Below are positions 1-64,000 of a DNA stretch of 64,000 nucleotides, one piece after another. The notes beneath the pieces are model-generated. The model was not told where the DNA came from. It did not search any database and saw only the letters and a list, made by a program, of their open reading frames with translations. The stretch's first letter is position 1. Each line of letters opens with the position of its first letter. A program made the translations under genes and the position numbers. The DNA comes from Jiangella ureilytica (GTDB lineage Bacteria > Actinomycetota > Actinomycetes > Jiangellales > Jiangellaceae): positions 1-64,000 of the forward strand of contig NZ_SMKL01000006.1 of assembly GCF_004348545.1 (NCBI RefSeq), written 5' to 3'.

Positions 1-28
1 GGGAGGAACTGGGCACGCCTCACCGCTT

Positions 29-132
29 CGCGTCCCCGTTTCGCGTCCCCGTTTCGCGTCCCCGTTTCGCGTCCCCGTTTCGCGTCCCCGTTTCGCGTCC
101 CCGTTTCGCGTCCCCGTTTCGCGTGCCCGTTT
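29..132. repeat. 13-bp tandem repeat, 8 copies
   Basis: Eight head-to-tail copies of the 13-mer CGCGTCCCCGTTT. The first seven are identical and the eighth has one change (CGCGTGCCCGTTT). The period of 13 is not a multiple of three and no credible reading frame covers it, so it looks like a non-coding minisatellite. There are no spacers, so it is not a CRISPR array. Confidence 0.9.
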
Positions 133-325
133 CGCCCGGTTCGCCGGGCTGCGCACCGCGATGATCATCGGCGATCCGCTACATCACCAGGCGTTCTGCC
201 ACATCACCAGGCATGCAGGCCTCGTGAAGCGGCAGAGAACCTCGTGATGGCCCCGCCAACGCCGCCAAATCTCAGCACGTGGACGCCAGCAGGGCCGGCC
301 AGGACCCGTGGCCGTCGCCAGACTC

Positions 326-473
326 CCCCCGTCCCCCTGATAGCTGCCCGTTCTTAGGCCGCGCGGGTGCGGTCAAGTCCAAGCGCCCCGACCCCGGCGG
401 CGCGCAAGCACAGAGCGCGCGGACTTGAGGGCACCCGCGCGGCTTAAGAGAATGGGCAGCAGGGGGACGGGGG
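326..473. repeat. large imperfect palindrome (about 53-nt arms), MITE-like
   Basis: The left arm (326-380) and right arm (421-473) are reverse complements with a few mismatches and small bulges. Both arms contain CCCCCGTCCCCCTG, then CTGCCC, then GCCGCGCGGGTGC, then TCAAGTCC, on opposite strands. About 40 nt separate the arms and can fold again through GCGCGC pairs. RNA from either strand would form one long hairpin. Together with the tandem repeat it fills the gene-free stretch up to about 507. It may be a non-autonomous mobile element or a strong bidirectional terminator. Confidence 0.75.
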
Positions 474-507
474 AACCCCACCCACCTCCACGCACCCAAG
501 AACCGCG

Positions 508-693
508 TCAGGTCTCGTCCTCCCAGTCGCGGTCGATGGCGTCCTGCTGGGCGGTGCGCTCGCGGGCCCGAGCCAGGGCGTCCTGCGCCTCCTGCTGCGT
601 CGCGTAGGGCCCGAGGCGCCGGTCGTTGGGGCAGCCGTCCACCGGCTCGACCCGCGAGTGATCCAGGCACCAGTACCAGGGTCCGTCGGCCAC
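508..693 (-). CDS. small conserved actinobacterial protein (SPOR-like), unknown function
   Basis: A 61-residue acidic protein beginning [17 protein letters not shown]. The WYWC...H...VEP...C...R.GPY pattern followed by an alanine-rich helix ([15 protein letters not shown]) matches small proteins commonly encoded near map in actinomycetes, as here: it is divergent from methionine aminopeptidase. The aromatic head and GPY-TxxEA step resemble half of a SPOR-type fold. No signal peptide or catalytic residues are visible. The family pattern is recalled, not searched; the function is unknown. Confidence 0.75.
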
Positions 694-742
694 GATGACT
701 CCCTTCGCCGGAGAAGCGCGCCTCAGCCTAGACTTTCACACC

Positions 743-1591
743 ATGTCGCCCGTCGTACCCGGCATCGTGTCGCCCGAACGCCCCGTGCCGCCGTCCATCG
801 CACGGCCCGAGTACGTCGGGAAGGCGCGCCCCACGCCGTTCGCCGGCTCCGAGATCAAGGATGCCGACACCATCGAACGCATCCGGGTCGCCGCGCAGCT
901 GGCCGCCCAGGCGCTGGCCGAAGTCGGCAAGCACGTCGCGCCGGGCATCACCACCGACGAGCTCGACGTCATCGGGCACGAGTTCCTGATCGAGCGCGGC
1001 GCGTACCCGTCGACCCTCGGCTACCGCGGCTTCCCGAAGTCGCTGTGTACCAGCGTCAACGAGGTGATCTGCCACGGCATCCCCGACTCCACGGTGGTCC
1101 GCGACGGCGACATCGTGAACATCGACGTCACCGCCTACATCGACGGCGTCCACGGCGACAACAACGCGACCTTCCTGGCCGGCGACGTCGACGAGGAGAC
1201 GCAGCTGCTGGTCGAGCGCACGCACGAGGCGCTGAACCGCGCCATCAAGGCGGTCAAGCCGGGCCGCGCCATCAACGTCATCGGGCGGGTCATCGAGTCC
1301 TACGCGAAGCGGTTCGGCTATGGCGTCGTGCGCGAGTTCACCGGCCACGGCGTCGGCGAGTCGTTCCACTCGGGCCTGGTCGTGCCGCACTACGACGACC
1401 CCGGCTCCACCACGATCATCGAGCCCGGCATGGTGTTCACCATCGAGCCCATGCTGAACCTCGGCACACACGAGTGGACCATGTGGGACGACGGCTGGAC
1501 GGTCGTCACCGCCGACGGGCGCCGGTCGGCGCAGTTCGAGCACACCCTGCTGGTCACCGAGGCAGGGGCCGAGATCCTCACCCTCCCCTGA
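743..1591 (+). CDS. map: methionine aminopeptidase, type I
   Basis: Removes the initiator methionine from nascent proteins in the cytoplasm. The 282-residue protein has the MetAP1 metal ligands in order: Asp in [11 protein letters not shown], the second Asp of the same block, His in [13 protein letters not shown], Glu in FTIEPML and Glu in FEHTLLV. A proline-rich N-terminal extension of about 40 residues ([17 protein letters not shown]) is typical of the actinobacterial long MetAP. I chose ATG 743 rather than an in-frame ATG at 695 because the residues between them do not look family-like. It is divergent from the small protein at 508-693. Confidence 0.95.
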
Positions 1592-1670
1592 CCTGCCCTT
1601 CCATCGACGACGGCGTCAGCCTGCGGCCCCCGGGTGGCCGCGCGGGGCGCCATGGGCGAAGCTTGTTGAC

Positions 1671-2426
1671 GTGACCTCGACGACGCAGGGCTTCGGCATC
1701 GACATCGGCGGCAGCGGCATCAAGGGTGCACCGGTCGACCTCGGGAAGGGCGAGTTCGCCGCCGAGCGGGTCCGCGTCGACACTCCTGAGGACTCCACCC
1801 CGGACAACGTCATCGCGGTGGTGCTCGACGTGCTCCGGCAGTTCGAGTGGACCGGTCCGTTCGGCTGCACGTTCCCCGGCATCGTCAAGCGCGGCGTCAT
1901 CCACTCCGCCGCCAACGTCGACAAGTCCTGGGTCGGCGTCGACCTCGAGAAGCAGCTCACCGAGCGCACCGGCCAGCCCGTCACCATCGTCAACGACGCC
2001 GACGCCGCCGGGGTCGCCGAGGACCGCTTCGGCGTCGCCGCCGACCAGGACGGCGTCGTCATCGTCACCACGCTCGGCACCGGCATCGGCAGCGCCGTCC
2101 TGCACGACGGCGTGCTGCTGCCGAACACCGAGTTCGGTCATCTCTACCTCGCCCACCACAAAGAGGCGGAGAAGTTCGCCGCCGCCTCCGTCCGCGAGGA
2201 GAAGGAGCTCTCGTGGGAGCACTGGGCGGAGCGACTGCAGGAGTTCTACTCCCACCTCGAGTTCATCTTCTCCCCCGACCTCTTCGTGGTCGGCGGCGGC
2301 GTCAGCAAGAAGTCGGACAAGTTCCTGCCCCTGCTCGAGTTGGCCACGCCCATCGTCCCGGCCGGGCTGAAGAACGACGGCGGCATCATCGGCGCGGCGC
2401 TCCTGGCAGCCGAACGCGCAGCGTAG
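1671..2426 (+). CDS. ppgK: polyphosphate glucokinase (ROK family)
   Basis: Phosphorylates glucose to glucose-6-phosphate with polyphosphate (or ATP), an actinobacterial entry point to glycolysis. The 251-residue protein shows the ROK nucleotide-binding GIDIGGSGIKG at the N terminus, the sugar-binding Asp in VNDADAAGVAED, and the second phosphate loop TTLGTGIGSAV. The length fits the mycobacterial enzyme (about 265). It starts at GTG 1671. It lies directly upstream of rnpB on the same strand, probably as a separate unit. Confidence 0.92.
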   Translation: MTSTTQGFGIDIGGSGIKGAPVDLGKGEFAAERVRVDTPEDSTPDNVIAVVLDVLRQFEWTGPFGCTFPGIVKRGVIHSAANVDKSWVGVDLEKQLTERTGQPVTIVNDADAAGVAEDRFGVAADQDGVVIVTTLGTGIGSAVLHDGVLLPNTEFGHLYLAHHKEAEKFAAASVREEKELSWEHWAERLQEFYSHLEFIFSPDLFVVGGGVSKKSDKFLPLLELATPIVPAGLKNDGGIIGAALLAAERAA

Positions 2427-2446
2427 GCGGTATCCTGGGCCAGGAG

Positions 2447-2820
2447 GACGAGCCGGCCGGGCGGCCGCGTCGGGACCGTCAGGTCCCGCCGAGGAAAGTC
2501 CGGACTCCACAGGGCAGGGTGGTGGGTAACGCCCACCCGGGGTGACCCGCGGGACAGTGCCACAGAAAGCAGACCGCCTCCCGCGTTCGCGCGGGCGGTA
2601 AGGGTGAAACGGTGGTGTAAGAGACCACCAGCGCCCCAGGTGACTGGGGCGGCTCGGTAAACCCCACCCGGAGCAAGGTCAGACAGGGAGCGTTCGAGGG
2701 CGGCCCGCCCGAGCTCCCGGGTAGATCGCTGGAGACCGCCGGCAACGACGGTCGTAGATGGATGGTCGCCGGTCCCGGTCCGCCGGGAACCACAGAATCC
2801 GGCTTACAGGCCGGCTCGTC
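2447..2820 (+). ncRNA. rnpB: RNase P RNA (M1 RNA, bacterial class A)
   Basis: Catalytic RNA that matures the 5' ends of tRNAs. The P1 helix is closed by GACGAGCCGGCC (2447-2458) pairing perfectly with GGCCGGCTCGTC (2809-2820). Between them are the universal core blocks GAGGAAAGTCCGGACTCC, ACAGAAAGCAGACCGCC, GGTAAACCCC, AGATGGATGGTCGCC and ACAGAATCCGGCTTACA in the right order. The length of about 374 nt suits class A RNAs of actinobacteria. Ends were set from P1 and may differ by a few nucleotides. Confidence 0.97.
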
Positions 2821-2835
2821 CCCCCGTTCGCCACT

Positions 2836-2852
2836 CCCAGCCGCCGGCTGGG
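2836..2852 (+). terminator. hairpin downstream of rnpB
   Basis: CCCAGCC-GCC-GGCTGGG, a perfect 7-bp stem with a 3-nt loop, starts 16 nt after the RNase P RNA 3' end. There is no T-tract, which is common in actinobacteria. Probable terminator of rnpB. Confidence 0.55.
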
Positions 2853-2997
2853 CGTCCCCGGTCGCGCAGCCGGGATCGACCTCGATGGCGTCCACGGTGA
2901 ACGACCCCCGATACGCCGTTCTGCCTTGACAAGGTTCTGTCCGGCAACTGGGGTAGTCTCCGCGCTTCAATTTCATCGAGATCGCGGAGTGCCGGAC

Positions 2998-3270
2998 ATG
3001 GCGATGATGTTGATCGGCTACGACCTCAATGGACCGGGCGGAGACTACGACAGACTCCTCGACTCTCTCGAGAGCTTCGGGTCCTATTGGCACTGTCTCG
3101 ACACGTTGTGGCTGGTCGAAACCCGGATGAGCATCTCGCAGGTCCGCGACTCGCTCTGGATGCACATGAACCACGGCGACAAGATCCTCGTCATCGACGT
3201 CACCGGCGCGCCCGCGTCCTGGATCGGCTTCAACCAGGAGTGCAGCGACTGGCTGAAGGACAACCTCTAG
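2998..3270 (+). CDS. orphan SinR/Cas2-like small protein
   Basis: A 90-residue protein beginning MAMMLIGYDLNGPGGDYDRL. The strand LIGYDLN, the GSYWHCLDTLWLV block, IRD-like VRDSLW, DKILVIDVTG and the terminal ECSDWLKDNL match the stand-alone SinR-family proteins, which share the ferredoxin-like fold of the CRISPR nuclease Cas2 and of VapD. The first Asp (GYDLN) sits where Cas2 and VapD carry their metal-binding Asp. No CRISPR array or other cas gene occurs in the window. The start is ATG 2998; a TTGACA lies upstream at 2926. Role unknown; a toxin-like RNase is possible but unproven. Confidence 0.75.
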   Translation: MAMMLIGYDLNGPGGDYDRLLDSLESFGSYWHCLDTLWLVETRMSISQVRDSLWMHMNHGDKILVIDVTGAPASWIGFNQECSDWLKDNL

Positions 3271-3286
3271 CACCGTGGACGACGGC

Positions 3287-3324
3287 GGGCGGCCCGGCGC
3301 CGCTGTGGCTGCGCCGGGCCGCCC
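3287..3324. terminator. bidirectional terminator hairpin
   Basis: GGGCGGCCCGGCGC (3287-3300) pairs perfectly with GCGCCGGGCCGCCC (3311-3324) across a 10-nt loop. It sits between two convergent genes ending at 3270 (+) and 3337 (-), and can serve both. Confidence 0.8.
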
Positions 3325-3336
3325 ACCGCTCACGCC

Positions 3337-4014
3337 CTACCGCTGACCGGCCGCCCTGCGGGTCACCAGCAGCGCACCGGCGGCCGTGAAGGCCAGGACC
3401 GCGAACCAGAGCGGTCCCAGATCGCCGGAGCCCGTGTTCGGCAGCGCCTCACCGTCGCCGCCGGTCCCGGCATCGTCGTCACCGCCATCATCGTTGTTGG
3501 ACGGGTCCTCGTCGCCTTCGGTCGAGTCCTCGCAGCCGACGCCGTCGACGTCATCGTCGAGATGGAACGGATCGTCCTGGGCGTCCACCAGGTCCACCGG
3601 CTTGTGGGCGTCGTCGATGTCGTCGCAGTTGTAGTCGTCGACGCCGTCGGAACACCAGGCTGCGGAGTCCGCGTAGGCCTCGCACGAACCGCTGTCCGCC
3701 GCCGGTGGTTCCTCGGGCGGCGCTCCGCCGGCGTCGCCGCCGGTGTCGTCGCCCGACAACACCTCACAGCCCTCGCCGTCGTTGTCGTCGTCGAGCAGGA
3801 ACGGATCGGCGCCCGGGACCGAGACCGGCTTCTCGCTGTCCGGGATCTCGTCGCAGTCGTAGTCGCCGAACTCCGGGTCGCACCAGGCATTGGAGCCCGG
3901 ATAGGCGTCGCAGTCGCTCGCCTTGGTCTCGATCGGCGCCTCGGCCCAGGCGGGCATCGCTCCGCCGAAGAGCAGGGCCAGGCCGGCCAGTATCGCTATG
4001 GTGACCTTTCGCAA
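3337..4014 (-). CDS. LPXTG-type surface protein with two Excalibur-like Ca-binding modules
   Basis: A 225-residue predicted cell-wall protein. From TTG 4014 it reads MRKVTIAILAGLALLF...PAWA, a Sec signal peptide, and a GGGGGG ribosome site lies just upstream. Two homologous modules follow, each with the order C-AY-...-AWC-...-DY(D/N)CD(E/D)I-...-KPV-...-DPF-LDDD-DG-GCE. The closing DxDxDGxGCE is the Excalibur calcium-loop signature, and the four Cys per module probably form disulfides. A Gly/Asp-rich spacer leads to LPNTG, a transmembrane helix and RRAAGQR, the full sortase sorting signal. Divergent from the methyltransferase at 4166. Ligand and role unknown. Confidence 0.82.
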   Translation of the reverse strand: MRKVTIAILAGLALLFGGAMPAWAEAPIETKASDCDAYPGSNAWCDPEFGDYDCDEIPDSEKPVSVPGADPFLLDDDNDGEGCEVLSGDDTGGDAGGAPPEEPPAADSGSCEAYADSAAWCSDGVDDYNCDDIDDAHKPVDLVDAQDDPFHLDDDVDGVGCEDSTEGDEDPSNNDDGGDDDAGTGGDGEALPNTGSGDLGPLWFAVLAFTAAGALLVTRRAAGQR

Positions 4015-4165
4015 GGTCGCCCCCCTTCGGATCTTCGCTACATAGGCCTGGAGTACGGCCCACAGGAAAGTCCCGGACGGTAGCGCGATCATGGACGGCC
4101 CGGAACCCCTTTCGGGGCGTTTCGCCGCGATTCTCATCAAGATCGACGGAGTAGCGTGACCGATC

Positions 4166-4822
4166 ATGACCGCGCCCCGTGACACCGACCCTCATACCGG
4201 CCCCGGCACCGACCCGAAGGAGATCGTCCGCCGCGGCTACGACGCCCTCTCGCACCACTACCGCGCCGACGACGCCGACCCGGACACGCACCGGCCGTGG
4301 ATCGCCGAGCTGGTCGAACGCCTCCCGGCGCACGCGAGCGTCCTCGACCTGGGCTGTGGCAACGGCGTCCCGGTGGCCCGCGACCTCGCCGCCGCGGGCC
4401 TCGCCGTCATCGGGGTCGACCTCAGCGAGGTGCAGGTCGCCCGGGCCCGCGCGCTCGTGCCGGACGCGACGTTCCTGGCGGCCGACGCGACCACCGTCGA
4501 GCTGCCGGAGCGCGGCTTCGACGCCGTCGTGTGCCTGTACGCGCTGATCCACATCCCGTTGCAGGAGCAGCCGCCGCTGCTCGCGCGGATCGCCGGCTGG
4601 CTGCGGCCGGGCGGGCTGATGGTCGCCACCACGGGCCACCGCGCCTGGACCGGCACCGAGGACGACTGGCTCGGCGGCGGCGCGACCATGTGGTGGAGCC
4701 ACGCCGACGCCGCGACGTACCGGGCCTGGATCGAGGCCGCCGGGTTCACCGTCGAGCGGCAGGAGCTCGTCCCCGAGGGCGACAGCGGGCACGAGCTGTT
4801 CTGGGCCCGCACGCCTGCCTAG
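4166..4822 (+). CDS. class I SAM-dependent methyltransferase
   Basis: A 218-residue cytoplasmic methyltransferase. Motif I is VLDLGCGNGVPVARDL, the acidic end of strand 2 is VIGVDLSEVQVARAR, motif II/III is FDAVVCLYALIHI, and the post-motif is LLARIAGWLRPGG. An EDDWLGGGATMWWSHAD segment follows, typical of small-molecule methyltransferases of the UbiE/YcgJ type. Substrate not predictable. Its TAG stop overlaps the stop of the convergent CDF gene in the shared palindrome CTAG at 4819-4822. Confidence 0.85.
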   Translation: MTAPRDTDPHTGPGTDPKEIVRRGYDALSHHYRADDADPDTHRPWIAELVERLPAHASVLDLGCGNGVPVARDLAAAGLAVIGVDLSEVQVARARALVPDATFLAADATTVELPERGFDAVVCLYALIHIPLQEQPPLLARIAGWLRPGGLMVATTGHRAWTGTEDDWLGGGATMWWSHADAATYRAWIEAAGFTVERQELVPEGDSGHELFWARTPA

Positions 4823-5886
4823 GAGTGGTGTGCGGTCAGCTCGTGCGCGTGGTCGGGGACGACGCCGTCGGCGACGGGGTTGACGTGCACGACGACGTGG
4901 TGGAGGTGGCGGACGCGGTGCAGCAGCGCGTGGTGGACGACCTCGGCGATGCGGTGCCCCTCGGCGACGGTGGCGGCGCCGTCGACGCTGACGTCGACGT
5001 CGGCCTCGAGCCGGTGTCCCGTCCACCGCGCCCGCACCCGCCCGACGCCGCGGACGCCGTCGACCCGCGCGGCGACCCCCTCGATGGCTTCGACGGTGCC
5101 GTCGTCGACCCCGTCCATGAGCCGCCGGAAGATCGTCCGGCAGGAGCTGACCAGGATCCACAGGATCATGACGCCCACGACCAGGCCGACGACGGCGTCC
5201 GCCTGCGGGAACCCGAGCCACACGCCGGCCACGCCGAACACGACGACCAGTGAGGTGAGGCCGTCGGCGCGGGCGTGGTTCCCCTCGGCGACCAGCGCGG
5301 CCGAGCCGATACGGCGGCCGACGCGGATGCGGTAGACGGCGACCGCCTCGTTCCCCGCGGCACCGATGAGGGCGGCCGCCAGCACCCAGCCGAGGTTCGT
5401 CAGCTCGCGCGGGTCGAGCAGCGCCCGTACGGCCTCGACGATGATCAGCGCCGCCGACGCCGCGATGACCAGCGCGATCAGCACTCCGGAGAGGTCCTCG
5501 GCGCGGCGGAAACCGTACGGGTAGCGCCGGGTGGGCGCCCGCCGGCCGAGCCGGAACGCGATGAGCAGCGGGATGGTCGTGACGGCGTGTCCGAGGTTGT
5601 GGACGGTGTCGGCGAGCAGCCCGACCGACCCGCTCACGGCGACGATGACCAGCTGCAGCGCCGCCGTCGCCATCATGCCGGCCAGTCCGATCCAGGCCGC
5701 CCGGATGCCGGCGCCGCTGGCCTGCTCGGCGCTCTCGATCGCCTCCGTCGCGTCGTGCGAGTGCGGCGTCAGCGCGTGCCGCAGCCGCGCCAGCCCGCCG
5801 CGCCGGTCGACGTGCCCGTGACCGTGACCGTCTCCGTTCCCGTGACCATGTCCGTGGCCCGTCCCGTGATGATTCGCTCTCCGCAC
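4819..5886 (-). CDS. cation diffusion facilitator (CDF) metal exporter
   Basis: Inner-membrane divalent metal/H+ antiporter of about 355 residues. A His/Gly-rich N-terminal tail (alternating HG/GH) precedes six predicted transmembrane helices and a C-terminal ferredoxin-like domain with many His (HHALLHRVRHLHHVVVHV). The TM5 metal motif is HARAD (HxxxD). TM2 reads DTVHNLGHAV, giving HxxxH where the family usually has (D/H)xxxD. A longer frame starts at GTG 5907, but that codon lies inside the dyad operator, so I prefer GTG 5886. Divergent from, and presumably regulated by, the ArsR-type sensor at 5946. Confidence 0.88.
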   Translation of the reverse strand: MRRANHHGTGHGHGHGNGDGHGHGHVDRRGGLARLRHALTPHSHDATEAIESAEQASGAGIRAAWIGLAGMMATAALQLVIVAVSGSVGLLADTVHNLGHAVTTIPLLIAFRLGRRAPTRRYPYGFRRAEDLSGVLIALVIAASAALIIVEAVRALLDPRELTNLGWVLAAALIGAAGNEAVAVYRIRVGRRIGSAALVAEGNHARADGLTSLVVVFGVAGVWLGFPQADAVVGLVVGVMILWILVSSCRTIFRRLMDGVDDGTVEAIEGVAARVDGVRGVGRVRARWTGHRLEADVDVSVDGAATVAEGHRIAEVVHHALLHRVRHLHHVVVHVNPVADGVVPDHAHELTAHHS

Positions 5887-5895
5887 TGAATCAGC

Positions 5896-5919
5896 ATATC
5901 TACGCACCTACGCAGATAT
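5896..5919. promoter_or_regulatory. ArsR/SmtB-type operator between CDF exporter and its sensor
   Basis: An imperfect 24-bp dyad with ATATCT and AGATAT outer arms and matching CG steps inside. Its AT-rich arms stand out in this GC-rich DNA, and it has the form of SmtB/CzrA-family operators. It occupies the short divergent space between the two genes, so one bound repressor could block both promoters. Confidence 0.7.
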
Positions 5920-5945
5920 GCAAGTGCGCGGAGTAGACTCCCCCC

Positions 5946-6329
5946 GTGCACGAGACCATCGATGGCTTCGACATGCCGGGCGCCGACCAGGTCGAGCGGG
6001 CGGCCGGAGCGCTGCGCATGCTCTCCGACCCCACCCGGCTGAAGCTCATGTGGGCGTTGCTGCAAGGCGAGTCATCGGTGAACCACCTGGCCGAGCTGGT
6101 CGACGCGAGCCCGAGCGCCGTCAGCCAGCATCTGGCCAAGCTGCGGCTCTCGGGCCTGGTGCGCAGCCGCCGCGACGGCACGTTCGTCTACTACCACGCG
6201 GCCGACACCCACGTGCGCCAGCTGCTCGAGCAGGCGCTGTTCCACGCCGACCACGCCCGCGGCGAGCACCCGCGCGAGGACGACCCGCACCACGTGCACG
6301 AGATCGCCGGAGCACCCCTGCGGAACTAG
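5946..6329 (+). CDS. ArsR/SmtB-family metal-sensing repressor
   Basis: A 127-residue winged-helix repressor. The HTH region is RMLSDPTRLKLMWALLQGESSVNHLAELVDASPSAVSQHLAKLRLSGLV (broken here by function: wing then follows). The C-terminal helix carries D-T-H then ten residues then H-A-D-H, an exact alpha-5 DxHx10HxxH zinc/nickel/cobalt site as in CzrA- and NmtR-type sensors. Starts at GTG 5946. Expected to release the divergent operator on metal binding and so derepress the CDF exporter. Confidence 0.9.
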   Translation: MHETIDGFDMPGADQVERAAGALRMLSDPTRLKLMWALLQGESSVNHLAELVDASPSAVSQHLAKLRLSGLVRSRRDGTFVYYHAADTHVRQLLEQALFHADHARGEHPREDDPHHVHEIAGAPLRN

Positions 6330-6415
6330 AGCGGCGAAGGCGCTGCCCGATGGCTCAAGAAACCGTCGCCATCTTCCTGATGACACGGGCCCGCCATCTG
6401 AGATATTCTCTGATC

Positions 6416-6817
6416 ATGACCACACAGCCATTTCGCGATGCGGTGCGCGGGCTCAACCGACGCGGCGTCCGCTTTATGGACATGGCCATCAGGAGCAACG
6501 AGGCGCGCTCCTCAAGTTGGTTCAACAACCTAGCTAACGGGAAGGTAGTGAGTCCGCCAACGCCTGAAATTGTTCCCGACCTCGCAAGGCTCCTAGAGCG
6601 GACCCCGGAGCAAGTAGCAGCGATGGTCGCCGAGGATTGGTATGGAGTTCGGGTCGACGAGACTTCGCCACGAGTCCGACACCTAGCCCCTGCCATCGAC
6701 AACTTGAGTGACGAAGACTTCGAGACGGTCGACAAGCTCATCACGCGATTCGTGCGGCTGGCGCAGCTAGAGGACGATGAAGGGCTCAGCGAGCTGATGG
6801 GCGGTAAGGACCAGTGA
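6416..6817 (+). CDS. small HTH-like regulator on a lower-GC insert
   Basis: A 133-residue protein beginning MTTQPFRDAVRGLNRRG. The segment FMDMAIRSN...SSSWFNNLANGKV...PTPEIVPDLARLLERTPEQVAAMVAEDWYGV has the spacing of an XRE-like helix-turn-helix, with the WYGV ending seen in actinobacterial and phage regulators. An acidic C-terminal helix follows. Codon use and base composition are clearly less GC-rich than the flanking genes, suggesting recent transfer. A TATTCT box ends 6 nt before the ATG, so the mRNA may be leaderless. Confidence 0.65.
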   Translation: MTTQPFRDAVRGLNRRGVRFMDMAIRSNEARSSSWFNNLANGKVVSPPTPEIVPDLARLLERTPEQVAAMVAEDWYGVRVDETSPRVRHLAPAIDNLSDEDFETVDKLITRFVRLAQLEDDEGLSELMGGKDQ

Positions 6818-6860
6818 GAGGTGAGGAGGGAGCAGTCGATCTGGACATGCGAAGGACGGC

Positions 6861-7358
6861 GTGGGTGCATTCAACCCTCTGAAAGCTGCTCCAGGGACCA
6901 ACAGCAGACAGCGGGCCAGCCCGAACAGCAAGAGCGCACGCCAGCTCAAGTGGGGCGCAATCCCCACCCCTGAGCACAACAACAAGGCGGGCAGGGCGTC
7001 CCTGGTCGAAGCCTCCCACCTCCGCAGCACAGCTGCATTCGAGGCACGGGTCGAAGCGGTGGTCGATCGACGTCTCATTGACCTCACGAACTGCAACACA
7101 GGGCTGCAGGACAGTGCGCCACCTAAGCTGGACGTCGCGAACCAACCTCACACCCTTGTCATCTACGGCAACGTCGGGCGCCTCAGCATCAGCTCCGGAG
7201 CACCCACCACCGTGCCTGCGAACCTAGGTGAAGGTTGTGGAGGATGGTGGTCGACCTCACGCAAGCTCGCTGCAGGCATTGGCGGACTCATAGCAGCTGT
7301 TGCCTCGATTTTCACGATTCTTGACCTCTGGACGAGGATTAACGTGCCCTGGATCTAG
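6861..7358 (+). CDS. small C-terminally membrane-anchored protein, unknown
   Basis: A 165-residue protein with a basic, Ser/Asn-rich N-terminal half, a TLVIYGNVGRLSISSG strand segment, and one C-terminal transmembrane helix (KLAAGIGGLIAAVASIFTILDLW) written here only to mark about residues 134-156. GTG 6861 has an AAGGA box 6 nt upstream. Like the gene before it, it is less GC-rich than its surroundings, and the two probably form one transferred unit. Its stop shares CTAG (7355-7358) with the convergent iron transporter gene. Function unknown. Confidence 0.6.
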   Translation: MGAFNPLKAAPGTNSRQRASPNSKSARQLKWGAIPTPEHNNKAGRASLVEASHLRSTAAFEARVEAVVDRRLIDLTNCNTGLQDSAPPKLDVANQPHTLVIYGNVGRLSISSGAPTTVPANLGEGCGGWWSTSRKLAAGIGGLIAAVASIFTILDLWTRINVPWI

Positions 7359-8398
7359 GCCGCGCCCACGACCTCGGCGAGCTGCGGCACCAGCTCCTCC
7401 AGCGCGTACGGGAGGCTGAGCACCGTCGCCCAGGTCAGCGCCCCGGAGACCAGCGGGTCCTCGATGAACAGCACCCGGCCGTCCTGGACGACCTGCAGCT
7501 GGTCATAGAGCGGCTTGGACTCGATCTGCGCGCGGAGGGCCTCGTCGTGGCCGACGTTCCAGATGAGCAGGTCGTGGTCGAGCTGGGTCATGAGCTCGTC
7601 GCTGATGGGCGCGCCGTCGAGGTCGCCGGCCAGCTCGGCGATCTCGTCGGGCAGCTCGAAGCCGAGCTGGGTCATGAAGACGGTCCGCGGGTCGGTGGCG
7701 CTGCGGGCGAACGACGAGCCGGGCTCGAACTGCTCGGCGACGACCATCTGGACGCCCTCGAACTCCGGGTGCGCCGCGGCCGCGTCGGCGAACTGCTGGT
7801 CGATCTCGGTGATCAGGTCCTCGGCGCGGTCGCCCTGGCCGAGGATCTGCCCGACCATGCGCGTGGTCTCCTGCCACGGCATGCCGTACTCGGGGTAGTC
7901 CGGCGACGACGCCACCGTGGGCGCGATGGCCGACAGCGTGTCGTACTCCTCCTGCGTCATGCCGGTGTAGAGGCCGATGATGAGGTCCGGCTCGAGCTCG
8001 GCGATCTCCTCGTAGGCGAACGCCTGCATGCCGGTGAACGCGCCCTCGTTCATGACGACCGGCTCGGCGTCGCCCAGCTCGTCCTCCGCCCACGGCCAGG
8101 TGGCGTTGTCGTACCCGCCGTACCAGTCGGTGACGGCGACCGGCGCGATGCCGAAGGCCAGCACGAAGTCCTGGTCGCTGAAGCCGAGCGTGACGACCCG
8201 CTCGGGCGCCTCCGTGAGCGCCGTCGTCCCGTAGCGGTGGTCGACGGAGGCCGGGAACTCGCCGTCGCCCGCCGCGGCGGCCGCGGAGCTCGACTCCCCC
8301 GTGGCCGAGCTGTCGCCGTCGTCACCCCCGCACGCGGTGAGCAGGAGCGGGACCGTGAGGACGAGGACGAGCCGGCAGCCCGCGGCGGTGAACGACAT
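7355..8398 (-). CDS. iron-siderophore ABC transporter substrate-binding lipoprotein
   Basis: A 347-residue periplasmic-binding protein of the FepB/FhuD class that captures ferric siderophores outside the membrane. The signal peptide ends in the lipobox LLLTAC, followed by a Ser/Ala linker. The core has RVVTLGFSDQDFVLAFG, the domain-bridging long helix EDLITEIDQQFADAAAAH, and DLLIWNVG. I chose ATG 8398, upstream of which is an IdeR/DtxR-like box, over an upstream in-frame start at 8437. No permease or ATPase gene is nearby, so it must work with components encoded elsewhere. Confidence 0.9.
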   Translation of the reverse strand: MSFTAAGCRLVLVLTVPLLLTACGGDDGDSSATGESSSAAAAAGDGEFPASVDHRYGTTALTEAPERVVTLGFSDQDFVLAFGIAPVAVTDWYGGYDNATWPWAEDELGDAEPVVMNEGAFTGMQAFAYEEIAELEPDLIIGLYTGMTQEEYDTLSAIAPTVASSPDYPEYGMPWQETTRMVGQILGQGDRAEDLITEIDQQFADAAAAHPEFEGVQMVVAEQFEPGSSFARSATDPRTVFMTQLGFELPDEIAELAGDLDGAPISDELMTQLDHDLLIWNVGHDEALRAQIESKPLYDQLQVVQDGRVLFIEDPLVSGALTWATVLSLPYALEELVPQLAEVVGAA

Positions 8399-8403
8399 GG
8401 ACC

Positions 8404-8422
8404 AAAGGATAGGCTGCCCTAA
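8404..8422 (-). promoter_or_regulatory. IdeR/DtxR-like iron box
   Basis: Read on the minus strand, TTAGGGCAGCCTATCCTTT matches 13 of 19 positions of the IdeR/DtxR consensus TTAGGTTAGGCTAACCTAA. It lies only 5 bp upstream of the siderophore-binding lipoprotein start, where a bound iron repressor would block transcription. Confidence 0.55.
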
Positions 8423-8454
8423 CCGGCGATGATGCACCGGGTACGGTCGGGCAC

Positions 8455-9252
8455 ATGGCCGGCCTCGCCGAGGTGACCCGCACCGTCCTGGTCGCCACGC
8501 ACGACTTCTGCACGCACACCACCACGGTGGTCGTCGGCGACGACGGCGGCTGCCTGGTCGTCGATCCCGGCGTCACGCCGGCGGAGCTGTCGGACCTGGC
8601 CGGCGCGCTCACGGCCCGCGGCCTGCGCGTCGCCGCGGGCTTCGCGACCCACCCGCACTGGGACCACGTCCTGTGGAGCCGGGCGCTCGGCGACCCACCC
8701 CGGTTCGCATCCGCGGCGACGACGGCGGCAGCCGCGGCCGGGCGGGCGGCCGGGCCGGCCGAGGCGCGCGACGTCGGTGTGGATGTCGACGGCGACCTGT
8801 TCGGCCTGCTCACGCCGCTGCCCTACGGCGTGGGCTCGGTGCCGTGGCACGGGCCGCGCGTGGACGTCGTCGAGCACCGGGCGCACGCCCCAGGGCACGC
8901 CGCGCTGGTCGTCGCCGATGAGGGCGTGCTGGTCGCCGGCGACCTGCTCTCGGACCTCGAGGTGCCGCTGCTGGACCTCGCCGCCGCCGACCCGCTGGGC
9001 GATTACGTGGCCGCACTGGACCTGATCGAGGCGCTGGCCGGCGACGCGCGGTTCGTCGTGCCCGGTCACGGCCATGTGGGCGACGCCTCCGACCTGCGCC
9101 GCCGCCTCGCCGCCGACCGCCGCTATCTCGCCGACCTCGCCGCCGGCCGCGGCGACGACGACCCGCGGCTCGCCGAGGGCGTCGCCGACGACTGGCTGGT
9201 CGGCGATCACCGCGCCCAGCAGGCCGCCGTCGCCGCTCGGCGCCGGCCCTGA
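8455..9252 (+). CDS. metallo-beta-lactamase-fold hydrolase
   Basis: A 265-residue MBL-fold protein. The zinc motif reads THPHWDHV (HxHxDH with Trp in the variable place), the second His lies in HAPGHAAL, the bridging Asp in VAGDLLSD and the last His in VVPGHGHVGD. The N-terminal strand LVVDPGVTPAELSDL is also typical. The likely role is hydrolysis of a thioester, lactone or phosphodiester; the substrate cannot be told. Divergent from the siderophore-binding protein with a 56-bp gap. Confidence 0.85.
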   Translation: MAGLAEVTRTVLVATHDFCTHTTTVVVGDDGGCLVVDPGVTPAELSDLAGALTARGLRVAAGFATHPHWDHVLWSRALGDPPRFASAATTAAAAAGRAAGPAEARDVGVDVDGDLFGLLTPLPYGVGSVPWHGPRVDVVEHRAHAPGHAALVVADEGVLVAGDLLSDLEVPLLDLAAADPLGDYVAALDLIEALAGDARFVVPGHGHVGDASDLRRRLAADRRYLADLAAGRGDDDPRLAEGVADDWLVGDHRAQQAAVAARRRP

Positions 9253-9738
9253 CCCATCGGGCCCGCTGTGCAATGCACCCGTGCGACTGCCCGGGTGGCA
9301 CGGAACCCCGCCCGCCAGGAGGCGTGCCTGACGATCTTGATGGATGCGGGCGGCATCCGGGGCCGGTCCAGCACGGCGGAGGCGGAGGTCGACGCGGCGC
9401 CATCGAGCGACGACGACAACCTTCTGTTCCCGCCGACTGCGTCAGACCACGCGGTCGGCTGCCCGCAGCTGGCCGGTTCCTCGGCGTCGATCCGCGCCGC
9501 GGAAGATCCGTCAGAGCCCCCTAGGCCGGGACCCCGCCCGGACCGGGTGGGACCCAACCCTAAGGGCGCGCACCGACAAGGCTCCGCGAGGACGAGCCGG
9601 CCCGGCCCGCAGCGCGACGCTCACGCCTTGGCATGGCCGGCCGCCCTGGAGATCGGGATCGAACGGACATCCGAGCGACGGTGAGCCTTTGCCAAGCACG
9701 TGGCCAGCCTTGTTAAGGCGATCACGCCATCAGCACGC
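9253..9738. other. gene-free stretch between convergent genes
   Basis: About 485 bp between the MBL-fold gene (+) and glyQS (-). The open frames here are compositionally poor, disagree with each other, and resemble no protein I know. A TCGAACGG at about 9657 resembles a tRNA T-arm, but no cloverleaf can be built around it. I see no hairpin terminator or mobile-element ends. It may be decayed sequence. Confidence 0.5.
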
Positions 9739-12750
<3,012 letters not shown>

Positions 12751-12759
12751 CGGGAAAGC

Positions 12760-13584
12760 CTAGTGGGACGAGGCCGCTGGCACGAACTCGATCCCGGTGA
12801 CCCGGGCCAGGATCTCACCGTGCGGAACGAGGAACCAGCCGTCGTCCTGACCGGCCCACTCGCGCCACACGGCCGCCAGCCGCTCGAGTTCGGCGATGGT
12901 CGCCATCCCGCGGCCGGTAGCCTGCTCCGCGAACGCCGACGACGTGACGCGGTCGGACCACAGGCCGCCCCACCACGCGCGGTCCTCGGGGGTGGCGAAG
13001 CACCAGACGCTCGCCGTCGCCGTCACGTCGGTCAGGCCGGCTTCGCGGGCCCACGACAGCAGCCGGCGCCCGGCGTCGGGCTCTCCGCCGTTGTCGCTGG
13101 CGAGGGTCCGGTACAGCTCCAGCCACTCGTCCAGGCCGGGGAGGCGCGGATGCCAGAACATGCCGGCGTAGTCGGAGTCGCGCGCGGCGACCACGCCGCC
13201 CGGTCGGGTGACGCGGGCCATCTCGCGCAGGACGGCGACCGGGTCGGCGACGTGCTGGAGCAGCTGGTGCGCGTGGACGACGCCGAAGCTACCGTCGTCG
13301 AACGGGAGCGCGGCGGCGTCGCCGGTGCGGAACTCGACGGCTCCGGCCGTGTCGGCGTCGCTCGCCGCGGCGACGACCTCGGCCGACGCGTCCACCCCGA
13401 CCACCCGGCCGGGCGCCGCCAGGGCCGCCATCTCGACGGTGATGGTGCCCGGCCCGCACCCCACATCGAGCACGTCGATCCCCGGCACCAGGTGGTCGCG
13501 CAGGTACGCCGCTGAGTTCGCCACGGTGCGCCACGTGTGCGAGCGCAGGACGCTCTCGTGGTGGCCGTGCGTGTACGTCGCCAT
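12760..13584 (-). CDS. class I SAM-dependent methyltransferase (UbiE-like)
   Basis: A 274-residue methyltransferase. Motif I is VLDVGCGPGTITVEMA, the strand-2 acid is VVGVDASAEVV, then ALPFDDGSFGVVHAHQLLQHV and LREMARVTRPGGVVAARD. The N-terminal YTHGHHESVLRSH is a hallmark of this actinobacterial group and fixes the start at ATG 13584; the open frame continues upstream to 13761 through a repeat that does not look coding. A GGAGG lies unusually close, one base before the ATG. First gene of a probable two-gene unit with glyQS. Confidence 0.88.
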   Translation of the reverse strand: MATYTHGHHESVLRSHTWRTVANSAAYLRDHLVPGIDVLDVGCGPGTITVEMAALAAPGRVVGVDASAEVVAAASDADTAGAVEFRTGDAAALPFDDGSFGVVHAHQLLQHVADPVAVLREMARVTRPGGVVAARDSDYAGMFWHPRLPGLDEWLELYRTLASDNGGEPDAGRRLLSWAREAGLTDVTATASVWCFATPEDRAWWGGLWSDRVTSSAFAEQATGRGMATIAELERLAAVWREWAGQDDGWFLVPHGEILARVTGIEFVPAASSH

Positions 13585-13656
13585 ACCTCCACGGTAGGAA
13601 CCTCCGGCCGGCCGCATCCGCCGCGTTCGCACCGTGGACCGCCGCCGACTCCCGTT

Positions 13657-13711
13657 GATCATGGAGAAAGAGGGGCTTCCCGCACTTCGGAAGCCCTCCT
13701 TCTCCATGATC
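13657..13711. repeat. long near-perfect inverted repeat
   Basis: GATCATGGAGAAAGAGG (from 13657), running on to CTTCC, is mirrored by GGAAG through CTTCTCCATGATC (ending 13711). The stem is about 23 bp with a one-base bulge and one mismatch, around an 8-nt loop. It lies between the end of the M64 peptidase gene and the start of the methyltransferase gene, both on the minus strand. I recall similar GATCATGGAGAA hairpins between genes of other actinomycetes. It may be a REP/MITE-type repeat acting as a terminator. Confidence 0.75.
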
Positions 13712-13777
13712 GACAGGCGGGCCCCCCGCACGTCAGGGGCGCCCGCCCGGGTCTGACTCAACCCAGCGCGAAGCCGG

Positions 13778-15745
13778 TCACTCCGGCACGATCGCGCCCG
13801 GGGGAAGCGGCGTCGCGCCGTTGGTGTCGGTGACCGTCACCGTGAAGGTCTTCGGCGCGCTGATGTTGCCGGCGGCATCGATGGCCCGGTACTGGATCTC
13901 GTGGCGGCCGTAGCCGGGCTCGAAGCCGTCGTAGAACTGCTCGAACGGCGCCTTCGTCAGGCCCCCGCTGCCGAGGTTGCCGTAGGCGATCTCCTTGATG
14001 ACGGTGCCGGCGGGGGTGAAGCGGTACGGCGTGCCCTCGGGCGCGTCCGGCCAGCCGTGGTAGTTGAACCAGCCGTCACCGTCGAGCTGGAACTCGATGA
14101 CGACGTAGCCGTCGTGGTCGTCGGTGGCCTCGAGGCCCATCTCGAACCACTCGCGGAACACGTAGTGCGGCGGGCGGACGCGGGTGCCGGGGACGACGGA
14201 GACCGGGTCGGACAGCTCGTACGTCACCTCGGGGGCGACGTTGTCGACGGTCCAGGTGAGCGTCTGGGTCGGCGCCGACGGCACCTCGGGGTCGGACACC
14301 GTCGCCGTCAGCTGGTGCGAGCGGGCCGGCAGGTTCAGCGCGCCGAGGTCCAGGTTCCGCGAGTTGTGCGGGTTCGGCAGCACGTTGCCGTTGAGCCGCC
14401 ACGTGACGTCGAGGACGCGGTCGCGCGGGTGGGTGGTCTCGACGTAGACGACGTCCTGGCCGCCGACGGGGTGGGTGGTGGCGGTCGATGAGGTGAACTT
14501 CACCTCCGAGGGGGCCGGCGGCTCCTCGACGATGGTCCACTCGCGGGTCTGGGTGAGCGCGCCGCCGTTCGCGACGGCGGGGTCGCGGACGTCCTCGGTG
14601 TCGTCGGAGACGGTGACCTTCACGACGTCGCCGATCTGCACGCCGTGCGCGTCGAGGTCGAAGTTGCGGCTGTTGTTCGTGCCCGCGACGACCTGGCCGT
14701 TGACCTCCCAGGTGACGGTGAGCTCGTGGTACAGCGGGTGCATCGTCTCGACCCAGAGCACGTCACCCGGCGACACGGGCTGGTCGGTCGGGGTCGACTC
14801 GACCGTCATCTCGACGTCGTCGCGGCGGCCGGAGATCTTCTCGATCATCCGCTCGCGGCCGATCTGGTCGAAGTGGTAGCCGATCCAGCGCATGATCGAG
14901 TGCTCGCTGGGCCGCCAGATGCCCGACGCGCGCGTCTGGCCGCTCTCGTACCGGCCGATGACGCCGCCAGCCAGGCTCTCCTCACCCAGCCAGCGGAACC
15001 ACTTGCGCTGCTGGTCCAGCATCTGCTGCTCCGTGAGCAGGGTGTGGTGAATGGAGGACGGCTCGCCGCCGGTGTAGGGAGCGCCGGGCACGTTGCGGGC
15101 GCTGTACGGGTACTCGTCCTGCAGGTTGCCCAGCGAGTGGCCGAGCTCGTGCGGGCTGACCAGCGGGCCCTGCGGCGCCTGCCCGGTCGTGGTGGCGTTG
15201 CGGCCGCCGATGCCGCCGTACGTGCTGGTGTTGGCCAGGGTCAGGGTCTGCCGGTTCTGCGCCGTGACCCCGGGGATCATCGAGACGTACTGCTCCAGCG
15301 CCGCCTGGCCGCCGGTGCCGAAGGTGACGCCGCGGGCGTTCGCGCCGGCCGGGCAGGTGCTCGCGTACTGCAGCTTCAGCGGCGTGTCGCGGCGGACGTT
15401 GCCGTCGTCGGGGTCACAGCTGATGCCCGACTCGCCCGACACGATCTCGATCATGTACACGTTGAAGTAGTCGCGGTAGCTGCGGAACGGCTCGATGCTC
15501 CACTGCACGTTCAGGTGCTTGTCGACGTCGTCGCGGAACTGCTGCATCTCCTCGGCGGTGTAGCCGTCGCCCAGGATGATGAGGTTCAGCCGGTCCTCCG
15601 GGTCCCCCGTCACCTGCAGCGGCACCACGGTCGCCGACCCGACCTCCTCCGCCGCCACCGACGGGATCGCGCCCGTCAGCATCGTGCCCAACAGCCCGGC
15701 CGCCCCAACGGCGGCCGCGATCCTCCGCTTGGCCATCCCAGCCAT
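13778..15745 (-). CDS. secreted M64-family metallopeptidase
   Basis: A 655-residue exported zinc peptidase of the M64 (IgA-peptidase-like) family. The signal peptide is RRIAAAVGAAGLLGTMLTG...VAA. Near the N terminus, NLIILGDGYTAEEMQQFRDDV is the conserved M64 entry block. The zinc motif HELGHSLGNLQDEY supplies HExxH plus a distal Asp. The C-terminal half has two repeated beta modules (DVLWVETMHP... and DVVYVETTHP..., each followed by W-NG and NSRN-DL) and a last Ig-like region. Start ATG 15745, with another ATG at 15736 also possible. Probably degrades extracellular protein. Confidence 0.88.
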   Translation of the reverse strand: MAGMAKRRIAAAVGAAGLLGTMLTGAIPSVAAEEVGSATVVPLQVTGDPEDRLNLIILGDGYTAEEMQQFRDDVDKHLNVQWSIEPFRSYRDYFNVYMIEIVSGESGISCDPDDGNVRRDTPLKLQYASTCPAGANARGVTFGTGGQAALEQYVSMIPGVTAQNRQTLTLANTSTYGGIGGRNATTTGQAPQGPLVSPHELGHSLGNLQDEYPYSARNVPGAPYTGGEPSSIHHTLLTEQQMLDQQRKWFRWLGEESLAGGVIGRYESGQTRASGIWRPSEHSIMRWIGYHFDQIGRERMIEKISGRRDDVEMTVESTPTDQPVSPGDVLWVETMHPLYHELTVTWEVNGQVVAGTNNSRNFDLDAHGVQIGDVVKVTVSDDTEDVRDPAVANGGALTQTREWTIVEEPPAPSEVKFTSSTATTHPVGGQDVVYVETTHPRDRVLDVTWRLNGNVLPNPHNSRNLDLGALNLPARSHQLTATVSDPEVPSAPTQTLTWTVDNVAPEVTYELSDPVSVVPGTRVRPPHYVFREWFEMGLEATDDHDGYVVIEFQLDGDGWFNYHGWPDAPEGTPYRFTPAGTVIKEIAYGNLGSGGLTKAPFEQFYDGFEPGYGRHEIQYRAIDAAGNISAPKTFTVTVTDTNGATPLPPGAIVPE

Positions 15746-15930
15746 CCCACCACGCCCCTCGCTCGTGGGGAGACGGCCAGCTCTGCGGACATGCGGGCAT
15801 CGGTCCCCCCGCAGGGACGCTAGCCAGGATGTATCCAAACCTCACCGAGCAGGTGTCGGACGTTCGGCGGCCGGCATCCGTCGTCTGACGGAACGGACGG
15901 CGGCCGGCTCGCGGCGGCTACGCTGCCGGA

Positions 15931-16725
15931 GTGCTGATCCTGCTGCCGCCGTCGGAGGGCAAGACCGCGCCCGAAGGCGGCGCCCCCGTCGACCTCGACG
16001 CGCTGTCGTCCCCGGAGCTCACCGGCGACCGCGTCGACCTGCTGGCGGCGCTGGTCCGGCTCTGCCGCACCGCGCCCGAGCAGGCGGCGACGGCGCTCGG
16101 GCTCGGCCCCACGCAGGCCGCCGACGTCGAGCGCAACGCCGTCCTGCCGCACGCGCCGGCAGCGCCGGCCCGCGAGGTGTACTCGGGCGTGCTGTACGAC
16201 GCACTCGGCCTGCGGTCGCTGCGCGGCGGGACGGCCCGGCGGGCCGACGCGTCGCTGCTGATCATCAGCGGGTTGTGGGGGCTGCTGCGGCCGTCCGACG
16301 TCATCCCGGCCTACCGGCTGGGCGGCGGCGTGAGCCTGCCCGGCGTCGGCCCGGTGGCCGCGTTCTGGCGCCGGCCACTGGCCAAGAGCCTGCCCGCGGC
16401 GGCAGGCGACGAGCTCATCGTCGACCTGCGCTCCAGCACGTACGCGTCGTTCTGGCGGCCGGCGGGAGACCTGGCCGCCCGCACCGTCGTCGTCCGGGTC
16501 CTGCACGAGCACGACGGCAGGCGCACCGTCGTCAGCCACCACAACAAGGCGACGAAGGGCCGCATCGTGCGGCGGCTGCTGCAGGACGGCGCGAACGTCG
16601 CCACGCCGAAACGGCTGGTCACAGTGCTGACCCGGCTGGGCTGGACGGCGGAGCTGACGCCGCCGTCCGCGCCCGGCCGCCTGGCGACCGTCGACGTCGT
16701 CGTGACCGAGGTGCCCACTTCTTAG
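15931..16725 (+). CDS. yaaA: peroxide stress protein YaaA (UPF0246)
   Basis: A 264-residue protein with the family's diagnostic start LLPPSEGKT, the ISGLWGLLRPSDVIPAYRL block, SSTYASFW, and the helix-hairpin HHNKATKGRIVR. In E. coli YaaA lowers free iron and protects DNA during peroxide stress by binding DNA. Its TAG stop overlaps the TAA of the convergent frameshifted gene (shared TTAG at 16722-16725). Confidence 0.92.
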   Translation: MLILLPPSEGKTAPEGGAPVDLDALSSPELTGDRVDLLAALVRLCRTAPEQAATALGLGPTQAADVERNAVLPHAPAAPAREVYSGVLYDALGLRSLRGGTARRADASLLIISGLWGLLRPSDVIPAYRLGGGVSLPGVGPVAAFWRRPLAKSLPAAAGDELIVDLRSSTYASFWRPAGDLAARTVVVRVLHEHDGRRTVVSHHNKATKGRIVRRLLQDGANVATPKRLVTVLTRLGWTAELTPPSAPGRLATVDVVVTEVPTS

Positions 16726-16962
16726 TCCAGGTTGACGTACGGCTTCGGCGACTCGGCCGGGAAGATCAGCGGCGCGTCCGGCACCGGGTTCACGACGACG
16801 GGGATCGGCTCGCCGGTCGGGATCAGCCGGTCCGCCACGACGTCGCCGTGGTGGTCGACGGTGCCGAAGCCGTAGCCGAGCTCGCGGGCGGCGTCGATGA
16901 GCAGCGCGCTCGGGCACCCAGTCGTCGGTGCCGATGCGGGTCATGGAGGTGGTGTAGCGCAT
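16722..16962 (-). pseudogene. small frameshifted gene, unknown family
   Basis: Reading from ATG 16962, one frame gives MRYTTSMTRIGTDDWVPE. One base out of phase, the continuation is ALLIDAARELGYGFG, then VDHHGDVVADRLIPTGEP, then PVVVNPVPDAPLIFPAESP and KPYVNLD ending at TAA. Together they make one coherent protein of about 80 residues. The total length (241 nt) is one more than a multiple of three, so a single inserted base near 16905-16910 explains the break. The frame continues a few residues upstream without a start codon. It could be a real mutation or a sequencing error. Function not recognised. Confidence 0.65.
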
Positions 16963-17033
16963 CTCGGCGATGATCTGCCGGATTTGCGGCCGCTCGTTCA
17001 GCGGCGGCGGCCGATCAGGGGCGGCCGCCCCGG

Positions 17034-18185
17034 TCAGGGGCGGTGGCCGAACGCCGGCACGGCGGTGGTGCCGTCGGCGTAGTACTGCAGCTCGGTGACC
17101 GAGCCCGGCGCCGGCAGCAGCCGGAACAGCGTCTCGGGCGGGGCTCCGAGCGCCAGCGCGGTCAGCGTGCGCATGGGCATCGAGTGGGTCACGACGACGA
17201 CCGGCTGGCCGGGAAACTCGGCGACCAGCGCGTCGCGGGCCGTCGCGATGCGGCGGGCGACGTCGTCGAGCGACTCGCCGCCCGGAGGGCGGTACGCCGT
17301 GGACGCGTACCAGCCGGCCAGCGCGTCGGGGTAGCGCTCGCCGATCTCGGCCAGCGTGAGCCCCTCCCACTCGCCGAACTCGCACTCGCGCCAGGCGTCG
17401 TCGACCCGCACGGCGAGGCCGAGGCGGCGCGCGACGGCGGCGGCGGTCTCGCGGGTGCGCACCATGGGCGAGGCGACGACGGCGACCGCGCCGCACCCGC
17501 CGAGCACGGCGGCCGCACGCTCGGCCTGCGCCAGGCCGGTGTCGTCGAGGCTCGGGCCGGGCACTCCGCCGCCGCTGAACCGGCGGGCCGCCGTCATGGC
17601 CGTCTGCCCGTGCCGGACGACGTGCAGCGTGGTGGGCGGGCCGAGCTCGGGGCTCCACGCGGCCAGCCGGTTCGCCGGGCCGGCCGGCTCGGTGGCCGCG
17701 CCCTCGGTGAGGTCCGGTCCGGCGAGATCGGGCCCGGCGAGATGGGGCCCGGCGTGCACCGCGGCGGCGCCGACGGGCTTGCCGTCGAGGGCCTGGTTGA
17801 CCAGCCGGTCGGCGTGCGCGTTCTCGGTCCGCGACACCCAGGTGTAGCCGACCCGGCCGGGCGGGAAGACGCCGCGCGCCTCGTCGGCCAGCGGCTCGAG
17901 GTCGGCGCTCTTGATCTTCCAGCGGCCGGACAGCTGCTCGACCACCAGCTTGGAGTCGAGCCGCGCCTCGACGACGGCGTCGGGGTCGATGCCGTGGGCG
18001 GCCCGCAGCCCGGCGAGCAGGCCGCGGTACTCGGCGACGTTGTTGGTGGCGACGCCGAGGGTCTCGGCCACCTCGGCCAGCACCGCACCGGACTCGGCGT
18101 CGCGGACGACGGCGCCGTAGGCCGCCGGCCCAGGGTTGCCGCGCGACCCGCCGTCGGCCTCGACGATGAGCCGGCGGCCCGTCAC
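17034..18185 (-). CDS. bifunctional RNase H / acid phosphatase
   Basis: A 383-residue two-domain protein like mycobacterial Rv2228c. The N-terminal RNase HI domain (residues 1-135) has the catalytic acids in EADGGSRGNPGP, NNVAEYRGL, ARLDSKLVVEQL and NAHADRLVNQAL, and removes RNA from RNA-DNA hybrids. After a Gly/Pro-rich linker, the histidine-phosphatase domain has LHVVRHGQTAMTA and VVTHSMPMRT; in the mycobacterial homologue this half is linked to alpha-ribazole phosphatase activity in B12 synthesis. Starts at GTG 18185, overlapping the zinc-ribbon gene stop by four bases (GTGA). Confidence 0.92.
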   Translation of the reverse strand: MTGRRLIVEADGGSRGNPGPAAYGAVVRDAESGAVLAEVAETLGVATNNVAEYRGLLAGLRAAHGIDPDAVVEARLDSKLVVEQLSGRWKIKSADLEPLADEARGVFPPGRVGYTWVSRTENAHADRLVNQALDGKPVGAAAVHAGPHLAGPDLAGPDLTEGAATEPAGPANRLAAWSPELGPPTTLHVVRHGQTAMTAARRFSGGGVPGPSLDDTGLAQAERAAAVLGGCGAVAVVASPMVRTRETAAAVARRLGLAVRVDDAWRECEFGEWEGLTLAEIGERYPDALAGWYASTAYRPPGGESLDDVARRIATARDALVAEFPGQPVVVVTHSMPMRTLTALALGAPPETLFRLLPAPGSVTELQYYADGTTAVPAFGHRP

Positions 18186-18925
18186 AGCCCGGACTCGGGG
18201 GTACGGACCAGGATGCGCCGGCACTCGTCGTGCCGGACGACGACGTCGGGGGCGAGGCCGCGGATGCGGACCAGCTCGGCGGCGTCGAGCTGCATCATGC
18301 AGCCCTCGCAGCGGCGCTGCCGCAGCGCCGCCGCGCCGATGCCGCCGCGGTCGGCGCGGATCTTCTCGTACAGCGCCAGCAGGTCGGCGGGGATGCCGGC
18401 GACCAGAGTCTCGCGCTCGGCGCGCCCGGAGGCGGCGTCCTCGTCGATCTGCGCCCAGGCCGCGTCGCGCGCGGCCTGCACCTCTTGCGCTTTCTTGGCG
18501 ACGCTGTCGCGGTCGGCGGCCAGGGCCGCGGCCTGGTTCTGCGCCTCCTCTAGCCGCTCCATGATCTCGATCTCGGCGTCCTCGAGCACGCCCTGGCGGC
18601 GGTTGAGCGAGGCGATCTCGCTCTGCAGGCTCTCGAGTTCCTTGGCCGACGAGACCTGGCCGGCGTCGAGCCGCTTCTGGTCGCGGTCCTTGCGGGCCCG
18701 GACCTGCTCGACCTCGGTGTCGGCGCGCTTCTGCTCGCGCTCGAGGTCGGCGACGACGGTGCCCGCAACGACCTCGGCGTCGCGGAGCCGGCTGTGCTCG
18801 GCGGCGAGCGTCTCGAGCTCGGCGGCCTCGGGCAGGGTCTTGCGGCGATGCGCGAGCTGGTCGAGGCGCTGGTCGACCGCCTGGACGTCGAGCAGCCGCA
18901 ACTGGACGGCGGGGTCAGCGTTCAG
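18182..18925 (-). CDS. coiled-coil protein with C4 zinc ribbon
   Basis: A 247-residue protein: a long antiparallel coiled coil (about residues 10-175, rich in Glu, Arg, Leu and Ala) followed by a C4 zinc ribbon with RRCEGCMMQL and later VRHDECRR. It matches mycobacterial Rv2229c, found in the same place between Nif3 and the RNase H fusion. The family reading LNADPAVQLRLLDVQ begins at a CTG (18925-18923) with an ideal GAAGGAG six bases upstream. A TTG at 18901 is the first conventional start but lacks such a site. It overlaps the end of the Nif3 gene. Role unknown. Confidence 0.85.
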   Translation of the reverse strand: MNADPAVQLRLLDVQAVDQRLDQLAHRRKTLPEAAELETLAAEHSRLRDAEVVAGTVVADLEREQKRADTEVEQVRARKDRDQKRLDAGQVSSAKELESLQSEIASLNRRQGVLEDAEIEIMERLEEAQNQAAALAADRDSVAKKAQEVQAARDAAWAQIDEDAASGRAERETLVAGIPADLLALYEKIRADRGGIGAAALRQRRCEGCMMQLDAAELVRIRGLAPDVVVRHDECRRILVRTPESGL

Positions 18926-19784
18926 CGTGAGCTCCTTCGTCGGACCCGGGGACCTGGGCGGGCTGGTGCAGCGTCCACGGATCGGTCGGGGTGGTCGAGA
19001 CGCGAGTCTCCACCGTACTGCCTGCGGCGGACAACTCGACCGTCAGCAGCGCCGCCGCGGAGCCCAGCCACGGCCACTCGCCGGCCCAGTGGGAGACGTC
19101 GACGAGCGCGGGCCCGCCGGCCTCGCCCGCCTCGGACGACGGGTGGTGGCGCAGGTCGGCCGTGACGTAGACGTCGGCGCCCGCGGCCCGCACGGCGCCC
19201 AGCAGTGAGTCGCCCGCCCCGCCGCACACCGCGACCGTCTCGACGACGGCGTGCGGGTCGCCCATGGCGCGGATGCCGGCCGCCGTCACCGGCAGCGCCC
19301 CGGCAACCCGGTGGGCGAACGCGGCCAGCGGTTCCGGCCGCGGCAGCCGCCCGACGCGGCCCAGCCCCAGGGCGGGGTCGCCGCCGTCGGCCGGGACGAG
19401 CGGGCGGGTGTCCTCGAGTCCCAGCGCCGCCGCCAGTGCGTCGTTGACGCCCGGCGCGGCGCGGTCGGCGTTGGTGTGCGCGGTGAACAGCGCGACGCCG
19501 CCGGTGATGAGGCGGTGCACCAGCCGGCCCTTGGGCGTGGTGGCCGGCACGCCGTGCACCGCGCGCAGGAACAGCGGATGGTGCGTGATGATCAGGTCGG
19601 CGCCCCACACCAGCGCCTCGTCGGCGACGGCGGCCACCGGATCGACGGCGAACAGGATGCGACCCACCTGAGCATCGGGGTCGCCGCACACCAGCCCGAC
19701 GGCGTCCCACGACTCCGCGAGCTCGGGCGGGTACAGCCGCTCGGCGGCGGCGACGACATCGGCGAGACGAGCAGGACCCTCCAC
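18915..19784 (-). CDS. Nif3-like dinuclear metal-centre protein
   Basis: A 289-residue Nif3/YbgI-family protein, which forms hexameric toroids with a two-metal site; members are annotated as GTP cyclohydrolase I type 2 homologues, though the activity is uncertain. Metal ligands are seen in IITHHPLFL (HH), LFTAHTNAD (H and D), VSHWAGEW (H and E). The family start AERLYPPELAESWDAVGL is intact. Starts at GTG 19784. First gene of the Nif3/zinc-ribbon/RNase H operon. Confidence 0.9.
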   Translation of the reverse strand: MEGPARLADVVAAAERLYPPELAESWDAVGLVCGDPDAQVGRILFAVDPVAAVADEALVWGADLIITHHPLFLRAVHGVPATTPKGRLVHRLITGGVALFTAHTNADRAAPGVNDALAAALGLEDTRPLVPADGGDPALGLGRVGRLPRPEPLAAFAHRVAGALPVTAAGIRAMGDPHAVVETVAVCGGAGDSLLGAVRAAGADVYVTADLRHHPSSEAGEAGGPALVDVSHWAGEWPWLGSAAALLTVELSAAGSTVETRVSTTPTDPWTLHQPAQVPGSDEGAHAER

Positions 19785-19898
19785 AGGGCGACCCTATCGG
19801 TGCCCGCTCCCGGAAAGGGTCTCCGGTTGACGGGCGGACGACACCGGTGTGATTCTCAATTCGCGAGGGGCACGGCACGCACGAGGAAGGCTCGTCCC

Positions 19899-20168
19899 AT
19901 CAGCACGCCACAGCACACCGACGGCCACCCCTGGTGCGCCGAGCACGACCCCACCGGCACCTGCCTCGGCCACCTCCACGTCCTGCCGCGCGACGGCGCC
20001 GCCTGGCTCGAGGGCGGCCCGGACGACACCGGCGCCGTCGTCGTGGTGGCCCTGGCGAGACCCGGTGCGCGCACGCTGCCCGCGTTCACCGCCGCCGAGG
20101 CACGTGAGCTCGCGGCCGCGCTGACCGCACTGGCGAACGAGCTCGACGCGGGTCGAACGCCCGTTTGA
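19899..20168 (+). CDS. DUF6907-like small protein with no standard start codon
   Basis: An 89-residue protein reading STPQHTDGHPWCAEHD, then CLGHLHVLPRDGAAWLEGG, a hydrophobic strand VVVVALARPG, and FTAAEARELAAALTALANEL. The HPWC..H....C.GH. pattern suggests the DUF6907 group of small actinobacterial proteins, often near integrative elements. The frame has no ATG, GTG, TTG or CTG at the right place. A strong AGGAAGG (19884-19890) lies eight bases before ATC 19899, where homologues would have ATG (MSTPQH). It may use ATC, or the base may be mutated. Codon use supports coding. Confidence 0.6.
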   Translation: MSTPQHTDGHPWCAEHDPTGTCLGHLHVLPRDGAAWLEGGPDDTGAVVVVALARPGARTLPAFTAAEARELAAALTALANELDAGRTPV

Positions 20169-20200
20169 CTTTCTCCTTCCACCACTGTCATTCTTGACCC

Positions 20201-20240
20201 ATAGCGCCCCCACCCTCCTTCGGAGGCGGGCGAGCGCTAT
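20201..20240. terminator. hairpin with TTCG loop
   Basis: ATAGCGC at 20201 pairs with GCGCTAT at 20234-20240, and inside them CCTCC-TTCG-GGAGG-like bases form a tight UUCG-capped stem. It follows the gene ending at 20168 and may terminate it or attenuate the downstream pair. The rest of 20169-20436 shows no gene. Confidence 0.55.
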
Positions 20241-20436
20241 CGACCACGAGGCGCGGCAGCCGGCCGGACAGCTCTCGTACCGGCCGCTCATGGTGGGACG
20301 GTTCGGCGACCCGACGCGCATGTTCACGCCGCCCGCCCGCGGGCCGGCTGCTGGGCGGAGTCCGCCGACGGCACGCGCCGCCGCGACGGCTCCCCGGCCC
20401 CCATCCAGCTCGTGAGTCCACTCCTGGAGGAGACCC

Positions 20437-20991
20437 GTGGTCACCGTTCCCACGGCGGACCGCCGCGCCGTCATCGCGCGGTCCGCCTTCCTCAGCGACG
20501 ACGTCGGCCAGATGGTCGCCCGGCACGACGCCGAAGGCCCCACCATCGACGTCGACCTCGCGCCGGCCGACTCCGGCCAGCACGTCCACATCGCGCTCAC
20601 CCCGTCCGAGGCCCGCCTCATCGCCGGGCAGCTCACCGACCTCGCCGCCACCGCGCAGCGGGCCGGCTGGACGCCCGAGGTCCTCGCCGACGTCCGCGAG
20701 CGCTACCTGCCCGGCCGCACCGACCAGCAGATCATCGAGCGCCTCGACGCCCTCACCACCCGCCTCGGCGGGCTGGTGCTCGGCTACAAGGGCCGCATCG
20801 ACTGGAAGGCCGGGCGCATCCTCACCGCCGAGGTCGGCGCCGAGCTGCTCGACCGCGCCGCCACGGCCCTCGACGCCGCCGAGCAGCACCTCACCGCCCA
20901 CCAGCAGGCGGTCGAACAGCTCGGCGCGGTCAAGGCCGAGCTCGAGGAGCTGCGCCGGTACTACCGCACCGAGAGCGAGCCGGCCCGATGA
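20437..20991 (+). CDS. hypothetical protein with C-terminal helical region
   Basis: A 184-residue acidic protein from GTG 20437 with a GGAGGAG site 8-10 bases upstream. The N-terminal part (DVDLAPADSGQHVHIALTP then SEARLIAGQLTDLAA) resembles the C-terminal half of the neighbouring DUF6907-like proteins. The rest is alpha-helical and Ala/Glu/Arg-rich, with a probable coiled coil around residues 115-180. Its TGA overlaps the ATG of the next gene (ATGA), so the two are translationally coupled. Function unknown. Confidence 0.7.
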   Translation: MVTVPTADRRAVIARSAFLSDDVGQMVARHDAEGPTIDVDLAPADSGQHVHIALTPSEARLIAGQLTDLAATAQRAGWTPEVLADVRERYLPGRTDQQIIERLDALTTRLGGLVLGYKGRIDWKAGRILTAEVGAELLDRAATALDAAEQHLTAHQQAVEQLGAVKAELEELRRYYRTESEPAR

Positions 20992-21269
20992 CCGCCGCGG
21001 CCGCCGCCCCGTCCGACGAGTGCGAGCTCAAGTGGTGCAACGAGGCCGGCGAGCACACCGTGCACCGGCAGTACCTCACGTCCGTGCTCACCTGGCGCAA
21101 CACCTGGCTGATCGGGGTCAACGTCGTCCAGAGCGGCGCCGACCCGCACCACGTCGAGCTCACCGCCACCACCCGGCACACCGCACCGGCGCTGGTCACC
21201 CTGAAGCCCGACGAGGCCGAGGCCGTCGGCCACGCCCTCGTCGAGGCTGCCGACCGGGCCACGCGCTGA
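20988..21269 (+). CDS. hypothetical DUF6907-like small protein
   Basis: A 93-residue protein beginning MTAAAAAPSDECELKWCNEAGEHTVHRQ. A C-x-x-x-x-C-x-x-x-x-x-x-H pattern near the N terminus is followed by strands and a closing helix LKPDEAEAVGHALVEAA. The architecture echoes the protein at 19899-20168 (metal-like Cys/His head, strand, then an (T/K)xxEA helix), suggesting paralogy. Coupled by a 4-nt overlap to the upstream gene. Followed by a strong terminator hairpin. Function unknown. Confidence 0.7.
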   Translation: MTAAAAAPSDECELKWCNEAGEHTVHRQYLTSVLTWRNTWLIGVNVVQSGADPHHVELTATTRHTAPALVTLKPDEAEAVGHALVEAADRATR

Positions 21270-21299
21270 CCCCGGTGACCGGGAGACGCCTGGTGCACC

Positions 21300-21330
21300 G
21301 GCCGCCGCTCCGCTGGTCGGAGCGGCGGCC
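21300..21330 (+). terminator. terminator hairpin
   Basis: GGCCGCCGCTCCG (21300-21312) pairs perfectly with CGGAGCGGCGGCC (21318-21330) around a 5-nt loop, 30 bp after the stop of the preceding gene. Confidence 0.8.
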
Positions 21331-21435
21331 GCAGGTCGCCGACAGTTCGCACCGATCGCCCCGAGTCGTCGCCTGATGGTCACCTGCCGGCGGAAGAGTC
21401 CGGCCATCAGCCGACTCGGGCATGGAGGGGAACCC

Positions 21436-23172
21436 ATGTGTCACACCGCTGACCACGGGCACGACCACGACGAGCACCACCATCACCCGCACGACTTGAG
21501 CGACGCGCTCGACTCCGACACCAGCGTCGCCCTCGATCTCTCCGTCGACGACAGCGAGCTGTCCCCCACCCAGCTGTCCCGCCGCGGCCTGTTCCGCTCC
21601 GCCGGCGTCCTGGGCGGCGCCACCGCGCTCGGCATGGCCGGCGTCACGCCCGCCATGGCCGACGGCCGCGACGACGACGGCCACCACGGCTCCGGCGGCG
21701 GTGTCCGGCACTGGCTGGCCGGCGACCACCACATCCACACCCAGCACAGCTCCGACGCCATGTACCGCGTCTACGACCAGGTGCGGCACGGCGCCGCCTA
21801 CGGCCTCGACTGGATGGTCATCACCGACCACGGCGGGGCCACGCACGCGCGCATCGGCGTCGAGCTGGTCAACCCCGACATCCGCGCGGCCCGCGAGCTG
21901 CTGCCGGGCACCCTGATCTTCCAGGGCCTCGAGTGGAACATCCCGTCGGCCGAGCACGGCACCGTGTTCGTCGCACCGGGCCGCAACGAGGTCGCCGTCC
22001 TCAAGCAGTTCGAGACCGACTACGACGGCTCGGTCAACGGCACGTCGCCCAGCAGCCCCGCCAACGAGGCGCAGGCGCTGGCCGGCATCACCTGGCTGGG
22101 CCGCCAGATCGACCGCCGCCGCATCGACGACGCGCTGTTCCTGGCCAACCACCCGGCCCGGCAGGGCATCGACAGCCCGCACGAAATCCGCGCCTGGCGC
22201 GACGCCGACCCCCGCATCGCCATCGGCTTCGAGGGCGCGCCGGGCCACCAGGCCGCCGGGCTGCCCGCAGGCGTGGGCGCCGGCTCGGCCCGCGGCTTCT
22301 ACGGCGGCGCGCCCAACGCCAACTCGTTCCCGGGCTACCCGCTCGAGAGCTACCGCACCTGGGGCGGCTTCGACTGGATGACGGCGACCGTCGGCGGCCT
22401 CTGGGACAGCCTGCTGGCCGAGGGCAAGCCGTGGTCCATCAGCGCCAACTCCGACTCCCACACCAACTGGGGCGACACCAGCCGGCGGCCCGACGGCTCG
22501 ACGTCCGAGCAGTTCAACCGCGACGGCCGCTACGGCGACCCGGTCTACAGCGGCGGCGTCAACCTCACCGCCGGCGACTACTGGCCGGGCCTCTACTCCC
22601 GCACCCACGTGGGCGCGTCCAAGCGCGACTACCTCGCCGTCATGCGGGGTCTGCGCGACGGCCGCGTCTGGGTCGACCACGGCCACCTGGTCAAGGGTGT
22701 CGAGGTCACGGTCCGCGAGCGCGGCCGCCGCTCGGGCGCTCCGCTCGGCGACACCCTGCGGGTCCGCCGCGGCAGCCGGGTCGAGCTCGTCGTGCGCATC
22801 ACGGCGCAGGACGAGCCGAACTGGGCGCAGTTCCTGCCGCAGCTGGGGCGCGTCGACCTCATCCGCGGCACGGTCGACCCCGGCCACGCCGACGACCAGC
22901 GCGACACCTTCGTCGCGCCCGACACCAAGGTCGTCCAGCAGTGGGACACCTCGGGCCGCACCGGCACGTTCGAGATCGTCCACGACCTCGGCCGGGCCGA
23001 CGACGCCTTCTACGTGCGGCTGCGCGGCACCGACGGCAACCGCTCGCAGCCGGGCTTCCTCGGCGCCGCCGTCGACCCCGAGGGCCCTGCGCTCGACGTC
23101 GTCGGCAACGCCGATCCGTGGATCGACCTCTGGTTCTACACGAACCCCATCTGGGTGGTGCCGACCCGCTGA
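21436..23172 (+). CDS. Tat-exported PHP-domain phosphoesterase-like protein
   Basis: A 578-residue exported protein. The first 20 residues are extremely His/Asp-rich (HTADHGHDHDEHHHHPH), a probable metal-binding tail ahead of the Tat signal LSRRGLFRSAGVLGG with cleavage near AMA. The PHP metal motif is GDHHIHTQHSSDA, with further ligands in VITDHGGATHA, GLEWNIPS, FLANHPAR and SANSDSHTNWG. A C-terminal beta domain of about 170 residues follows. I prefer ATG 21436, with a GGAGGGG site, over ATG 21376. Likely an extracellular metal-dependent phosphodiesterase; substrate unknown. Confidence 0.82.
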   Translation: MCHTADHGHDHDEHHHHPHDLSDALDSDTSVALDLSVDDSELSPTQLSRRGLFRSAGVLGGATALGMAGVTPAMADGRDDDGHHGSGGGVRHWLAGDHHIHTQHSSDAMYRVYDQVRHGAAYGLDWMVITDHGGATHARIGVELVNPDIRAARELLPGTLIFQGLEWNIPSAEHGTVFVAPGRNEVAVLKQFETDYDGSVNGTSPSSPANEAQALAGITWLGRQIDRRRIDDALFLANHPARQGIDSPHEIRAWRDADPRIAIGFEGAPGHQAAGLPAGVGAGSARGFYGGAPNANSFPGYPLESYRTWGGFDWMTATVGGLWDSLLAEGKPWSISANSDSHTNWGDTSRRPDGSTSEQFNRDGRYGDPVYSGGVNLTAGDYWPGLYSRTHVGASKRDYLAVMRGLRDGRVWVDHGHLVKGVEVTVRERGRRSGAPLGDTLRVRRGSRVELVVRITAQDEPNWAQFLPQLGRVDLIRGTVDPGHADDQRDTFVAPDTKVVQQWDTSGRTGTFEIVHDLGRADDAFYVRLRGTDGNRSQPGFLGAAVDPEGPALDVVGNADPWIDLWFYTNPIWVVPTR

Positions 23173-23186
23173 CGCACGGGTCACCG

Positions 23187-23227
23187 CCGGCGGCCGGTCT
23201 CCCTCTGCGGGGGAGACCGGCCGCCGG
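23187..23227. terminator. bidirectional terminator hairpin
   Basis: A perfect 17-bp stem: CCGGCGGCCGGTCTCCC (23187-23203) and its reverse complement (23211-23227) around a 7-nt loop. It lies between the convergent PHP-domain and asparaginase genes. Confidence 0.88.
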
Positions 23228-23243
23228 TCCGCATGATCTGGGG

Positions 23244-24497
23244 CTACCGCGAGCCGCTGGTGCTCAGCGCCGGCAGCGCCGACGTGATGTCGGCCTGCAG
23301 ACTCGCCCACTCGACGAAGTCCGCGCGGGTGTCCTCGACGCCGTCGTTGAAGGCCAGCGCCATCATCAGCAGCAGCCGGGCGTGCGGGGCGTTGAGCGAG
23401 TCGGCCGGGAAGACCGCGCCGCTGCCGCCGTAGACGCTGCCCGACCCGGTCCGGGTGGTCGACGCGAACATCACGCCGGCCTGCACCGCCCGGTTGCGGG
23501 CCTGGCCGGCCGCGCCGGAGATGCCGCCCGCGCCGGTGCCGGCGGTGACGATGCCCTCGACCCCGGCCGCGGCCCACGCGTCGATCGCCTCGCCGCCGGC
23601 CTCCTGCGCATTGTAGAAGATCTCCACCCGCGGCAGGTCGGCCTTGTCGATCGTCGTCAGGTCGAACGGCGTGCGCCAGTTCCGCAGCGCGTTCGCCGTC
23701 GTCACCACGCTCCCCCGGGTCTCGAACACCCGCAGCGCGCGGGCCGGCATCCGCATGATCCGCACCTTGAGGTCGTCGACGTAGCCGAGGACGCCGAGCT
23801 CCGGCGTCTGGAACGTGTCCATGCGGTACGCCGACGTCTTGGTCACGTCGCGCACGGCGTGGATCTCGTCGTTGAGCATCAGCACCGTGCCGAACCAGGC
23901 GGTCTTGCCGCTTGCCGCCGTCACGATCGCGTTGAACAGGTTGGCCTGCGCGTCCGAGCCGATGACCGTCCACGGCCGCATGGCGCCGGTGATGACGACG
24001 GGCTTCGGGCTCTGCACCGTGAGGTCGAGGAAGTAGCCGATCTCCTCCATCGTGTCGGTGCCGGTGGTGACGACGACGGCGTCGGACGTCCTCAGAGCGT
24101 TGTCGACGGCCAGCGAGAGGTCGTACAGTTCGGCGATCGAGTAGCCGCCGGATCCCTTGTTGCCGAACTGCAGGCTGTTGACGTCGGCCACCTCGTCGAG
24201 GTTCGGCACCTCGGCGAGCATGTCCTCCATCAGCAGCGTGCCGGCGCGATAGCGCTGGAAGCTGGTCGGGGTGTCCGACTGCCCGGCCATGGTGCCGCCG
24301 GTCGCGACGACGGTGACCGTGGGCAGAGCGGCGTCGGCGGACCGGACGACGGACTTGGGCACCGTCTGCACGGCCTGCCGCGACTGCGCCGGCGCGCCGT
24401 CGGCGCCGGGCAGGAACACGAGCATCAGGGCGACGGCGGACGCCACCGCCAGGGGGACACGTCCGCGCAATGCCGCGACGTTCCGGGGGAACGACAT
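23244..24497 (-). CDS. secreted type II L-asparaginase
   Basis: A 417-residue exported asparaginase that hydrolyses L-asparagine to aspartate and ammonia. A signal peptide (VPLAVASAVALMLVFLPGADGAPA) is followed by the first catalytic Thr in VVATGGTMAGQ, the second in VVTTGTDTMEEIGYFL, and the oxyanion region VITGAMRPWT. The C-terminal part has GIVTAGTGAGGISG. Length is longer than the E. coli enzyme (about 330 mature) mainly from the signal and linker. Convergent with the PHP-domain gene across the shared terminator. Confidence 0.92.
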   Translation of the reverse strand: MSFPRNVAALRGRVPLAVASAVALMLVFLPGADGAPAQSRQAVQTVPKSVVRSADAALPTVTVVATGGTMAGQSDTPTSFQRYRAGTLLMEDMLAEVPNLDEVADVNSLQFGNKGSGGYSIAELYDLSLAVDNALRTSDAVVVTTGTDTMEEIGYFLDLTVQSPKPVVITGAMRPWTVIGSDAQANLFNAIVTAASGKTAWFGTVLMLNDEIHAVRDVTKTSAYRMDTFQTPELGVLGYVDDLKVRIMRMPARALRVFETRGSVVTTANALRNWRTPFDLTTIDKADLPRVEIFYNAQEAGGEAIDAWAAAGVEGIVTAGTGAGGISGAAGQARNRAVQAGVMFASTTRTGSGSVYGGSGAVFPADSLNAPHARLLLMMALAFNDGVEDTRADFVEWASLQADITSALPALSTSGSR

Positions 24498-24586
24498 CTG
24501 AAGGGCACCTCCGGCTCAAAGGACCAGGACGCCCATAAAGAATCAATGATCCGTTTCCGCCCGGAACCGGGCGGTTTTCGGCAGCG

Positions 24587-24901
24587 TTACGGCTCCCTCA
24601 CCGCGGCCCTCGGAGGTCGTTGGCCGGGTACCCGCCCCTGCATGCGGCGCGACTGCCGGACCGGCGTCGCCGCCAGCCGGACGTCCTGGCCCGCGGCGCA
24701 CAGCGGCCCGATCAGTCCGGCGGACAGCTCGTCGACCCAGAGCAGCAGACTCACGTCAACGGGCTGGGAGGGATCGTCCAGAGCCAGCGACTCCCGGTAC
24801 CAGTGGACGATCGACGGCATCAGCGCACGCAGCGCCGCCCGGCGTTCGCTCGCCCGCATGGAGTCCAGAGCCTGGTTGAACTCGGCGATGAAATCCGTCA
24901 T
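24587..24901 (-). CDS. small hypothetical protein
   Basis: A 104-residue protein from ATG 24901 with an AAGGGGG site upstream. It is mostly helical at the N terminus (DFIAEFNQALDSMRASERRAALRAL) and has a basic, Arg/Gln/Pro-rich tail after residue 80. No domain is recognised and there is no signal peptide. The ribosome site and codon pattern support it; the basic tail may be partly out of family. Confidence 0.5.
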   Translation of the reverse strand: MTDFIAEFNQALDSMRASERRAALRALMPSIVHWYRESLALDDPSQPVDVSLLLWVDELSAGLIGPLCAAGQDVRLAATPVRQSRRMQGRVPGQRPPRAAVREP

Positions 24902-25035
24902 GGCGTGCCCCCTTGCGCGGCAACGGCTCCGGCGCTCCGTTGCGCCGGGCCGCCGCCTTGCACGCCTGAATACCCCATGGGACGGACCTGCGTCCCTCCG
25001 GACCGGACCAGTGCGCCGTCGGGCAGGATGAGGAC

Positions 25036-25386
25036 ATGGCCGTGCCGATCGCCGACTTCCTCGCCATCATCGACCGGCTGCCTGGGGCCGGCGGCACCGA
25101 CTCGGAGAACTGGACCTCCTTCCGCGTGCGCGGCCGCACGTTCGGCTACCTGTGGCCGCGCACCTCGACCGTCGGGCTCAAGCAGACCATCGCCGAGCAG
25201 CGAGCGCTGGTCGCCGAGCGGCCGGACGTGTTCGAGATCCAGTTCACGGCCGGCGCGTTCGGGTGGGTGGTCGTGTACCTCGACGGCATCGAGCTGGACG
25301 AGCTGGTGGAGCTGACGTTCGAGGCCTGGCGGCTCACGGCACCCGAGGAGCTCGTGGAGCAGCAGGGCGACCGGCTGCCGCTCTAG
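25036..25386 (+). CDS. MmcQ/YjbR-family protein
   Basis: A 116-residue protein with the family pattern: an N-terminal helix (ADFLAIIDRLPG), then FRVRGRTFGYLWPRTSTVGLKQT with strands, and the C-terminal DELVELTFEAWRLTAPEEL helix. These proteins have a CyaY-like fold and were proposed to bind DNA; the role is not established. The TAG stop at 25384-25386 is the left copy of the CTAG that flanks the inserted element at 25387. Confidence 0.82.
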   Translation: MAVPIADFLAIIDRLPGAGGTDSENWTSFRVRGRTFGYLWPRTSTVGLKQTIAEQRALVAERPDVFEIQFTAGAFGWVVVYLDGIELDELVELTFEAWRLTAPEELVEQQGDRLPL

Positions 25387-25471
25387 GGCGTGTCTCTTAA
25401 GTCGTCAGCCAGATGGTGATGGCGCGTAGGACGACGCCGCCTCGCTACGGCCGAGACTTGGGAGACACACC
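25387..25471. mobile_element. 85-bp IS5-type MITE with CTAG target duplication
   Basis: The ends are imperfect inverted repeats of 17 bp, GGCGTGTCTCTTAAGTC and (minus strand) GGTGTGTCTCCCAAGTC, matching at 14 of 17 positions. CTAG flanks both sides (25383-25386 and 25472-25475) as expected for a target duplication; it fits the YTAR preference of IS5 relatives. Read on the minus strand, the interior encodes RAITIWLTT followed by a stop, which looks like a transposase C terminus. It is therefore an internally deleted insertion sequence unable to move alone. Confidence 0.8.
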
Positions 25472-25822
25472 CTAGTCCGCCGCCGGGTCGCCGTGCAGCA
25501 GGAACGACAGCAGCCTGGCGTTGACGAAGAAGACGTCGGCCTCCTCGTCGCCGTAGCCGGGGACCACGTCGACCTCGACGGGCCCGCCGAGCTCCCGGTA
25601 ACGCGAGCTCACGCTCCAGCTCGTCCGGGCGCAGGCCGTACGCCGGCGCGGCCCGTTTCAGCCCGGGCCGGTCGCGCACGTCGCAGACCGGGTCCATGCC
25701 GCCGATGCGCCGCACCAGCCCGGGGTGCTCACTCGCCCAGGCGTAGTGCCGCCGCGCCGATCCGGCAGCCGGACGAACGCATCGTGCCCGTCGACGGTGA
25801 AGCCGACGTCCCGAGCTCCCAT
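25472..25822 (-). pseudogene. decayed gene, at least two frameshifts
   Basis: Three frames must be joined. MGARDVGFTVDGHDAFVRLPD starts at ATG 25822. Then HYAWASEHPGLVRRIGG continues through MDPVCDVRDRPGLKRA. Finally RYRELGGPVEVDVVPG runs on to DVFFVNARLLSFLLHGDP and a TAG at 25474-25472. Each piece is protein-like but none continues alone. The conceptual product is about 117 residues and is not recognised. Its stop codon lies in the right copy of the CTAG that flanks the MITE. Confidence 0.65.
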
Positions 25823-25841
25823 GGTCCACCGTCGTACCGAA

Positions 25842-25882
25842 CCGTCTCACAGAGCGACCGCAGCGGACGCTCTGTGAGACGG
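25842..25882 (-). terminator. terminator hairpin of the DUF6351 gene
   Basis: CCGTCTCACAGAGCG (25842-25856) pairs perfectly with CGCTCTGTGAGACGG (25868-25882) around an 11-nt loop. It lies immediately downstream of the minus-strand gene that stops at 25890. Confidence 0.85.
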
Positions 25883-25889
25883 CAGGGAG

Positions 25890-28085
25890 TCAGGAGCGCA
25901 GCCAGGTGCCAGCCAGGCCCTGTTGTTCCACCCCCGGCCTCGAGTAGTCGCAGACCCCGCCGGCGAAGATCGTCGTGAGGCGCTGCCACTGCTCATCGGT
26001 GAAGGCGACGGCGTAGTCGTCGCGCTCGGGCTGCTTCACCCGGCACTTCACCACGTCGGCGGCGATGCTCTCACCGGCGACCTCCCGCGGGAACGACGCC
26101 GACGGGTAGAGCCGCTCGCACTCGCTCGCCGGGTCGCGGTCCAGCGGCTGGGCGAGGAACTCGGCCGTCGCGTCGCGGGTGGTGCAGCCCTCGACCAGCG
26201 CGGCCGGCCGGGCGGCGACGATCTTGTCGATGGGCTTCGCGGCGGAGTCGTCGGCCGCGATGGCCCGCAGCCACCGGTCCATCTGCGTGACGGCGTGGCG
26301 CAGCAGCGGGCTGGCGGTGCTGAACAGGCCGTAGCGGGCGTCCTCGAGCAGGCTGACGTGGTTGGCGGCGGTGCCGTTGGCCTTCAGCAGCCGCTCCCGC
26401 ATCGAGAACGTGTGGTAGCGGACGTGGATGTCGCCGTTCGCGGCGTCGTCGAAGTACGCGCGGTAGTCGATGATCGGGATGTCGGCCAGCCCGCCGCCGC
26501 CGTTGGTCAGCCGGCCGGACCGGTAGGCGGCGCGGATCGCCTCGGTGTCGCCCTCGGTGCGGGCGGCGACGATGTTCGCGTCGTCGTCGAAGCCGCCGAC
26601 CCGCTCGTTGAGGTCGAGGAACTGCTCAGCCGAGATGGTGCCGTCGTTCAGCGTGGCCAGTCCGTACTGGATGCCGACGTTGTCCAGCGGCCGCCGGGCG
26701 AACCCGGTCGCGGGGTCGGTCCCGTAGACGTTGACCGTGTGGTCGAAGACGTCGCAGCGCACGCCGTCCGGGTTGGTCTCCGGGTGGTAGCGCTGGGCCG
26801 GCGGCACGACCCCGCAGAACACCCGCGGGTCGATGCGCCGGGCGCCGTTGGCCACGTTCGGCGCGGTGGCGTAGGTGGCGAAGCCGGTGACGGCGCGCCG
26901 CTGCTGCGCCGTCCACGCCACCCCCGCGTCGGTCGTGAAGTAGGTGTCGAGCAGCCACGCGTCGGTGATGAACTGCACCGTCCCGAAGCCGACCTCGGGG
27001 AACGAGCAGCCGACGACGATGCCGTCGAAGATGCCCGGATAGTTGTCGCTGATCTGGTGGCCCTGGTAGGAGCCGCCGCTACAACCGAACCCGATGACGT
27101 GGTCGGGCCGGCCGTAACGCTCGGTGAACTCCTCGCGCACCATCATGGCGGACTCCGCCGCCGTCAGGTCCGAGCAGTTGTTCCCGAACACGTTCAGCGA
27201 CGACGACAGGACCGCGTAGCCCTGGCCCAGCAGGAACGCGTCGGTGACGCCGCCGGTGGAGTTGCCCTGCCGGTACCAGCCTCCGATGCAGCCGCCACCG
27301 AGCGTGTAGACGGCGCCGCCGTTCCACCCGGCCGGCCGCTCGGTGCCGGTGGCCGACGGCGTGGGCTCGGCCAGCGGGTCGTGCAGGACCGCCGTCTGGA
27401 AGATCGCGCGGTTGACGGTGCCGGTCTCCATGCGCACGACGTACGGGCGCGTCTCGCCGGTCGAGATCGTGGTCGTGGCGAGGTCGGCCGGGTACGCCGT
27501 CGCGCCGGCGGGCCAGGGGACGAACGTGTTCGCCGTCGTCCGGTAGAAGTAGTCGACCCGGTCGGCGATCGAGCAGTCCGCGTCGAGGGGCTGCCCGAGG
27601 GTGCCGCCGACGACCGGCACGGCGAACGAGGCGGTCTCGCAGATGAACGGCTGCTGGTGCGGCCCGGAGAAGACCGGCCCCGTCCGCGGGTGGTTGGTGA
27701 CGGTGAGCTCGGCCTCGGCGCGCCCGCCGGGCCCGGACGTCGTGATGCTGCTGGTGCCCTCGGGCAGCCCGGTGACCAGGCCGGTCAGCCTCCGTCCCTC
27801 GGCCACGAACGCGTCCGTCACGTCGACGCCGCCGGCCGCGACCCGCACCCGGTGCGGCGGCACGTTCACCGGCACGTCGATGCGCACCAGCGCGTCGCCG
27901 CCGGTCACCGTGTCCGGCCGCCCCGAGAGCACGCTGATCTCGACCGGCCCCGGCCGGGCCGCCTGAGCGGGAGCGGTGACGGCTGCCGTCAGGGGCACGA
28001 TGACGGCGACGGCGGCCGCCGCGGCGAGCACCCCTCCCCGCCGTCGCCGACGGGTCGGGATCGACAGGTCCCAGCGCACGATCAT
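25890..28085 (-). CDS. secreted DUF6351-family protein (alpha/beta-hydrolase-like)
   Basis: A 731-residue exported protein. ATG 28085 has a GAGGAGG site, then a basic stretch (TRRRRRRGG) and a signal helix ending near PAQAA. An Ig-like domain (residues about 45-130) precedes the large core with GGAVYTLGGGCIGGWYRQG and a serine-nucleophile-like GFGCSGGSYQGHQIS. Many Cys suggest disulfides. I recall this as the DUF6351 group, related to tannase/feruloyl-esterase folds; esterase activity is an inference. Monocistronic, with its own terminator. Confidence 0.8.
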   Translation of the reverse strand: MIVRWDLSIPTRRRRRGGVLAAAAAVAVIVPLTAAVTAPAQAARPGPVEISVLSGRPDTVTGGDALVRIDVPVNVPPHRVRVAAGGVDVTDAFVAEGRRLTGLVTGLPEGTSSITTSGPGGRAEAELTVTNHPRTGPVFSGPHQQPFICETASFAVPVVGGTLGQPLDADCSIADRVDYFYRTTANTFVPWPAGATAYPADLATTTISTGETRPYVVRMETGTVNRAIFQTAVLHDPLAEPTPSATGTERPAGWNGGAVYTLGGGCIGGWYRQGNSTGGVTDAFLLGQGYAVLSSSLNVFGNNCSDLTAAESAMMVREEFTERYGRPDHVIGFGCSGGSYQGHQISDNYPGIFDGIVVGCSFPEVGFGTVQFITDAWLLDTYFTTDAGVAWTAQQRRAVTGFATYATAPNVANGARRIDPRVFCGVVPPAQRYHPETNPDGVRCDVFDHTVNVYGTDPATGFARRPLDNVGIQYGLATLNDGTISAEQFLDLNERVGGFDDDANIVAARTEGDTEAIRAAYRSGRLTNGGGGLADIPIIDYRAYFDDAANGDIHVRYHTFSMRERLLKANGTAANHVSLLEDARYGLFSTASPLLRHAVTQMDRWLRAIAADDSAAKPIDKIVAARPAALVEGCTTRDATAEFLAQPLDRDPASECERLYPSASFPREVAGESIAADVVKCRVKQPERDDYAVAFTDEQWQRLTTIFAGGVCDYSRPGVEQQGLAGTWLRS

Positions 28086-28270
28086 GAGCAACCTCCTCGT
28101 CGCCTGACTGCGGGTTGCCCACGACCGTGGCCCGGCCGCCGGACCCGCGGCCAGGCCCGGCGGCACAAGTTCAGAGTCCCCTGACATTCGCGCCGGTGAA
28201 AGCGGACCGATCCTGTCCGCCAGTCGTGCCAGGGTGGAACCGCACCCGATCCTGAGCGAAAGGACAGCCG

Positions 28271-28732
28271 ATGAGCCGGCACGTCCAGATCACCTTCGAC
28301 GCCCACGACCCGCGCGCCCTGTCGTCGTTCTGGCGCGACGTCCTCGGGTACGCCTACCCCGCCCCGCCCGGCGCCGACCTGCCCGACGGCGCCGACCCGC
28401 TCGCCGCCTGGGACGAGTTCCTCACCCGAATCGGCGTGCCGGAGGAGCAGTGGAACTCGCGCTCGGCCATCGAGGACCCCGACGGCGACGGGCCGCGGCT
28501 GTTCTTCCAGCAGGTGCCCGAGGACAAGGTCGCCAAGAACCGGGTCCACCTCGACGTGCGGGCCGCGCCCGGGCTCGAGGGCGACGAGCGCATGGCGGCG
28601 CTCGAGGCCGAGTGCGACCGGCTGGTCGCCCTGGGCGCGACCCGCGTGCGCCGGTTCGAGCCCGACGAGCCGTGGAGCGGCGGCTTCATCGTCATGACCG
28701 ACCCCGAGGGCAACGAGTTCTGCCTCGACTGA
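28271..28732 (+). CDS. VOC/glyoxalase-like protein
   Basis: A 153-residue vicinal-oxygen-chelate protein: VQITFDAHDPRALSSFWRDVLGY at the start, a variable insert with DPLAAWDEFLTRIGVPEEQW, NRVHLDVRA as the second beta-alpha-beta start, and the end FIVMTDPEGNEFCLD. The DPEGNEFCL ending is diagnostic. The metal-binding positions are partly conserved (H in VHLDV, E in GNEF). Substrate unknown; such single-copy actinobacterial members are often annotated as glyoxalase-like. Confidence 0.85.
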   Translation: MSRHVQITFDAHDPRALSSFWRDVLGYAYPAPPGADLPDGADPLAAWDEFLTRIGVPEEQWNSRSAIEDPDGDGPRLFFQQVPEDKVAKNRVHLDVRAAPGLEGDERMAALEAECDRLVALGATRVRRFEPDEPWSGGFIVMTDPEGNEFCLD

Positions 28733-28736
28733 CCGG

Positions 28737-29505
28737 TCAGGGCTCCTGGGCGGCCCGCTCCAGCTCGTCGACGATCTCCTGGCGTTGCGCGGGACCCGGG
28801 TATCGCCCCGCGCGACGACGGCGTGGATGCGCCGGGTGTGGCCGATGTCGGCCGGCGACTCGGCGTCGAGCACGAGCGCGCACCAGCAGCTCGAGCTCGT
28901 CGTGCGCCGCCAGGCCCGGGAAGACGAACGATGTGCCGCCGTCGGTGCCCGCGCCGACGTTCCCGCCGGGCCGCTGCCGGGTCGCCGACCGGCCGGAGCT
29001 TCGCGTCGAGGTACTCCAGCTCGAGCGCCTCGCGCTCCGGGTCCGCGCCGGCCAGGCCTCGACCCACGCCACCCACTCCCCGCGCAGCGCCCGCCAGGCG
29101 TGCGTCGGCGGCGGTCACGATCGGGACGCCGAACGGGTTCCGCGAGCCCGGCCCGTCCAGCACCTTGCTGGCAATCACCATGGACGGGACCGTCCAGGTC
29201 GCCGCGCCGGACCTGCCGCCACACCTCGTGCGTCTCGGCGGACGCGCGCATCTCGCGGATGCCGGTGACGCCGTGCACCAAGTGCATCGGCGGGCACGTC
29301 CCGGCGACCTCGGTGCTGTGGGTGTGCGGGTCCCGCGGTCCGGGGATGAGGAACCTCCCCCGCAGGTCGACGACCCGCACGCCCGCGATCTCGGGGACGT
29401 CCGTCCGACGGCGAGCACGCGCTCCCCCGCCGGCACCGCCGTCGCCTCGGGTTGCGGACCCGAGCCGGTGCCGTCGGCCAGCGTCGCGCCGGTCAGCACC
29501 GTCAC
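28737..29505 (-). pseudogene. amidohydrolase-family pseudogene
   Basis: From GTG 29505: VTVLTGATLADGTGSGPQP, frameshift, VRVVDLRGRFLIPGPRDPHTHSTEVAG (HxH metal site) followed by LVHGVTGIREMR, frameshift, KVLDGPGSRNPFGV, frameshift, DPEREALELEYLDAKLR, frameshift, GTSFVFPGLAAHDELELLVRA, and IGHTRRIHAVV near the end. These are the signposts of a secreted-type amidohydrolase in the right order, spread over all three frames. With about 256 codons it is also shorter than the usual 430-480, so internal deletions are likely. Clearly non-functional. Confidence 0.8.
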
Positions 29506-29683
29506 CCCGCCTCGGTCCCGGTGGCCTCGGCCGCTGCTGCGAGGCCGCGCTACCGGCCGGCACCGGCAGGTCCACGACGGGCGCCGCCCGACGACGGCGC
29601 TGGATCCCACGTTGACCGATCGCGACGGTGACGATCAGGTGCAGCGGTTGAGCCCGACGACGGGCCTGACCAGCATCCGTGCG

Positions 29684-29758
29684 TGGTGGGCGCAGTAGGG
29701 TTCGAACCTACGACCCCTGGTTTGTAAGACCAGTGCTCTACCGCTGAGCTATGCGCCC
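29684..29758 (-). tRNA. tRNA-Val (anticodon TAC)
   Basis: On the minus strand GGGCGCA (29758-29752) pairs with TGCGCCC, followed by A and an encoded CCA ending at 29684. The D arm is GCTC...GAGC, the anticodon stem CTGGT/ACCAG encloses CTTACAA with anticodon TAC at 29726-29724, and the T arm is GTAGGTTCGAACCCTAC. It forms a complete cloverleaf that reads GUA (and GUG). Confidence 0.97.
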
Positions 29759-29813
29759 GTCATCGTGCGAAGGCTCAGGGTATCGAGAGATCGGCCCGGC
29801 CCGAAAATCGCCG

Positions 29814-30275
29814 TCAGGCGGCGCCGTCGGGCGGAACCTTCTCCTGTTCCTGGGTGCTGATCTCAGGTGTGTCCAGCGCTTCGGCGATGGCCGAGCGGGT
29901 CGGCCGGGCCGGCGCGCGGCCGAGGACGCGGTCGATGGCGCTGGCGACGTCGGCGGAGAGGTCGCGGCTGTCGGTGCGGCGGTGCCGGCCGGGACCGGGC
30001 ATACGGATGGCGAAGCCGCGGTCCATGGTGGTCTCGACGGCGAGGAACTCGGCCGTGGCCGAGGCCTCGCAGGAGCGGCACACCGTGTGGCCGAGACGGC
30101 GCACGAGCGTGGTGGCGCCGCAGACCGTGCAGCGGTCGAGGTCGGACGACCAGCCCTTGGTCTGCTGGCAGTCGGGGCAGATCAGCACCTGCTCATCGGC
30201 CCGGACCCCGCGCACCCACAGGTTCGTCCCCCGGGCGGGGTCGGACTGGCGGGCTCCACAGCGGTAGCACGGCAC
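29814..30275 (-). CDS. multi-zinc-ribbon protein, unknown role
   Basis: A 153-residue protein with four Cys pairs in its first 70 residues: CYRC, CPDC, CTVC and CRSC, enough for two zinc ribbons. Linking sequence includes TNLWVRGVRADEQVLICPDC and LVRRLGHTVC. The C-terminal half is a low-complexity, charged region with RAPARPTRSAIAEAL. GTG 30275 is supported by GGGAGC upstream and by the first CYRC pair. Possibly a nucleic-acid- or partner-binding adaptor. Upstream on the same strand lies ahpE. Confidence 0.75.
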   Translation of the reverse strand: MPCYRCGARQSDPARGTNLWVRGVRADEQVLICPDCQQTKGWSSDLDRCTVCGATTLVRRLGHTVCRSCEASATAEFLAVETTMDRGFAIRMPGPGRHRRTDSRDLSADVASAIDRVLGRAPARPTRSAIAEALDTPEISTQEQEKVPPDGAA

Positions 30276-30340
30276 GAGCGAGCTCCCTTCCTGCTCTGCT
30301 TCTGGTCGGACGACACCGGACGCCGAAGGTGCCCGGACCG

Positions 30341-30802
30341 TCAGGCCGTGCCGAGCGAGCTCAGCACGCGCCGGTAGTCGTCGACGTCCCTGGCATCGGG
30401 AAGCGCGTTGACGACGTTCCAGCGGACGGTCCCCCCTGTGTCCACTACGAAGGTACCGCGAACGGCACAGCCGCGTTCGTGATCGAACACACCGTACGCC
30501 GAGGCAACCGCCCCATGTGGCCAGAAGTCGGACACGAGCGGGAAATCCAGCCCTGCCGTGTCGGCGAACACGCGCAGGGAGAACATCGAGTCGCACGAGA
30601 CGGCGACGACGTGCGTACCGGAGCCGACGGCGGGGATCAGCGAGTCGCGGATGGCGGTCAGCTCGCCGGTGCACACCTCCGTGAACGCGAACGGGAAGAA
30701 CGCCAGGACGACGGGGCGTCCTCGCAGGGAGGAGAGCCGGACTGCCGAACCGTGCTGGTCCGGCAGTTCGAAGTCCGGTGCCTGAGCACCGACCAGGCTC
30801 AC
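30341..30802 (-). CDS. ahpE: AhpE-type peroxiredoxin
   Basis: A 153-residue thiol peroxidase that reduces hydroperoxides and peroxynitrite. The peroxidatic Cys is residue 44 in FFPFAFTEVCTGEL, close to Cys45 of mycobacterial AhpE. APDFELPDQHG, LVSDFWPHGAVASAYGVFD and RGTFVVDTGG are all family blocks. A second Cys sits in ERGCAVRG (about residue 112), so a 2-Cys mechanism cannot be excluded. Its GTG start (30802) overlaps the DUF3052 gene stop by four bases, so the two are coupled. Confidence 0.92.
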   Translation of the reverse strand: MSLVGAQAPDFELPDQHGSAVRLSSLRGRPVVLAFFPFAFTEVCTGELTAIRDSLIPAVGSGTHVVAVSCDSMFSLRVFADTAGLDFPLVSDFWPHGAVASAYGVFDHERGCAVRGTFVVDTGGTVRWNVVNALPDARDVDDYRRVLSSLGTA

Positions 30803-31233
30803 TTGCGGGCCGACCCCTTGGGGGCGACGAGCTTGGTGCCCGACCAGTCCTCGGCCGCCGAGACGGTGGACGTGGTGGACAGGCCGGCGGTGAGCGCGGC
30901 GTCGGCGATGTCGCTGGCCTCGACGGAGCCGTCGCGGCCCACCTTCGGAGTCAGCAGCCACACCACACCGCCGGGGGCGAGGTCGGTCGTGGCGCCGATC
31001 AGCGCGTCGGTGAGGTCGCCGTCGTCGTCACGCCACCACTGCAGCACCACGTCGGCGACCTCCCCGGAGTCGCCGTCGAGCAGCTCGTTGCCGGTGACTT
31101 CCTCGATGTCGATACGCAGATCGTCATCGCAGTCCTCGTCCCAGCCGAGCTCCAAGACCACCTGGTTGGGGCGGAAGCCGAGCTTGGCCGCCGGCCCGTC
31201 GTGCTGGTCCGAGTGGCCCGCGATCTGGCCCAC
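30799..31233 (-). CDS. DUF3052-family protein
   Basis: A 144-residue protein matching the actinobacterial DUF3052 family, which sits beside aceE and a peroxiredoxin in many genomes, as here. Typical parts are KLGFRPNQVVLELGWDEDCDDDLR, ADVVLQWWRDDDGDLTDALI and GGVVWLLTPKVGRDG. GTG 31233 has an excellent GAGGAGG seven bases upstream. Very acidic, without membrane segments. Role unknown. Divergent from aceE across a 272-bp intergenic region where I find no further gene. Confidence 0.88.
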   Translation of the reverse strand: MGQIAGHSDQHDGPAAKLGFRPNQVVLELGWDEDCDDDLRIDIEEVTGNELLDGDSGEVADVVLQWWRDDDGDLTDALIGATTDLAPGGVVWLLTPKVGRDGSVEASDIADAALTAGLSTTSTVSAAEDWSGTKLVAPKGSARK

Positions 31234-31505
31234 CGATCGTCCTCCTCGCAGTCGTCGCGGCCCGCTCCTGCGTACCGCGTTTGCTGTAGTCCACCCAAGG
31301 ACGCGCACTTGCGCAAGTGAACCCGCCAGACCAAGCCTGACACGCTCACCCGAACGCGCCTATGGTGCCCCTGCTCAGCGCGCTTGGAAAGATGTCGGCG
31401 GGTCCGAATGTGACGTACGGCGCCGGAGCGAGCAGGATAGGAAACACAGAACCCGAACATCCCCCGACGCTCATCGGCGTCCTATGAGACCACGAAGGGA
31501 CAGTC

Positions 31506-34253
31506 GTGGCTGCCGACCGCTCGCCGATCATCATCAACGGCCTTCCGAGCCAGCTCCCCGACATCGACGCGGACGAGACCAGGGAGTGGCTGGAGTCGCT
31601 CGATGCCGCCATCGACCAGCGCGGACGCCACCGGGCTCGCTATCTGATGCTGGCGCTGCTGCAGCGCGCCCAGGAGCGCCAGGTCGGCGTGCCGAGCCTG
31701 CGCAACACCGACTACATCAACACCATCCCGCCCGAGGCGGAGCCCTGGTTCCCCGGCGACGAGTTCGTCGAACGGCGCATCCGGGCCTATACCCGCTGGA
31801 ACGCGGCCATGATGGTGCAGCGCGCCCAGCGGCCGGGCGTGGGCGTCGGCGGCCACATCTCCACCTACGCGTCGTCGGCGGCGCTCTACGAGGTCGGGTT
31901 CAACCACTTCTTCCGCGGCAAGGACCACGCCGGCGGCGGCGACCAGATCTACTTCCAGGGCCACGCCTCCCCCGGCATGTACGCCCGCGCGTTCCTCGAG
32001 GGCCGGCTCACCGAGAGCCAGCTCGACGGCTTCCGCCAGGAGCTCTCGCACGCCGGGCTGGGCGGCGGGCTGCCGTCCTACCCGCACCCGCGGCTGATGC
32101 CCGACTTCTGGGAGTTCCCGACGGTGTCCATGGGCCTGGGCCCGCTGAACGCCATCTACCAGGCGCGGTTCAACCGCTACCTGCACCACCGCGGCATCAA
32201 GGACACCAGCCAGCAGCACGTGTGGGCGTTCCTCGGCGACGGCGAGATGGACGAGCCCGAGACCATCGGCGCCATCGGCGTCGCCGCCCGCGAAGAGCTC
32301 GACAACCTCACGTTCGTCGTCAACTGCAACCTGCAGCGGCTCGACGGCCCCGTACGCGGCAACGGCAAGATCATCCAGGAGATGGAGGCGCTGTTCCGCG
32401 GCGCCGGCTGGAACGTCATCAAGGTCATCTGGGGCCGCGAGTGGGACCCGCTGCTGGCCGCCGACACCGACGGCGCGCTGGTCAACCTCATGAACGTCAC
32501 GCCCGACGGCGACTACCAGACGTACAAGGCCGAGTCCGGCGCGTACGTCCGCGAGCACTTCTTCGGCCGCGACCCCCGCACCCGCAAGATGGTCGAGGAC
32601 ATGTCCGACGACGAGATCTGGGGGCTCAAGCGCGGCGGGCACGACTACCGCAAGCTGTACGCGGCCTACAAGGCCGCCACCGAGCACACCGGCCAGCCGA
32701 CGGTCATCCTCGCCAAGACGATCAAGGGCTGGACGCTCGGCTCGCACTTCGAGGCGCGCAACGCGACGCACCAGATGAAGAAGCTCACCGGCGACGACCT
32801 CAAGCTCTTCCGCGACCGCCTGTTCATGGAGATCCCCGACGCCGCGCTCGAGGACGTCTACAACCCGCCGTACTTCCACCCGGGCCAGGACTCCGACGAA
32901 CACGCCTACATGATGGAGCGGCGGCAGAAGCTGGGCGGCTTCCTGCCCGAGCGCCGCACCCCCGCGAAGCCGCTGGTGCTGCCGGGCGACAAGGTCTACG
33001 AGGTGGCGAAGCGCGGCTCCGGCAAGCAGCCGGTGGCCACCACCATGGCGCTGGTCCGCCTCCTCAAGGACCTGCTCAAGGATCCCGAGATCGGCAAGCG
33101 ACTCGTGCCCATCATCCCCGACGAGGCCCGCACGTTCGGCATGGACTCCCTGTTCCCGACGCTGAAGATCTACTCGCCGCACGGGCAGAACTACACGCCC
33201 GTCGACCGCGAGCTGTTCCTGTCCTACAAGGAGGCCAAGGACGGGCAGATCCTGCACGAGGGCATCAACGAGGCCGGCTCGGTGGCGTCGTGGACGGCGG
33301 CGGCCACGTCCTACGCCACGCACGGCCAGCCGATGATCCCGCTGTACATCTTCTACTCGATGTTCGGCTTCCAGCGCACCGGCGACGGCTTCTGGGCCGC
33401 CGCCGACCAGCTGTCCCGCGGCTTCGTCCTCGGCGCCACCGCCGGGCGCACCACGCTCAACGGCGAGGGCCTGCAGCACGAGGACGGCCACTCGGTGCTG
33501 CTCGCGTCGACCAACCCGGCGGTCGTGCACTACGACCCCGCCTTCGCCTTCGAGATCGGCCACATCGTCCGCGACGGCCTGCGGCGCATGTACGGCGAGG
33601 ACTCCGAGAACGTCTTCTACTACCTCACCATCTACAACGAGCCGTACGTGCAGCCGGCCGAGCCCGAGAACCTCGACGTCGACGGCCTGCTCAAGGGCAT
33701 GTACCTGTACCAGCCCATGGAGACCGCACCCGGCGACAACGTCCCGCACGCGCAGATCCTCGCGTCCGGCGTCGGCATGAACTGGGCACTCGAGGCGCAG
33801 CAGCGGCTGGCCCACGAGTGGCAGGTCGCGGCCGACGTCTGGTCGGTCACGTCCTGGAACGAGCTGCGCCGCGACGGCCTGGCCGCCGACGAGTGGAACC
33901 TCATGCACCCCGGCGAGGACGCCCGCGTCCCGTACGTCACCCAGCGGCTGCGCGAGGCCCGCGGCCCTGTCGTCGGCGTCAGCGACTACCTGCGCGCGGT
34001 GCAGGACCAGATCGCGCCGTACGTGCCCACCGACTACTCCTCGCTGGGCACCGACGGGTTCGGGCTGTCCGACACGCGGGCGGCGCTGCGCCGGCACTTC
34101 AAGGTCGACGCCCAGTCCATCGTCATCAGCGTGCTGACGCTGCTGGCCCAGCGCGGCGAGCTGCCCTGGGAGACGGTCAAGCAGGCACACGACCGCTACA
34201 AACTCGACGACGTCAAGGCCACCACCGCCGAGGAGGCGGGCGGCGAGTCCTAG
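31506..34253 (+). CDS. aceE: pyruvate dehydrogenase E1, homodimeric type
   Basis: The 915-residue thiamine-diphosphate E1 subunit, which decarboxylates pyruvate and acetylates the E2 lipoyl group, feeding acetyl-CoA to the nearby fatty-acid genes. The TPP motif is [12 protein letters not shown]...NCNLQ. Other family blocks are [24 protein letters not shown], the Glu/His active-site region [17 protein letters not shown] and the transketolase C-terminal domain [19 protein letters not shown]. The length matches E. coli AceE (887). GTG start; strictly cytoplasmic. Confidence 0.96.
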
Positions 34254-34379
34254 CTGGAGTTCCCAGCCGCCCGAACTTCCGACGACCACGTTCCTTTCGC
34301 AAGATCGACCCGCTTTGCTGGTTCTGCCGATCCGTCGCGACCGCCGACGGAGCACCGGTCCATCCAGAGGGGGTTCGCC

Positions 34380-34886
34380 ATGCGAAAGAGAACACCGGTC
34401 GCCTGGGCCGCCGTCGCCGCCGCGGCGGCGACGGTCCTGAGCACGTCCACGCCCAGCGTCGCCCATTCGGCCCAGGAGGTCGTCAGCTACCAGCTCACCA
34501 TCGACGGCGTCGGGCTGACCATGCAGCAGTGCATCGGGCTCGGGACGGCCACGGAGGTCGTCGAGCAGCGGGTGGCGGGCCCGGACGGTCAGGTGACGAC
34601 GGTCAAGGTGCCCGGCCTGCATCGTGACCACGACCTCGTGTGCACCCGGGTGGTCACCGACGACGACACGCTCGTGGAGTGGCAGGAGCTGCTGCTCGCC
34701 GGGGGTCCCGACGCCCGCAAGGACGTCGGTCTCACGCTGTACGACACGCTCGGCGAACCGATCACGGGGTTCGCCTACGAGAACGCCTGGCCCAGCGAGC
34801 TCACGTATGTCGATGCCGGCGACTCCAGCGGCCGGCTCCTCGAGGTCGTGACGATCGTCGCCGACGAGCTCAGGCGGGTCTCGTGA
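34380..34886 (+). CDS. exported protein with phage tail-tube (gp19-like) domain
   Basis: A 168-residue protein. Residues 1-30 are a clear Sec signal ([20 protein letters not shown]...SVAHS). The rest follows the T4 gp19/Hcp-like tail-tube pattern: [20 protein letters not shown], a [18 protein letters not shown] segment (tail-tube proteins have K.PG...  then TL.RG at this place), then [26 protein letters not shown] and [13 protein letters not shown]. Phage and contractile-injection tube proteins are not normally exported. The GTG of the collagen-like gene overlaps its stop (34883-34886). Role unknown; family assignment is by pattern. Confidence 0.68.
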
Positions 34887-35338
34887 ACCGCAACCGGCTG
34901 CTCGCCGTCATCGCCTCGACCGGGGTGATCGTGAGTGGCGGCACGGTGGCGGTCATGGCCGCGACCACGTCCGACGAGGTGATCCATGCGTGCGTGAGCC
35001 GAGGCGTGCTCGGACTGGGCGCCGGGAGCGTCCGCATCGTCGACGGACCGGGCGACTGCCGGCACACCGAGGATCCGACGAGCTGGAACCGGCAGGGTCC
35101 GGCCGGGCCGCCCGGCGCGACCGGCCCGCAGGGCGTGCCCGGCCCGCAGGGCGTGCCCGGCCCGCAGGGGGTGCCCGGCCCGCAGGGCCAGGCCGGCCCG
35201 CAGGGCGAGCCGGGACCCCAGGGCCCCCAGGGACCGCCGGGCGGCAGCCTCGGCGGTGACGCCCTGGTGAGCTCGTGCTGGAGCGGCCTGCCGGAGGTGA
35301 CGATCGGCGAGTGCGTCGCCAGGACGCTCGTTCCCTGA
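34883..35338 (+). CDS. exported collagen-like (Gly-X-Y) protein
   Basis: A 151-residue protein. The N terminus [26 protein letters not shown] is a signal or anchor helix. A short globular part has two Cys (HACVSRG, GDCRHTE), ending in SWNRQG. About 16 uninterrupted Gly-X-Y triplets follow ([19 protein letters not shown] and so on), the hallmark of a collagen triple helix. The tail [11 protein letters not shown] has two more Cys. At DNA level an 18-bp unit is repeated three times within 35123-35176. Coupled by overlap to the gp19-like gene; probably a trimeric extracellular partner. Confidence 0.8.
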
Positions 35339-35344
35339 CGCCGG

Positions 35345-36082
35345 TCAGCCGGCGGCGGCGTGCATCTCCCACACGAGGAGCTCGGCGCCGCCGGTGGCCG
35401 TCACCGCCCGGCCGCCCTCGTCGCTGAAGCGGACGGCGTCGCCCTCGCCCAGGGTGCCGGCGGACTCGACATCGACGACGGCGGCAGCTGCGGCTTCCGC
35501 GCGCGCCACGTAGACATGCACGAACGGCGCCGACGGCAGCGTCACGACGTCACCGGGCCGCAGCCGGGCCACGTGCAGGGCTGCGGCCTCCTGCCCGAGC
35601 CCGACGGCGACGGCGTCGGCGTGCCGTCCCAGCCCGCTCACCACCGGCATCAGCCCGCCGCCTGCCAGCGTCGCCGTCACGTCGGCCTGGCCGTACGACG
35701 GGTCCACGCCCGGCTTCGTCGGCGGCAGCCACATCTGCACGAACCGCGCACCGGAGCCGCCCGACGCCAGCTCGGAGTGCCGCACGCCGCGCCCGGCGCT
35801 CATCCGCTGCACCACGCCCGGCACCAGCTCGCCGCCGTGCCCGGCGGTGTCCTGGTGGACCAGCGAGCCGGTCAGCACCCAGGTGACGATCTCGACGTCG
35901 CGGTGCGGGTGCGCCGGGTAGCCGCCCCCGGGCGAGGCGACATCGTCGTTGGCCACCACCAGCAGCCCGAACCCCACGTTGCCGGGGTCGTAGTGCGGCC
36001 CGAACGAGAACGAGTGCCGCGAGACCACGCCGTCGCCGGGGGTGACGAACCGATCGCCGGCCCGCCGGACCTCGACGCTCAC
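35345..36082 (-). CDS. pirin-family bicupin protein
   Basis: A 245-residue cytoplasmic bicupin. The first cupin has the metal site [22 protein letters not shown] and [15 protein letters not shown], the pirin signature; the second cupin is degenerate ([26 protein letters not shown]). The length fits the bacterial YhhW/pirin group. Some members are quercetin dioxygenases; in actinomycetes a pirin binds acyl-CoA dehydrogenase or pyruvate dehydrogenase E1, which is notable with aceE nearby. It is convergent with the collagen-like gene and ends 6 bp from it. Confidence 0.88.
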
Positions 36083-36089
36083 CGGCCCG

Positions 36090-36572
36090 TCACAGTCCGG
36101 TGCGGGCGCCCGCCGACTCCAGCCGCGCCAGCCAGCCGCGCAGCCGGTCGGCCGTCGGCGCCGTCAGCAGCAGCCCGGCCACGCTGAACAGCGCGCCGAT
36201 GACCACCGGCAGCCACACGCCGCGGGCGAAGGAGTTGACCAGCCCGATCAGCGTCGGCAGCTCGGCGAAGACCAGGCTGAGGAACGCCGCGCTGCGCAGC
36301 TGCCCGGCCGCCTTCACCTCGTCGGGCCCGGAGCCGGGCGGCCAGGGCTTGATCACGCGCTTCGGGACCACGAACGCGGCGGCCACGAACACGACGCTCA
36401 CCAGGATCGCCCCGAACGCGTCGACGCCGGACCCGGGCGAGTCGCCGATGGTGAACACCGTGACCGCGGCGATGACCGCCACGCCGGCGAGCATGGCGAG
36501 ACTCACCAATCGCAACACGCGGCCCAGGTCGTCGGTCGGGGCGCCGCTCCCCGGCGAAGTCGGTGTCGACAT
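36090..36572 (-). CDS. four-helix membrane protein, unknown
   Basis: A 160-residue protein with four predicted transmembrane helices: about residues 20-42 (VLRLVSLAMLAGVAVIAAV), 52-70 (AFGAILVSVVFVAAAFVV), 92-113 (AAFLSLVFAELPTLIGLV) and 120-138 (WLPVVIGALFSVAGLLL). The N terminus is Pro/Ser/Thr-rich, the C terminus basic. There is no recognised family. ATG 36572. Its stop is 7 bp from the pirin start, so the two may be one operon. Confidence 0.72.
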   Translation of the reverse strand: MSTPTSPGSGAPTDDLGRVLRLVSLAMLAGVAVIAAVTVFTIGDSPGSGVDAFGAILVSVVFVAAAFVVPKRVIKPWPPGSGPDEVKAAGQLRSAAFLSLVFAELPTLIGLVNSFARGVWLPVVIGALFSVAGLLLTAPTADRLRGWLARLESAGARTGL

Positions 36573-36708
36573 GGCCCGGAGCCTATCGGCAGGCGGGTCC
36601 GGCCCCCGGCGCCGGATCACTCGCCGACCACCGGGGATTGTCCGTTCACCACAACCGCGCCCGCCCTGGTCCACCGTCCGGCGACCCCGGCCGCGTACGC
36701 TGCCGGGC

Positions 36709-37908
36709 ATGCGGCCATCCTCCGACGCCGAGTTGCCCGGCACTTTCGGCGGCAGCGGGCACGAGCACACGGTGCACCTGCTGGAACGGGCCACGGGGCG
36801 GCTGGCGACCGCGGCCATCGCCCGCATGGAGGAGACGCTCAGCTGGTACCGCGCCATGCCGGCGGAGCAGCGGTCGTGGGTGGGCCTGGTGATCCAGGCC
36901 GGCATCGCGGCGTTCGTCGACTGGTACCGCAACGCCGACGAGTCCCGGCCCACGCCGACCGCCGACGTGTTCGGCACGGCGCCGCGCGACCTCATCCGCG
37001 CGATCAGCCTGCAGCAGACCGTCGAGGTCGTGCGGGTCGCTATCGAGGTGGTCGAGGACAGCGTCGAGGAGGTCGTCGGACCCGAGGACGCCCGCGACGT
37101 CACCGAGGGCGTGCTGCGCTACTCGCGCGAGGTCGCGTTCTCCGCGGCGCACGTGTACGCACGGTATGCCGAGGCGCGCGGTTCGTGGGACGCCCGGCTC
37201 GAGGCCACGGTGGTCGACTCACTGCTGCGCGGCGAGATCGACGAGGACGTGCGGTCGCGGGCATCGGCGCTGGGCTGGACGGCGGCCAGCGGCGTCGCCG
37301 TCATCATCGGCCGGCCCAGGACCGACGACGGCGCCTCGGCCGACGAGATCCGCCGGTCGGCCCGGCACGCCGGGTACGACGTGCTCACCGGCGGCCAGGG
37401 CGACCGGCTGGTCGCGGTGCTCGGGCGGGTCGAGGACCCGCTGCAGGCCGCCACGGCCATCGTCACCCACTTCGGCCCGGGGCCCGTGGTCGTCGGGCCG
37501 CTGGTGCCCGACCTGGTGTCGGCGGCGGCGTCGGCGCGGCCCGCTGTGTCCGGTCTGCTCGCGGCGGCGGGGTGGCCCGACTCACCCCGTCCGGTCGCGG
37601 CCGGCTCGTTGCTGCCCGAGCGGGCGCTGTCCGGCGACCAGGAGGCGCTGCACGACCTCGTCGCCGAGCTCTACGTGCCCATCGCCGAGGCCGGCCCCGT
37701 CGTCCTCGAGACGCTGGCCGCCTACCTCGAGACCGGCGCGTCGGTCGAGGCCGCGGCACGGCTACTGTTCGTGCATCCGAACACCGTCCGGTATCGCCTG
37801 CGGCGGGTCACCGACGTCGTCGGGCTCACTCCCACCGACCCCCGCGACTCCTACACCTTGCGCCTCGCGCTGTCCCTCGGACGGATGAACCCGCCGGTCA
37901 TCGAGTGA
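36709..37908 (+). CDS. fasR: PucR-family fatty-acid synthesis regulator (FasR-like)
   Basis: A 399-residue regulator placed directly before fabD, exactly as FasR in Streptomyces, where it activates the fabDHCF operon. The N-terminal half is helical (RsbRD-like). The middle (SGVAVIIGRPRTDDGASADEIRR) is the PucR GGDEF-like region, and the C terminus has the PucR helix-turn-helix LETLAAYLETGASVEAAARLLFVHPNTVRYRLRRV, shortened here by wording only. The identification rests on synteny plus domain order. ATG 36709. A dyad in the 110-bp gap before fabD may be its site. Confidence 0.88.
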   Translation: MRPSSDAELPGTFGGSGHEHTVHLLERATGRLATAAIARMEETLSWYRAMPAEQRSWVGLVIQAGIAAFVDWYRNADESRPTPTADVFGTAPRDLIRAISLQQTVEVVRVAIEVVEDSVEEVVGPEDARDVTEGVLRYSREVAFSAAHVYARYAEARGSWDARLEATVVDSLLRGEIDEDVRSRASALGWTAASGVAVIIGRPRTDDGASADEIRRSARHAGYDVLTGGQGDRLVAVLGRVEDPLQAATAIVTHFGPGPVVVGPLVPDLVSAAASARPAVSGLLAAAGWPDSPRPVAAGSLLPERALSGDQEALHDLVAELYVPIAEAGPVVLETLAAYLETGASVEAAARLLFVHPNTVRYRLRRVTDVVGLTPTDPRDSYTLRLALSLGRMNPPVIE

Positions 37909-37933
37909 CCGCCGTCCGCATCCGGCACCGAGG

Positions 37934-37950
37934 TTGTGGGAAACCCCCAA
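37934..37950. promoter_or_regulatory. dyad in the fasR-fabD gap, candidate FasR site
   Basis: TTGTGGG-AAA-CCCCCAA: two 7-nt arms matching at 6 of 7 positions about a 3-nt centre, 69 bp before fabD. Its position fits an operator for the fatty-acid operon regulator, but no measured consensus was compared. Confidence 0.4.
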
Positions 37951-38018
37951 ACTTAGTGGGACGACCTTGTGACTGCGGCCGACCCCTTCTACGGCCCGGT
38001 AGCCGCGAGGCTTGAAGG

Positions 38019-39200
38019 GTGCTTGTGATCGTCGCCCCGGGTCAGGGGTCCCAGACGCCCGGCTTCCTCGCGCCATGGCTGGAGGAGCCGTCGTTCGCAG
38101 CCCGTATCGACTGGCTCTCCGCCGTCGCCGGGCTCGACCTCGCGCACTACGGCACCGAGGCCGACGCCGACACCATCCGCGACACCGCGATCGCCCAGCC
38201 GCTGCTGGTGGCCTCGGGCCTGGTCACCGCTCTCGCCCTGTTCCCGCATCCCGCCGATGCCTTCTCGACGGTGGGCGCGGTGGCCGGGCACAGCGTCGGC
38301 GAGATCACGGCGGCCGCGGGCGCCCGGGTCATCACCGCCGAGCAGGCCATGGTCTTCGTCCGCGAGCGCGGCAAGGGCATGGCCGAGGCGGCCGCCAAGG
38401 AGTCCACGGGCATGACCGCCGTCCTCGGCGGCGACGCCGACGAGGTCCTGGCCACGTTGCAGAAGCACGGTCTCACCCCCGCCAACGTCAACGGCGCGGG
38501 CCAGGTGGTCGCCGCCGGCACCGTCGCGCAACTCGAGGCGCTGGCCGGCGACCCGCCGGCGGGCGCGCGGCTGCGGGCGCTGCCGGTCGCCGGCGCGTTC
38601 CACACGACGCACATGGCGTCGGCCGTGAAGCGGCTGCGGCACTACGCACAGTCCATCAGCACCCACGACCCCCGCACGCTGCTGCTGTCCAACCGCGACG
38701 GCCAGGTCGTGCACGACGGCCGCCGGGTGCTCGACCGCCTGGTCGACCAGGTGTCCAACCCGGTCCGCTGGGACCTCTGCATGCAGACCATGGCCGATCT
38801 CGGCGTCACCGGACTGCTCGAGGTGCCGCCGGCCGGCACGCTGACCGGCCTGGTGAAGCGCGCGCTGCCCGGGGTCGAGACCTTCGCGCTGAAGACCCCC
38901 GACCAGCTCGACGACGCCCGCGCGTTCGTCGAGAAGCACGGCCAGCCCAGCCAGCTGATCACCAACCCGACCTGGCGCCTGGTCGTCGCGCCCATCAAGG
39001 GCACGTTCACCGCGTCCGGCGCCAAGGTGGGCGACCGGCTGAGCGCCGGCGACACCATCGGCACCGTCGGCTCGCTGCGCGACTCGCTGGGGGTCACGGC
39101 GGGCCATGGCGGCACCATCATCGAGTGGCTCGTCGAAGACGGCGACCCGGTCGCCCCGGGCCAGCCACTGGTCCGGCTACACCCTGAGGCGGTGGCGTGA
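38019..39200 (+). CDS. fabD: malonyl-CoA:ACP transacylase fused to a biotinyl/lipoyl-like domain
   Basis: Loads malonyl groups onto acyl carrier protein. The catalytic part (residues 1 to about 300) has APGQGSQTPG, the nucleophile in AGHSVGEITAAAG and the His in VAGAFHTTHM. Residues about 318-393 form an added domain: WRLVVAPIKGTFTASGAKVGDRLSAGD, GTIIEWLVEDGDPVAPGQPL (segments), the beta-barrel pattern of biotin/lipoyl carriers. The hairpin where MKM or DKA carries the modified lysine reads SLRDSLGVTAGHG, with no Lys. Typical FabD is about 310 residues. GTG 38019 fits family starts; GTG 38025 has the better site spacing. Confidence 0.93.
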   Translation: MLVIVAPGQGSQTPGFLAPWLEEPSFAARIDWLSAVAGLDLAHYGTEADADTIRDTAIAQPLLVASGLVTALALFPHPADAFSTVGAVAGHSVGEITAAAGARVITAEQAMVFVRERGKGMAEAAAKESTGMTAVLGGDADEVLATLQKHGLTPANVNGAGQVVAAGTVAQLEALAGDPPAGARLRALPVAGAFHTTHMASAVKRLRHYAQSISTHDPRTLLLSNRDGQVVHDGRRVLDRLVDQVSNPVRWDLCMQTMADLGVTGLLEVPPAGTLTGLVKRALPGVETFALKTPDQLDDARAFVEKHGQPSQLITNPTWRLVVAPIKGTFTASGAKVGDRLSAGDTIGTVGSLRDSLGVTAGHGGTIIEWLVEDGDPVAPGQPLVRLHPEAVA

Positions 39201-40280
39201 GTGATGAGTGGAGCCGACCGTGAGGTCCCAGGCAACGGCGAGGCGCGGAAGGTCAAGGGAATCAGCGGTGTCACGATCCAGGTCGCACGCGAGCCGCGGT
39301 CGTCGCGGATCCTCGGCATCGGCGGCTACCGCCCCGGCCGGGTGGTCACGAACGCCGAGATCGTCGAGCAGATCGACTCGTCGGACGAGTGGATCCGGAC
39401 CCGCTCCGGCATCGAGAGCCGCCGCTGGGCGAACGACGACGAGACCGTCGTCGCCATGAGCCTGGCCGCCGCGCAGAAGGCGCTGGCCGACGCCGGCATC
39501 CAGCCCGAGCAGGTCGACTGCGTCATCGTCTCGACGGTCACGCACCTGTACCAGACGCCGTCGGCCGCCGCCGAGATCGCGCACAAGCTGGGCACCAACC
39601 GGGCCGCCGCGTTCGACATCTCGGCCGCGTGCGCCGGGTTCTGCTATGGCCTGTCGCTCGCGTCGGACATGGTCCGCGTCGGCACCGCGCGCCACGTCGT
39701 CGTCATCGGCGTCGAGCGGCTCTCCGACCTCACCGACAAGACCGACCGGTCGACGGCGTTCCTGTTCGCCGACGGCGCCGGCGCGGCCGTCGTGGGCCCC
39801 GCCGCGGGTCCCGACGAGGCCGGCATCGGCCCGGTCGTGTGGGGCTCCGACGGCGAGCACCTCGACCTCATCAGGCAGCGCGAAGACTGGCGCGACGCCC
39901 TGTTCAGTGAGACCGGCCCGGCCATGCCGCACCTGGTCATGGAGGGCAACCCGGTCTTCCGCTGGGCGTCGTACGAGATGGCCAAGGTGGCCCAGGAGGC
40001 GCTCACCGCCGCCGGCGTCACCGTCGACGACCTCGACGTCTTCGTGCCGCACCAGGCCAACATGCGCATCACCGACGCCATGGCCCGTCAGCTCAAGCTG
40101 CCCGAGCGGGTCGCCGTCGGCCGCGACATCGCCACGCAGGGCAACACCTCCGCGGCGTCGATCCCGCTGGCCATCGAGCGGATGATCGAGACCGGCGAGG
40201 CCCAGAGCGGCGACCTCGCCCTGATCATCGGGTTCGGAGCCGGGCTGGTCTACGCCGGCCAGGTGATCCGGATCCCCTGA
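39201..40280 (+). CDS. fabH: beta-ketoacyl-ACP synthase III
   Basis: Condenses an acyl-CoA primer with malonyl-ACP to start fatty-acid synthesis. The 359-residue protein has the catalytic triad: Cys in DISAACAGFCYGL, His in VPHQANMRI and Asn in ATQGNTSAASIP. WIRTRSGIESRRWA and the glycine-rich end GFGAGLVYAGQV are typical. The N terminus has about 30 extra residues before ILGIGGYRPGR; GTG 39201, ATG 39204 or a later GTG are all possible. It begins directly after the fabD stop. Confidence 0.95.
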   Translation: MMSGADREVPGNGEARKVKGISGVTIQVAREPRSSRILGIGGYRPGRVVTNAEIVEQIDSSDEWIRTRSGIESRRWANDDETVVAMSLAAAQKALADAGIQPEQVDCVIVSTVTHLYQTPSAAAEIAHKLGTNRAAAFDISAACAGFCYGLSLASDMVRVGTARHVVVIGVERLSDLTDKTDRSTAFLFADGAGAAVVGPAAGPDEAGIGPVVWGSDGEHLDLIRQREDWRDALFSETGPAMPHLVMEGNPVFRWASYEMAKVAQEALTAAGVTVDDLDVFVPHQANMRITDAMARQLKLPERVAVGRDIATQGNTSAASIPLAIERMIETGEAQSGDLALIIGFGAGLVYAGQVIRIP

Positions 40281-40290
40281 TCCAGCCACG

Positions 40291-40314
40291 TGCCCGCCCG
40301 ACGACGTGCGGGCA
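40291..40314 (+). terminator. hairpin between fabH and acpP
   Basis: TGCCCGC (40291-40297) pairs with GCGGGCA (40308-40314) around a 10-nt loop. Within an operon, a weak hairpin here could partly terminate or protect mRNA ends, helping set the high ACP level. Confidence 0.45.
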
Positions 40315-40381
40315 CCTACGATCGTCACCGACCACGATCGGTCACGAGCATCACGCCAACCCAACGAGGAGAACGACTGAC

Positions 40382-40627
40382 ATGGCCAGCACCGAGGAGA
40401 TCCGCGAGGGTCTTGCCGAGATCGTCAATGAGATCACCGGCGTTCCCGCCGAGGACGTGCAGCTCGACAAGTCCTTCACCGACGACCTCGACATCGACTC
40501 GCTGTCGATGGTCGAGGTGGTCGTCGCCGCCGAGGAGAAGTTCGGCGTGAAGATCCCCGACGAGGAGGTCAAGAACCTGGCCACCGTCGGTGACGCCGTC
40601 ACGTTCATCGAGAAGGCAGGGTCCTGA
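40382..40627 (+). CDS. acpP: acyl carrier protein
   Basis: An 81-residue acidic carrier of growing fatty-acyl chains. The phosphopantetheine site is Ser in DLDIDSLSMVEVV, followed by the conserved EEKFGVKIPDEEVKNLATVGDAV. GAGGAGA ribosome site about 10 bases before ATG 40382. Placed between fabH and fabF as in other actinomycetes. Confidence 0.97.
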   Translation: MASTEEIREGLAEIVNEITGVPAEDVQLDKSFTDDLDIDSLSMVEVVVAAEEKFGVKIPDEEVKNLATVGDAVTFIEKAGS

Positions 40628-40631
40628 TCTC

Positions 40632-41891
40632 ATGGCACGTTCCCAGGCACGAGTCGTCGTCACCGGGCTCGGCGCCACCACGCCCGTCGGGGGCGACGTG
40701 GCGTCGACCTGGGAGTCCCTGCTCGCCGGGCGTTCCGGCGTGCGCAAGCTGACCCAGGAGTGGGTCGCCGACCTGCCGGTGCAGATCGGTGCACCGGCGG
40801 CCGTCGACCCCTCCGAGGTCCTCCCCCGCGTCGAGGCCCGGCGGCTGGACCGCTCGGCCCAATTCGCCATCATCTGCGCCCGCGAGGCGTGGGCCGACGC
40901 GGGGTTCACCGGCAAGGCGAGCGAGGCGGGGCTCGACCCGGACCGCGTCGGCGTCGTGTGCGCCTCCGGCATCGGCGGGCTCACGACGCTGCTGTCCAAC
41001 TACGACCAGCTCCGCGACGCAGGCCCGCGCCGGGTGTCGCCGCTGGCCATCCCCATGCTGATGCCGAACAGCCCGTCGGCCAACGTGAGCATCGAGCTGC
41101 AGGCGCGGGCCGGCGCGCACACCCCGGTCAGCGCGTGCTCCTCCGGCGCCGAGGCCATCGCCTACGCCCTCGACATGATCCGGCTGGGCCGGGCCGACGT
41201 CGTCGTGGCCGGTGGCGCCGAGGCGGTCATCTCGCCGCTACCCATCGCCGCGTTCGCGAACATGATGGCGCTGTCCAAGCGCAACGACGAGCCCACCGCC
41301 GTCAGCCGGCCGTTCGACAAGAACCGCGACGGCTTCGTGCTCGGCGAGGGCGGGGCGCTCATGGTGCTCGAGTCCGCCGAGCACGCCGAGGCGCGCGGCG
41401 CGACGATCTACGCCGAGGTGGCCGGGGCCGGCATGAGCGCCGACGCCCACCACATCGCTCAGCCGGAGCCGTCCGGCCGCGGCGTCATCACGGCCATCCG
41501 CAAGGCGCTGACCGACGCGGGCCTGACCCCCGAGGACATCGCCCACGTCAACTGCCACGCCACCTCGACACCGGCGGGCGACGTCGCGGAGTCGGTGGCG
41601 CTCAACACCGTCTTCGGCGACCGGGTCACGTCCATCCCGGTCACCGCGCCGAAGTCCATGATCGGGCACCTGCTCGGCGGCGCCGGCGCCGTCGAGTCCC
41701 TGGCCACCGTGCTCACCCTGCACCACGGCCTGGTACCACCCACGGCGAACGTCGACGACGTCGACGACGACGTCAATCTCGACATCGTCCGCACCACCCC
41801 GCGGAAACTCGACGACGGTCCGCTCGCCGCACTGAACGACTCGTTCGGGTTCGGTGGCCACAACGTCGTCCTCGCCTTCAGGAGGGCCTGA
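40632..41891 (+). CDS. fabF: beta-ketoacyl-ACP synthase II
   Basis: The elongating condensing enzyme of fatty-acid synthesis, 419 residues. The nucleophile is Cys in TPVSACSSGAEAI, with His in VNCHATSTPAGD and His in MIGHLLGGAGAVE, and the lysine of APKSMIGH. The gating end SFGFGGHNVVLAF is conserved. The frame is open upstream, but ATG 40632 gives the family start ARVVVTGLGATTPVG. It is four bases after acpP, and its TGA overlaps the accD ATG by one base (TGATG). Confidence 0.96.
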   Translation: MARSQARVVVTGLGATTPVGGDVASTWESLLAGRSGVRKLTQEWVADLPVQIGAPAAVDPSEVLPRVEARRLDRSAQFAIICAREAWADAGFTGKASEAGLDPDRVGVVCASGIGGLTTLLSNYDQLRDAGPRRVSPLAIPMLMPNSPSANVSIELQARAGAHTPVSACSSGAEAIAYALDMIRLGRADVVVAGGAEAVISPLPIAAFANMMALSKRNDEPTAVSRPFDKNRDGFVLGEGGALMVLESAEHAEARGATIYAEVAGAGMSADAHHIAQPEPSGRGVITAIRKALTDAGLTPEDIAHVNCHATSTPAGDVAESVALNTVFGDRVTSIPVTAPKSMIGHLLGGAGAVESLATVLTLHHGLVPPTANVDDVDDDVNLDIVRTTPRKLDDGPLAALNDSFGFGGHNVVLAFRRA

Positions 41892-43333
41892 TGACCGCTC
41901 TGGCCGACCGCCCCGCATCGTCGAAGCCGACGGCGACCAAGCCGCCGCGCGACGAGGACCCGCGCAACCCCAAGCACCGGCTCGCCGCCCTGTTCGACGA
42001 GGGCTCGCTCGAGCTGATCAGCGCTGACGACCTCAGCGGCATGCTCGCCGCCGTCGGCACCGTGCAGGGGACCCCCGCCGTCGCGTTCTGCTCCGACGCC
42101 ACCGTCATGGGCGGTGCGATGGGCGCCGACGGCTGCCGCGTGGTCGTCGAGGCGTACGAGCGGGCGCTGGCCGACGGCGTCCCGATCATCGGCCTGTGGC
42201 ACTCCGGCGGCGCCCGGCTCCCCGAGGGCGTGCTCTCGCTGCACGCCGTCGGCCAGATCTTCGCGGTCATGACCCGCGCGTCGGGCAAGATCCCGCAGCT
42301 GTCGGTCGTGCTGGGCCCGGCCGCCGGCGGCGGCGCGTACGGCCCGGCGCTCACCGACATCGTCATCATGGGCCCCGAGGGCCGGGTCTTCGTCACCGGC
42401 CCCGAGGTCGTCCGCTCGGTCACCGGCGAGGACGTCGACATGCTGCGTCTCGGCGGGCCGGAGCCGCACGGCCGCCGCTCCGGCGTCGTGCACGTCGTGG
42501 CCAGCACCGAGCGCGAGGCGCTGGACCGGGCGCGGACGCTGGGGTCGCTGCTCGGCGCACAGGGCACGCTGGACGCCGAGGCCGTGGCCGACCGGGACCT
42601 CGGTGTGCACTTCCCGGAGTCGGCGAAGCGCGCCTACGACGTCCACCCGATCGTGTCGGACCTTCTGGACGACGAGGACGGGATCGAGCTGCACCCGCGC
42701 TGGGCGCCGAACATCACCACCACGCTGGGCCGGTTCGGCGGCCGCACGGTCGGTGTCATCGCGAACAACCCGCTGCGCCTCGGCGGCTGCCTCGACTCCA
42801 CGTCGGCCGAGAAGGCCGCCCGGTTCGTCCGCATGTGCGACGCGTTCGGTGTGCCGCTGCTGGTCATCGTCGACGTCCCGGGTTACCTCCCCGGCGTCGG
42901 CCAGGAGTGGGACGGCGTCGTCCGCCGCGGCGCGAAGCTGCTGCACGCTTTCGCGGAGGCGACCGTGCCGCGGGTGACGCTGGTGACCCGCAAGGTCTAC
43001 GGCGGTGCGTACATCGCGATGAACTCGCGCGCCCTGGGCGCCACCCGCGTCTTCGCCTGGCCGACCGCCGAGGTCGCCGTCATGGGCGCCGTCGCCGCCG
43101 TCCGCATCCTGCACCGGCGCAAGCTGGCCGAGGTGGCCCCCGAGGTCCGCCCCCAGGTCGAGGCGGAGCTCGCCGAGGAGCACCAGCGCATCACCGGCAG
43201 CCTCGATCGCGCCATCGAGATCGGCGTCATCGACGAGGTCATCACGCCCGAGAACACCCGCTCGGCACTGGCCGCCGCCATCGCCGCCGCTCCGGCCGGC
43301 CAGCGCGGCTCGCACGGCAACATCCCGCTGTAG
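41891..43333 (+). CDS. accD: acyl-CoA carboxylase carboxyltransferase (AccD6-like)
   Basis: A 480-residue carboxyltransferase of the biotin-dependent acetyl/propionyl-CoA carboxylase, which makes malonyl-CoA for FabD. It has both crotonase-fold halves: VMGGAMGADGCRVV...WHSGGARLPEGV...GPAAGGGAYGPAL, and LRLGGCLDSTSAEKAARFVR...VDVPGYLPGVGQEWDGVV...TRKVYGGAYIAMNSRALG. Placement after the ketosynthase parallels mycobacterial accD6. No zinc ribbon is present. Its partner biotin carboxylase must be elsewhere. Confidence 0.93.
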   Translation: MTALADRPASSKPTATKPPRDEDPRNPKHRLAALFDEGSLELISADDLSGMLAAVGTVQGTPAVAFCSDATVMGGAMGADGCRVVVEAYERALADGVPIIGLWHSGGARLPEGVLSLHAVGQIFAVMTRASGKIPQLSVVLGPAAGGGAYGPALTDIVIMGPEGRVFVTGPEVVRSVTGEDVDMLRLGGPEPHGRRSGVVHVVASTEREALDRARTLGSLLGAQGTLDAEAVADRDLGVHFPESAKRAYDVHPIVSDLLDDEDGIELHPRWAPNITTTLGRFGGRTVGVIANNPLRLGGCLDSTSAEKAARFVRMCDAFGVPLLVIVDVPGYLPGVGQEWDGVVRRGAKLLHAFAEATVPRVTLVTRKVYGGAYIAMNSRALGATRVFAWPTAEVAVMGAVAAVRILHRRKLAEVAPEVRPQVEAELAEEHQRITGSLDRAIEIGVIDEVITPENTRSALAAAIAAAPAGQRGSHGNIPL

Positions 43334-43383
43334 CAGGGTGCGGCCCGGGGTCTTCCGAGCCGCACGAACGGCCGCACACACGG

Positions 43384-43414
43384 AGCGCCCCGGACCGTTG
43401 AGGTCCGGGGCGCT
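43384..43414 (+). terminator. terminator of the fatty-acid operon
   Basis: AGCGCCCCGGACC (43384-43396) pairs perfectly with GGTCCGGGGCGCT (43402-43414) around a 5-nt loop, 50 bp after accD. The following 43415-43591 holds no gene I can support. Confidence 0.88.
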
Positions 43415-43591
43415 GCTACGTGGTGAGGCCGCTGTATTTCCCGGTCACCGGGCCGGGGACAACCACCGATGCCGGAGCGGCCACGTCTTGAGGTGTGTTA
43501 CTTGTCCGTGACCATACCGAGGTCTTCGCCGGTTGTGAACCCCTTGTCGCGGACGAATTTCGAGACACCCGAGCAGGCGTCGTCGAGCCGC

Positions 43592-44086
43592 TCAGACGAC
43601 CTGGTGGAGCCACCGCACGGGGGCGCCGTCACCGGCGTAGCGGAAGGGCTCGAGCTCCTCGTCCCAGGGTGCTCCGAGGAGCCGGCGCATCTCCTCCTCG
43701 AGGTCGGCCTCACCGAGGGACGCCTTGACGACGGCGGCCTTGATGCGGTCCTCGGGGATCATGATGTCGCCGTGCACGCCGGTGACCGCGTGGAACACGC
43801 CGAGGCTCGGGGTGTAGGAGTAGCGCGCGCCCTCGCAGCCCGGACTGGGCTCCTCGGTCACCTCGAACCGCAGGTGCATCCACCCGCGGAGCGCCGAGGC
43901 GATCTTGGCGCCGGTGCCCGGGGCACCCTGCCACGACAGCTCGGCTCGGTACATGCCGGGTGAGGCTGGCTGCGGGCTCCAGTCGAGCTTCACGCGCACG
44001 CCAAGAGCGCCGGCCGCGGCCCACTCGATGTGTGGGCACAACGCCGACGTTGCGGCGTGGACGTACAGGACGCCACGAGTCGTCAC
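43592..44086 (-). CDS. DUF3145-family protein
   Basis: A 164-residue conserved actinobacterial protein found beside the fabDHCF locus in Streptomyces and relatives. Recognisable parts are TRGVLYVHAATSALCPHIEWA, LDWSPQPASPGMYRAELSW, GWMHLRFEVTEEPSPGCEG and a last DIMIPEDRIK helix region. Starts at ATG 44086. No catalytic motif can be named; role unknown. Convergent with accD. Confidence 0.88.
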   Translation of the reverse strand: MTTRGVLYVHAATSALCPHIEWAAAGALGVRVKLDWSPQPASPGMYRAELSWQGAPGTGAKIASALRGWMHLRFEVTEEPSPGCEGARYSYTPSLGVFHAVTGVHGDIMIPEDRIKAAVVKASLGEADLEEEMRRLLGAPWDEELEPFRYAGDGAPVRWLHQVV

Positions 44087-44221
44087 CGGATCCTCCTGCG
44101 GTTCGAGGGACGCCTTCCCCTGCGACCTCGTTCCGCCCAGGTGAACCTGCGACGGGTCTATTGTGCACGACGACCGACCCGGCCGCCATGTTCCGGGGGG
44201 CGGACGGGCTCCGGCGTGTCT

Positions 44222-45358
44222 TCAGCTCGCGGTCTCGATGCGCACCTCCGAGGCGCCGAAGCTGCGGCCGATGACGTCGGCGTCGGCGCGGACGGACTCC
44301 GTGCTGGACCAGCCGCGCGGAAGCGGGCCGAACGGTGCTGCCGTCAGCGTGAGCCGGCCGCGGGCGGTGCGCCGCCGCCAGGTCGCCACGATCTCGCCGG
44401 CGTGCAGCACGATGCCGGGATTGGCGGCCGCCGCCCAGACTTGCGTGCGCCGGCCGGCGTCGGGCAGCACGAGCTCGCGGTCGGCCAGCTCGGTGAGCGG
44501 GTCGTACGGGCCCAGCAGCCGCAGCTCGTCCGGTTCGGGCGGGTCCTCGAGCGCGGCGACGTCGGCCGCGAGCACCGAGCCGCGCCGCCCGCCGGCCTCG
44601 ACCTCGGTCAGCTCGGACTCGGCCAGGGCCCACCAGTCCCTGGCCGCCGCCGGGGTGAGCGACAGCCAGGTGGCGAGGTGCGCCGGGCGCACCGGCCCGG
44701 CGACGTGGACGTAGCGGCGGACCAGCTCGGCCCGCGCATCGGCGACGGCGACCGTGCGGCAGGCGCCCGCGGGCGCCTGCCGGTACCGGAACACCTGGGC
44801 CGACTCGACGTCGGCGATCAGCCCCGCCTGCAATGTCGCGTACCGGAACAGCGCGTCCTGCACGTGGTGGACGCCGCAGCCGCCGCACCACGGCGCCAGG
44901 GCCGGCGTGACGCGGGGCGACACGGCGCCGGACAGCTCGCCCTTGGTGCGCCGCTCGCCGTCGGCCATGACGTCGCGCATGACCCCGGCCACCTCGTCGA
45001 CGGCCGCGCCGAAGGCGGCCCCGATCTCGGCTCCGAACGGGCTGATGGCCTGCTTGGCGAGCGCGGCGCCGTCGTCGATGTGCAACGCCCCTGCCAGCAG
45101 GCCGAGGTCGTCGATCCGATGCAGGTGCAGGGCGGCCCGCACCGAGTGGACCAGGACGCCGTCGCCGCCGTCGCCGTGGTCTCCGTCGCCGTGGTCGCCG
45201 TGGTCGCCGTCGCCGCGCAGCGCCACCGCCAGCCGCGCCGTCGTCCCGGCGGGATGGTCCTGGACGCCCACCGCCAGGACGGCGCCGGGCCCCGCGGCCG
45301 GGCCGGAGAGGCCGGCGGCGGCCGCCCGGTAGGCCAGGACCTGTCCGCGAGTGAGCAT
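44222..45358 (-). CDS. winged-helix DNA-binding protein (HTH_42 / AlkZ-like)
   Basis: A 378-residue protein of the HTH_42 superfamily, which includes the DNA glycosylases AlkZ and YcaQ that open interstrand crosslinks. Features are the N-terminal LTRGQVLAYRAAAAGL, KGELSGAVSPRVTP, QDALFRYATLQAG and VRPAHLATWLSLTP with WWALAE. The QxQ/QxD catalytic motif of YcaQ is not evident, so glycosylase activity is doubtful. A 9-bp DNA repeat encodes a GDHGDHGDG run (about residues 64-82). ATG 45358 rather than the open frame to 45400. First CATAGTCTG motif lies just upstream in the divergent gap. Confidence 0.8.
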   Translation of the reverse strand: MLTRGQVLAYRAAAAGLSGPAAGPGAVLAVGVQDHPAGTTARLAVALRGDGDHGDHGDGDHGDGGDGVLVHSVRAALHLHRIDDLGLLAGALHIDDGAALAKQAISPFGAEIGAAFGAAVDEVAGVMRDVMADGERRTKGELSGAVSPRVTPALAPWCGGCGVHHVQDALFRYATLQAGLIADVESAQVFRYRQAPAGACRTVAVADARAELVRRYVHVAGPVRPAHLATWLSLTPAAARDWWALAESELTEVEAGGRRGSVLAADVAALEDPPEPDELRLLGPYDPLTELADRELVLPDAGRRTQVWAAAANPGIVLHAGEIVATWRRRTARGRLTLTAAPFGPLPRGWSSTESVRADADVIGRSFGASEVRIETAS

Positions 45359-45401
45359 GGGGCTACCATCCCACCCGCCACCGACAGCGACGAATGCCAT
45401 C

Positions 45402-45425
45402 CATAGTCTGTCGACCCATAGTGCC
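45402..45425 (+). promoter_or_regulatory. CATAGTCTG-type motif, first XRE gene
   Basis: CCATAGTCTG at 45401 is followed exactly 15 bp later by CCATAGTGCC at 45416, with GTCGAC between. It sits 20 bp before the XRE gene at 45446 and in the divergent space with the HTH_42 gene. The same core stands before the next two XRE genes. TAGTCT may also serve as a -10 box. Confidence 0.6.
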
Positions 45426-45445
45426 CAGGCCTCGACCGTGGACGA

Positions 45446-45715
45446 GTGTCGACGACTGAGGAGTACGCCCGCGGGCTGCGTGAGGCGTTCGCCGCGCGCC
45501 TGCAGGAGCTACGTGACGCCGCCGAGCCCGAACTGAGCCAGGAGGCGCTGGCGATCGCCGCCGGACTGGACCGCTCGTACGTCGGCATGCTCGAGCGGGC
45601 CGAGCGCACGCCGTCGATCTTCGTCGTGCACCTGCTGGCAGAGGCGCTGGGGCGGCCCGCGCGTGACCTGCTCCCCGATCATCCGCCGCCCGTTCTGCCC
45701 GGAGTGTCGGAATAA
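45446..45715 (+). CDS. XRE-family regulator 1
   Basis: An 89-residue HTH protein: LREAFAARLQELRDAAEPELSQEALAIAAG, recognition helix LDRSYVGMLERAERTPS, then VVHLLAEALGRPARDLL. Only the DNA-binding domain is present, ending in a short Pro-rich tail. GTG 45446. First of three non-identical XRE genes in a row on this strand, separated by about 50 bp, each with the shared motif upstream. Function unknown; autoregulation is likely. Confidence 0.85.
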   Translation: MSTTEEYARGLREAFAARLQELRDAAEPELSQEALAIAAGLDRSYVGMLERAERTPSIFVVHLLAEALGRPARDLLPDHPPPVLPGVSE

Positions 45716-45753
45716 TGGATACAGTCCGGCTCGCTGAACTCGCTCATGCTACT

Positions 45754-45767
45754 CATAGTCTGTAGAT
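45754..45767 (+). promoter_or_regulatory. CATAGTCTG-type motif, second XRE gene
   Basis: CATAGTCTGTAGAT ends two bases before the start at 45769, so it would overlap the start region of transcription. With its left flank ATGCTACT it matches the site at 48983-49003 over a longer stretch than the other copies do. Confidence 0.55.
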
Positions 45768-45768
45768 C

Positions 45769-46023
45769 TTGAAGCAGGGCGACCCGCAGCGTAGACGGGT
45801 GCCACAGCCTCTCGACGACGAGCGCCGCGCCCTGAGCGCATTCGGCACTCGCGTCCGGGAGCTCCGCCGCGAGCTGGGGCTGAGCCAGGAGGATCTCGCC
45901 GACCGCGCGAACCTCCACCGCACCTACGTGGGGTCGATCGAGCGGGGCGAGCGCAACGTCGCGCTGCTCAACATCCACCGCCTCGCGAAAGCTCTGGGTG
46001 TGACCGCCCGCGATCTGCTCTGA
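45769..46023 (+). CDS. XRE-family regulator 2
   Basis: An 84-residue HTH protein: GTRVRELRRELGLSQEDLADRANLHRTYVGSIERGERNV (HTH helices, in order) and LLNIHRLAKALGVTARDLL. It has a basic N-terminal arm (KQGDPQRRRVPQPL). The start at 45769 is a TTG directly after the motif, so the mRNA may be leaderless; a GTG at 45799 is another option. It resembles regulators of restriction-modification and phage-like systems, but no such genes are adjacent. Confidence 0.8.
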   Translation: MKQGDPQRRRVPQPLDDERRALSAFGTRVRELRRELGLSQEDLADRANLHRTYVGSIERGERNVALLNIHRLAKALGVTARDLL

Positions 46024-46032
46024 CTGGCTCTC

Positions 46033-46046
46033 CATAGTCTGTCGAC
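46033..46046 (+). promoter_or_regulatory. CATAGTCTG-type motif, third XRE gene
   Basis: CATAGTCTGTCGAC, identical over 14 bases to the first copy at 45402, lies 30 bp before the XRE gene at 46077. Confidence 0.6.
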
Positions 46047-46076
46047 GAACGATCATGATGCCCCGACGGTGAGGGG

Positions 46077-46316
46077 ATGCCCGCACACGACGACGTCAAG
46101 GCCGGCAAAGCCGACTTCCTCATGGCCTTCGGCGAGACGGCGCGCGCCCGCCGCGGCGTCCTCGGCCTGACGCAACGGCAGCTGGACGCGCGCATGGGAT
46201 ACCGCGGCAAGTTCTCCGGCGGGGTCGAGCGCGGCGTGCGCAACCTCACCCTGGACAACCTCTACCTGCTGGCCGCGGCCCTCGAGACCGACCCGCGGGA
46301 CCTGCTGACGGAGTAG
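46077..46316 (+). CDS. XRE-family regulator 3
   Basis: A 79-residue protein: FLMAFGETARARRGVLGLTQRQLDARMGYRGKFSGGVERGVRNLTLDNLYLLAAAL is its HTH region (helix 2 LTQRQLDARMG, recognition helix KFSGGVERG). It has only the DNA-binding domain and ends DPRDLLTE like the other two. ATG 46077, with a second ATG nearby. Divergence among the three is high, so they are an old family expansion or separate acquisitions rather than a fresh duplication. Confidence 0.8.
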   Translation: MPAHDDVKAGKADFLMAFGETARARRGVLGLTQRQLDARMGYRGKFSGGVERGVRNLTLDNLYLLAAALETDPRDLLTE

Positions 46317-46324
46317 TGCCGGCC

Positions 46325-46355
46325 TTGACTTCGAGCGCGCTCGAATTCGTAGCGT
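46325..46355 (+). promoter_or_regulatory. MerR-type promoter with 16-bp palindromic operator
   Basis: TTGACT (46325-46330) and TAGCGT (46350-46355) are separated by 19 bp, the overlong spacing used by MerR-family activators. The perfect palindrome TTCGAGCGCGCTCGAA (46330-46345) fills the spacer. It drives the SDR gene at 46363; no merR gene is in the window. Confidence 0.6.
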
Positions 46356-46362
46356 CGAGGGC

Positions 46363-47352
46363 ATGACCATCTCGCAGCAACAGCCGATCGGCACCGGGTT
46401 CGGTGCCCGCACGACCGCCACCGAGGTCCTGGCCGGGCTCGACCTGTCGGGCCGCATCGGCATCGTCACCGGCGGCTACTCGGGCCTCGGGCTCGAGACC
46501 ACCCGCGCGCTGGCGGCCTCCGGTGCGCACGTCGTCGTCCCGGCCCGGCGCCCGGACCGCGCGCGCGAGGCACTGGCCGGGATCGACGCCGCAGGCCCCG
46601 GCTCCGTCGAGATCGACGAGCTCGACCTGGGCGACCTCGAGAGCGTCCGCGGGTTCGCCGAGCGGTTCCTCGCGTCGGACCGCCGCCTCGATGTCCTCAT
46701 CGGCAGCGCCGGCATCATGGCCTGCCCCGAGACGCGCGTCGGGCCGGGCTGGGAGGCGCAGTTCGCGACCAACCACCTGGGCCACTTCGCGCTGGTCAAC
46801 CGACTCTGGCCGGCTCTGGCTGCCGGCGACGGCGCCCGGGTGGTGTCGGTCTCGTCGCGCGGCCACCACCGCTCGCCGATCCGCTGGGGCGACCCGCAGT
46901 TCGCGACAGGTTATGACAAGTGGCTCGCCTATGGGCAGGCGAAGACCGCGAACGTGCTGTTCGCCGTCCACCTCGACGCGCTCGGGAAGGCTGCCGGCGT
47001 CCGGGCGTTCGCGCTGCACCCGGGCGGGATCCTCACGCCGTTGCAGCGGCACCTGCCGAAGGAGGAGATGGTCGCGTTCGGCTGGATCGACGACGACGGC
47101 AAGCCGCTCGAGCCGAGCTTCAAGACGCCGGAGCAGGGCGCCGCGACCCAGGTGTTCGCGGCCACCTCGCCCAGGCTCGCCGGTATGGGCGGCGTCTACC
47201 TCGAGGACTGCGACGTCGCCGGCCCGGCCACCGGCGAGGGCACCACCGCCGCCGGTGTCAAGGACTACGCCGTCGACCCCGGCCAGGCCGCCCGGCTGTG
47301 GTCACTCTCGGCCTCCCTCACCGGCGTCGACGCCTTCGCCGCCGCCCGCTGA
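46363..47352 (+). CDS. short-chain dehydrogenase/reductase
   Basis: A 329-residue NAD(P)-dependent oxidoreductase. Cofactor loop TGGYSGLGLE, Arg-rich RRPDRAREAL suggesting NADP, NHLGHFALVNRLWPAL, catalytic Ser in VVSVSSRGHH, and the YGQAK catalytic Tyr/Lys. It matches the retinol-dehydrogenase-like SDR group of actinomycetes. The transcript from the MerR-type promoter would have almost no leader before ATG 46363. Substrate unknown; induction by an electrophile or dye is plausible given the promoter type. Confidence 0.9.
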   Translation: MTISQQQPIGTGFGARTTATEVLAGLDLSGRIGIVTGGYSGLGLETTRALAASGAHVVVPARRPDRAREALAGIDAAGPGSVEIDELDLGDLESVRGFAERFLASDRRLDVLIGSAGIMACPETRVGPGWEAQFATNHLGHFALVNRLWPALAAGDGARVVSVSSRGHHRSPIRWGDPQFATGYDKWLAYGQAKTANVLFAVHLDALGKAAGVRAFALHPGGILTPLQRHLPKEEMVAFGWIDDDGKPLEPSFKTPEQGAATQVFAATSPRLAGMGGVYLEDCDVAGPATGEGTTAAGVKDYAVDPGQAARLWSLSASLTGVDAFAAAR

Positions 47353-47381
47353 GCCCGTTCGACGACGGCGGCAGCCTGCGG

Positions 47382-48056
47382 TCAGTGCCAATCGAGGCGC
47401 TCCCAGCGTTCGAGCGGGCCCTGCCGGGTGTCGGCGAGCTCGGCACTGCGCAGGTCGGCCACGTGCACACCGCCCCACGGCCGGAATCCGAGCGCCTCCA
47501 GCACCGCGGTCCGCCGGGCCTGCAGCCGCTCGGCCACGCGCTCGCGGGCGGCGCGGCCGAGGCCGGTGCTGCGCGGCCGGCCGGGCACGGCGGGCCCGGG
47601 ACCCGTCACCCGGAAGGCGGCGAGCCGGGCCAGTGGCAGGAACGCCGCGAGCGCGCCGGCCAGCAGCACCGGGCCCAGGCCATGGCCGCGCCAGGCGGCC
47701 GCGAGCTCGTACCGCCGCACGACCACCACCCGCGGCGGGCCGTCGCCGACCCAGGCCTCGAGCTCGGGCAGCAGGCTGCCGCCGTCGCCGTCGCTCACCA
47801 CGTGCGCGAGGAAGCCGGGAGCCCACTCCCCCAGCACGACGGCGTCGAGGGCCACCCGGCCGCGCCGCAGGTCGGCGACCGTGACGGACAGGTCGGCGAC
47901 GTGGCGCACCTCGGGGGCGCACAGGCCCAGCTCGGAGACGGCGGCGGTGACCTCCCACGCCTCGGGCCGGTGCTCGTCGTCGAGTTGCCACCACGCACGG
48001 CGCTGCAGGACGGTCAGCTCGACGGACATCGGGTTGGCCGGTGGGGCGGACAGCAC
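47382..48056 (-). CDS. GNAT-like acetyltransferase, paralogue A
   Basis: A 224-residue protein. PPANPMSVELTVLQRRAWWQ opens it, and the GNAT-like core is VVVVRRYELAAAWRGHGLGPVLLAGAL (acetyl-CoA loop WRGHGLG), then ALGFRPWGGVHVADL and LERWERLDW. The neighbouring gene encodes a clear paralogue aligned over the whole length, including PANPMS. That shared segment argues for GTG 48056 rather than ATG 48029. Substrate unknown; could modify a small molecule or protein. Transcribed after paralogue B with an 18-bp gap. Confidence 0.7.
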   Translation of the reverse strand: MLSAPPANPMSVELTVLQRRAWWQLDDEHRPEAWEVTAAVSELGLCAPEVRHVADLSVTVADLRRGRVALDAVVLGEWAPGFLAHVVSDGDGGSLLPELEAWVGDGPPRVVVVRRYELAAAWRGHGLGPVLLAGALAAFLPLARLAAFRVTGPGPAVPGRPRSTGLGRAARERVAERLQARRTAVLEALGFRPWGGVHVADLRSAELADTRQGPLERWERLDWH

Positions 48057-48073
48057 GGTCGGGAGCCCGCCCC

Positions 48074-48874
48074 TCACTGGTCCGGGTCGTTGTAGGGGCC
48101 CCAGCGCTCGAGGGGCTCGAGGCTGGCGTCGGTGAGGGCGGGGTTGCGCAGATCGACCACGTACACCCCGCGCCACAGGTAGAAGCCGATGCGCTCCAGC
48201 AGCGCACCCAGCCGCAGGCAGGTGAGCTCGGCGGAGACCCGGTCGCCGCACCCGCCCAGGAAGTCCGCCGGCGAGATGCGGCAGACCGCCAGCCGCGCGG
48301 TGGCGGCGAAGCGTTCGAGGCTGGCCGCGATGAGCGGTCCGGCGAGGCCGAAGCCGCGCCACGCGGGCGCGAGCTCGAACCGGCGCAGGATCACCATGCG
48401 CGGCAGACCGTCGCTGATCTGGTCGTCGAGCTCGGCTACCAGCGTTCCCTCGGAGAGGTCGAGGACGGTCTCGGCGATGAACTCGAGGGCCCACTCCCCG
48501 AGCTCGACGCTGTCCAGGAGGTTACGGTCACCGTTGAGGTCGGCGACGGCGAGGGAGAAGTCGCCCACGTGGCGGTGCTCCGGCCGGCAGAGGTCGAGGT
48601 TCCACACGTCCGCGGAGACGTGCCAGTGCTCGGGGAGATCGTCTTCGTCGACCGTCTGCCACCACAGCATCCGGTGTGTGACGCTCAGTTCGATCGACAT
48701 CGGATTCGCGGGAAGGTCAGCCACTCCGGTCACCTCGCTCGCACGACATGGTTCGCAGGCGGGTATTCCGGCTGGCCCGGGGTCACAGCCAACAGGACGG
48801 TCACGAGCGGCGTCGAACACCTTCACCACCTCTTCCGAGATGGGCGGGTGAGCTTCCAGCTCCTGGGCTGCCAT
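48074..48874 (-). CDS. GNAT-like acetyltransferase, paralogue B
   Basis: A 266-residue version of the neighbouring protein: PANPMSIELSVTHRMLWWQ, MVILRRFELAPAWRGFGLAGPLIAASL (acetyl-CoA loop WRGFGLAG), IGFYLWRGVYVVDL and LEPLERWGPY. ATG 48874 gives an extra N-terminal segment with a CEPC pair; GTG 48724 (VADLPANPM, GAGG upstream) would give 216 residues, and the frame is open to 48976. A CATAGTC on this strand (48895-48889) lies just before ATG 48874. Function unknown. Confidence 0.68.
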   Translation of the reverse strand: MAAQELEAHPPISEEVVKVFDAARDRPVGCDPGPAGIPACEPCRASEVTGVADLPANPMSIELSVTHRMLWWQTVDEDDLPEHWHVSADVWNLDLCRPEHRHVGDFSLAVADLNGDRNLLDSVELGEWALEFIAETVLDLSEGTLVAELDDQISDGLPRMVILRRFELAPAWRGFGLAGPLIAASLERFAATARLAVCRISPADFLGGCGDRVSAELTCLRLGALLERIGFYLWRGVYVVDLRNPALTDASLEPLERWGPYNDPDQ

Positions 48875-48988
48875 TGTCCTACGACGCTGACTATGTGCAA
48901 CCTGACTGCTCGTGACACAGCGGGCCGAACCGGGGCGATAGCCGGATGACACTACTAGTGCATCGTGCGAACTCACGTGGAATGCTAC

Positions 48989-49013
48989 TCATCGTCTGTC
49001 GACTCAAAGTCTG
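48989..49013. promoter_or_regulatory. doubled CATAGTCTG-type motif
   Basis: TCATCGTCTG (48989-48998) and TCAAAGTCTG (49004-49013) repeat at 15-bp spacing, with GTCGAC between, as at 45401. The left flank ATGCTACT is shared with the site at 45754. It lies upstream of the GNAT-like pair (minus strand). The rest of 48875-49079 shows no gene. Confidence 0.55.
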
Positions 49014-49079
49014 CCACACCTGACGGCGAAATGACGTGTCGGTAGCCGATTTCCGGCTGCCGGTGCTCTGGCCCGCGAG

Positions 49080-50324
49080 CTATGAGGCGCTGAGCCGACG
49101 CCAGTCGGCCGCGTCGATGCCCAGCCGCTGCCGCAACGACCGCACCTGCTGCTCGAGTGCGTCCAGCGCTGCGACGACAGCGGCGCCGGTATGGCCCTGC
49201 CCGTTCAGCGCGTCGCGGAGCTCGTCGTTCTCGGTTCGGAGGCGGTCGTTCTCGGACAGCAGCTCGACCAGGCGGCGATGCTGGCCGCGCCGGGTCAGCA
49301 CCTGCACCGGCCGCCCGTCGGGCCCGGTCGTCGCCGGCTCGCGCACCGTGCCGTCGACGACCGGCCGGCGCGCGGTGACGTCCTCGTCCGCAGTCGCGCT
49401 CGGCACCGTCACCACCGGCAGGCGAGCCGCGACACCGTCGTCCTCGATGCGGCCCTCGAGGGTGGTCAGCACCGAGTCGACGAGGCCGATGTCGTGCGGA
49501 AGCGGCGCGCTGAGAGTCCGGTCGCGCTGCGACAGGCCGAGGATGTACGACAGCCGCCGCGGGCCGGTGCGGTCGATGCGCACACTGCCGAGGATCTGGT
49601 GCCGGCGCGGGTCGAACGGGTCGTCCAGCCGCACACCGGGCAGGTACGTGCGGATGGCGCTGTCGGGGATCGCGTGGTTCGGCCCGACCATCTCGTTGAA
49701 CTCATCCTCCGCCGCGGCGGGGAGCAAGAACATGTGCCCGAGCCCGACGACCTCCCACGCGACGTTCGTCGCCCACGTCTGGAACTCAGCGGCATCGCGG
49801 GCGCCCTGCCGCGCCACGTACACCGGGCCGAACCTGGACTCGTCGGCGAGGTAGTCCATGAGGTCGGGCAGGTCGGCGAGTCCGGCCCAGCGGGGTTCGG
49901 TGCTCACCGGCACCAGGCCGTCGGCGCAGTCGAGCTCGGGGAGCAGCCCGCGCAGGACGGCCGGCACCGACATGAACGGCACGCGTGGCGCGCGGTCTCC
50001 CGGCTCGTCGGCGACCTCGATCTCGACCCACAGCCAGCCCGGGCCGTGCCGCCCGTCCTCGACGGCGGTGATGGTGGTGCGCCAGATCTCCTCGGGACCA
50101 CGCGCCAGCGGATGCAGGCGGCGCCAGCGGTACAGCCGCCGGCCGGTGTCGTCGTCGGCCACCAGGACGGTGACGACGTCGTCGGGATCGAGCTCGGCCC
50201 GCCCCGGCCGGCCGGGATCGACGTCGATCTCCTTCGCGGCCGACCACCGGCCGACATGGTCGACGACGGTCTCGACGACCGGACCGGAGAACGTGTGGAG
50301 GAACGATCGGAAGCCCACGGACAC
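49080..50324 (-). CDS. large hypothetical protein with C-terminal coiled coil
   Basis: A 414-residue protein not recognised. GTG 50324 (MSVGFRSFLHTFSGPVVETV) has GGAGGG seven bases upstream, better than ATG 50351. The N-terminal 260 residues look globular (strands such as GPGWLWVEIEVADE, VPAVLRGLLPELDCADG, FGPVYVARQGARDAAEFQTWA). Residues about 262-300 contain LSYILGLSQRDR, and the C terminus is a leucine-zipper-like coiled coil (RLVELLSENDRLRTENDELRD, then LDALEQQVRSLRQRL). No signal peptide, membrane helix or known catalytic motif. Next to the XRE/GNAT cluster. Confidence 0.75.
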   Translation of the reverse strand: MSVGFRSFLHTFSGPVVETVVDHVGRWSAAKEIDVDPGRPGRAELDPDDVVTVLVADDDTGRRLYRWRRLHPLARGPEEIWRTTITAVEDGRHGPGWLWVEIEVADEPGDRAPRVPFMSVPAVLRGLLPELDCADGLVPVSTEPRWAGLADLPDLMDYLADESRFGPVYVARQGARDAAEFQTWATNVAWEVVGLGHMFLLPAAAEDEFNEMVGPNHAIPDSAIRTYLPGVRLDDPFDPRRHQILGSVRIDRTGPRRLSYILGLSQRDRTLSAPLPHDIGLVDSVLTTLEGRIEDDGVAARLPVVTVPSATADEDVTARRPVVDGTVREPATTGPDGRPVQVLTRRGQHRRLVELLSENDRLRTENDELRDALNGQGHTGAAVVAALDALEQQVRSLRQRLGIDAADWRRLSAS

Positions 50325-50486
50325 GGGTCGGCCCTCCATTCCGCGATCCATCGGACGCGATGAACCAGCGCTCGTGTGTTTCGTTCACTGACACTACCGT
50401 TTTAATACGGCACGACCACCCGACACGTCAAGGGCCCGCAGGCGCAGCCGTACGGCATGCGACCTGCGGGCCTGGGGACACGCGGT

Positions 50487-52445
50487 TCAGTCTCTGACGA
50501 GGCGGCGGACGGCGTCGGCGATGGCGTCGGCGCCGGGGAGCCAGGCCCATTCGAGCGCCGGGGCGTACGGAACCGGCGTGGGCGGCGGGGCGACCCGCAC
50601 CACCGGGGCGTCGAGATGCCAGAAGCCCTCGTCGGCCGCGAGGGCGGCGAGCTCTGCGCCGACGCCGAAGTCGCGGACCGCTTCATGGGCGATGACCAGG
50701 CGATTCGTCCGCGCCAGCGACTCGAGCACCGTCGCCCGGTCCAGGGGCACGATGGTCCGCAGGTCGACCACCTCGGCCGAGATCCCCTCCGCGGCAAGCG
50801 CGGACGCCGCGGCCAACGCCTCGTGCGCCATCCGCGACCACGACACCACCGTGACGTCCGTGCCTGGCCGGCGCACGACGGCCCGGCCCAGCGGGACCAG
50901 ATGCCCAGCCGGTGGTTTCACTCCGCGGAACCCGTAGAGGTGCCGGTGCTCGACGAACACGACCGGATTGGGATCGCGGATCGCGGCGCGGAGCAGTCCG
51001 TAGGTGTCGGCGGGCGTCGACGGCATGACGACGGCGAGGCCGGGGACGTGCGCGAGCAGCACCTCGAGGCTCTGCGAGTGCTGGCTGCCCGACGACCGGC
51101 CGGCGCCGAACTGCGTGCGCACGACCAGCGACATCGCGGCCCGGCCGCCGGTCATGTACCGCAGCTTCGCCGCCTGGTTGAGCAGCTGGTCGAAGCAGAC
51201 GCCGAGGAAGTCCATGTACATGATCTCGACGACCGGCCGCAGCCCGGCCATCGCCGCGCCGACGGCGAGCCCGGTGATCGCCGTCTCGCTGATGGGGGTG
51301 TCGCGCACCCGCTCCGGGTAGGCGCCGGCAAGCCCTCGGGTGAGCCCGAAGACGTTGCCGCCGGCGCCCACGTCGATGCCGGCCACGAAGACGCCCGGAT
51401 CCTCGTCCAGCGAGGTCGCCAGCGCGTCGCGAACGGCGTCCATCACGCGGTACCGCTCCTCCCCCGAGGCGGGCACGACGCCCTCCGCGACGGCCGGCCG
51501 CGGCGCCACGACGTACTCCCCCAGCGACGACGGCGACGGCTCGGGCGCCGCGCGGGCGAACTCGATCGCCGCCTCGATCTCGGCGTCGACCTCGGTGTCG
51601 ACGACGGCAACGGCTGCGGACCCGACCCCGAGAGCCAGCAGGCGGTCGCGGGCGACGGCGAGCGGGTCGCGGCGTTGCCACTCGGCCACCTCGACGGCGT
51701 CGCGGTAGCGCTGCGGGTCGCCCTCGTAGTGGCCGTGCCAGCGGTAGGTGTCGGCCTCGAGCAGCACGGGACCGCCACCCTGGCGCCGTCCCTCGACCAG
51801 CTTCGCCATGACGTCGGCGACGGCGACGACGTCGTTGCCGTCGACGTGCGCGTACTCGATGCCGTAGCCGGCCGCGCGGTCGACCAGTCCGGCCCGGTGC
51901 TGGTCGGCAGCCCGAGAGAACTCCGCGTAGTGGTTGTTCTCGCAGCAGAAGACCACCGGCAGGTCCCAGACGGCGGCGAGGTTGACGGCTTCGTGGAACA
52001 TGCCCTGGGCCACGGCGCCGTCGCCGAAGAACGCCACCACGACGCCGTCGCTCCCGGTGAGCCGGAACGCCGTGGCGACCCCGCCGGCGATGGGCAGCCC
52101 GGCGCCGACGATGCCGTTGGCGCCGTAGACGCCGAGCGCGGGATCGGCGATGTGCATGGACCCGCCCCGCCCGTGGCAGGTGCCGGCGTCGCGGCCCATG
52201 AGCTCGGCGAACATCGGCGCGGGCGGCATCCCCTTGGCCAGGCAGTGCCCGTGCCCGCGGTGCGTCGAGGTGATGGCATCGGTGGCGCGCAGCGGCCGGC
52301 AGGCGCCGACGGCGGTCGCCTCCTGCCCGATCGACAGGTGCAGGAACCCCGGCACCTCGGTGTCGCGGTACAGCTGCCCGGCCCGTTCCTCGAACCGTCT
52401 GATGCGGCGCATGCGCCGGTACAGCTCGAGGAGCTCGGCGGTCAC
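50487..52445 (-). CDS. 2-oxoacid dehydrogenase E1, alpha and beta fused
   Basis: A 652-residue TPP-dependent dehydrogenase joining both E1 chains. The alpha part (1 to about 325) has IRRFEERAGQLYRDTEVPGF, the TPP motif FFGDGAVAQGMFHEAVNLAA...CCENN, and TYRWHGHYEGDP. The beta part (from about 350) has ISETAITGLAVGAAMAGLRPVVE, YMDFLGVCFDQLLNQAAK and HEAVRDFGVGAELAAL. It resembles acetoin or branched-chain E1 fusions. No E2 or E3 gene is nearby. GTG 52445 overlaps the ligase gene by four bases. Probably the last step of the operon, acting on a 2-oxo acid. Confidence 0.9.
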   Translation of the reverse strand: MTAELLELYRRMRRIRRFEERAGQLYRDTEVPGFLHLSIGQEATAVGACRPLRATDAITSTHRGHGHCLAKGMPPAPMFAELMGRDAGTCHGRGGSMHIADPALGVYGANGIVGAGLPIAGGVATAFRLTGSDGVVVAFFGDGAVAQGMFHEAVNLAAVWDLPVVFCCENNHYAEFSRAADQHRAGLVDRAAGYGIEYAHVDGNDVVAVADVMAKLVEGRRQGGGPVLLEADTYRWHGHYEGDPQRYRDAVEVAEWQRRDPLAVARDRLLALGVGSAAVAVVDTEVDAEIEAAIEFARAAPEPSPSSLGEYVVAPRPAVAEGVVPASGEERYRVMDAVRDALATSLDEDPGVFVAGIDVGAGGNVFGLTRGLAGAYPERVRDTPISETAITGLAVGAAMAGLRPVVEIMYMDFLGVCFDQLLNQAAKLRYMTGGRAAMSLVVRTQFGAGRSSGSQHSQSLEVLLAHVPGLAVVMPSTPADTYGLLRAAIRDPNPVVFVEHRHLYGFRGVKPPAGHLVPLGRAVVRRPGTDVTVVSWSRMAHEALAAASALAAEGISAEVVDLRTIVPLDRATVLESLARTNRLVIAHEAVRDFGVGAELAALAADEGFWHLDAPVVRVAPPPTPVPYAPALEWAWLPGADAIADAVRRLVRD

Positions 52446-54004
52446 GCGAGCGCCCGGGCGAGGTCTCGCAGCCCGGCCTTGCGGACCTTCCCGATGGACG
52501 TGCGCGGCAGCTCCGGCACCGGCACCACCTGCGACGGGACCTTGAACGCCGCCAGCCGCTCGGCGCAGTGGTCGCGCAGGCCGTCGTCGTCGACGGCGGC
52601 GCCCGCGGCCAGCACGACGAAGGCGAGCAGCCGCTCGCCGAGGATCGGGTCGGGGACGCCGACCGCCGCGCACTCCTCGACCAGGGGGTGCTCCAGCAAC
52701 ACCCGCTCGACCTCGCCGGCGCCGACGTTCTCGCCCTTGACCTTGATGACGTCCTTGCGCCGGTCGTGGAAGAACACATAGCCGTCGTCGACGCGGCCGA
52801 GATCACCCGTGCGCAGCCAGCCCCCGCCGTCGAGCACCTCGGCCGTCGCCCCGGGGTCCTTGAAGTAGCCGGTCATGGTCGACGGGCCGCGGATCACCAG
52901 CTCGCCGACCCCACCCGGCGCCACCTCGCCGCCGTCGTCGCCCAGGACCCGCAGCTCCCAGGCCGGGCTCACCGTACCGATGGACTGCCAGTCGTGCCGC
53001 GGATCGAGGTGGACGGGGGTGCGCGTGCCGCAGGCCGCAGACTCCGTCAGTCCCCACCCCATGGACACGGCGACGCCGAACCTGGTCTCGACGGCGCGGA
53101 TCTCGTCGCGGTCGAGCGGCAGCGCGTACATCATCAGCCGCATGGACTCCGCCGCCGACGTCTCAGCCGGGCCCGGCGGCGCGCCCAGCAGGATCCGCAG
53201 CGGGCCGGCGGTGAGGTTGCCGACGGTGATCCCTTGCGCCGCCACCACCGACCAGTACGCCCTGGCGCTGAACACCGGCCCGACCACCAGCTGCGACCCC
53301 GTCAGCAGGGCCGGCATCAACTGGAAGCACATCGCATTGACGTGGAACAGCGGCAGCACGCAGTAGGAGCGGTCCGACGGCGTCAGCGCGGTCTGGTCGC
53401 GGGTCGTCGCGCCGGCGGCCAGGAGGGCCGCGTGCGAGAGCATGACCCCCTTGGGCCGGCCGGTGGTCCCCGACGTGTACATGATCAGCGCCGTGCGCCG
53501 CCCCGGAGGCCCGAGCGGGTCGAGGGGCAGCGGCGTCGTCGCCCGGCGCGCTCGCCGGCGGCCGTTGGTCACCGTCGTGCCGCACACGACCGGCGGCGGG
53601 ACCGCCGCACCGGCGGCCACCCGCTCGGCCAGGCCCTGGTGCCGCAGGTTGGTGACGAGGGCGGCGCACTCGCTGTGCTCGACGACGTAGCCGAGCTCGT
53701 CGGCGGTGTACTGGGCCACCGTCGGGACGGCGACCGCCCCCAGCTCGGTGATCGCCAGCAGAGCGACGACGAACGCCGGAGCGTTCTCCATGTGCAGCAC
53801 GACGCGGTCGCCCGCGCCGACGCCCAGTTCGCCCAGGAGCGCGGCGAGCTCGGCCACGTCGGCCGCGCAGTCGGCGTACGTCCAGGTCCGGGCCCCCGCG
53901 GGCTCGAGCGGGTCGGCGTGGGTGAGGAACGGCCGGTCGCCGTCGGCCGCGGCCCGGTGCGCCAGGACGTCGCCGAGCGTGAGGTGGTCGAACGTGGTGG
54001 TCAT
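52442..54004 (-). CDS. AMP-dependent acyl-CoA synthetase/ligase
   Basis: A 520-residue adenylate-forming ligase that activates a carboxylic acid with ATP and CoA. P-loop LIMYTSGTTGRPKGVMLSH, SMGWGLTESAACGTRTP, the hinge GWLRTGDLGRVDDGYVFFHDRRKD and the C-terminal catalytic Lys in SIGKVRKAGLRD. It is closest in layout to crotonobetaine/carnitine-CoA ligase CaiC (VKVKGENVGAGEVERVL). Overlaps by four bases with both neighbours, so it is translated together with the peptidase and E1 genes. Confidence 0.92.
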   Translation of the reverse strand: MTTTFDHLTLGDVLAHRAAADGDRPFLTHADPLEPAGARTWTYADCAADVAELAALLGELGVGAGDRVVLHMENAPAFVVALLAITELGAVAVPTVAQYTADELGYVVEHSECAALVTNLRHQGLAERVAAGAAVPPPVVCGTTVTNGRRRARRATTPLPLDPLGPPGRRTALIMYTSGTTGRPKGVMLSHAALLAAGATTRDQTALTPSDRSYCVLPLFHVNAMCFQLMPALLTGSQLVVGPVFSARAYWSVVAAQGITVGNLTAGPLRILLGAPPGPAETSAAESMRLMMYALPLDRDEIRAVETRFGVAVSMGWGLTESAACGTRTPVHLDPRHDWQSIGTVSPAWELRVLGDDGGEVAPGGVGELVIRGPSTMTGYFKDPGATAEVLDGGGWLRTGDLGRVDDGYVFFHDRRKDVIKVKGENVGAGEVERVLLEHPLVEECAAVGVPDPILGERLLAFVVLAAGAAVDDDGLRDHCAERLAAFKVPSQVVPVPELPRTSIGKVRKAGLRDLARALA

Positions 54005-55503
54005 CGGCCCTGCTCCGCGGGTCCGGCGGGGAACGTGGCCGGCTCGAACGGGTACAGCGGCCGTCGCCGGCGGCGGTACTCGAAGCGGTCCAGGCCCATG
54101 GCCGTGATGCCGTCGGTGTCGACGACGAGCAGCCGCGTGGCGATGGGCGCGTAGGCCGCCCGCGGGGCGTTGACGCCCTTCGCGACGATGACGCGGAACG
54201 ACCGCGGGTCCAGGCCCAGCGAGGTGAGCTGGCGCCGGCTGGTGTTCATGGTCTGCCGCGACATGAGTACGAGCGTCGGCCCGTCGGCGGTCTCGAGGAC
54301 CGCGGTCGGGCCCATGTCGAACCAGCGGAACCCGCCGTGCGTCGGCGCCGGCTCCTCGAACCGGCCGTCGGAGATCACCCGGACCCGGCCCTTCACCGGC
54401 ACCGGCGCGCCGGCGGAGTGGCTGTGCCGGGCGCCGACGGCGAGGCTCACCTCGGCGCCCACGCCGGCGGCGATGCAGGCCGCGGCCGCGTCGGGGTCCC
54501 AGAGCGTCTGGACCAGCGAACGCAGCCCGCGGCGCACCGCGCCCTCGAGGATGACGGTGGAGTCGCCGGGGGCGCCCGCGCCGATGTTGTCGCCGACGTC
54601 GAGCAGGACGACGGGCCCGCTCGGCTCGCTCTCGGCGAGGTCGAGCGCCTCGTCGACGGTGAGCCCGGTGGCCTGCAGGTCGTCGCGGCGGCTCCAGACC
54701 GCCTCGGCCAGCTCCTCGGCCGCCCACTCGGCCGCGAGCCGGTCGCCGTCGTGCACCGTGAGACAGGACATCCCCAGGTGCGGCACGTCGGCGTACGGGA
54801 AGCCCTCGACCACGCCGGCCCAGAGCATGCCGGGCCGGGCGGCGACCCGGCCCGCGACGGCGACCAGCGACGCCATGGGCTCCTCGCCGGTGTCCTGGCG
54901 GGCGATGTTCACGACCAGCGGCAGCGGCGCGAGCACCTGGACCGGCGCGATTTCGCGGCGCGCGGCCCGGACGACGAGCTCGGTGCACCGCGCGCCCTGC
55001 ACCGCGGCGTCGACGTGCGGGTTCGTCTGGTACGCGAGCGTGACGGTGAGCGCGCCGACCAGGGCCGGCGAGACGTTGCCGTGCAGGTCGAGCACCGCAC
55101 CCACGGGCACGTCCGGTCCGACGACGGCGCGCACCCGCCGCGCCAGCTCGGCATCGGCGTCGTCGAGATGGGCGGCGACGGCGGCGCCGTGCAGATTGAG
55201 CAGCACGCCGTCCCACGGTCCCCCGCGCCGCAGGTCGTCGAGCATCTCGCCCGCGAGCCACTCGAACGCGTCCTCGGTGACGGCGCCGACAGGGTTGACG
55301 AACGCGAACGTCAGCGGGACGACCTCGACACCCAACTCCTGGGCCGCCGCCAGGTAGCCGCCGATGGTCGTCGACGAGCCCCCGTACTCGTCGACGATCT
55401 CAGCGCCGCGGAACACACCGCCGGCCGCGAAACGCGCCCGGTCGGCCTGCAGCGGCGAGAACGTGTTGGCCTCGTGGAAGAGGCCGAGCAGGGCCAGCCG
55501 CAC
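54001..55503 (-). CDS. M81-family metallopeptidase (MlrC-like)
   Basis: A 500-residue protein of the MlrC family, named for the microcystin-degradation enzyme but also acting on other amides. Metal ligands are expected in LFHEANTFSPL, VLLNLHGAAVA, VGAVLDLHGNVSP and NPHVDAA (segments), and DVGDNIGAGAPGDST is the C-terminal signature. Cytoplasmic, no signal peptide. GTG 55503 follows GAGGAGGGG. Coupled upstream to RidA and downstream to the CoA ligase. Likely cleaves an amide or peptide-like bond of the substrate. Confidence 0.88.
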   Translation of the reverse strand: MRLALLGLFHEANTFSPLQADRARFAAGGVFRGAEIVDEYGGSSTTIGGYLAAAQELGVEVVPLTFAFVNPVGAVTEDAFEWLAGEMLDDLRRGGPWDGVLLNLHGAAVAAHLDDADAELARRVRAVVGPDVPVGAVLDLHGNVSPALVGALTVTLAYQTNPHVDAAVQGARCTELVVRAARREIAPVQVLAPLPLVVNIARQDTGEEPMASLVAVAGRVAARPGMLWAGVVEGFPYADVPHLGMSCLTVHDGDRLAAEWAAEELAEAVWSRRDDLQATGLTVDEALDLAESEPSGPVVLLDVGDNIGAGAPGDSTVILEGAVRRGLRSLVQTLWDPDAAAACIAAGVGAEVSLAVGARHSHSAGAPVPVKGRVRVISDGRFEEPAPTHGGFRWFDMGPTAVLETADGPTLVLMSRQTMNTSRRQLTSLGLDPRSFRVIVAKGVNAPRAAYAPIATRLLVVDTDGITAMGLDRFEYRRRRRPLYPFEPATFPAGPAEQGR

Positions 55504-55506
55504 TGG

Positions 55507-55860
55507 TCACCCCTCCTCGTCGCCGGCGTAGGCGACGACATCGATCTCGAACCGGACCTGCTCGGTGAGACAGCCCGTCAGCGTCGTGCGGGCCGGACGC
55601 GGCGGATGGAAGTACTCGAGGTAGATGCGGTTGAACTCCGGGGCGTCGGCGGGGTCGTGGACGTAGCACCCGGTCCGCACGACGTGAGTGAGGTCCAGGC
55701 CGGCCGGCGCCAGCACGCGGCGGACGTTCTCGATCGAGCGGCGCATCTGCTCCTCGAAGGTGCCCGGCACCAGCTCGCCGGCCTCATCGACCGACGCCTG
55801 CCCGGACACGAAGACGAACGGCCCGGCCCGGACGATCGGCCGGAAGGGCGCGCGTTCCAT
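55507..55860 (-). CDS. RidA-family reactive imine deaminase
   Basis: A 117-residue Rid protein. FVFVSGQASVDEAGELVPGTFEEQM opens the fold; the key Arg that holds the substrate carboxylate is in VVRTGCYVHD, and the usual RxxxE end is VRFEIDVVAYA. It hydrolyses enamine/imine intermediates released by PLP enzymes, here presumably from the aminotransferase just upstream. ATG 55860 has AGAGGA seven bases before it; an upstream GTG at 55896 overlaps the aminotransferase stop. Confidence 0.9.
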   Translation of the reverse strand: MERAPFRPIVRAGPFVFVSGQASVDEAGELVPGTFEEQMRRSIENVRRVLAPAGLDLTHVVRTGCYVHDPADAPEFNRIYLEYFHPPRPARTTLTGCLTEQVRFEIDVVAYAGDEEG

Positions 55861-55886
55861 GGTCGTGTCCTCTGCTGGCGCGCCCG

Positions 55887-57158
55887 TCACAGCCACTCCG
55901 TCAGCGTCTTGCCGAACCGCGTCAGCGCGGCGTCCAGCTCGCCCGGCCCGTGGCAGGCGGAGACGTACCAGACCCCGCGCGGCGCCACCCAGACGCCGTT
56001 GTCGACCAGCCGGTCGGCGAGCTTCTCGTACCGGGCGAGGTCGAGCTGCTGCAGCGTCCGGTAGTCGACGACGTCGGCGTCACCGAACGAGACGTGGAAC
56101 GCCGCCGGCAGCCCGGCCGCCCGCAGCGGGACGCCGTAGGTCTCGCCGAGCTCGCGGATGCCGGCCATCAGGGCCATGCCGTGCTCCTCGACGGCGGCGT
56201 ACGGCGGGTCGTCGCGCAGCCGCTCGAGGCTCGCCTTGACCGCCGCCGTCGCGACGACGGAGCCGTTGAACGTGCCCGAGTGGTTGACCTCGCCGGTGCC
56301 GAACCGCTCCATCAGGTCCGCCCGGCCGGCCAGCGCCGCGACCGGCCAGCCGGCCGCCAGCGCCTTGGCGTACGTCGCGAGGTCGGGCGTGACGCCGTAC
56401 CGGCCGGCGGCGCCGCCGAGCCCGAGCCGGAACCCCGACAGCACCTCGTCGAAGATCAGGACGATGCCGTGCGACGTGCACAGCTCGCGCACGCGCTCGA
56501 GGTAGCCGGGGAGCGGCTCGATGACACCGGCGTTGATCATGACCGGCTCCATGATGACGGCGGCCACCTGGTCGCCGCCGGCGGCCAGCACCTCCGCGAG
56601 CCGGTCCGCGTCGTTCCACGGCAGCACCACGACGTCGTCGAGGTGGCTGGCGAGCTGCCCCGCGCTGGCCGTCCCCCAGCCGTCGCCGTCGGGCGCCATC
56701 AGCACGTTGTCGAGCCAGCCGTGGTAGTGCCCCTCGAACCGGACGATCTTCGTGCGGCCGGTGGCGGCGCGGGCCAGCCGGAACGCCGCCTGCACGGCCT
56801 CGGTGCCGGAGACGCCGAAGCGCACCATGTCGGGCCACCCCAGCGTCTCGCAGACCAGTTCCGCCGCCTGCACCTCGATCTCGTGCTGGCCGCCGAAGAT
56901 CACCCCGTAGCGGCAGGCCTCGTTGACCGCCTCGACCACCGCCGCGGGCGCGTGGCCCAGGAAGTTCGGCCCCTGGCCCAGCAGGTAGTCCACGTAGTCG
57001 TGGCCGTCGACACTGCGCAGCCAGGCCCCGTCGGCCCGCTCGAAGAAGATCCGCGGGCCGGGCAGCCGCACGTTGGAGTGGACGCCGCCGGGCGTGCAGC
57101 GGCTGGCCCGCTGGTGGAGCTCCTGGGAACGGACATGTGGTCGAGCATCTGTGCTCAT
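55887..57158 (-). CDS. class III PLP aminotransferase (GSA-aminomutase-like)
   Basis: A 423-residue enzyme related to glutamate-1-semialdehyde aminomutase. RIFFERADGAWLRSVDGHDYVDYLLGQGP (first part), the PLP-contact FGVSGTEAVQAAFRLARAATGR, Asp in LIFDEVLSGFR, and the Schiff-base Lys in TYAKALAAGWPVAAL. It is unlikely to serve haem synthesis given its catabolic neighbours; an omega- or beta-amino acid transaminase is more probable. ATG 57158 has AGGAG seven bases upstream. First gene of the five-gene operon, divergent from the IclR regulator. Confidence 0.9.
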   Translation of the reverse strand: MSTDARPHVRSQELHQRASRCTPGGVHSNVRLPGPRIFFERADGAWLRSVDGHDYVDYLLGQGPNFLGHAPAAVVEAVNEACRYGVIFGGQHEIEVQAAELVCETLGWPDMVRFGVSGTEAVQAAFRLARAATGRTKIVRFEGHYHGWLDNVLMAPDGDGWGTASAGQLASHLDDVVVLPWNDADRLAEVLAAGGDQVAAVIMEPVMINAGVIEPLPGYLERVRELCTSHGIVLIFDEVLSGFRLGLGGAAGRYGVTPDLATYAKALAAGWPVAALAGRADLMERFGTGEVNHSGTFNGSVVATAAVKASLERLRDDPPYAAVEEHGMALMAGIRELGETYGVPLRAAGLPAAFHVSFGDADVVDYRTLQQLDLARYEKLADRLVDNGVWVAPRGVWYVSACHGPGELDAALTRFGKTLTEWL

Positions 57159-57210
57159 GAACGGACTCCTGCCGGGCTGGCTGGACACGGGCTCCGGGAT
57201 CACGGCGTTT

Positions 57211-57224
57211 TGTTTATCGAAACA
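57211..57224. promoter_or_regulatory. candidate IclR operator
   Basis: TGTTT-ATCG-AAACA, a 5-bp dyad with a 4-bp centre, AT-rich against its background, 53 bp upstream of the aminotransferase and in the divergent gap shared with the IclR gene. The rest of 57225-57442 includes a spaced inverted repeat, GGGGCCAGTTCGC (57276) and GCGAAACTGGCCCC (57353-57366). Confidence 0.45.
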
Positions 57225-57442
57225 GATGCTCCACTTGGCAAATCACGCTACGATCGTCAGAAACCATGCGTCAAGGGGGCCAGTTCGCAGCATCCGCCTG
57301 CGACCGGGATCAAGGGCGATGGGCCAGCGGGCGCCGGCACGCAGCAACTGCCGCGAAACTGGCCCCTGGCAGATGATCTTGATTCCGGTATTCTCAGTCT
57401 GAAACTGCAGGTTCGGATCCAGAAACCCACGGAGGCGGCGTC

Positions 57443-58336
57443 ATGCCACGCAGACGGCCCGCAGGCCGCAACCCCGACGATCTCGACCCCGAGTCCACCC
57501 CCGAAGCCGGCGACGAGCACCTCGACATCCACGACGCGCCCGACCCGGCCACCGCCACACCCGAACAAGCCCGCAAGTACAACAACCGATCCGTCGAACG
57601 GGTCGTCTCAATGCTCAACGTGCTCCAGGAGTCCACCGAGCCGATGTCGCTCGTCGAGATCCACCGCTCGATCCGCATGGCGAAGGCCACGGCGTTCCGC
57701 TACCTCTGGACGCTCGAGAAGCACCGCTACGTCGAGCGCGACGCCGGCGGCCGCTACCGGCTCGGTCTCGGCTTCGTCGGCATGCAGTCGCGCGACCTCG
57801 AGGTCCTGCAGGACCGCGCCCGCCCCTGGCTGGAGCGGCTGCGCGACGAGACCGGCGAGACCACCAACCTGGGCGTCCTCGACGGCAACCTCGTCCGCTA
57901 CGTCGAGGTCGCCGAGAGCCCGCGCACGGTGCGCATGGTGAGCGTCCGCGGCAGCCGCGACCCGCTCTACTGCACGGCGCTGGGCAAGGCCATCGCGGCC
58001 CAGCTGCCCGCGGGCCAGGTCGCCGAGCTGCTCGAGCAGGTCGACCTCAAGCCCCGCACCGGTCACACGATCACCTCAGCCGAGGCCTTCGACGCCGAGC
58101 TCGACACCGTCCGGCGGCAGGGATACGCCGTCGACGACGGCGAGAACGAGGAGGACGGCCGCTGCGTCGCCGTCGCCATTCTCGGCACCCGGCTGCCCGC
58201 GGCGCTGAGCGTCAGCGCGCCGTCCGTCCGGTTCACCATGGACGAGGTCCCCGTGGTGGCGGCCAGGCTGGCCGAGGTGGCCGCGCACCTGGCCGGCGAG
58301 CCCGGAGGCCACCGAACCGACCAGGCAGGAGGCTGA
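57443..58336 (+). CDS. IclR-family transcriptional regulator
   Basis: A 297-residue regulator. A polar N-terminal extension of about 45 residues (Asp/Glu/Pro-rich) precedes the winged helix SVERVVSMLNVLQESTEPMSL...VEIHRSIRMAKATAFRYLWTLE. The effector domain has RDEILQ-like RDLEVLQDRARPWLERLRDETGET, GSRDPLYCTALGKAIAAQLP and a final MDEVPVVAARL helix. Divergent from the aminotransferase operon and followed by the SMP-30 gene, so it likely controls both in response to a pathway acid. Confidence 0.92.
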   Translation: MPRRRPAGRNPDDLDPESTPEAGDEHLDIHDAPDPATATPEQARKYNNRSVERVVSMLNVLQESTEPMSLVEIHRSIRMAKATAFRYLWTLEKHRYVERDAGGRYRLGLGFVGMQSRDLEVLQDRARPWLERLRDETGETTNLGVLDGNLVRYVEVAESPRTVRMVSVRGSRDPLYCTALGKAIAAQLPAGQVAELLEQVDLKPRTGHTITSAEAFDAELDTVRRQGYAVDDGENEEDGRCVAVAILGTRLPAALSVSAPSVRFTMDEVPVVAARLAEVAAHLAGEPGGHRTDQAGG

Positions 58337-58417
58337 CCCCGGTCCGCCCGTGGTGCAGGGGCGGGCGGCTCGGGCCGGCGCTACGGGCGCCGCGACGAGA
58401 GGACGAACCGACGGACG

Positions 58418-59338
58418 ATGGTGAACACGACTCAGCCGCGCCTGCTGGTTCACTGCCGTGCAGACGTCGGCGAAGGCCCCGTCTACGACCCCCGCTCCGG
58501 CACGCTCTACTGGGTCGACATCCCGGCCGGACACCTGTGGCGCTGGGACCGCGCCAGCCGCGACGTCGCGTACCGCGAGATCGGTGAGCCACTGGGCAGT
58601 GTGGCGCTCATCGACGGCGGCGGGTTCCTGCTCGCCGGCCGGCGCGGCGTCCTCGTGCTGGCGGGCTGGAACGACCTCCCCGCCCTCTGGCAGCCGGTCG
58701 AGGCGCACCGTGCCACCCAGTTCAACGACGGCAAGTGCGCGCCCGACGGCCGGTTCGTCGCCGGCACCGCCGCGCACGACCCGCGATTCACCGGCGCTCT
58801 CTACCGCGTCGACCCCGACGGCACAGCGGCGGCGCTGTTCGACGGCATCGGCATGTCCAACGGCCTCGACTGGAGCCCCGACGGCCGCTGGTTCTACCAC
58901 GTCGACACCATCGCGCAGAGCGTCAACCGCTACCGCTGGGACGGCGCCGCGGGTGTCCCGTCGGACCCCGAGCGGTTCATCGAGATTCCGTCGAGCGACG
59001 GGCTGCCCGACGGCCTCACCGTCGACAGCGAGGGCTGCCTGTGGCTGGCCGTCTGGGGCGCCGGCGAAGTCCGCCGCTACGCCCCCGACGGCCGGCTGCT
59101 GGGCGCCGTCGCCGTCCCCACCCCGAACGTCTCCAGCTGCACGTTCGGCGGCCCGCACCGCAATGAGCTCTACATCACGACGGCCGCCCAAGCCGCTCCC
59201 CAGCACGGCCGCCAGGGCCGCCTCGCCGGCGACGTCTTCGTCTTGACCACACCCGTTCGCGGCCAGCGCCGCACGCCCTTCCCCCGCCACGGCATCCCGC
59301 CGGAGCTGCTCGAGCACCACCCCTACGAACTGGACTGA
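58418..59338 (+). CDS. SMP-30/gluconolactonase-family lactonase
   Basis: A 306-residue six-bladed propeller. Metal ligands are Glu in DVGEGPVYD, Asn in NDGKCAPDGRFVAGT, Asn in GMSNGLDWSPDG and Asp in LPDGLTVDSEG. YVDTIAQSVNRY-like HVDTIAQSVNRY is also diagnostic. Hydrolyses a sugar lactone or related ester in the cytoplasm. Transcribed with and after the IclR gene (82-bp gap). Together with the aldo/keto reductase, Gfo and SDR genes nearby it suggests sugar or sugar-acid breakdown. Confidence 0.92.
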   Translation: MVNTTQPRLLVHCRADVGEGPVYDPRSGTLYWVDIPAGHLWRWDRASRDVAYREIGEPLGSVALIDGGGFLLAGRRGVLVLAGWNDLPALWQPVEAHRATQFNDGKCAPDGRFVAGTAAHDPRFTGALYRVDPDGTAAALFDGIGMSNGLDWSPDGRWFYHVDTIAQSVNRYRWDGAAGVPSDPERFIEIPSSDGLPDGLTVDSEGCLWLAVWGAGEVRRYAPDGRLLGAVAVPTPNVSSCTFGGPHRNELYITTAAQAAPQHGRQGRLAGDVFVLTTPVRGQRRTPFPRHGIPPELLEHHPYELD

Positions 59339-59443
59339 GCGATCTGTTTCCATCTCCACGTGCGTGAGGGCACGAGGTGAGCATCGACGTAGTGATCGAC
59401 CCGGCAGTGATCGCGTTGGTGTCGCCGTAGCCGGCGAGCGCGG

Positions 59444-60415
59444 TCAGCTCAGCCGGACCACGCCCAGGACCTTGTCGGCCAGCTCGATGACATCCGCGCC
59501 GATCCCGAGGTCGGGCACGACGGCGTTCGCCTCGAGCTGGGCGATGGTCGAGGCCCCGACCACGACCGAGGAAACGGCCGGATCGCGCAGGCACCAGGCC
59601 AGCGCCAACTGTGCCGGCGAGCAGCCGGCCTGCTCGGCGAGCCCCTGAAACTCCGCGACGGCGGCGAGCACCGACCGCGTCAGGTACCGGTCGAACATCC
59701 ACCGGTCCGCGGGCCGGGCCGCCCGGCTCCCCGCGGGTGCGGCCGCGCCCGCGCGGTACTTGCCGCTCAGCACGCCGTGGGCCAGCGGGGCGAACGCCAG
59801 CACCCCGAGCCCGTGCCGGGCGCAGGCCGGCAGCACGCTCGCCTCGGGCTCACGCCACAGCGCCGAGTAGTGGGGCTGGTCCGACACCGGGACCGCCCAC
59901 CGCTGCTCTCGGCAAAGGGCGACCACCTCGTCGAGCTGTTCCGCCGCCCACTCCGAGACGCCCCAGTAGAGCACCTTGCCCTGCCGCACGAGGTGGTCCA
60001 TCGCCGCGGCGGTCTCCTCCAGCGGCGTCTTGGGGTCGTAACGGTGGCACTGGTAGAGGTCGATGTGATCCAGGCCGAGCCTGCTCAACGAGGCATCGGC
60101 CTGGGCCAGCACGTGCTTGCGCGACAGGCCGCGCAGCAGCGGGCCGTCGCCCATCGGCGAGAACACCTTGGTCGCGACCAGGTAGCTGTCACGCGGGAAC
60201 ACGGCAAGCGAGGCCCCGAGCACGCGTTCGGCCTCTCCCTCGTGGCCCTCCGGGTACACGTTGGCGGTGTCGAACAGGTTCACGCCGAGCTCGTAGGCGC
60301 GCCGAGTGCAGGCAACGGCGGCCGCCCCCGCCGCAAGCCCGCCGTGCGTGAGCCACGTGCCGAGGGTGATCTCCGACACCTCGATCCCCCACCGCCCCAG
60401 CTGCCGGTACCGCAT
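59444..60415 (-). CDS. aldo/keto reductase (Kv-beta-like)
   Basis: A 323-residue NADPH-dependent reductase with the full catalytic tetrad: Asp and Tyr in NLFDTANVYPEG, Lys in LVATKVFSP and His in LYQCHRYDPKTPLEET. The C-terminal cofactor region SSVVVGASTIAQLEANA is intact. It matches the YajO/Kv-beta group that reduces sugars and aldehydes. ATG 60415. Last on the minus strand after the SDR gene (120-bp gap) and convergent with the SMP-30 gene. Confidence 0.9.
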   Translation of the reverse strand: MRYRQLGRWGIEVSEITLGTWLTHGGLAAGAAAVACTRRAYELGVNLFDTANVYPEGHEGEAERVLGASLAVFPRDSYLVATKVFSPMGDGPLLRGLSRKHVLAQADASLSRLGLDHIDLYQCHRYDPKTPLEETAAAMDHLVRQGKVLYWGVSEWAAEQLDEVVALCREQRWAVPVSDQPHYSALWREPEASVLPACARHGLGVLAFAPLAHGVLSGKYRAGAAAPAGSRAARPADRWMFDRYLTRSVLAAVAEFQGLAEQAGCSPAQLALAWCLRDPAVSSVVVGASTIAQLEANAVVPDLGIGADVIELADKVLGVVRLS

Positions 60416-60536
60416 GGGCGCCCTCCACGACGAGTCCCGGCCCGGCCGGTCCGGGCCCTGCCACCATTGCAGCGCCGGGCCCGGTGCCGTGGTCAGGTGC
60501 CGGTCTTCGCCGGACGGCGGGCGCCGCTGGAGCCAG

Positions 60537-61337
60537 TCACCAGATGGTCCAGCCGCCGTCGACGACGATCTCCGCGCCGGTGACGAAGCCGGCCTCGGGC
60601 GAGAGCAGGAAGTTCACCACCCCGGCGATCTCGTCGGGCCGGCCGAGGCGGCCCATCGGCGTGGCCGCGCTGAAGGTGCGGACCACCTCGGGATCGAGCG
60701 GCACCTTGCCGACGTCGACCATCCCGGGCGAGACGGTGTTGACCCGGACCCCCATCGGCGCGCCGGCCACGGCGAGCTCCCGCGACATCATGCGCACAGC
60801 GCCCTTGGACGCCGCGTACGACAGGTCGCGGACCGGACCGTCGGGCGTGTCGGCCGGCAGCCGGGGCTCGTAGAACGCGTTGTTGAGGGCCACCTTCCCG
60901 TACACGGAGGCGACGTTGACGACGGCGCCGCCGCCGGTCTCGCGCATGCGGCGCATCGCCTCGATGGCCAGGAACGCGGCCGCCTCGACGTTGAGCGCGA
61001 AGTTCTCGCGCCACCGGCCGACGTCCTGGGCGAACAGCGGCGCCAGGTTGGAGTCGCCTGCGTTGTTGACCAGCGCACGAAGCGGCACCTCCCATCCCTC
61101 GGCCGCCTCGTCGGCCGCCCGCAGGATGGCGATCCGGCCCTCGTCGGTCGTGACGTCGGCGGACACCACCGAGGCGGTCCCGCCCTGGGCGCCGATCAGC
61201 TCGCCGGTCTCCTTCAATGGCGCTTCGCGGCGTCCGGCCAGGAGGCATCGGTACCCGGCCTCGGCGAGCCGGACCGCCGTCGCGCGGCCGATGCCGCTGC
61301 CGGCACCGGTGACGATCGCGATGCCCGCCGCCGTCAC
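60537..61337 (-). CDS. short-chain dehydrogenase/reductase
   Basis: A 266-residue classical SDR. Cofactor loop VTGAGSGIGRATAVRL, NNAGDSNLAPL, catalytic Ser in VNVASVYGKVA, Tyr/Lys in DLSYAASKGAVRMM, and the proline-glycine turn VSPGMVDVG; the end GAEIVVDGGWTIW is standard. The 3-ketoacyl-reductase-like form is often a sugar-alcohol or hydroxy-acid dehydrogenase in catabolic operons. GTG 61337 overlaps the Gfo gene stop (GTGA). Confidence 0.92.
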   Translation of the reverse strand: MTAAGIAIVTGAGSGIGRATAVRLAEAGYRCLLAGRREAPLKETGELIGAQGGTASVVSADVTTDEGRIAILRAADEAAEGWEVPLRALVNNAGDSNLAPLFAQDVGRWRENFALNVEAAAFLAIEAMRRMRETGGGAVVNVASVYGKVALNNAFYEPRLPADTPDGPVRDLSYAASKGAVRMMSRELAVAGAPMGVRVNTVSPGMVDVGKVPLDPEVVRTFSAATPMGRLGRPDEIAGVVNFLLSPEAGFVTGAEIVVDGGWTIW

Positions 61338-62302
61338 GGGAGCCTCCGCACGGTGCAGGCCTTCTCCAGCAGCGCAGCGCTGCGGACGGCGTCGACCGCG
61401 GCCTCCGGCGGGACGAGGAAGGGGGTGCCGTCGGCCACCGCCGCGAGGAAGTGCTCGACCTCCAGGCGCAGCGCGCCCTCGACGCGGCCGTGCAGCGTGG
61501 GCCAGGAGAGGCAGTCGAGTTCCTCGGCGCCGTCGGCACCGAAGCTCGTGACGCCGTCGGAGCTCCACGCGGCCTGCGCCACGCCCCGTTCACAGTGCAC
61601 CTTGAGGTCCCAGCGCGGCCCGGCGCTGTCGGGCAGCGTCCAGCCGGTGGCCAGGTGGAACGCGGCGCCGGAGCTCACCGTGCCCGTCGCGGCGAACGTG
61701 GCGACCCCGGACGCCGACTCCATCAGCTGCGCGCCGTCGACCTCGGCGACGACGCCGCCGGTGAGCCACTGGATCAGCTCGATGTCGTGGATGGCGAAGT
61801 GCCACAGCGGGTTCGTCGTGCCCGCGACCCGCTCCCCCAGCGACCGCTGGCCCCAGGTCGAGGTCGTCACCAGGACCGGCCGGCCCAGCCGGCCGGAGTG
61901 CACCGTCTCGGCCACCTGCACATACCGCGGGTAGAACCGGGTGATGTGGCCGGTCATCAGCCGCACGCCGCGCTCGGCGGCCAGCGCCACCAGGGCCTCG
62001 GCATCGGCGACGGTGGTGGCCAGCGGCTTCTCGACCAGGACGGCCGCGCCAGCGGCGATGGCGGCCTCGGCCGCAGGCCGGTGCACCGAGTCGGGCGTGG
62101 CGACGATCACCACGTCGGGCCGGGTCTCGGCCAGAGCGCGACCGAGGTCGGTGTAGGCCGGTACGCCTAGTTCGGCGCCGACGGCGGCGGCCACGGAGCC
62201 GGCGCTGTCGACGACGCCCGCGAGCTCGGCCAGCCGCGAGTCGCGCACCGTCCGCGCGTGCAGGCTGCCCATGAACCCGGCGCCTACGACGATCACCTTC
62301 AT
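61334..62302 (-). CDS. Gfo/Idh/MocA-family oxidoreductase
   Basis: A 322-residue NAD(P)-dependent sugar or inositol dehydrogenase. Rossmann loop VIVVGAGFMGSLHARTV, the family lysine in AAVLVEKPLATTVADAEAL, and the catalytic His region HFAIHDIELIQWLTGG. GGGAGGG precedes ATG 62302. It overlaps its neighbours on both sides by four bases and so belongs to a tightly coupled operon. Confidence 0.92.
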   Translation of the reverse strand: MKVIVVGAGFMGSLHARTVRDSRLAELAGVVDSAGSVAAAVGAELGVPAYTDLGRALAETRPDVVIVATPDSVHRPAAEAAIAAGAAVLVEKPLATTVADAEALVALAAERGVRLMTGHITRFYPRYVQVAETVHSGRLGRPVLVTTSTWGQRSLGERVAGTTNPLWHFAIHDIELIQWLTGGVVAEVDGAQLMESASGVATFAATGTVSSGAAFHLATGWTLPDSAGPRWDLKVHCERGVAQAAWSSDGVTSFGADGAEELDCLSWPTLHGRVEGALRLEVEHFLAAVADGTPFLVPPEAAVDAVRSAALLEKACTVRRLP

Positions 62303-63420
62303 GATGCGACCCTCCCAGTGATCTCGGCTCGTGCGCCGGACGATCCGGCGGCCCAGTCGGCCACCCGCCCGGCGATGTCGTCGACGGCCACCACCGGCAG
62401 GGTGCCCGCGCCGGGGCCGAATCGGCCCAGGTCCTTCCAGCCGGCGCCGGACAGCACCAGCACGACGTCGGCGCCGGAGCCGATCCGGCCCGCTTCGACG
62501 TCGGCGATGAGCGCGGCCAGCGTCGTAGCGGCGGCGGGCTCGACGAACACGCCCTCGGCCGCTGCGAGAAGCCGCTGAGCGGCCAGGATCTCGGCGTCGG
62601 CCGGAGCCGTGCCCCAGCCACCCGATGCCGTCACCGCGCCCACGGCCGCGACGCCGTCCGGCGGGTTCGGCACCTGCAGGCCGGAGACCGTCGTCTCGCA
62701 CCGGGTCACCAGCGGCTCCACCCGTACCCCTTGCAACACGTCGACGATGGGCGCGCACCCTGCCGGCTGGCAGGCCACGACGGACGCCCGCATGCCGCCG
62801 TGGGCCATCCCGCGCGCGACGGCGACCAACAGCCCGCCTCCGCCGGCGGAGACGTAGACGTGTGTGGCGGTGTCGGCCTGCTCGGCCAGCTCGTAACCGA
62901 TGGTGTCCGCGCCCCGCATGCCGTCGTGGTTGAACGCGTGCGCGGTGATGCCGAGGTAGAGGTCGTGCCTCTTGGCCGCGGCCAGTACCTGGTCGACCAG
63001 CCCGGTGATGCGCTGCGTCGTCGCGTGGTCGCCGACACCGTCGACGCTCACGACGGCGGCCGCGTACGGCAGCAGCGGGACCCGCTTCTCCAGCGGAGCG
63101 GACGCGACCAGGCAGAGGAACCCGGGCAGCCCAGCCCGGGCCCCGTAGGCTGCCATCGCGACGCCCGCGTTCCCCGACGACGAGGCGATCCAGCCCCGCC
63201 GGCCCTGGTGCCGGGCCAGCGAGAGGGACATCGCGGCGATGCGGTCCTTGTACGACCCGGTCGGGTTCAGCGACTCCAGCTTCGCCGTCAGCCGGCCCAG
63301 GCCGAGCCGGCGGGCCAGCACCGGCAGGCCGATGACCGGGGTGTCGCCCTCGCCGAGCGTCACGAGCTCGCCCACTTCGGGCAGATCGGCCGCGAATCGG
63401 GCGAGCCCCCGCCCGCTCAC
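62299..63420 (-). CDS. PLP-dependent lyase/synthase of the threonine-synthase fold
   Basis: A 373-residue fold-type II PLP enzyme. TLGEGDTPVIGLPVLARRLG, the Schiff-base Lys in LNPTGSYKDRIAAMSL, the phosphate-gripping SSSGNAGVAMAAYGARAG, and AGGGGLLVAVARG. It resembles threonine synthase, but cysteate or diaminopropionate-type lyases share these motifs and a biosynthetic role is unlikely beside a deacylase and dehydrogenases. GTG 63420 overlaps the deacylase stop; the end overlaps the Gfo gene. Confidence 0.88.
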   Translation of the reverse strand: MSGRGLARFAADLPEVGELVTLGEGDTPVIGLPVLARRLGLGRLTAKLESLNPTGSYKDRIAAMSLSLARHQGRRGWIASSSGNAGVAMAAYGARAGLPGFLCLVASAPLEKRVPLLPYAAAVVSVDGVGDHATTQRITGLVDQVLAAAKRHDLYLGITAHAFNHDGMRGADTIGYELAEQADTATHVYVSAGGGGLLVAVARGMAHGGMRASVVACQPAGCAPIVDVLQGVRVEPLVTRCETTVSGLQVPNPPDGVAAVGAVTASGGWGTAPADAEILAAQRLLAAAEGVFVEPAAATTLAALIADVEAGRIGSGADVVLVLSGAGWKDLGRFGPGAGTLPVVAVDDIAGRVADWAAGSSGARAEITGRVAS

Positions 63421-64000
63421 GCGCCCGCTCCGTCGTCGAGGCCGGCCAGCGAGAAGAGCACGTCGCCGGCACGGGTGCGCGCCCGGCGGCGCAGGAACAT
63501 CACCATGCCCGCCGCCGGCGCCGCCACGGTCTCGAGCAGCGTGCCGTCGTACCCGTGGAGGCGACCGATCTCGCCCCCGGCCGGGACGATGTCGCCCGCG
63601 GTGACCGTGCTCACGAAGAAGCCGTCGTGGCGCGACAGGACCCCCGCGTCGAGGTCGCCGCCGCCGTCGTAGACCCAGCTCGCCTCGGCGCGCAACGTCG
63701 GTCGCCGCGAGGGCCGTAGCAGCCCGAACTCCGCCAGCACGCCCAGCACGCCACGGGTGTAGGCCTCGAGGTGGTCGCCGCGGATGGCGCCACCGCCGCC
63801 GCACTCGGCGTAGATCGCCGGGATGCCGCGCTCGGCCGCCACGGACAGGCTTCGTCCCGGCGGCGTCCCCGAGTGCGCCCAGATCAGCGGGGCGCCGAAC
63901 GCCGCCGCCGCCCGCCTCGACCCGTCGGCGTCGCCGGCGTCGCGGACGAAGCCGCAGAACAGCGGCATGCCGTAGGCCACGCCGGCCGAGTGCAGGTCGA
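63417..64000 (-). CDS. succinylglutamate desuccinylase/aspartoacylase-family deacylase (5' end cut)
   Basis: Incomplete: the gene runs off the window end, so only the C-terminal 193 or so residues are seen. DLHSAGVAYGMPLFCGFV carries a zinc-ligand His, and the catalytic Glu is in PAIYAECGGGG, as in the AstE/AspA zinc hydrolases that remove acyl groups from amino acids. The end is a beta-barrel domain with IVPAGGEIGRLHGYDG. It is first in the coupled operon deacylase-PLP enzyme-Gfo-SDR, so the pathway may begin with removal of an N-acyl group. Confidence 0.85.
   Translation of the reverse strand, partial: DLHSAGVAYGMPLFCGFVRDAGDADGSRRAAAAFGAPLIWAHSGTPPGRSLSVAAERGIPAIYAECGGGGAIRGDHLEAYTRGVLGVLAEFGLLRPSRRPTLRAEASWVYDGGGDLDAGVLSRHDGFFVSTVTAGDIVPAGGEIGRLHGYDGTLLETVAAPAAGMVMFLRRRARTRAGDVLFSLAGLDDGAGA

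Follow-up and report, generated by a model that had tools for sequence, protein, structure and literature searches.

Tube proteins are commonly regarded as parts of injection machines. Proteins of the T4 gp19 family, the tubes of contractile injection systems (CISs), and Hcp all form hexamers, and the tubes of CISs and phage tails are normally assembled in the cytoplasm, without an export signal. Among the bacterial collagen-like proteins, which are built on Gly-X-Y repeats, Legionella Lcl is an extracellular adhesin (PMC11162425). In a 64-kb stretch of Jiangella ureilytica DNA (the window), two overlapping genes bring the two kinds of protein together: gene 1 encodes a gp19-type tube protein that, unlike the tubes of injection systems and phage tails, starts with a Sec-type N-terminus, and gene 2 encodes a collagen-like protein that also appears to be exported (Table 1). 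The component families are already known, while machine-free exported gp19 proteins with collagen, as well as collagen-Hcp fusions, are apparently undescribed, as we found no account of an exported tube protein with collagen or of such a fusion in the open-access literature. The fold of protein 1, the pairing of the genes, and the export signals are well supported. With moderate confidence, we consider the pair to be a translationally coupled cassette in which an injection-type tube protein has been turned into an extracellular ring or adhesin with a collagen stalk.

Table 1. Features of the tube-collagen gene pair in the window
Feature	Position	Strand	Evidence
Gene 1, gp19-type tube protein, 168 aa, predicted to be exported	34380..34886	+	PF06841, PDB tube relatives, fold
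Sec-type signal peptide, residues 1 to 28, putative cleavage site	34380..34463	+	Direct sequence reading; n/h/c pattern in 4 species
gp19 tube domain, residues 36 to 145	34485..34814	+	Pfam match
Cys51, invariant in the exported tube proteins	34530..34532	+	
Cys88, second invariant Cys of the exported tube proteins; putative disulfide with Cys51	34641..34643	+	
Gene 2, collagen-like protein, 151 aa, predicted to be exported, GTG start	34883..35338	+	PF01391 (E=6.5e-8); conserved in 4 species
Two-Cys head domain (Cys37, Cys59), residues 28 to 71, directly before the collagen repeat	34964..35095	+	Invariant in 4 species
17 uninterrupted Gly-X-Y triplets, residues 72 to 122	35096..35248	+	
Short C-terminal tail with Cys132 and Cys144	35249..35335	+	
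Block CAAGATCGACCCGCTTTGC upstream of gene 1, near-invariant in the 4 species with the pair; may be a promoter or operator element	34300..34318	+	Alignment of four upstream regions

The Phage_T4_gp19 family (PF06841) matched protein 1 at residues 36 to 145 with E=1.1e-14 and 54.9 bits, above its cut-off of 28.2, which bears out the likeness to T4 gp19 and contractile-injection tubes seen in the preliminary description. TIGR02241 matched as well (E=1e-13), its 51.3 bits lying below the curated cut-off of 62.4. A sequence search for relatives with solved structures led to tube proteins of CISs and phages (best E=8e-8). An AlphaFold2 model of protein 1 built from 4 aligned sequences reached a pLDDT of 75 and a pTM of 0.63, replacing an earlier one from 3 sequences with a pLDDT of 59. 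When this model was searched against the PDB, the Streptomyces coelicolor injection system supplied the top match, a tube-type chain (E=1e-9), followed by CIS, Hcp, and phage tubes. TM-scores were 0.5 to 0.6, a level at which the class of fold can be trusted but its details cannot. Since all leading matches are tube proteins, the predicted fold is the tube beta-barrel, and the structure prediction proposed earlier as a check on it comes out in its favor.

The N-terminus of protein 1 displays n, h, and c regions typical of a Sec signal, its ATG start is backed by a GAGGGG ribosome site that 4 species share, and protein 2 carries a signal sequence of its own; both signals were judged by eye from the sequence. 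All four species that bear the pair have a Sec-type N-terminus on the tube protein. Secretion and cleavage of both products are predicted on this basis. In an alignment of 130 gp19 rows, only the 4 exported proteins from Jiangella had both Cys51 and Cys88, and this restriction to exported forms suggests a disulfide formed outside the cell, although four related sequences carry little statistical weight.

We read the N-termini of ~120 further gp19 proteins, drawn from samples of the class and the phylum, from Deinococcus plasmids, and from one viral contig. A single one looked exported: an orphan with a Tat-like SRRDALK motif in a genome (G605) that belongs to a different class of this phylum (L178:7977-8537, minus strand, contig G605:C30; Pfam E=1.8e-13). 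Judged by eye, the 16 kb surrounding this gene contain no recognizable injection genes, and there is no collagen neighbor. The scan was heuristic and overlooked the window's own copy, because the scan profile contained the window's sequence from residue 1, so that further exported gp19 proteins may have been overlooked. One alignment used an approximate N-terminus for L020, as a search and profile seed only.

The J. ureilytica genome is 99.97% complete in 168 contigs. Protein 1 is its only gp19 protein, and neither the sheath family PF04984 nor Hcp (PF05638) was detected anywhere in it; the earlier statement that no other phage or injection gene accompanies the pair thus extends to the whole genome for these tested families. 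No phage source of protein 1 came to light: there was no match among 50,697 phage records and nothing close in the viral-contig scans. The nearest plasmid relatives of the tube protein come from Deinococcus; they are 34 to 35% identical, lack a signal, and adjoin sheath or tail genes. On one of these plasmids, Deinococcus grandis pDEGR-1, the tube gene of the injection locus (L081:3923-7702) continues to a total product length of 1259 aa, with an eCIS_core domain in residues 1007 to 1080. Either the tube is joined here to a cargo-like region, or the extension stems from annotation or assembly. Similarity to true tubes might also mean that the signal was miscalled and that protein 1 is an ordinary cytoplasmic phage or injection tube. 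Such a protein would be hard to reconcile with a conserved ribosome site and start, with a genome devoid of a sheath and of a second tube gene, with the missing phage match, and with housekeeping neighbors, and we regard this already disfavored reading as highly improbable.

Bacterial collagen (PF01391) matched the Gly-X-Y run of protein 2. As this is the sole run of at least 8 in all six frames of the 64-kb window, high G+C content does not account for the repeat. It is slightly longer than the approximately 16 triplets estimated at first, and the two flanking Cys pairs that had been noted, Cys37/Cys59 on its N-terminal side and Cys132/Cys144 on its C-terminal side, are invariant in the 4 species. 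Gene 2 starts with the GTG at 34883, 4 bases (GTGA) being common to this start and the stop of gene 1. Thus, the coordinates 34380 to 35338, the Sec signal on a tube-like protein, and the overlap with a signal-bearing collagen-like gene all stand as first described.

On the gene 1 side, the pair is flanked by the pyruvate dehydrogenase E1 gene aceE (31506 to 34253), and on the gene 2 side by a pirin-like gene on the opposite strand (35345 to 36082); both names come from sequence reading. The upstream block CAAGATCGACCCGCTT, which falls outside 34380 to 35338, and the ribosome site are conserved in 4/4 pair-bearing species. A wider regulon for the block at 34300 to 34318 was ruled out, the genome having no second exact copy.

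The exported tube protein is present in 4 of the 12 Jiangella genomes and the matching collagen protein in the same 4, invariably in the same order, with a 4-base overlap (GTGA or ATGA), and at the same site after aceE, with a pirin-like gene on the other side. A search for the pair in other genomes had been suggested as a check, and the pair is thus found again within the genus. The 8 other genomes have neither gene at the aceE site, and in several of them the pirin-like gene directly follows aceE. A weak match to protein 1 in another genome (G008; L010, E=7.5e-4) covers mainly the signal-side half and was taken as chance. In an aceE tree, the four pair-bearing genomes do not form one clade, indicating gain and loss or exchange. 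The tube copy of Jiangella anatolica (G007), located at the same site, is 80% identical to that of the window. Two sister species (G000 and G012) are 97% identical in their aceE ends and only 65% identical in their tube proteins, and the window's tube is nearer to that of J. anatolica, consistent with either allele exchange or very fast evolution.

Simple NG86 estimates of dN/dS were 0.51 to 0.95 for the tube gene (below 1 in all whole-gene pairs), 0.30 to 0.47 for the collagen gene, and 0.09 to 0.17 for aceE; since high G+C compresses dS, these values are comparable only among themselves. The weak constraint on an orphan tube gene, with dN/dS up to 0.95, is what would be expected of a decaying relic, that is, a leftover injection tube gene that gained its signal by chance. 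We find this quite improbable, as 4 species have preserved not just the open frames and the ribosome site but also the overlap, the signal, and the Cys pair, dN/dS of the whole gene is below 1 in every pair, and the partner gene is more clearly constrained. For the tube domain, its quick amino acid change would suit a role that is exposed at the surface or contested. In the contested case, the exported tube could be a weapon or shield in conflicts, e.g., a secreted decoy against phage tails or injection systems that is displayed on collagen. The tube fold itself, as well as fast change and patchy distribution in the genus, as in conflict genes, would agree with this function, but the locus has no defense neighbors, fast change is expected of any surface protein, and Gram-positive envelopes are unusual targets of type VI secretion systems. 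A decoy therefore seems improbable to us.

The best support for a link between tube and collagen comes independently from single-chain proteins of other Actinomycetes. The head domain of protein 2, used as a search profile, recurs on further actinomycete collagen-like proteins with varied C-terminal domains, most of them unrelated to tubes. Some of these head-bearing collagen proteins end in an Hcp domain (PF05638), with E=1e-12 in genome G077 and E=5e-12 in J. anatolica; a further genome (G109) encodes two collagen-Hcp proteins, one of which has a PF05638 match just below the cut-off (E=1.5e-4). J. anatolica harbors the fusion (L055:814-2196) and the two-gene form in one genome. In a PF05638 search of 395 genomes of the class, 15 proteins were found in 14 genomes. 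By reading, these fall into three equal sets: five combine signal, head, collagen, and Hcp in one chain (L067, L073, L075, L076, and L078), span 4 families (f1, f11, f28, and f31), and include the J. anatolica fusion, five have a Sec- or Tat-like N-terminus and no collagen (L064, L065, L069, L072, and L074), and five have no signal-like N-terminus (L066, L068, L070, L071, and L077). The Hcp proteins that were read in the phylum sample, a part of 11, looked cytoplasmic. Separately, two genomes (G037 and G104; L053, L057, and L060 to L062) contain exported collagen-like genes in tandem, each array with two to three near-identical members that share the head of protein 2 and differ in their C-terminal domains.

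Single chains that hold both a tube fold and a collagen module are what joint action of the two separate proteins of Jiangella would lead one to expect. On the other hand, most heads reside on non-tube collagen proteins and five exported-looking Hcp proteins lack collagen, so neither half requires the other generally. Heads that join many unrelated C-terminal domains and exported Hcp domains that exist without collagen would also be expected if the two Jiangella proteins, both exported and co-produced, work apart, the tube domain as a monomeric or small-oligomeric beta-barrel binder and the collagen as a separate matrix protein, with no ring and no docking; the fast change of the tube domain could then mean that multimer interfaces are no longer kept. 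This arrangement is in our view somewhat unlikely, given that the C-terminal strand motif and AWPSELT of the tube protein are conserved in 4/4 species, that pairing within the genus is strict, and that the fusion proteins join both folds.

According to the ring-on-stalk reading that we favor, a contractile-injection tube protein would have gained a signal peptide and a putative disulfide and lost its machine, and the second product would form a secreted stalk of the collagen type that has cysteines in its head and its tail. Outside the cell, self-association of the tube domains is most likely, and it would probably yield rings similar to those of their relatives; the hexamers of gp19, CIS tubes, and Hcp make ring formation plausible. 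The tube domains may attach to the collagen stalks or cap them, and in the fusion proteins, a set of six tube chains would plausibly correspond to two trimers of collagen. The outcome would be a multivalent surface or matrix structure, e.g., an adhesin or binding platform, so that the likely function is in binding or as a surface structure. Against this reading, the Jiangella pair is known from 4 related species of one genus with a patchy distribution, its tube gene is loosely constrained, and the orphan Tat-type gp19 gene has no collagen beside it. It is tempting, if tentative, to assume that Actinomycetes have repeatedly converted tube proteins of both the gp19 and the Hcp type into secreted rings on collagen stalks.

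If this is correct, the pair would represent a so far undescribed class of extracellular structures in which an injection-machine fold is joined to a collagen fiber. Exported, machine-free tubes with collagen in both the gp19 and Hcp lineages would show that rings are reused as extracellular building blocks, and a gp19 or Hcp match alone should not be taken to indicate that an actinobacterium has an injection system. The Jiangella pair is, moreover, a small two-protein system amenable to bench work.

Compared with known systems, protein 1 shares its domain family and predicted fold with the CIS tubes (PF06841 and TIGR02241; S. coelicolor 9gts and 8bl4, Algoriphagus 7adz, and Anabaena 7b5h), but differs from these and from T4 gp19 in its signal peptide, its two invariant Cys residues, its collagen partner, and its lack of sheath or baseplate genes. 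The sheath and further tail genes that define a contractile injection system or phage tail are missing, in that the genome has no PF04984 and no other gp19 gene. With type VI Hcp, protein 1 has the tube fold in common according to the structure search, while the sequence family is different; Hcp proper exits through the type VI machine, whereas protein 1 has a signal peptide. Protein 2 is an exported Gly-X-Y protein like Legionella Lcl and streptococcal SclA and SclB, and has the PF01391 repeat of such bacterial proteins. Whole-protein Scl and Lcl models match only this repeat, however, at 22 to 30 bits against cut-offs of 325 to 500, no LPXTG anchor was seen in protein 2, and a short two-Cys tail replaces the binding domain; unlike in Lcl, SclA, and SclB, the putative binding domain of the Jiangella system is encoded by the adjacent gene. 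The collagen-Hcp fusions resemble the Jiangella pair in having a signal, a two-Cys head, collagen, and a tube-fold domain, with the difference that their tube is Hcp (PF05638) and shares one chain with the collagen, whereas that of Jiangella is gp19 encoded by a separate gene.
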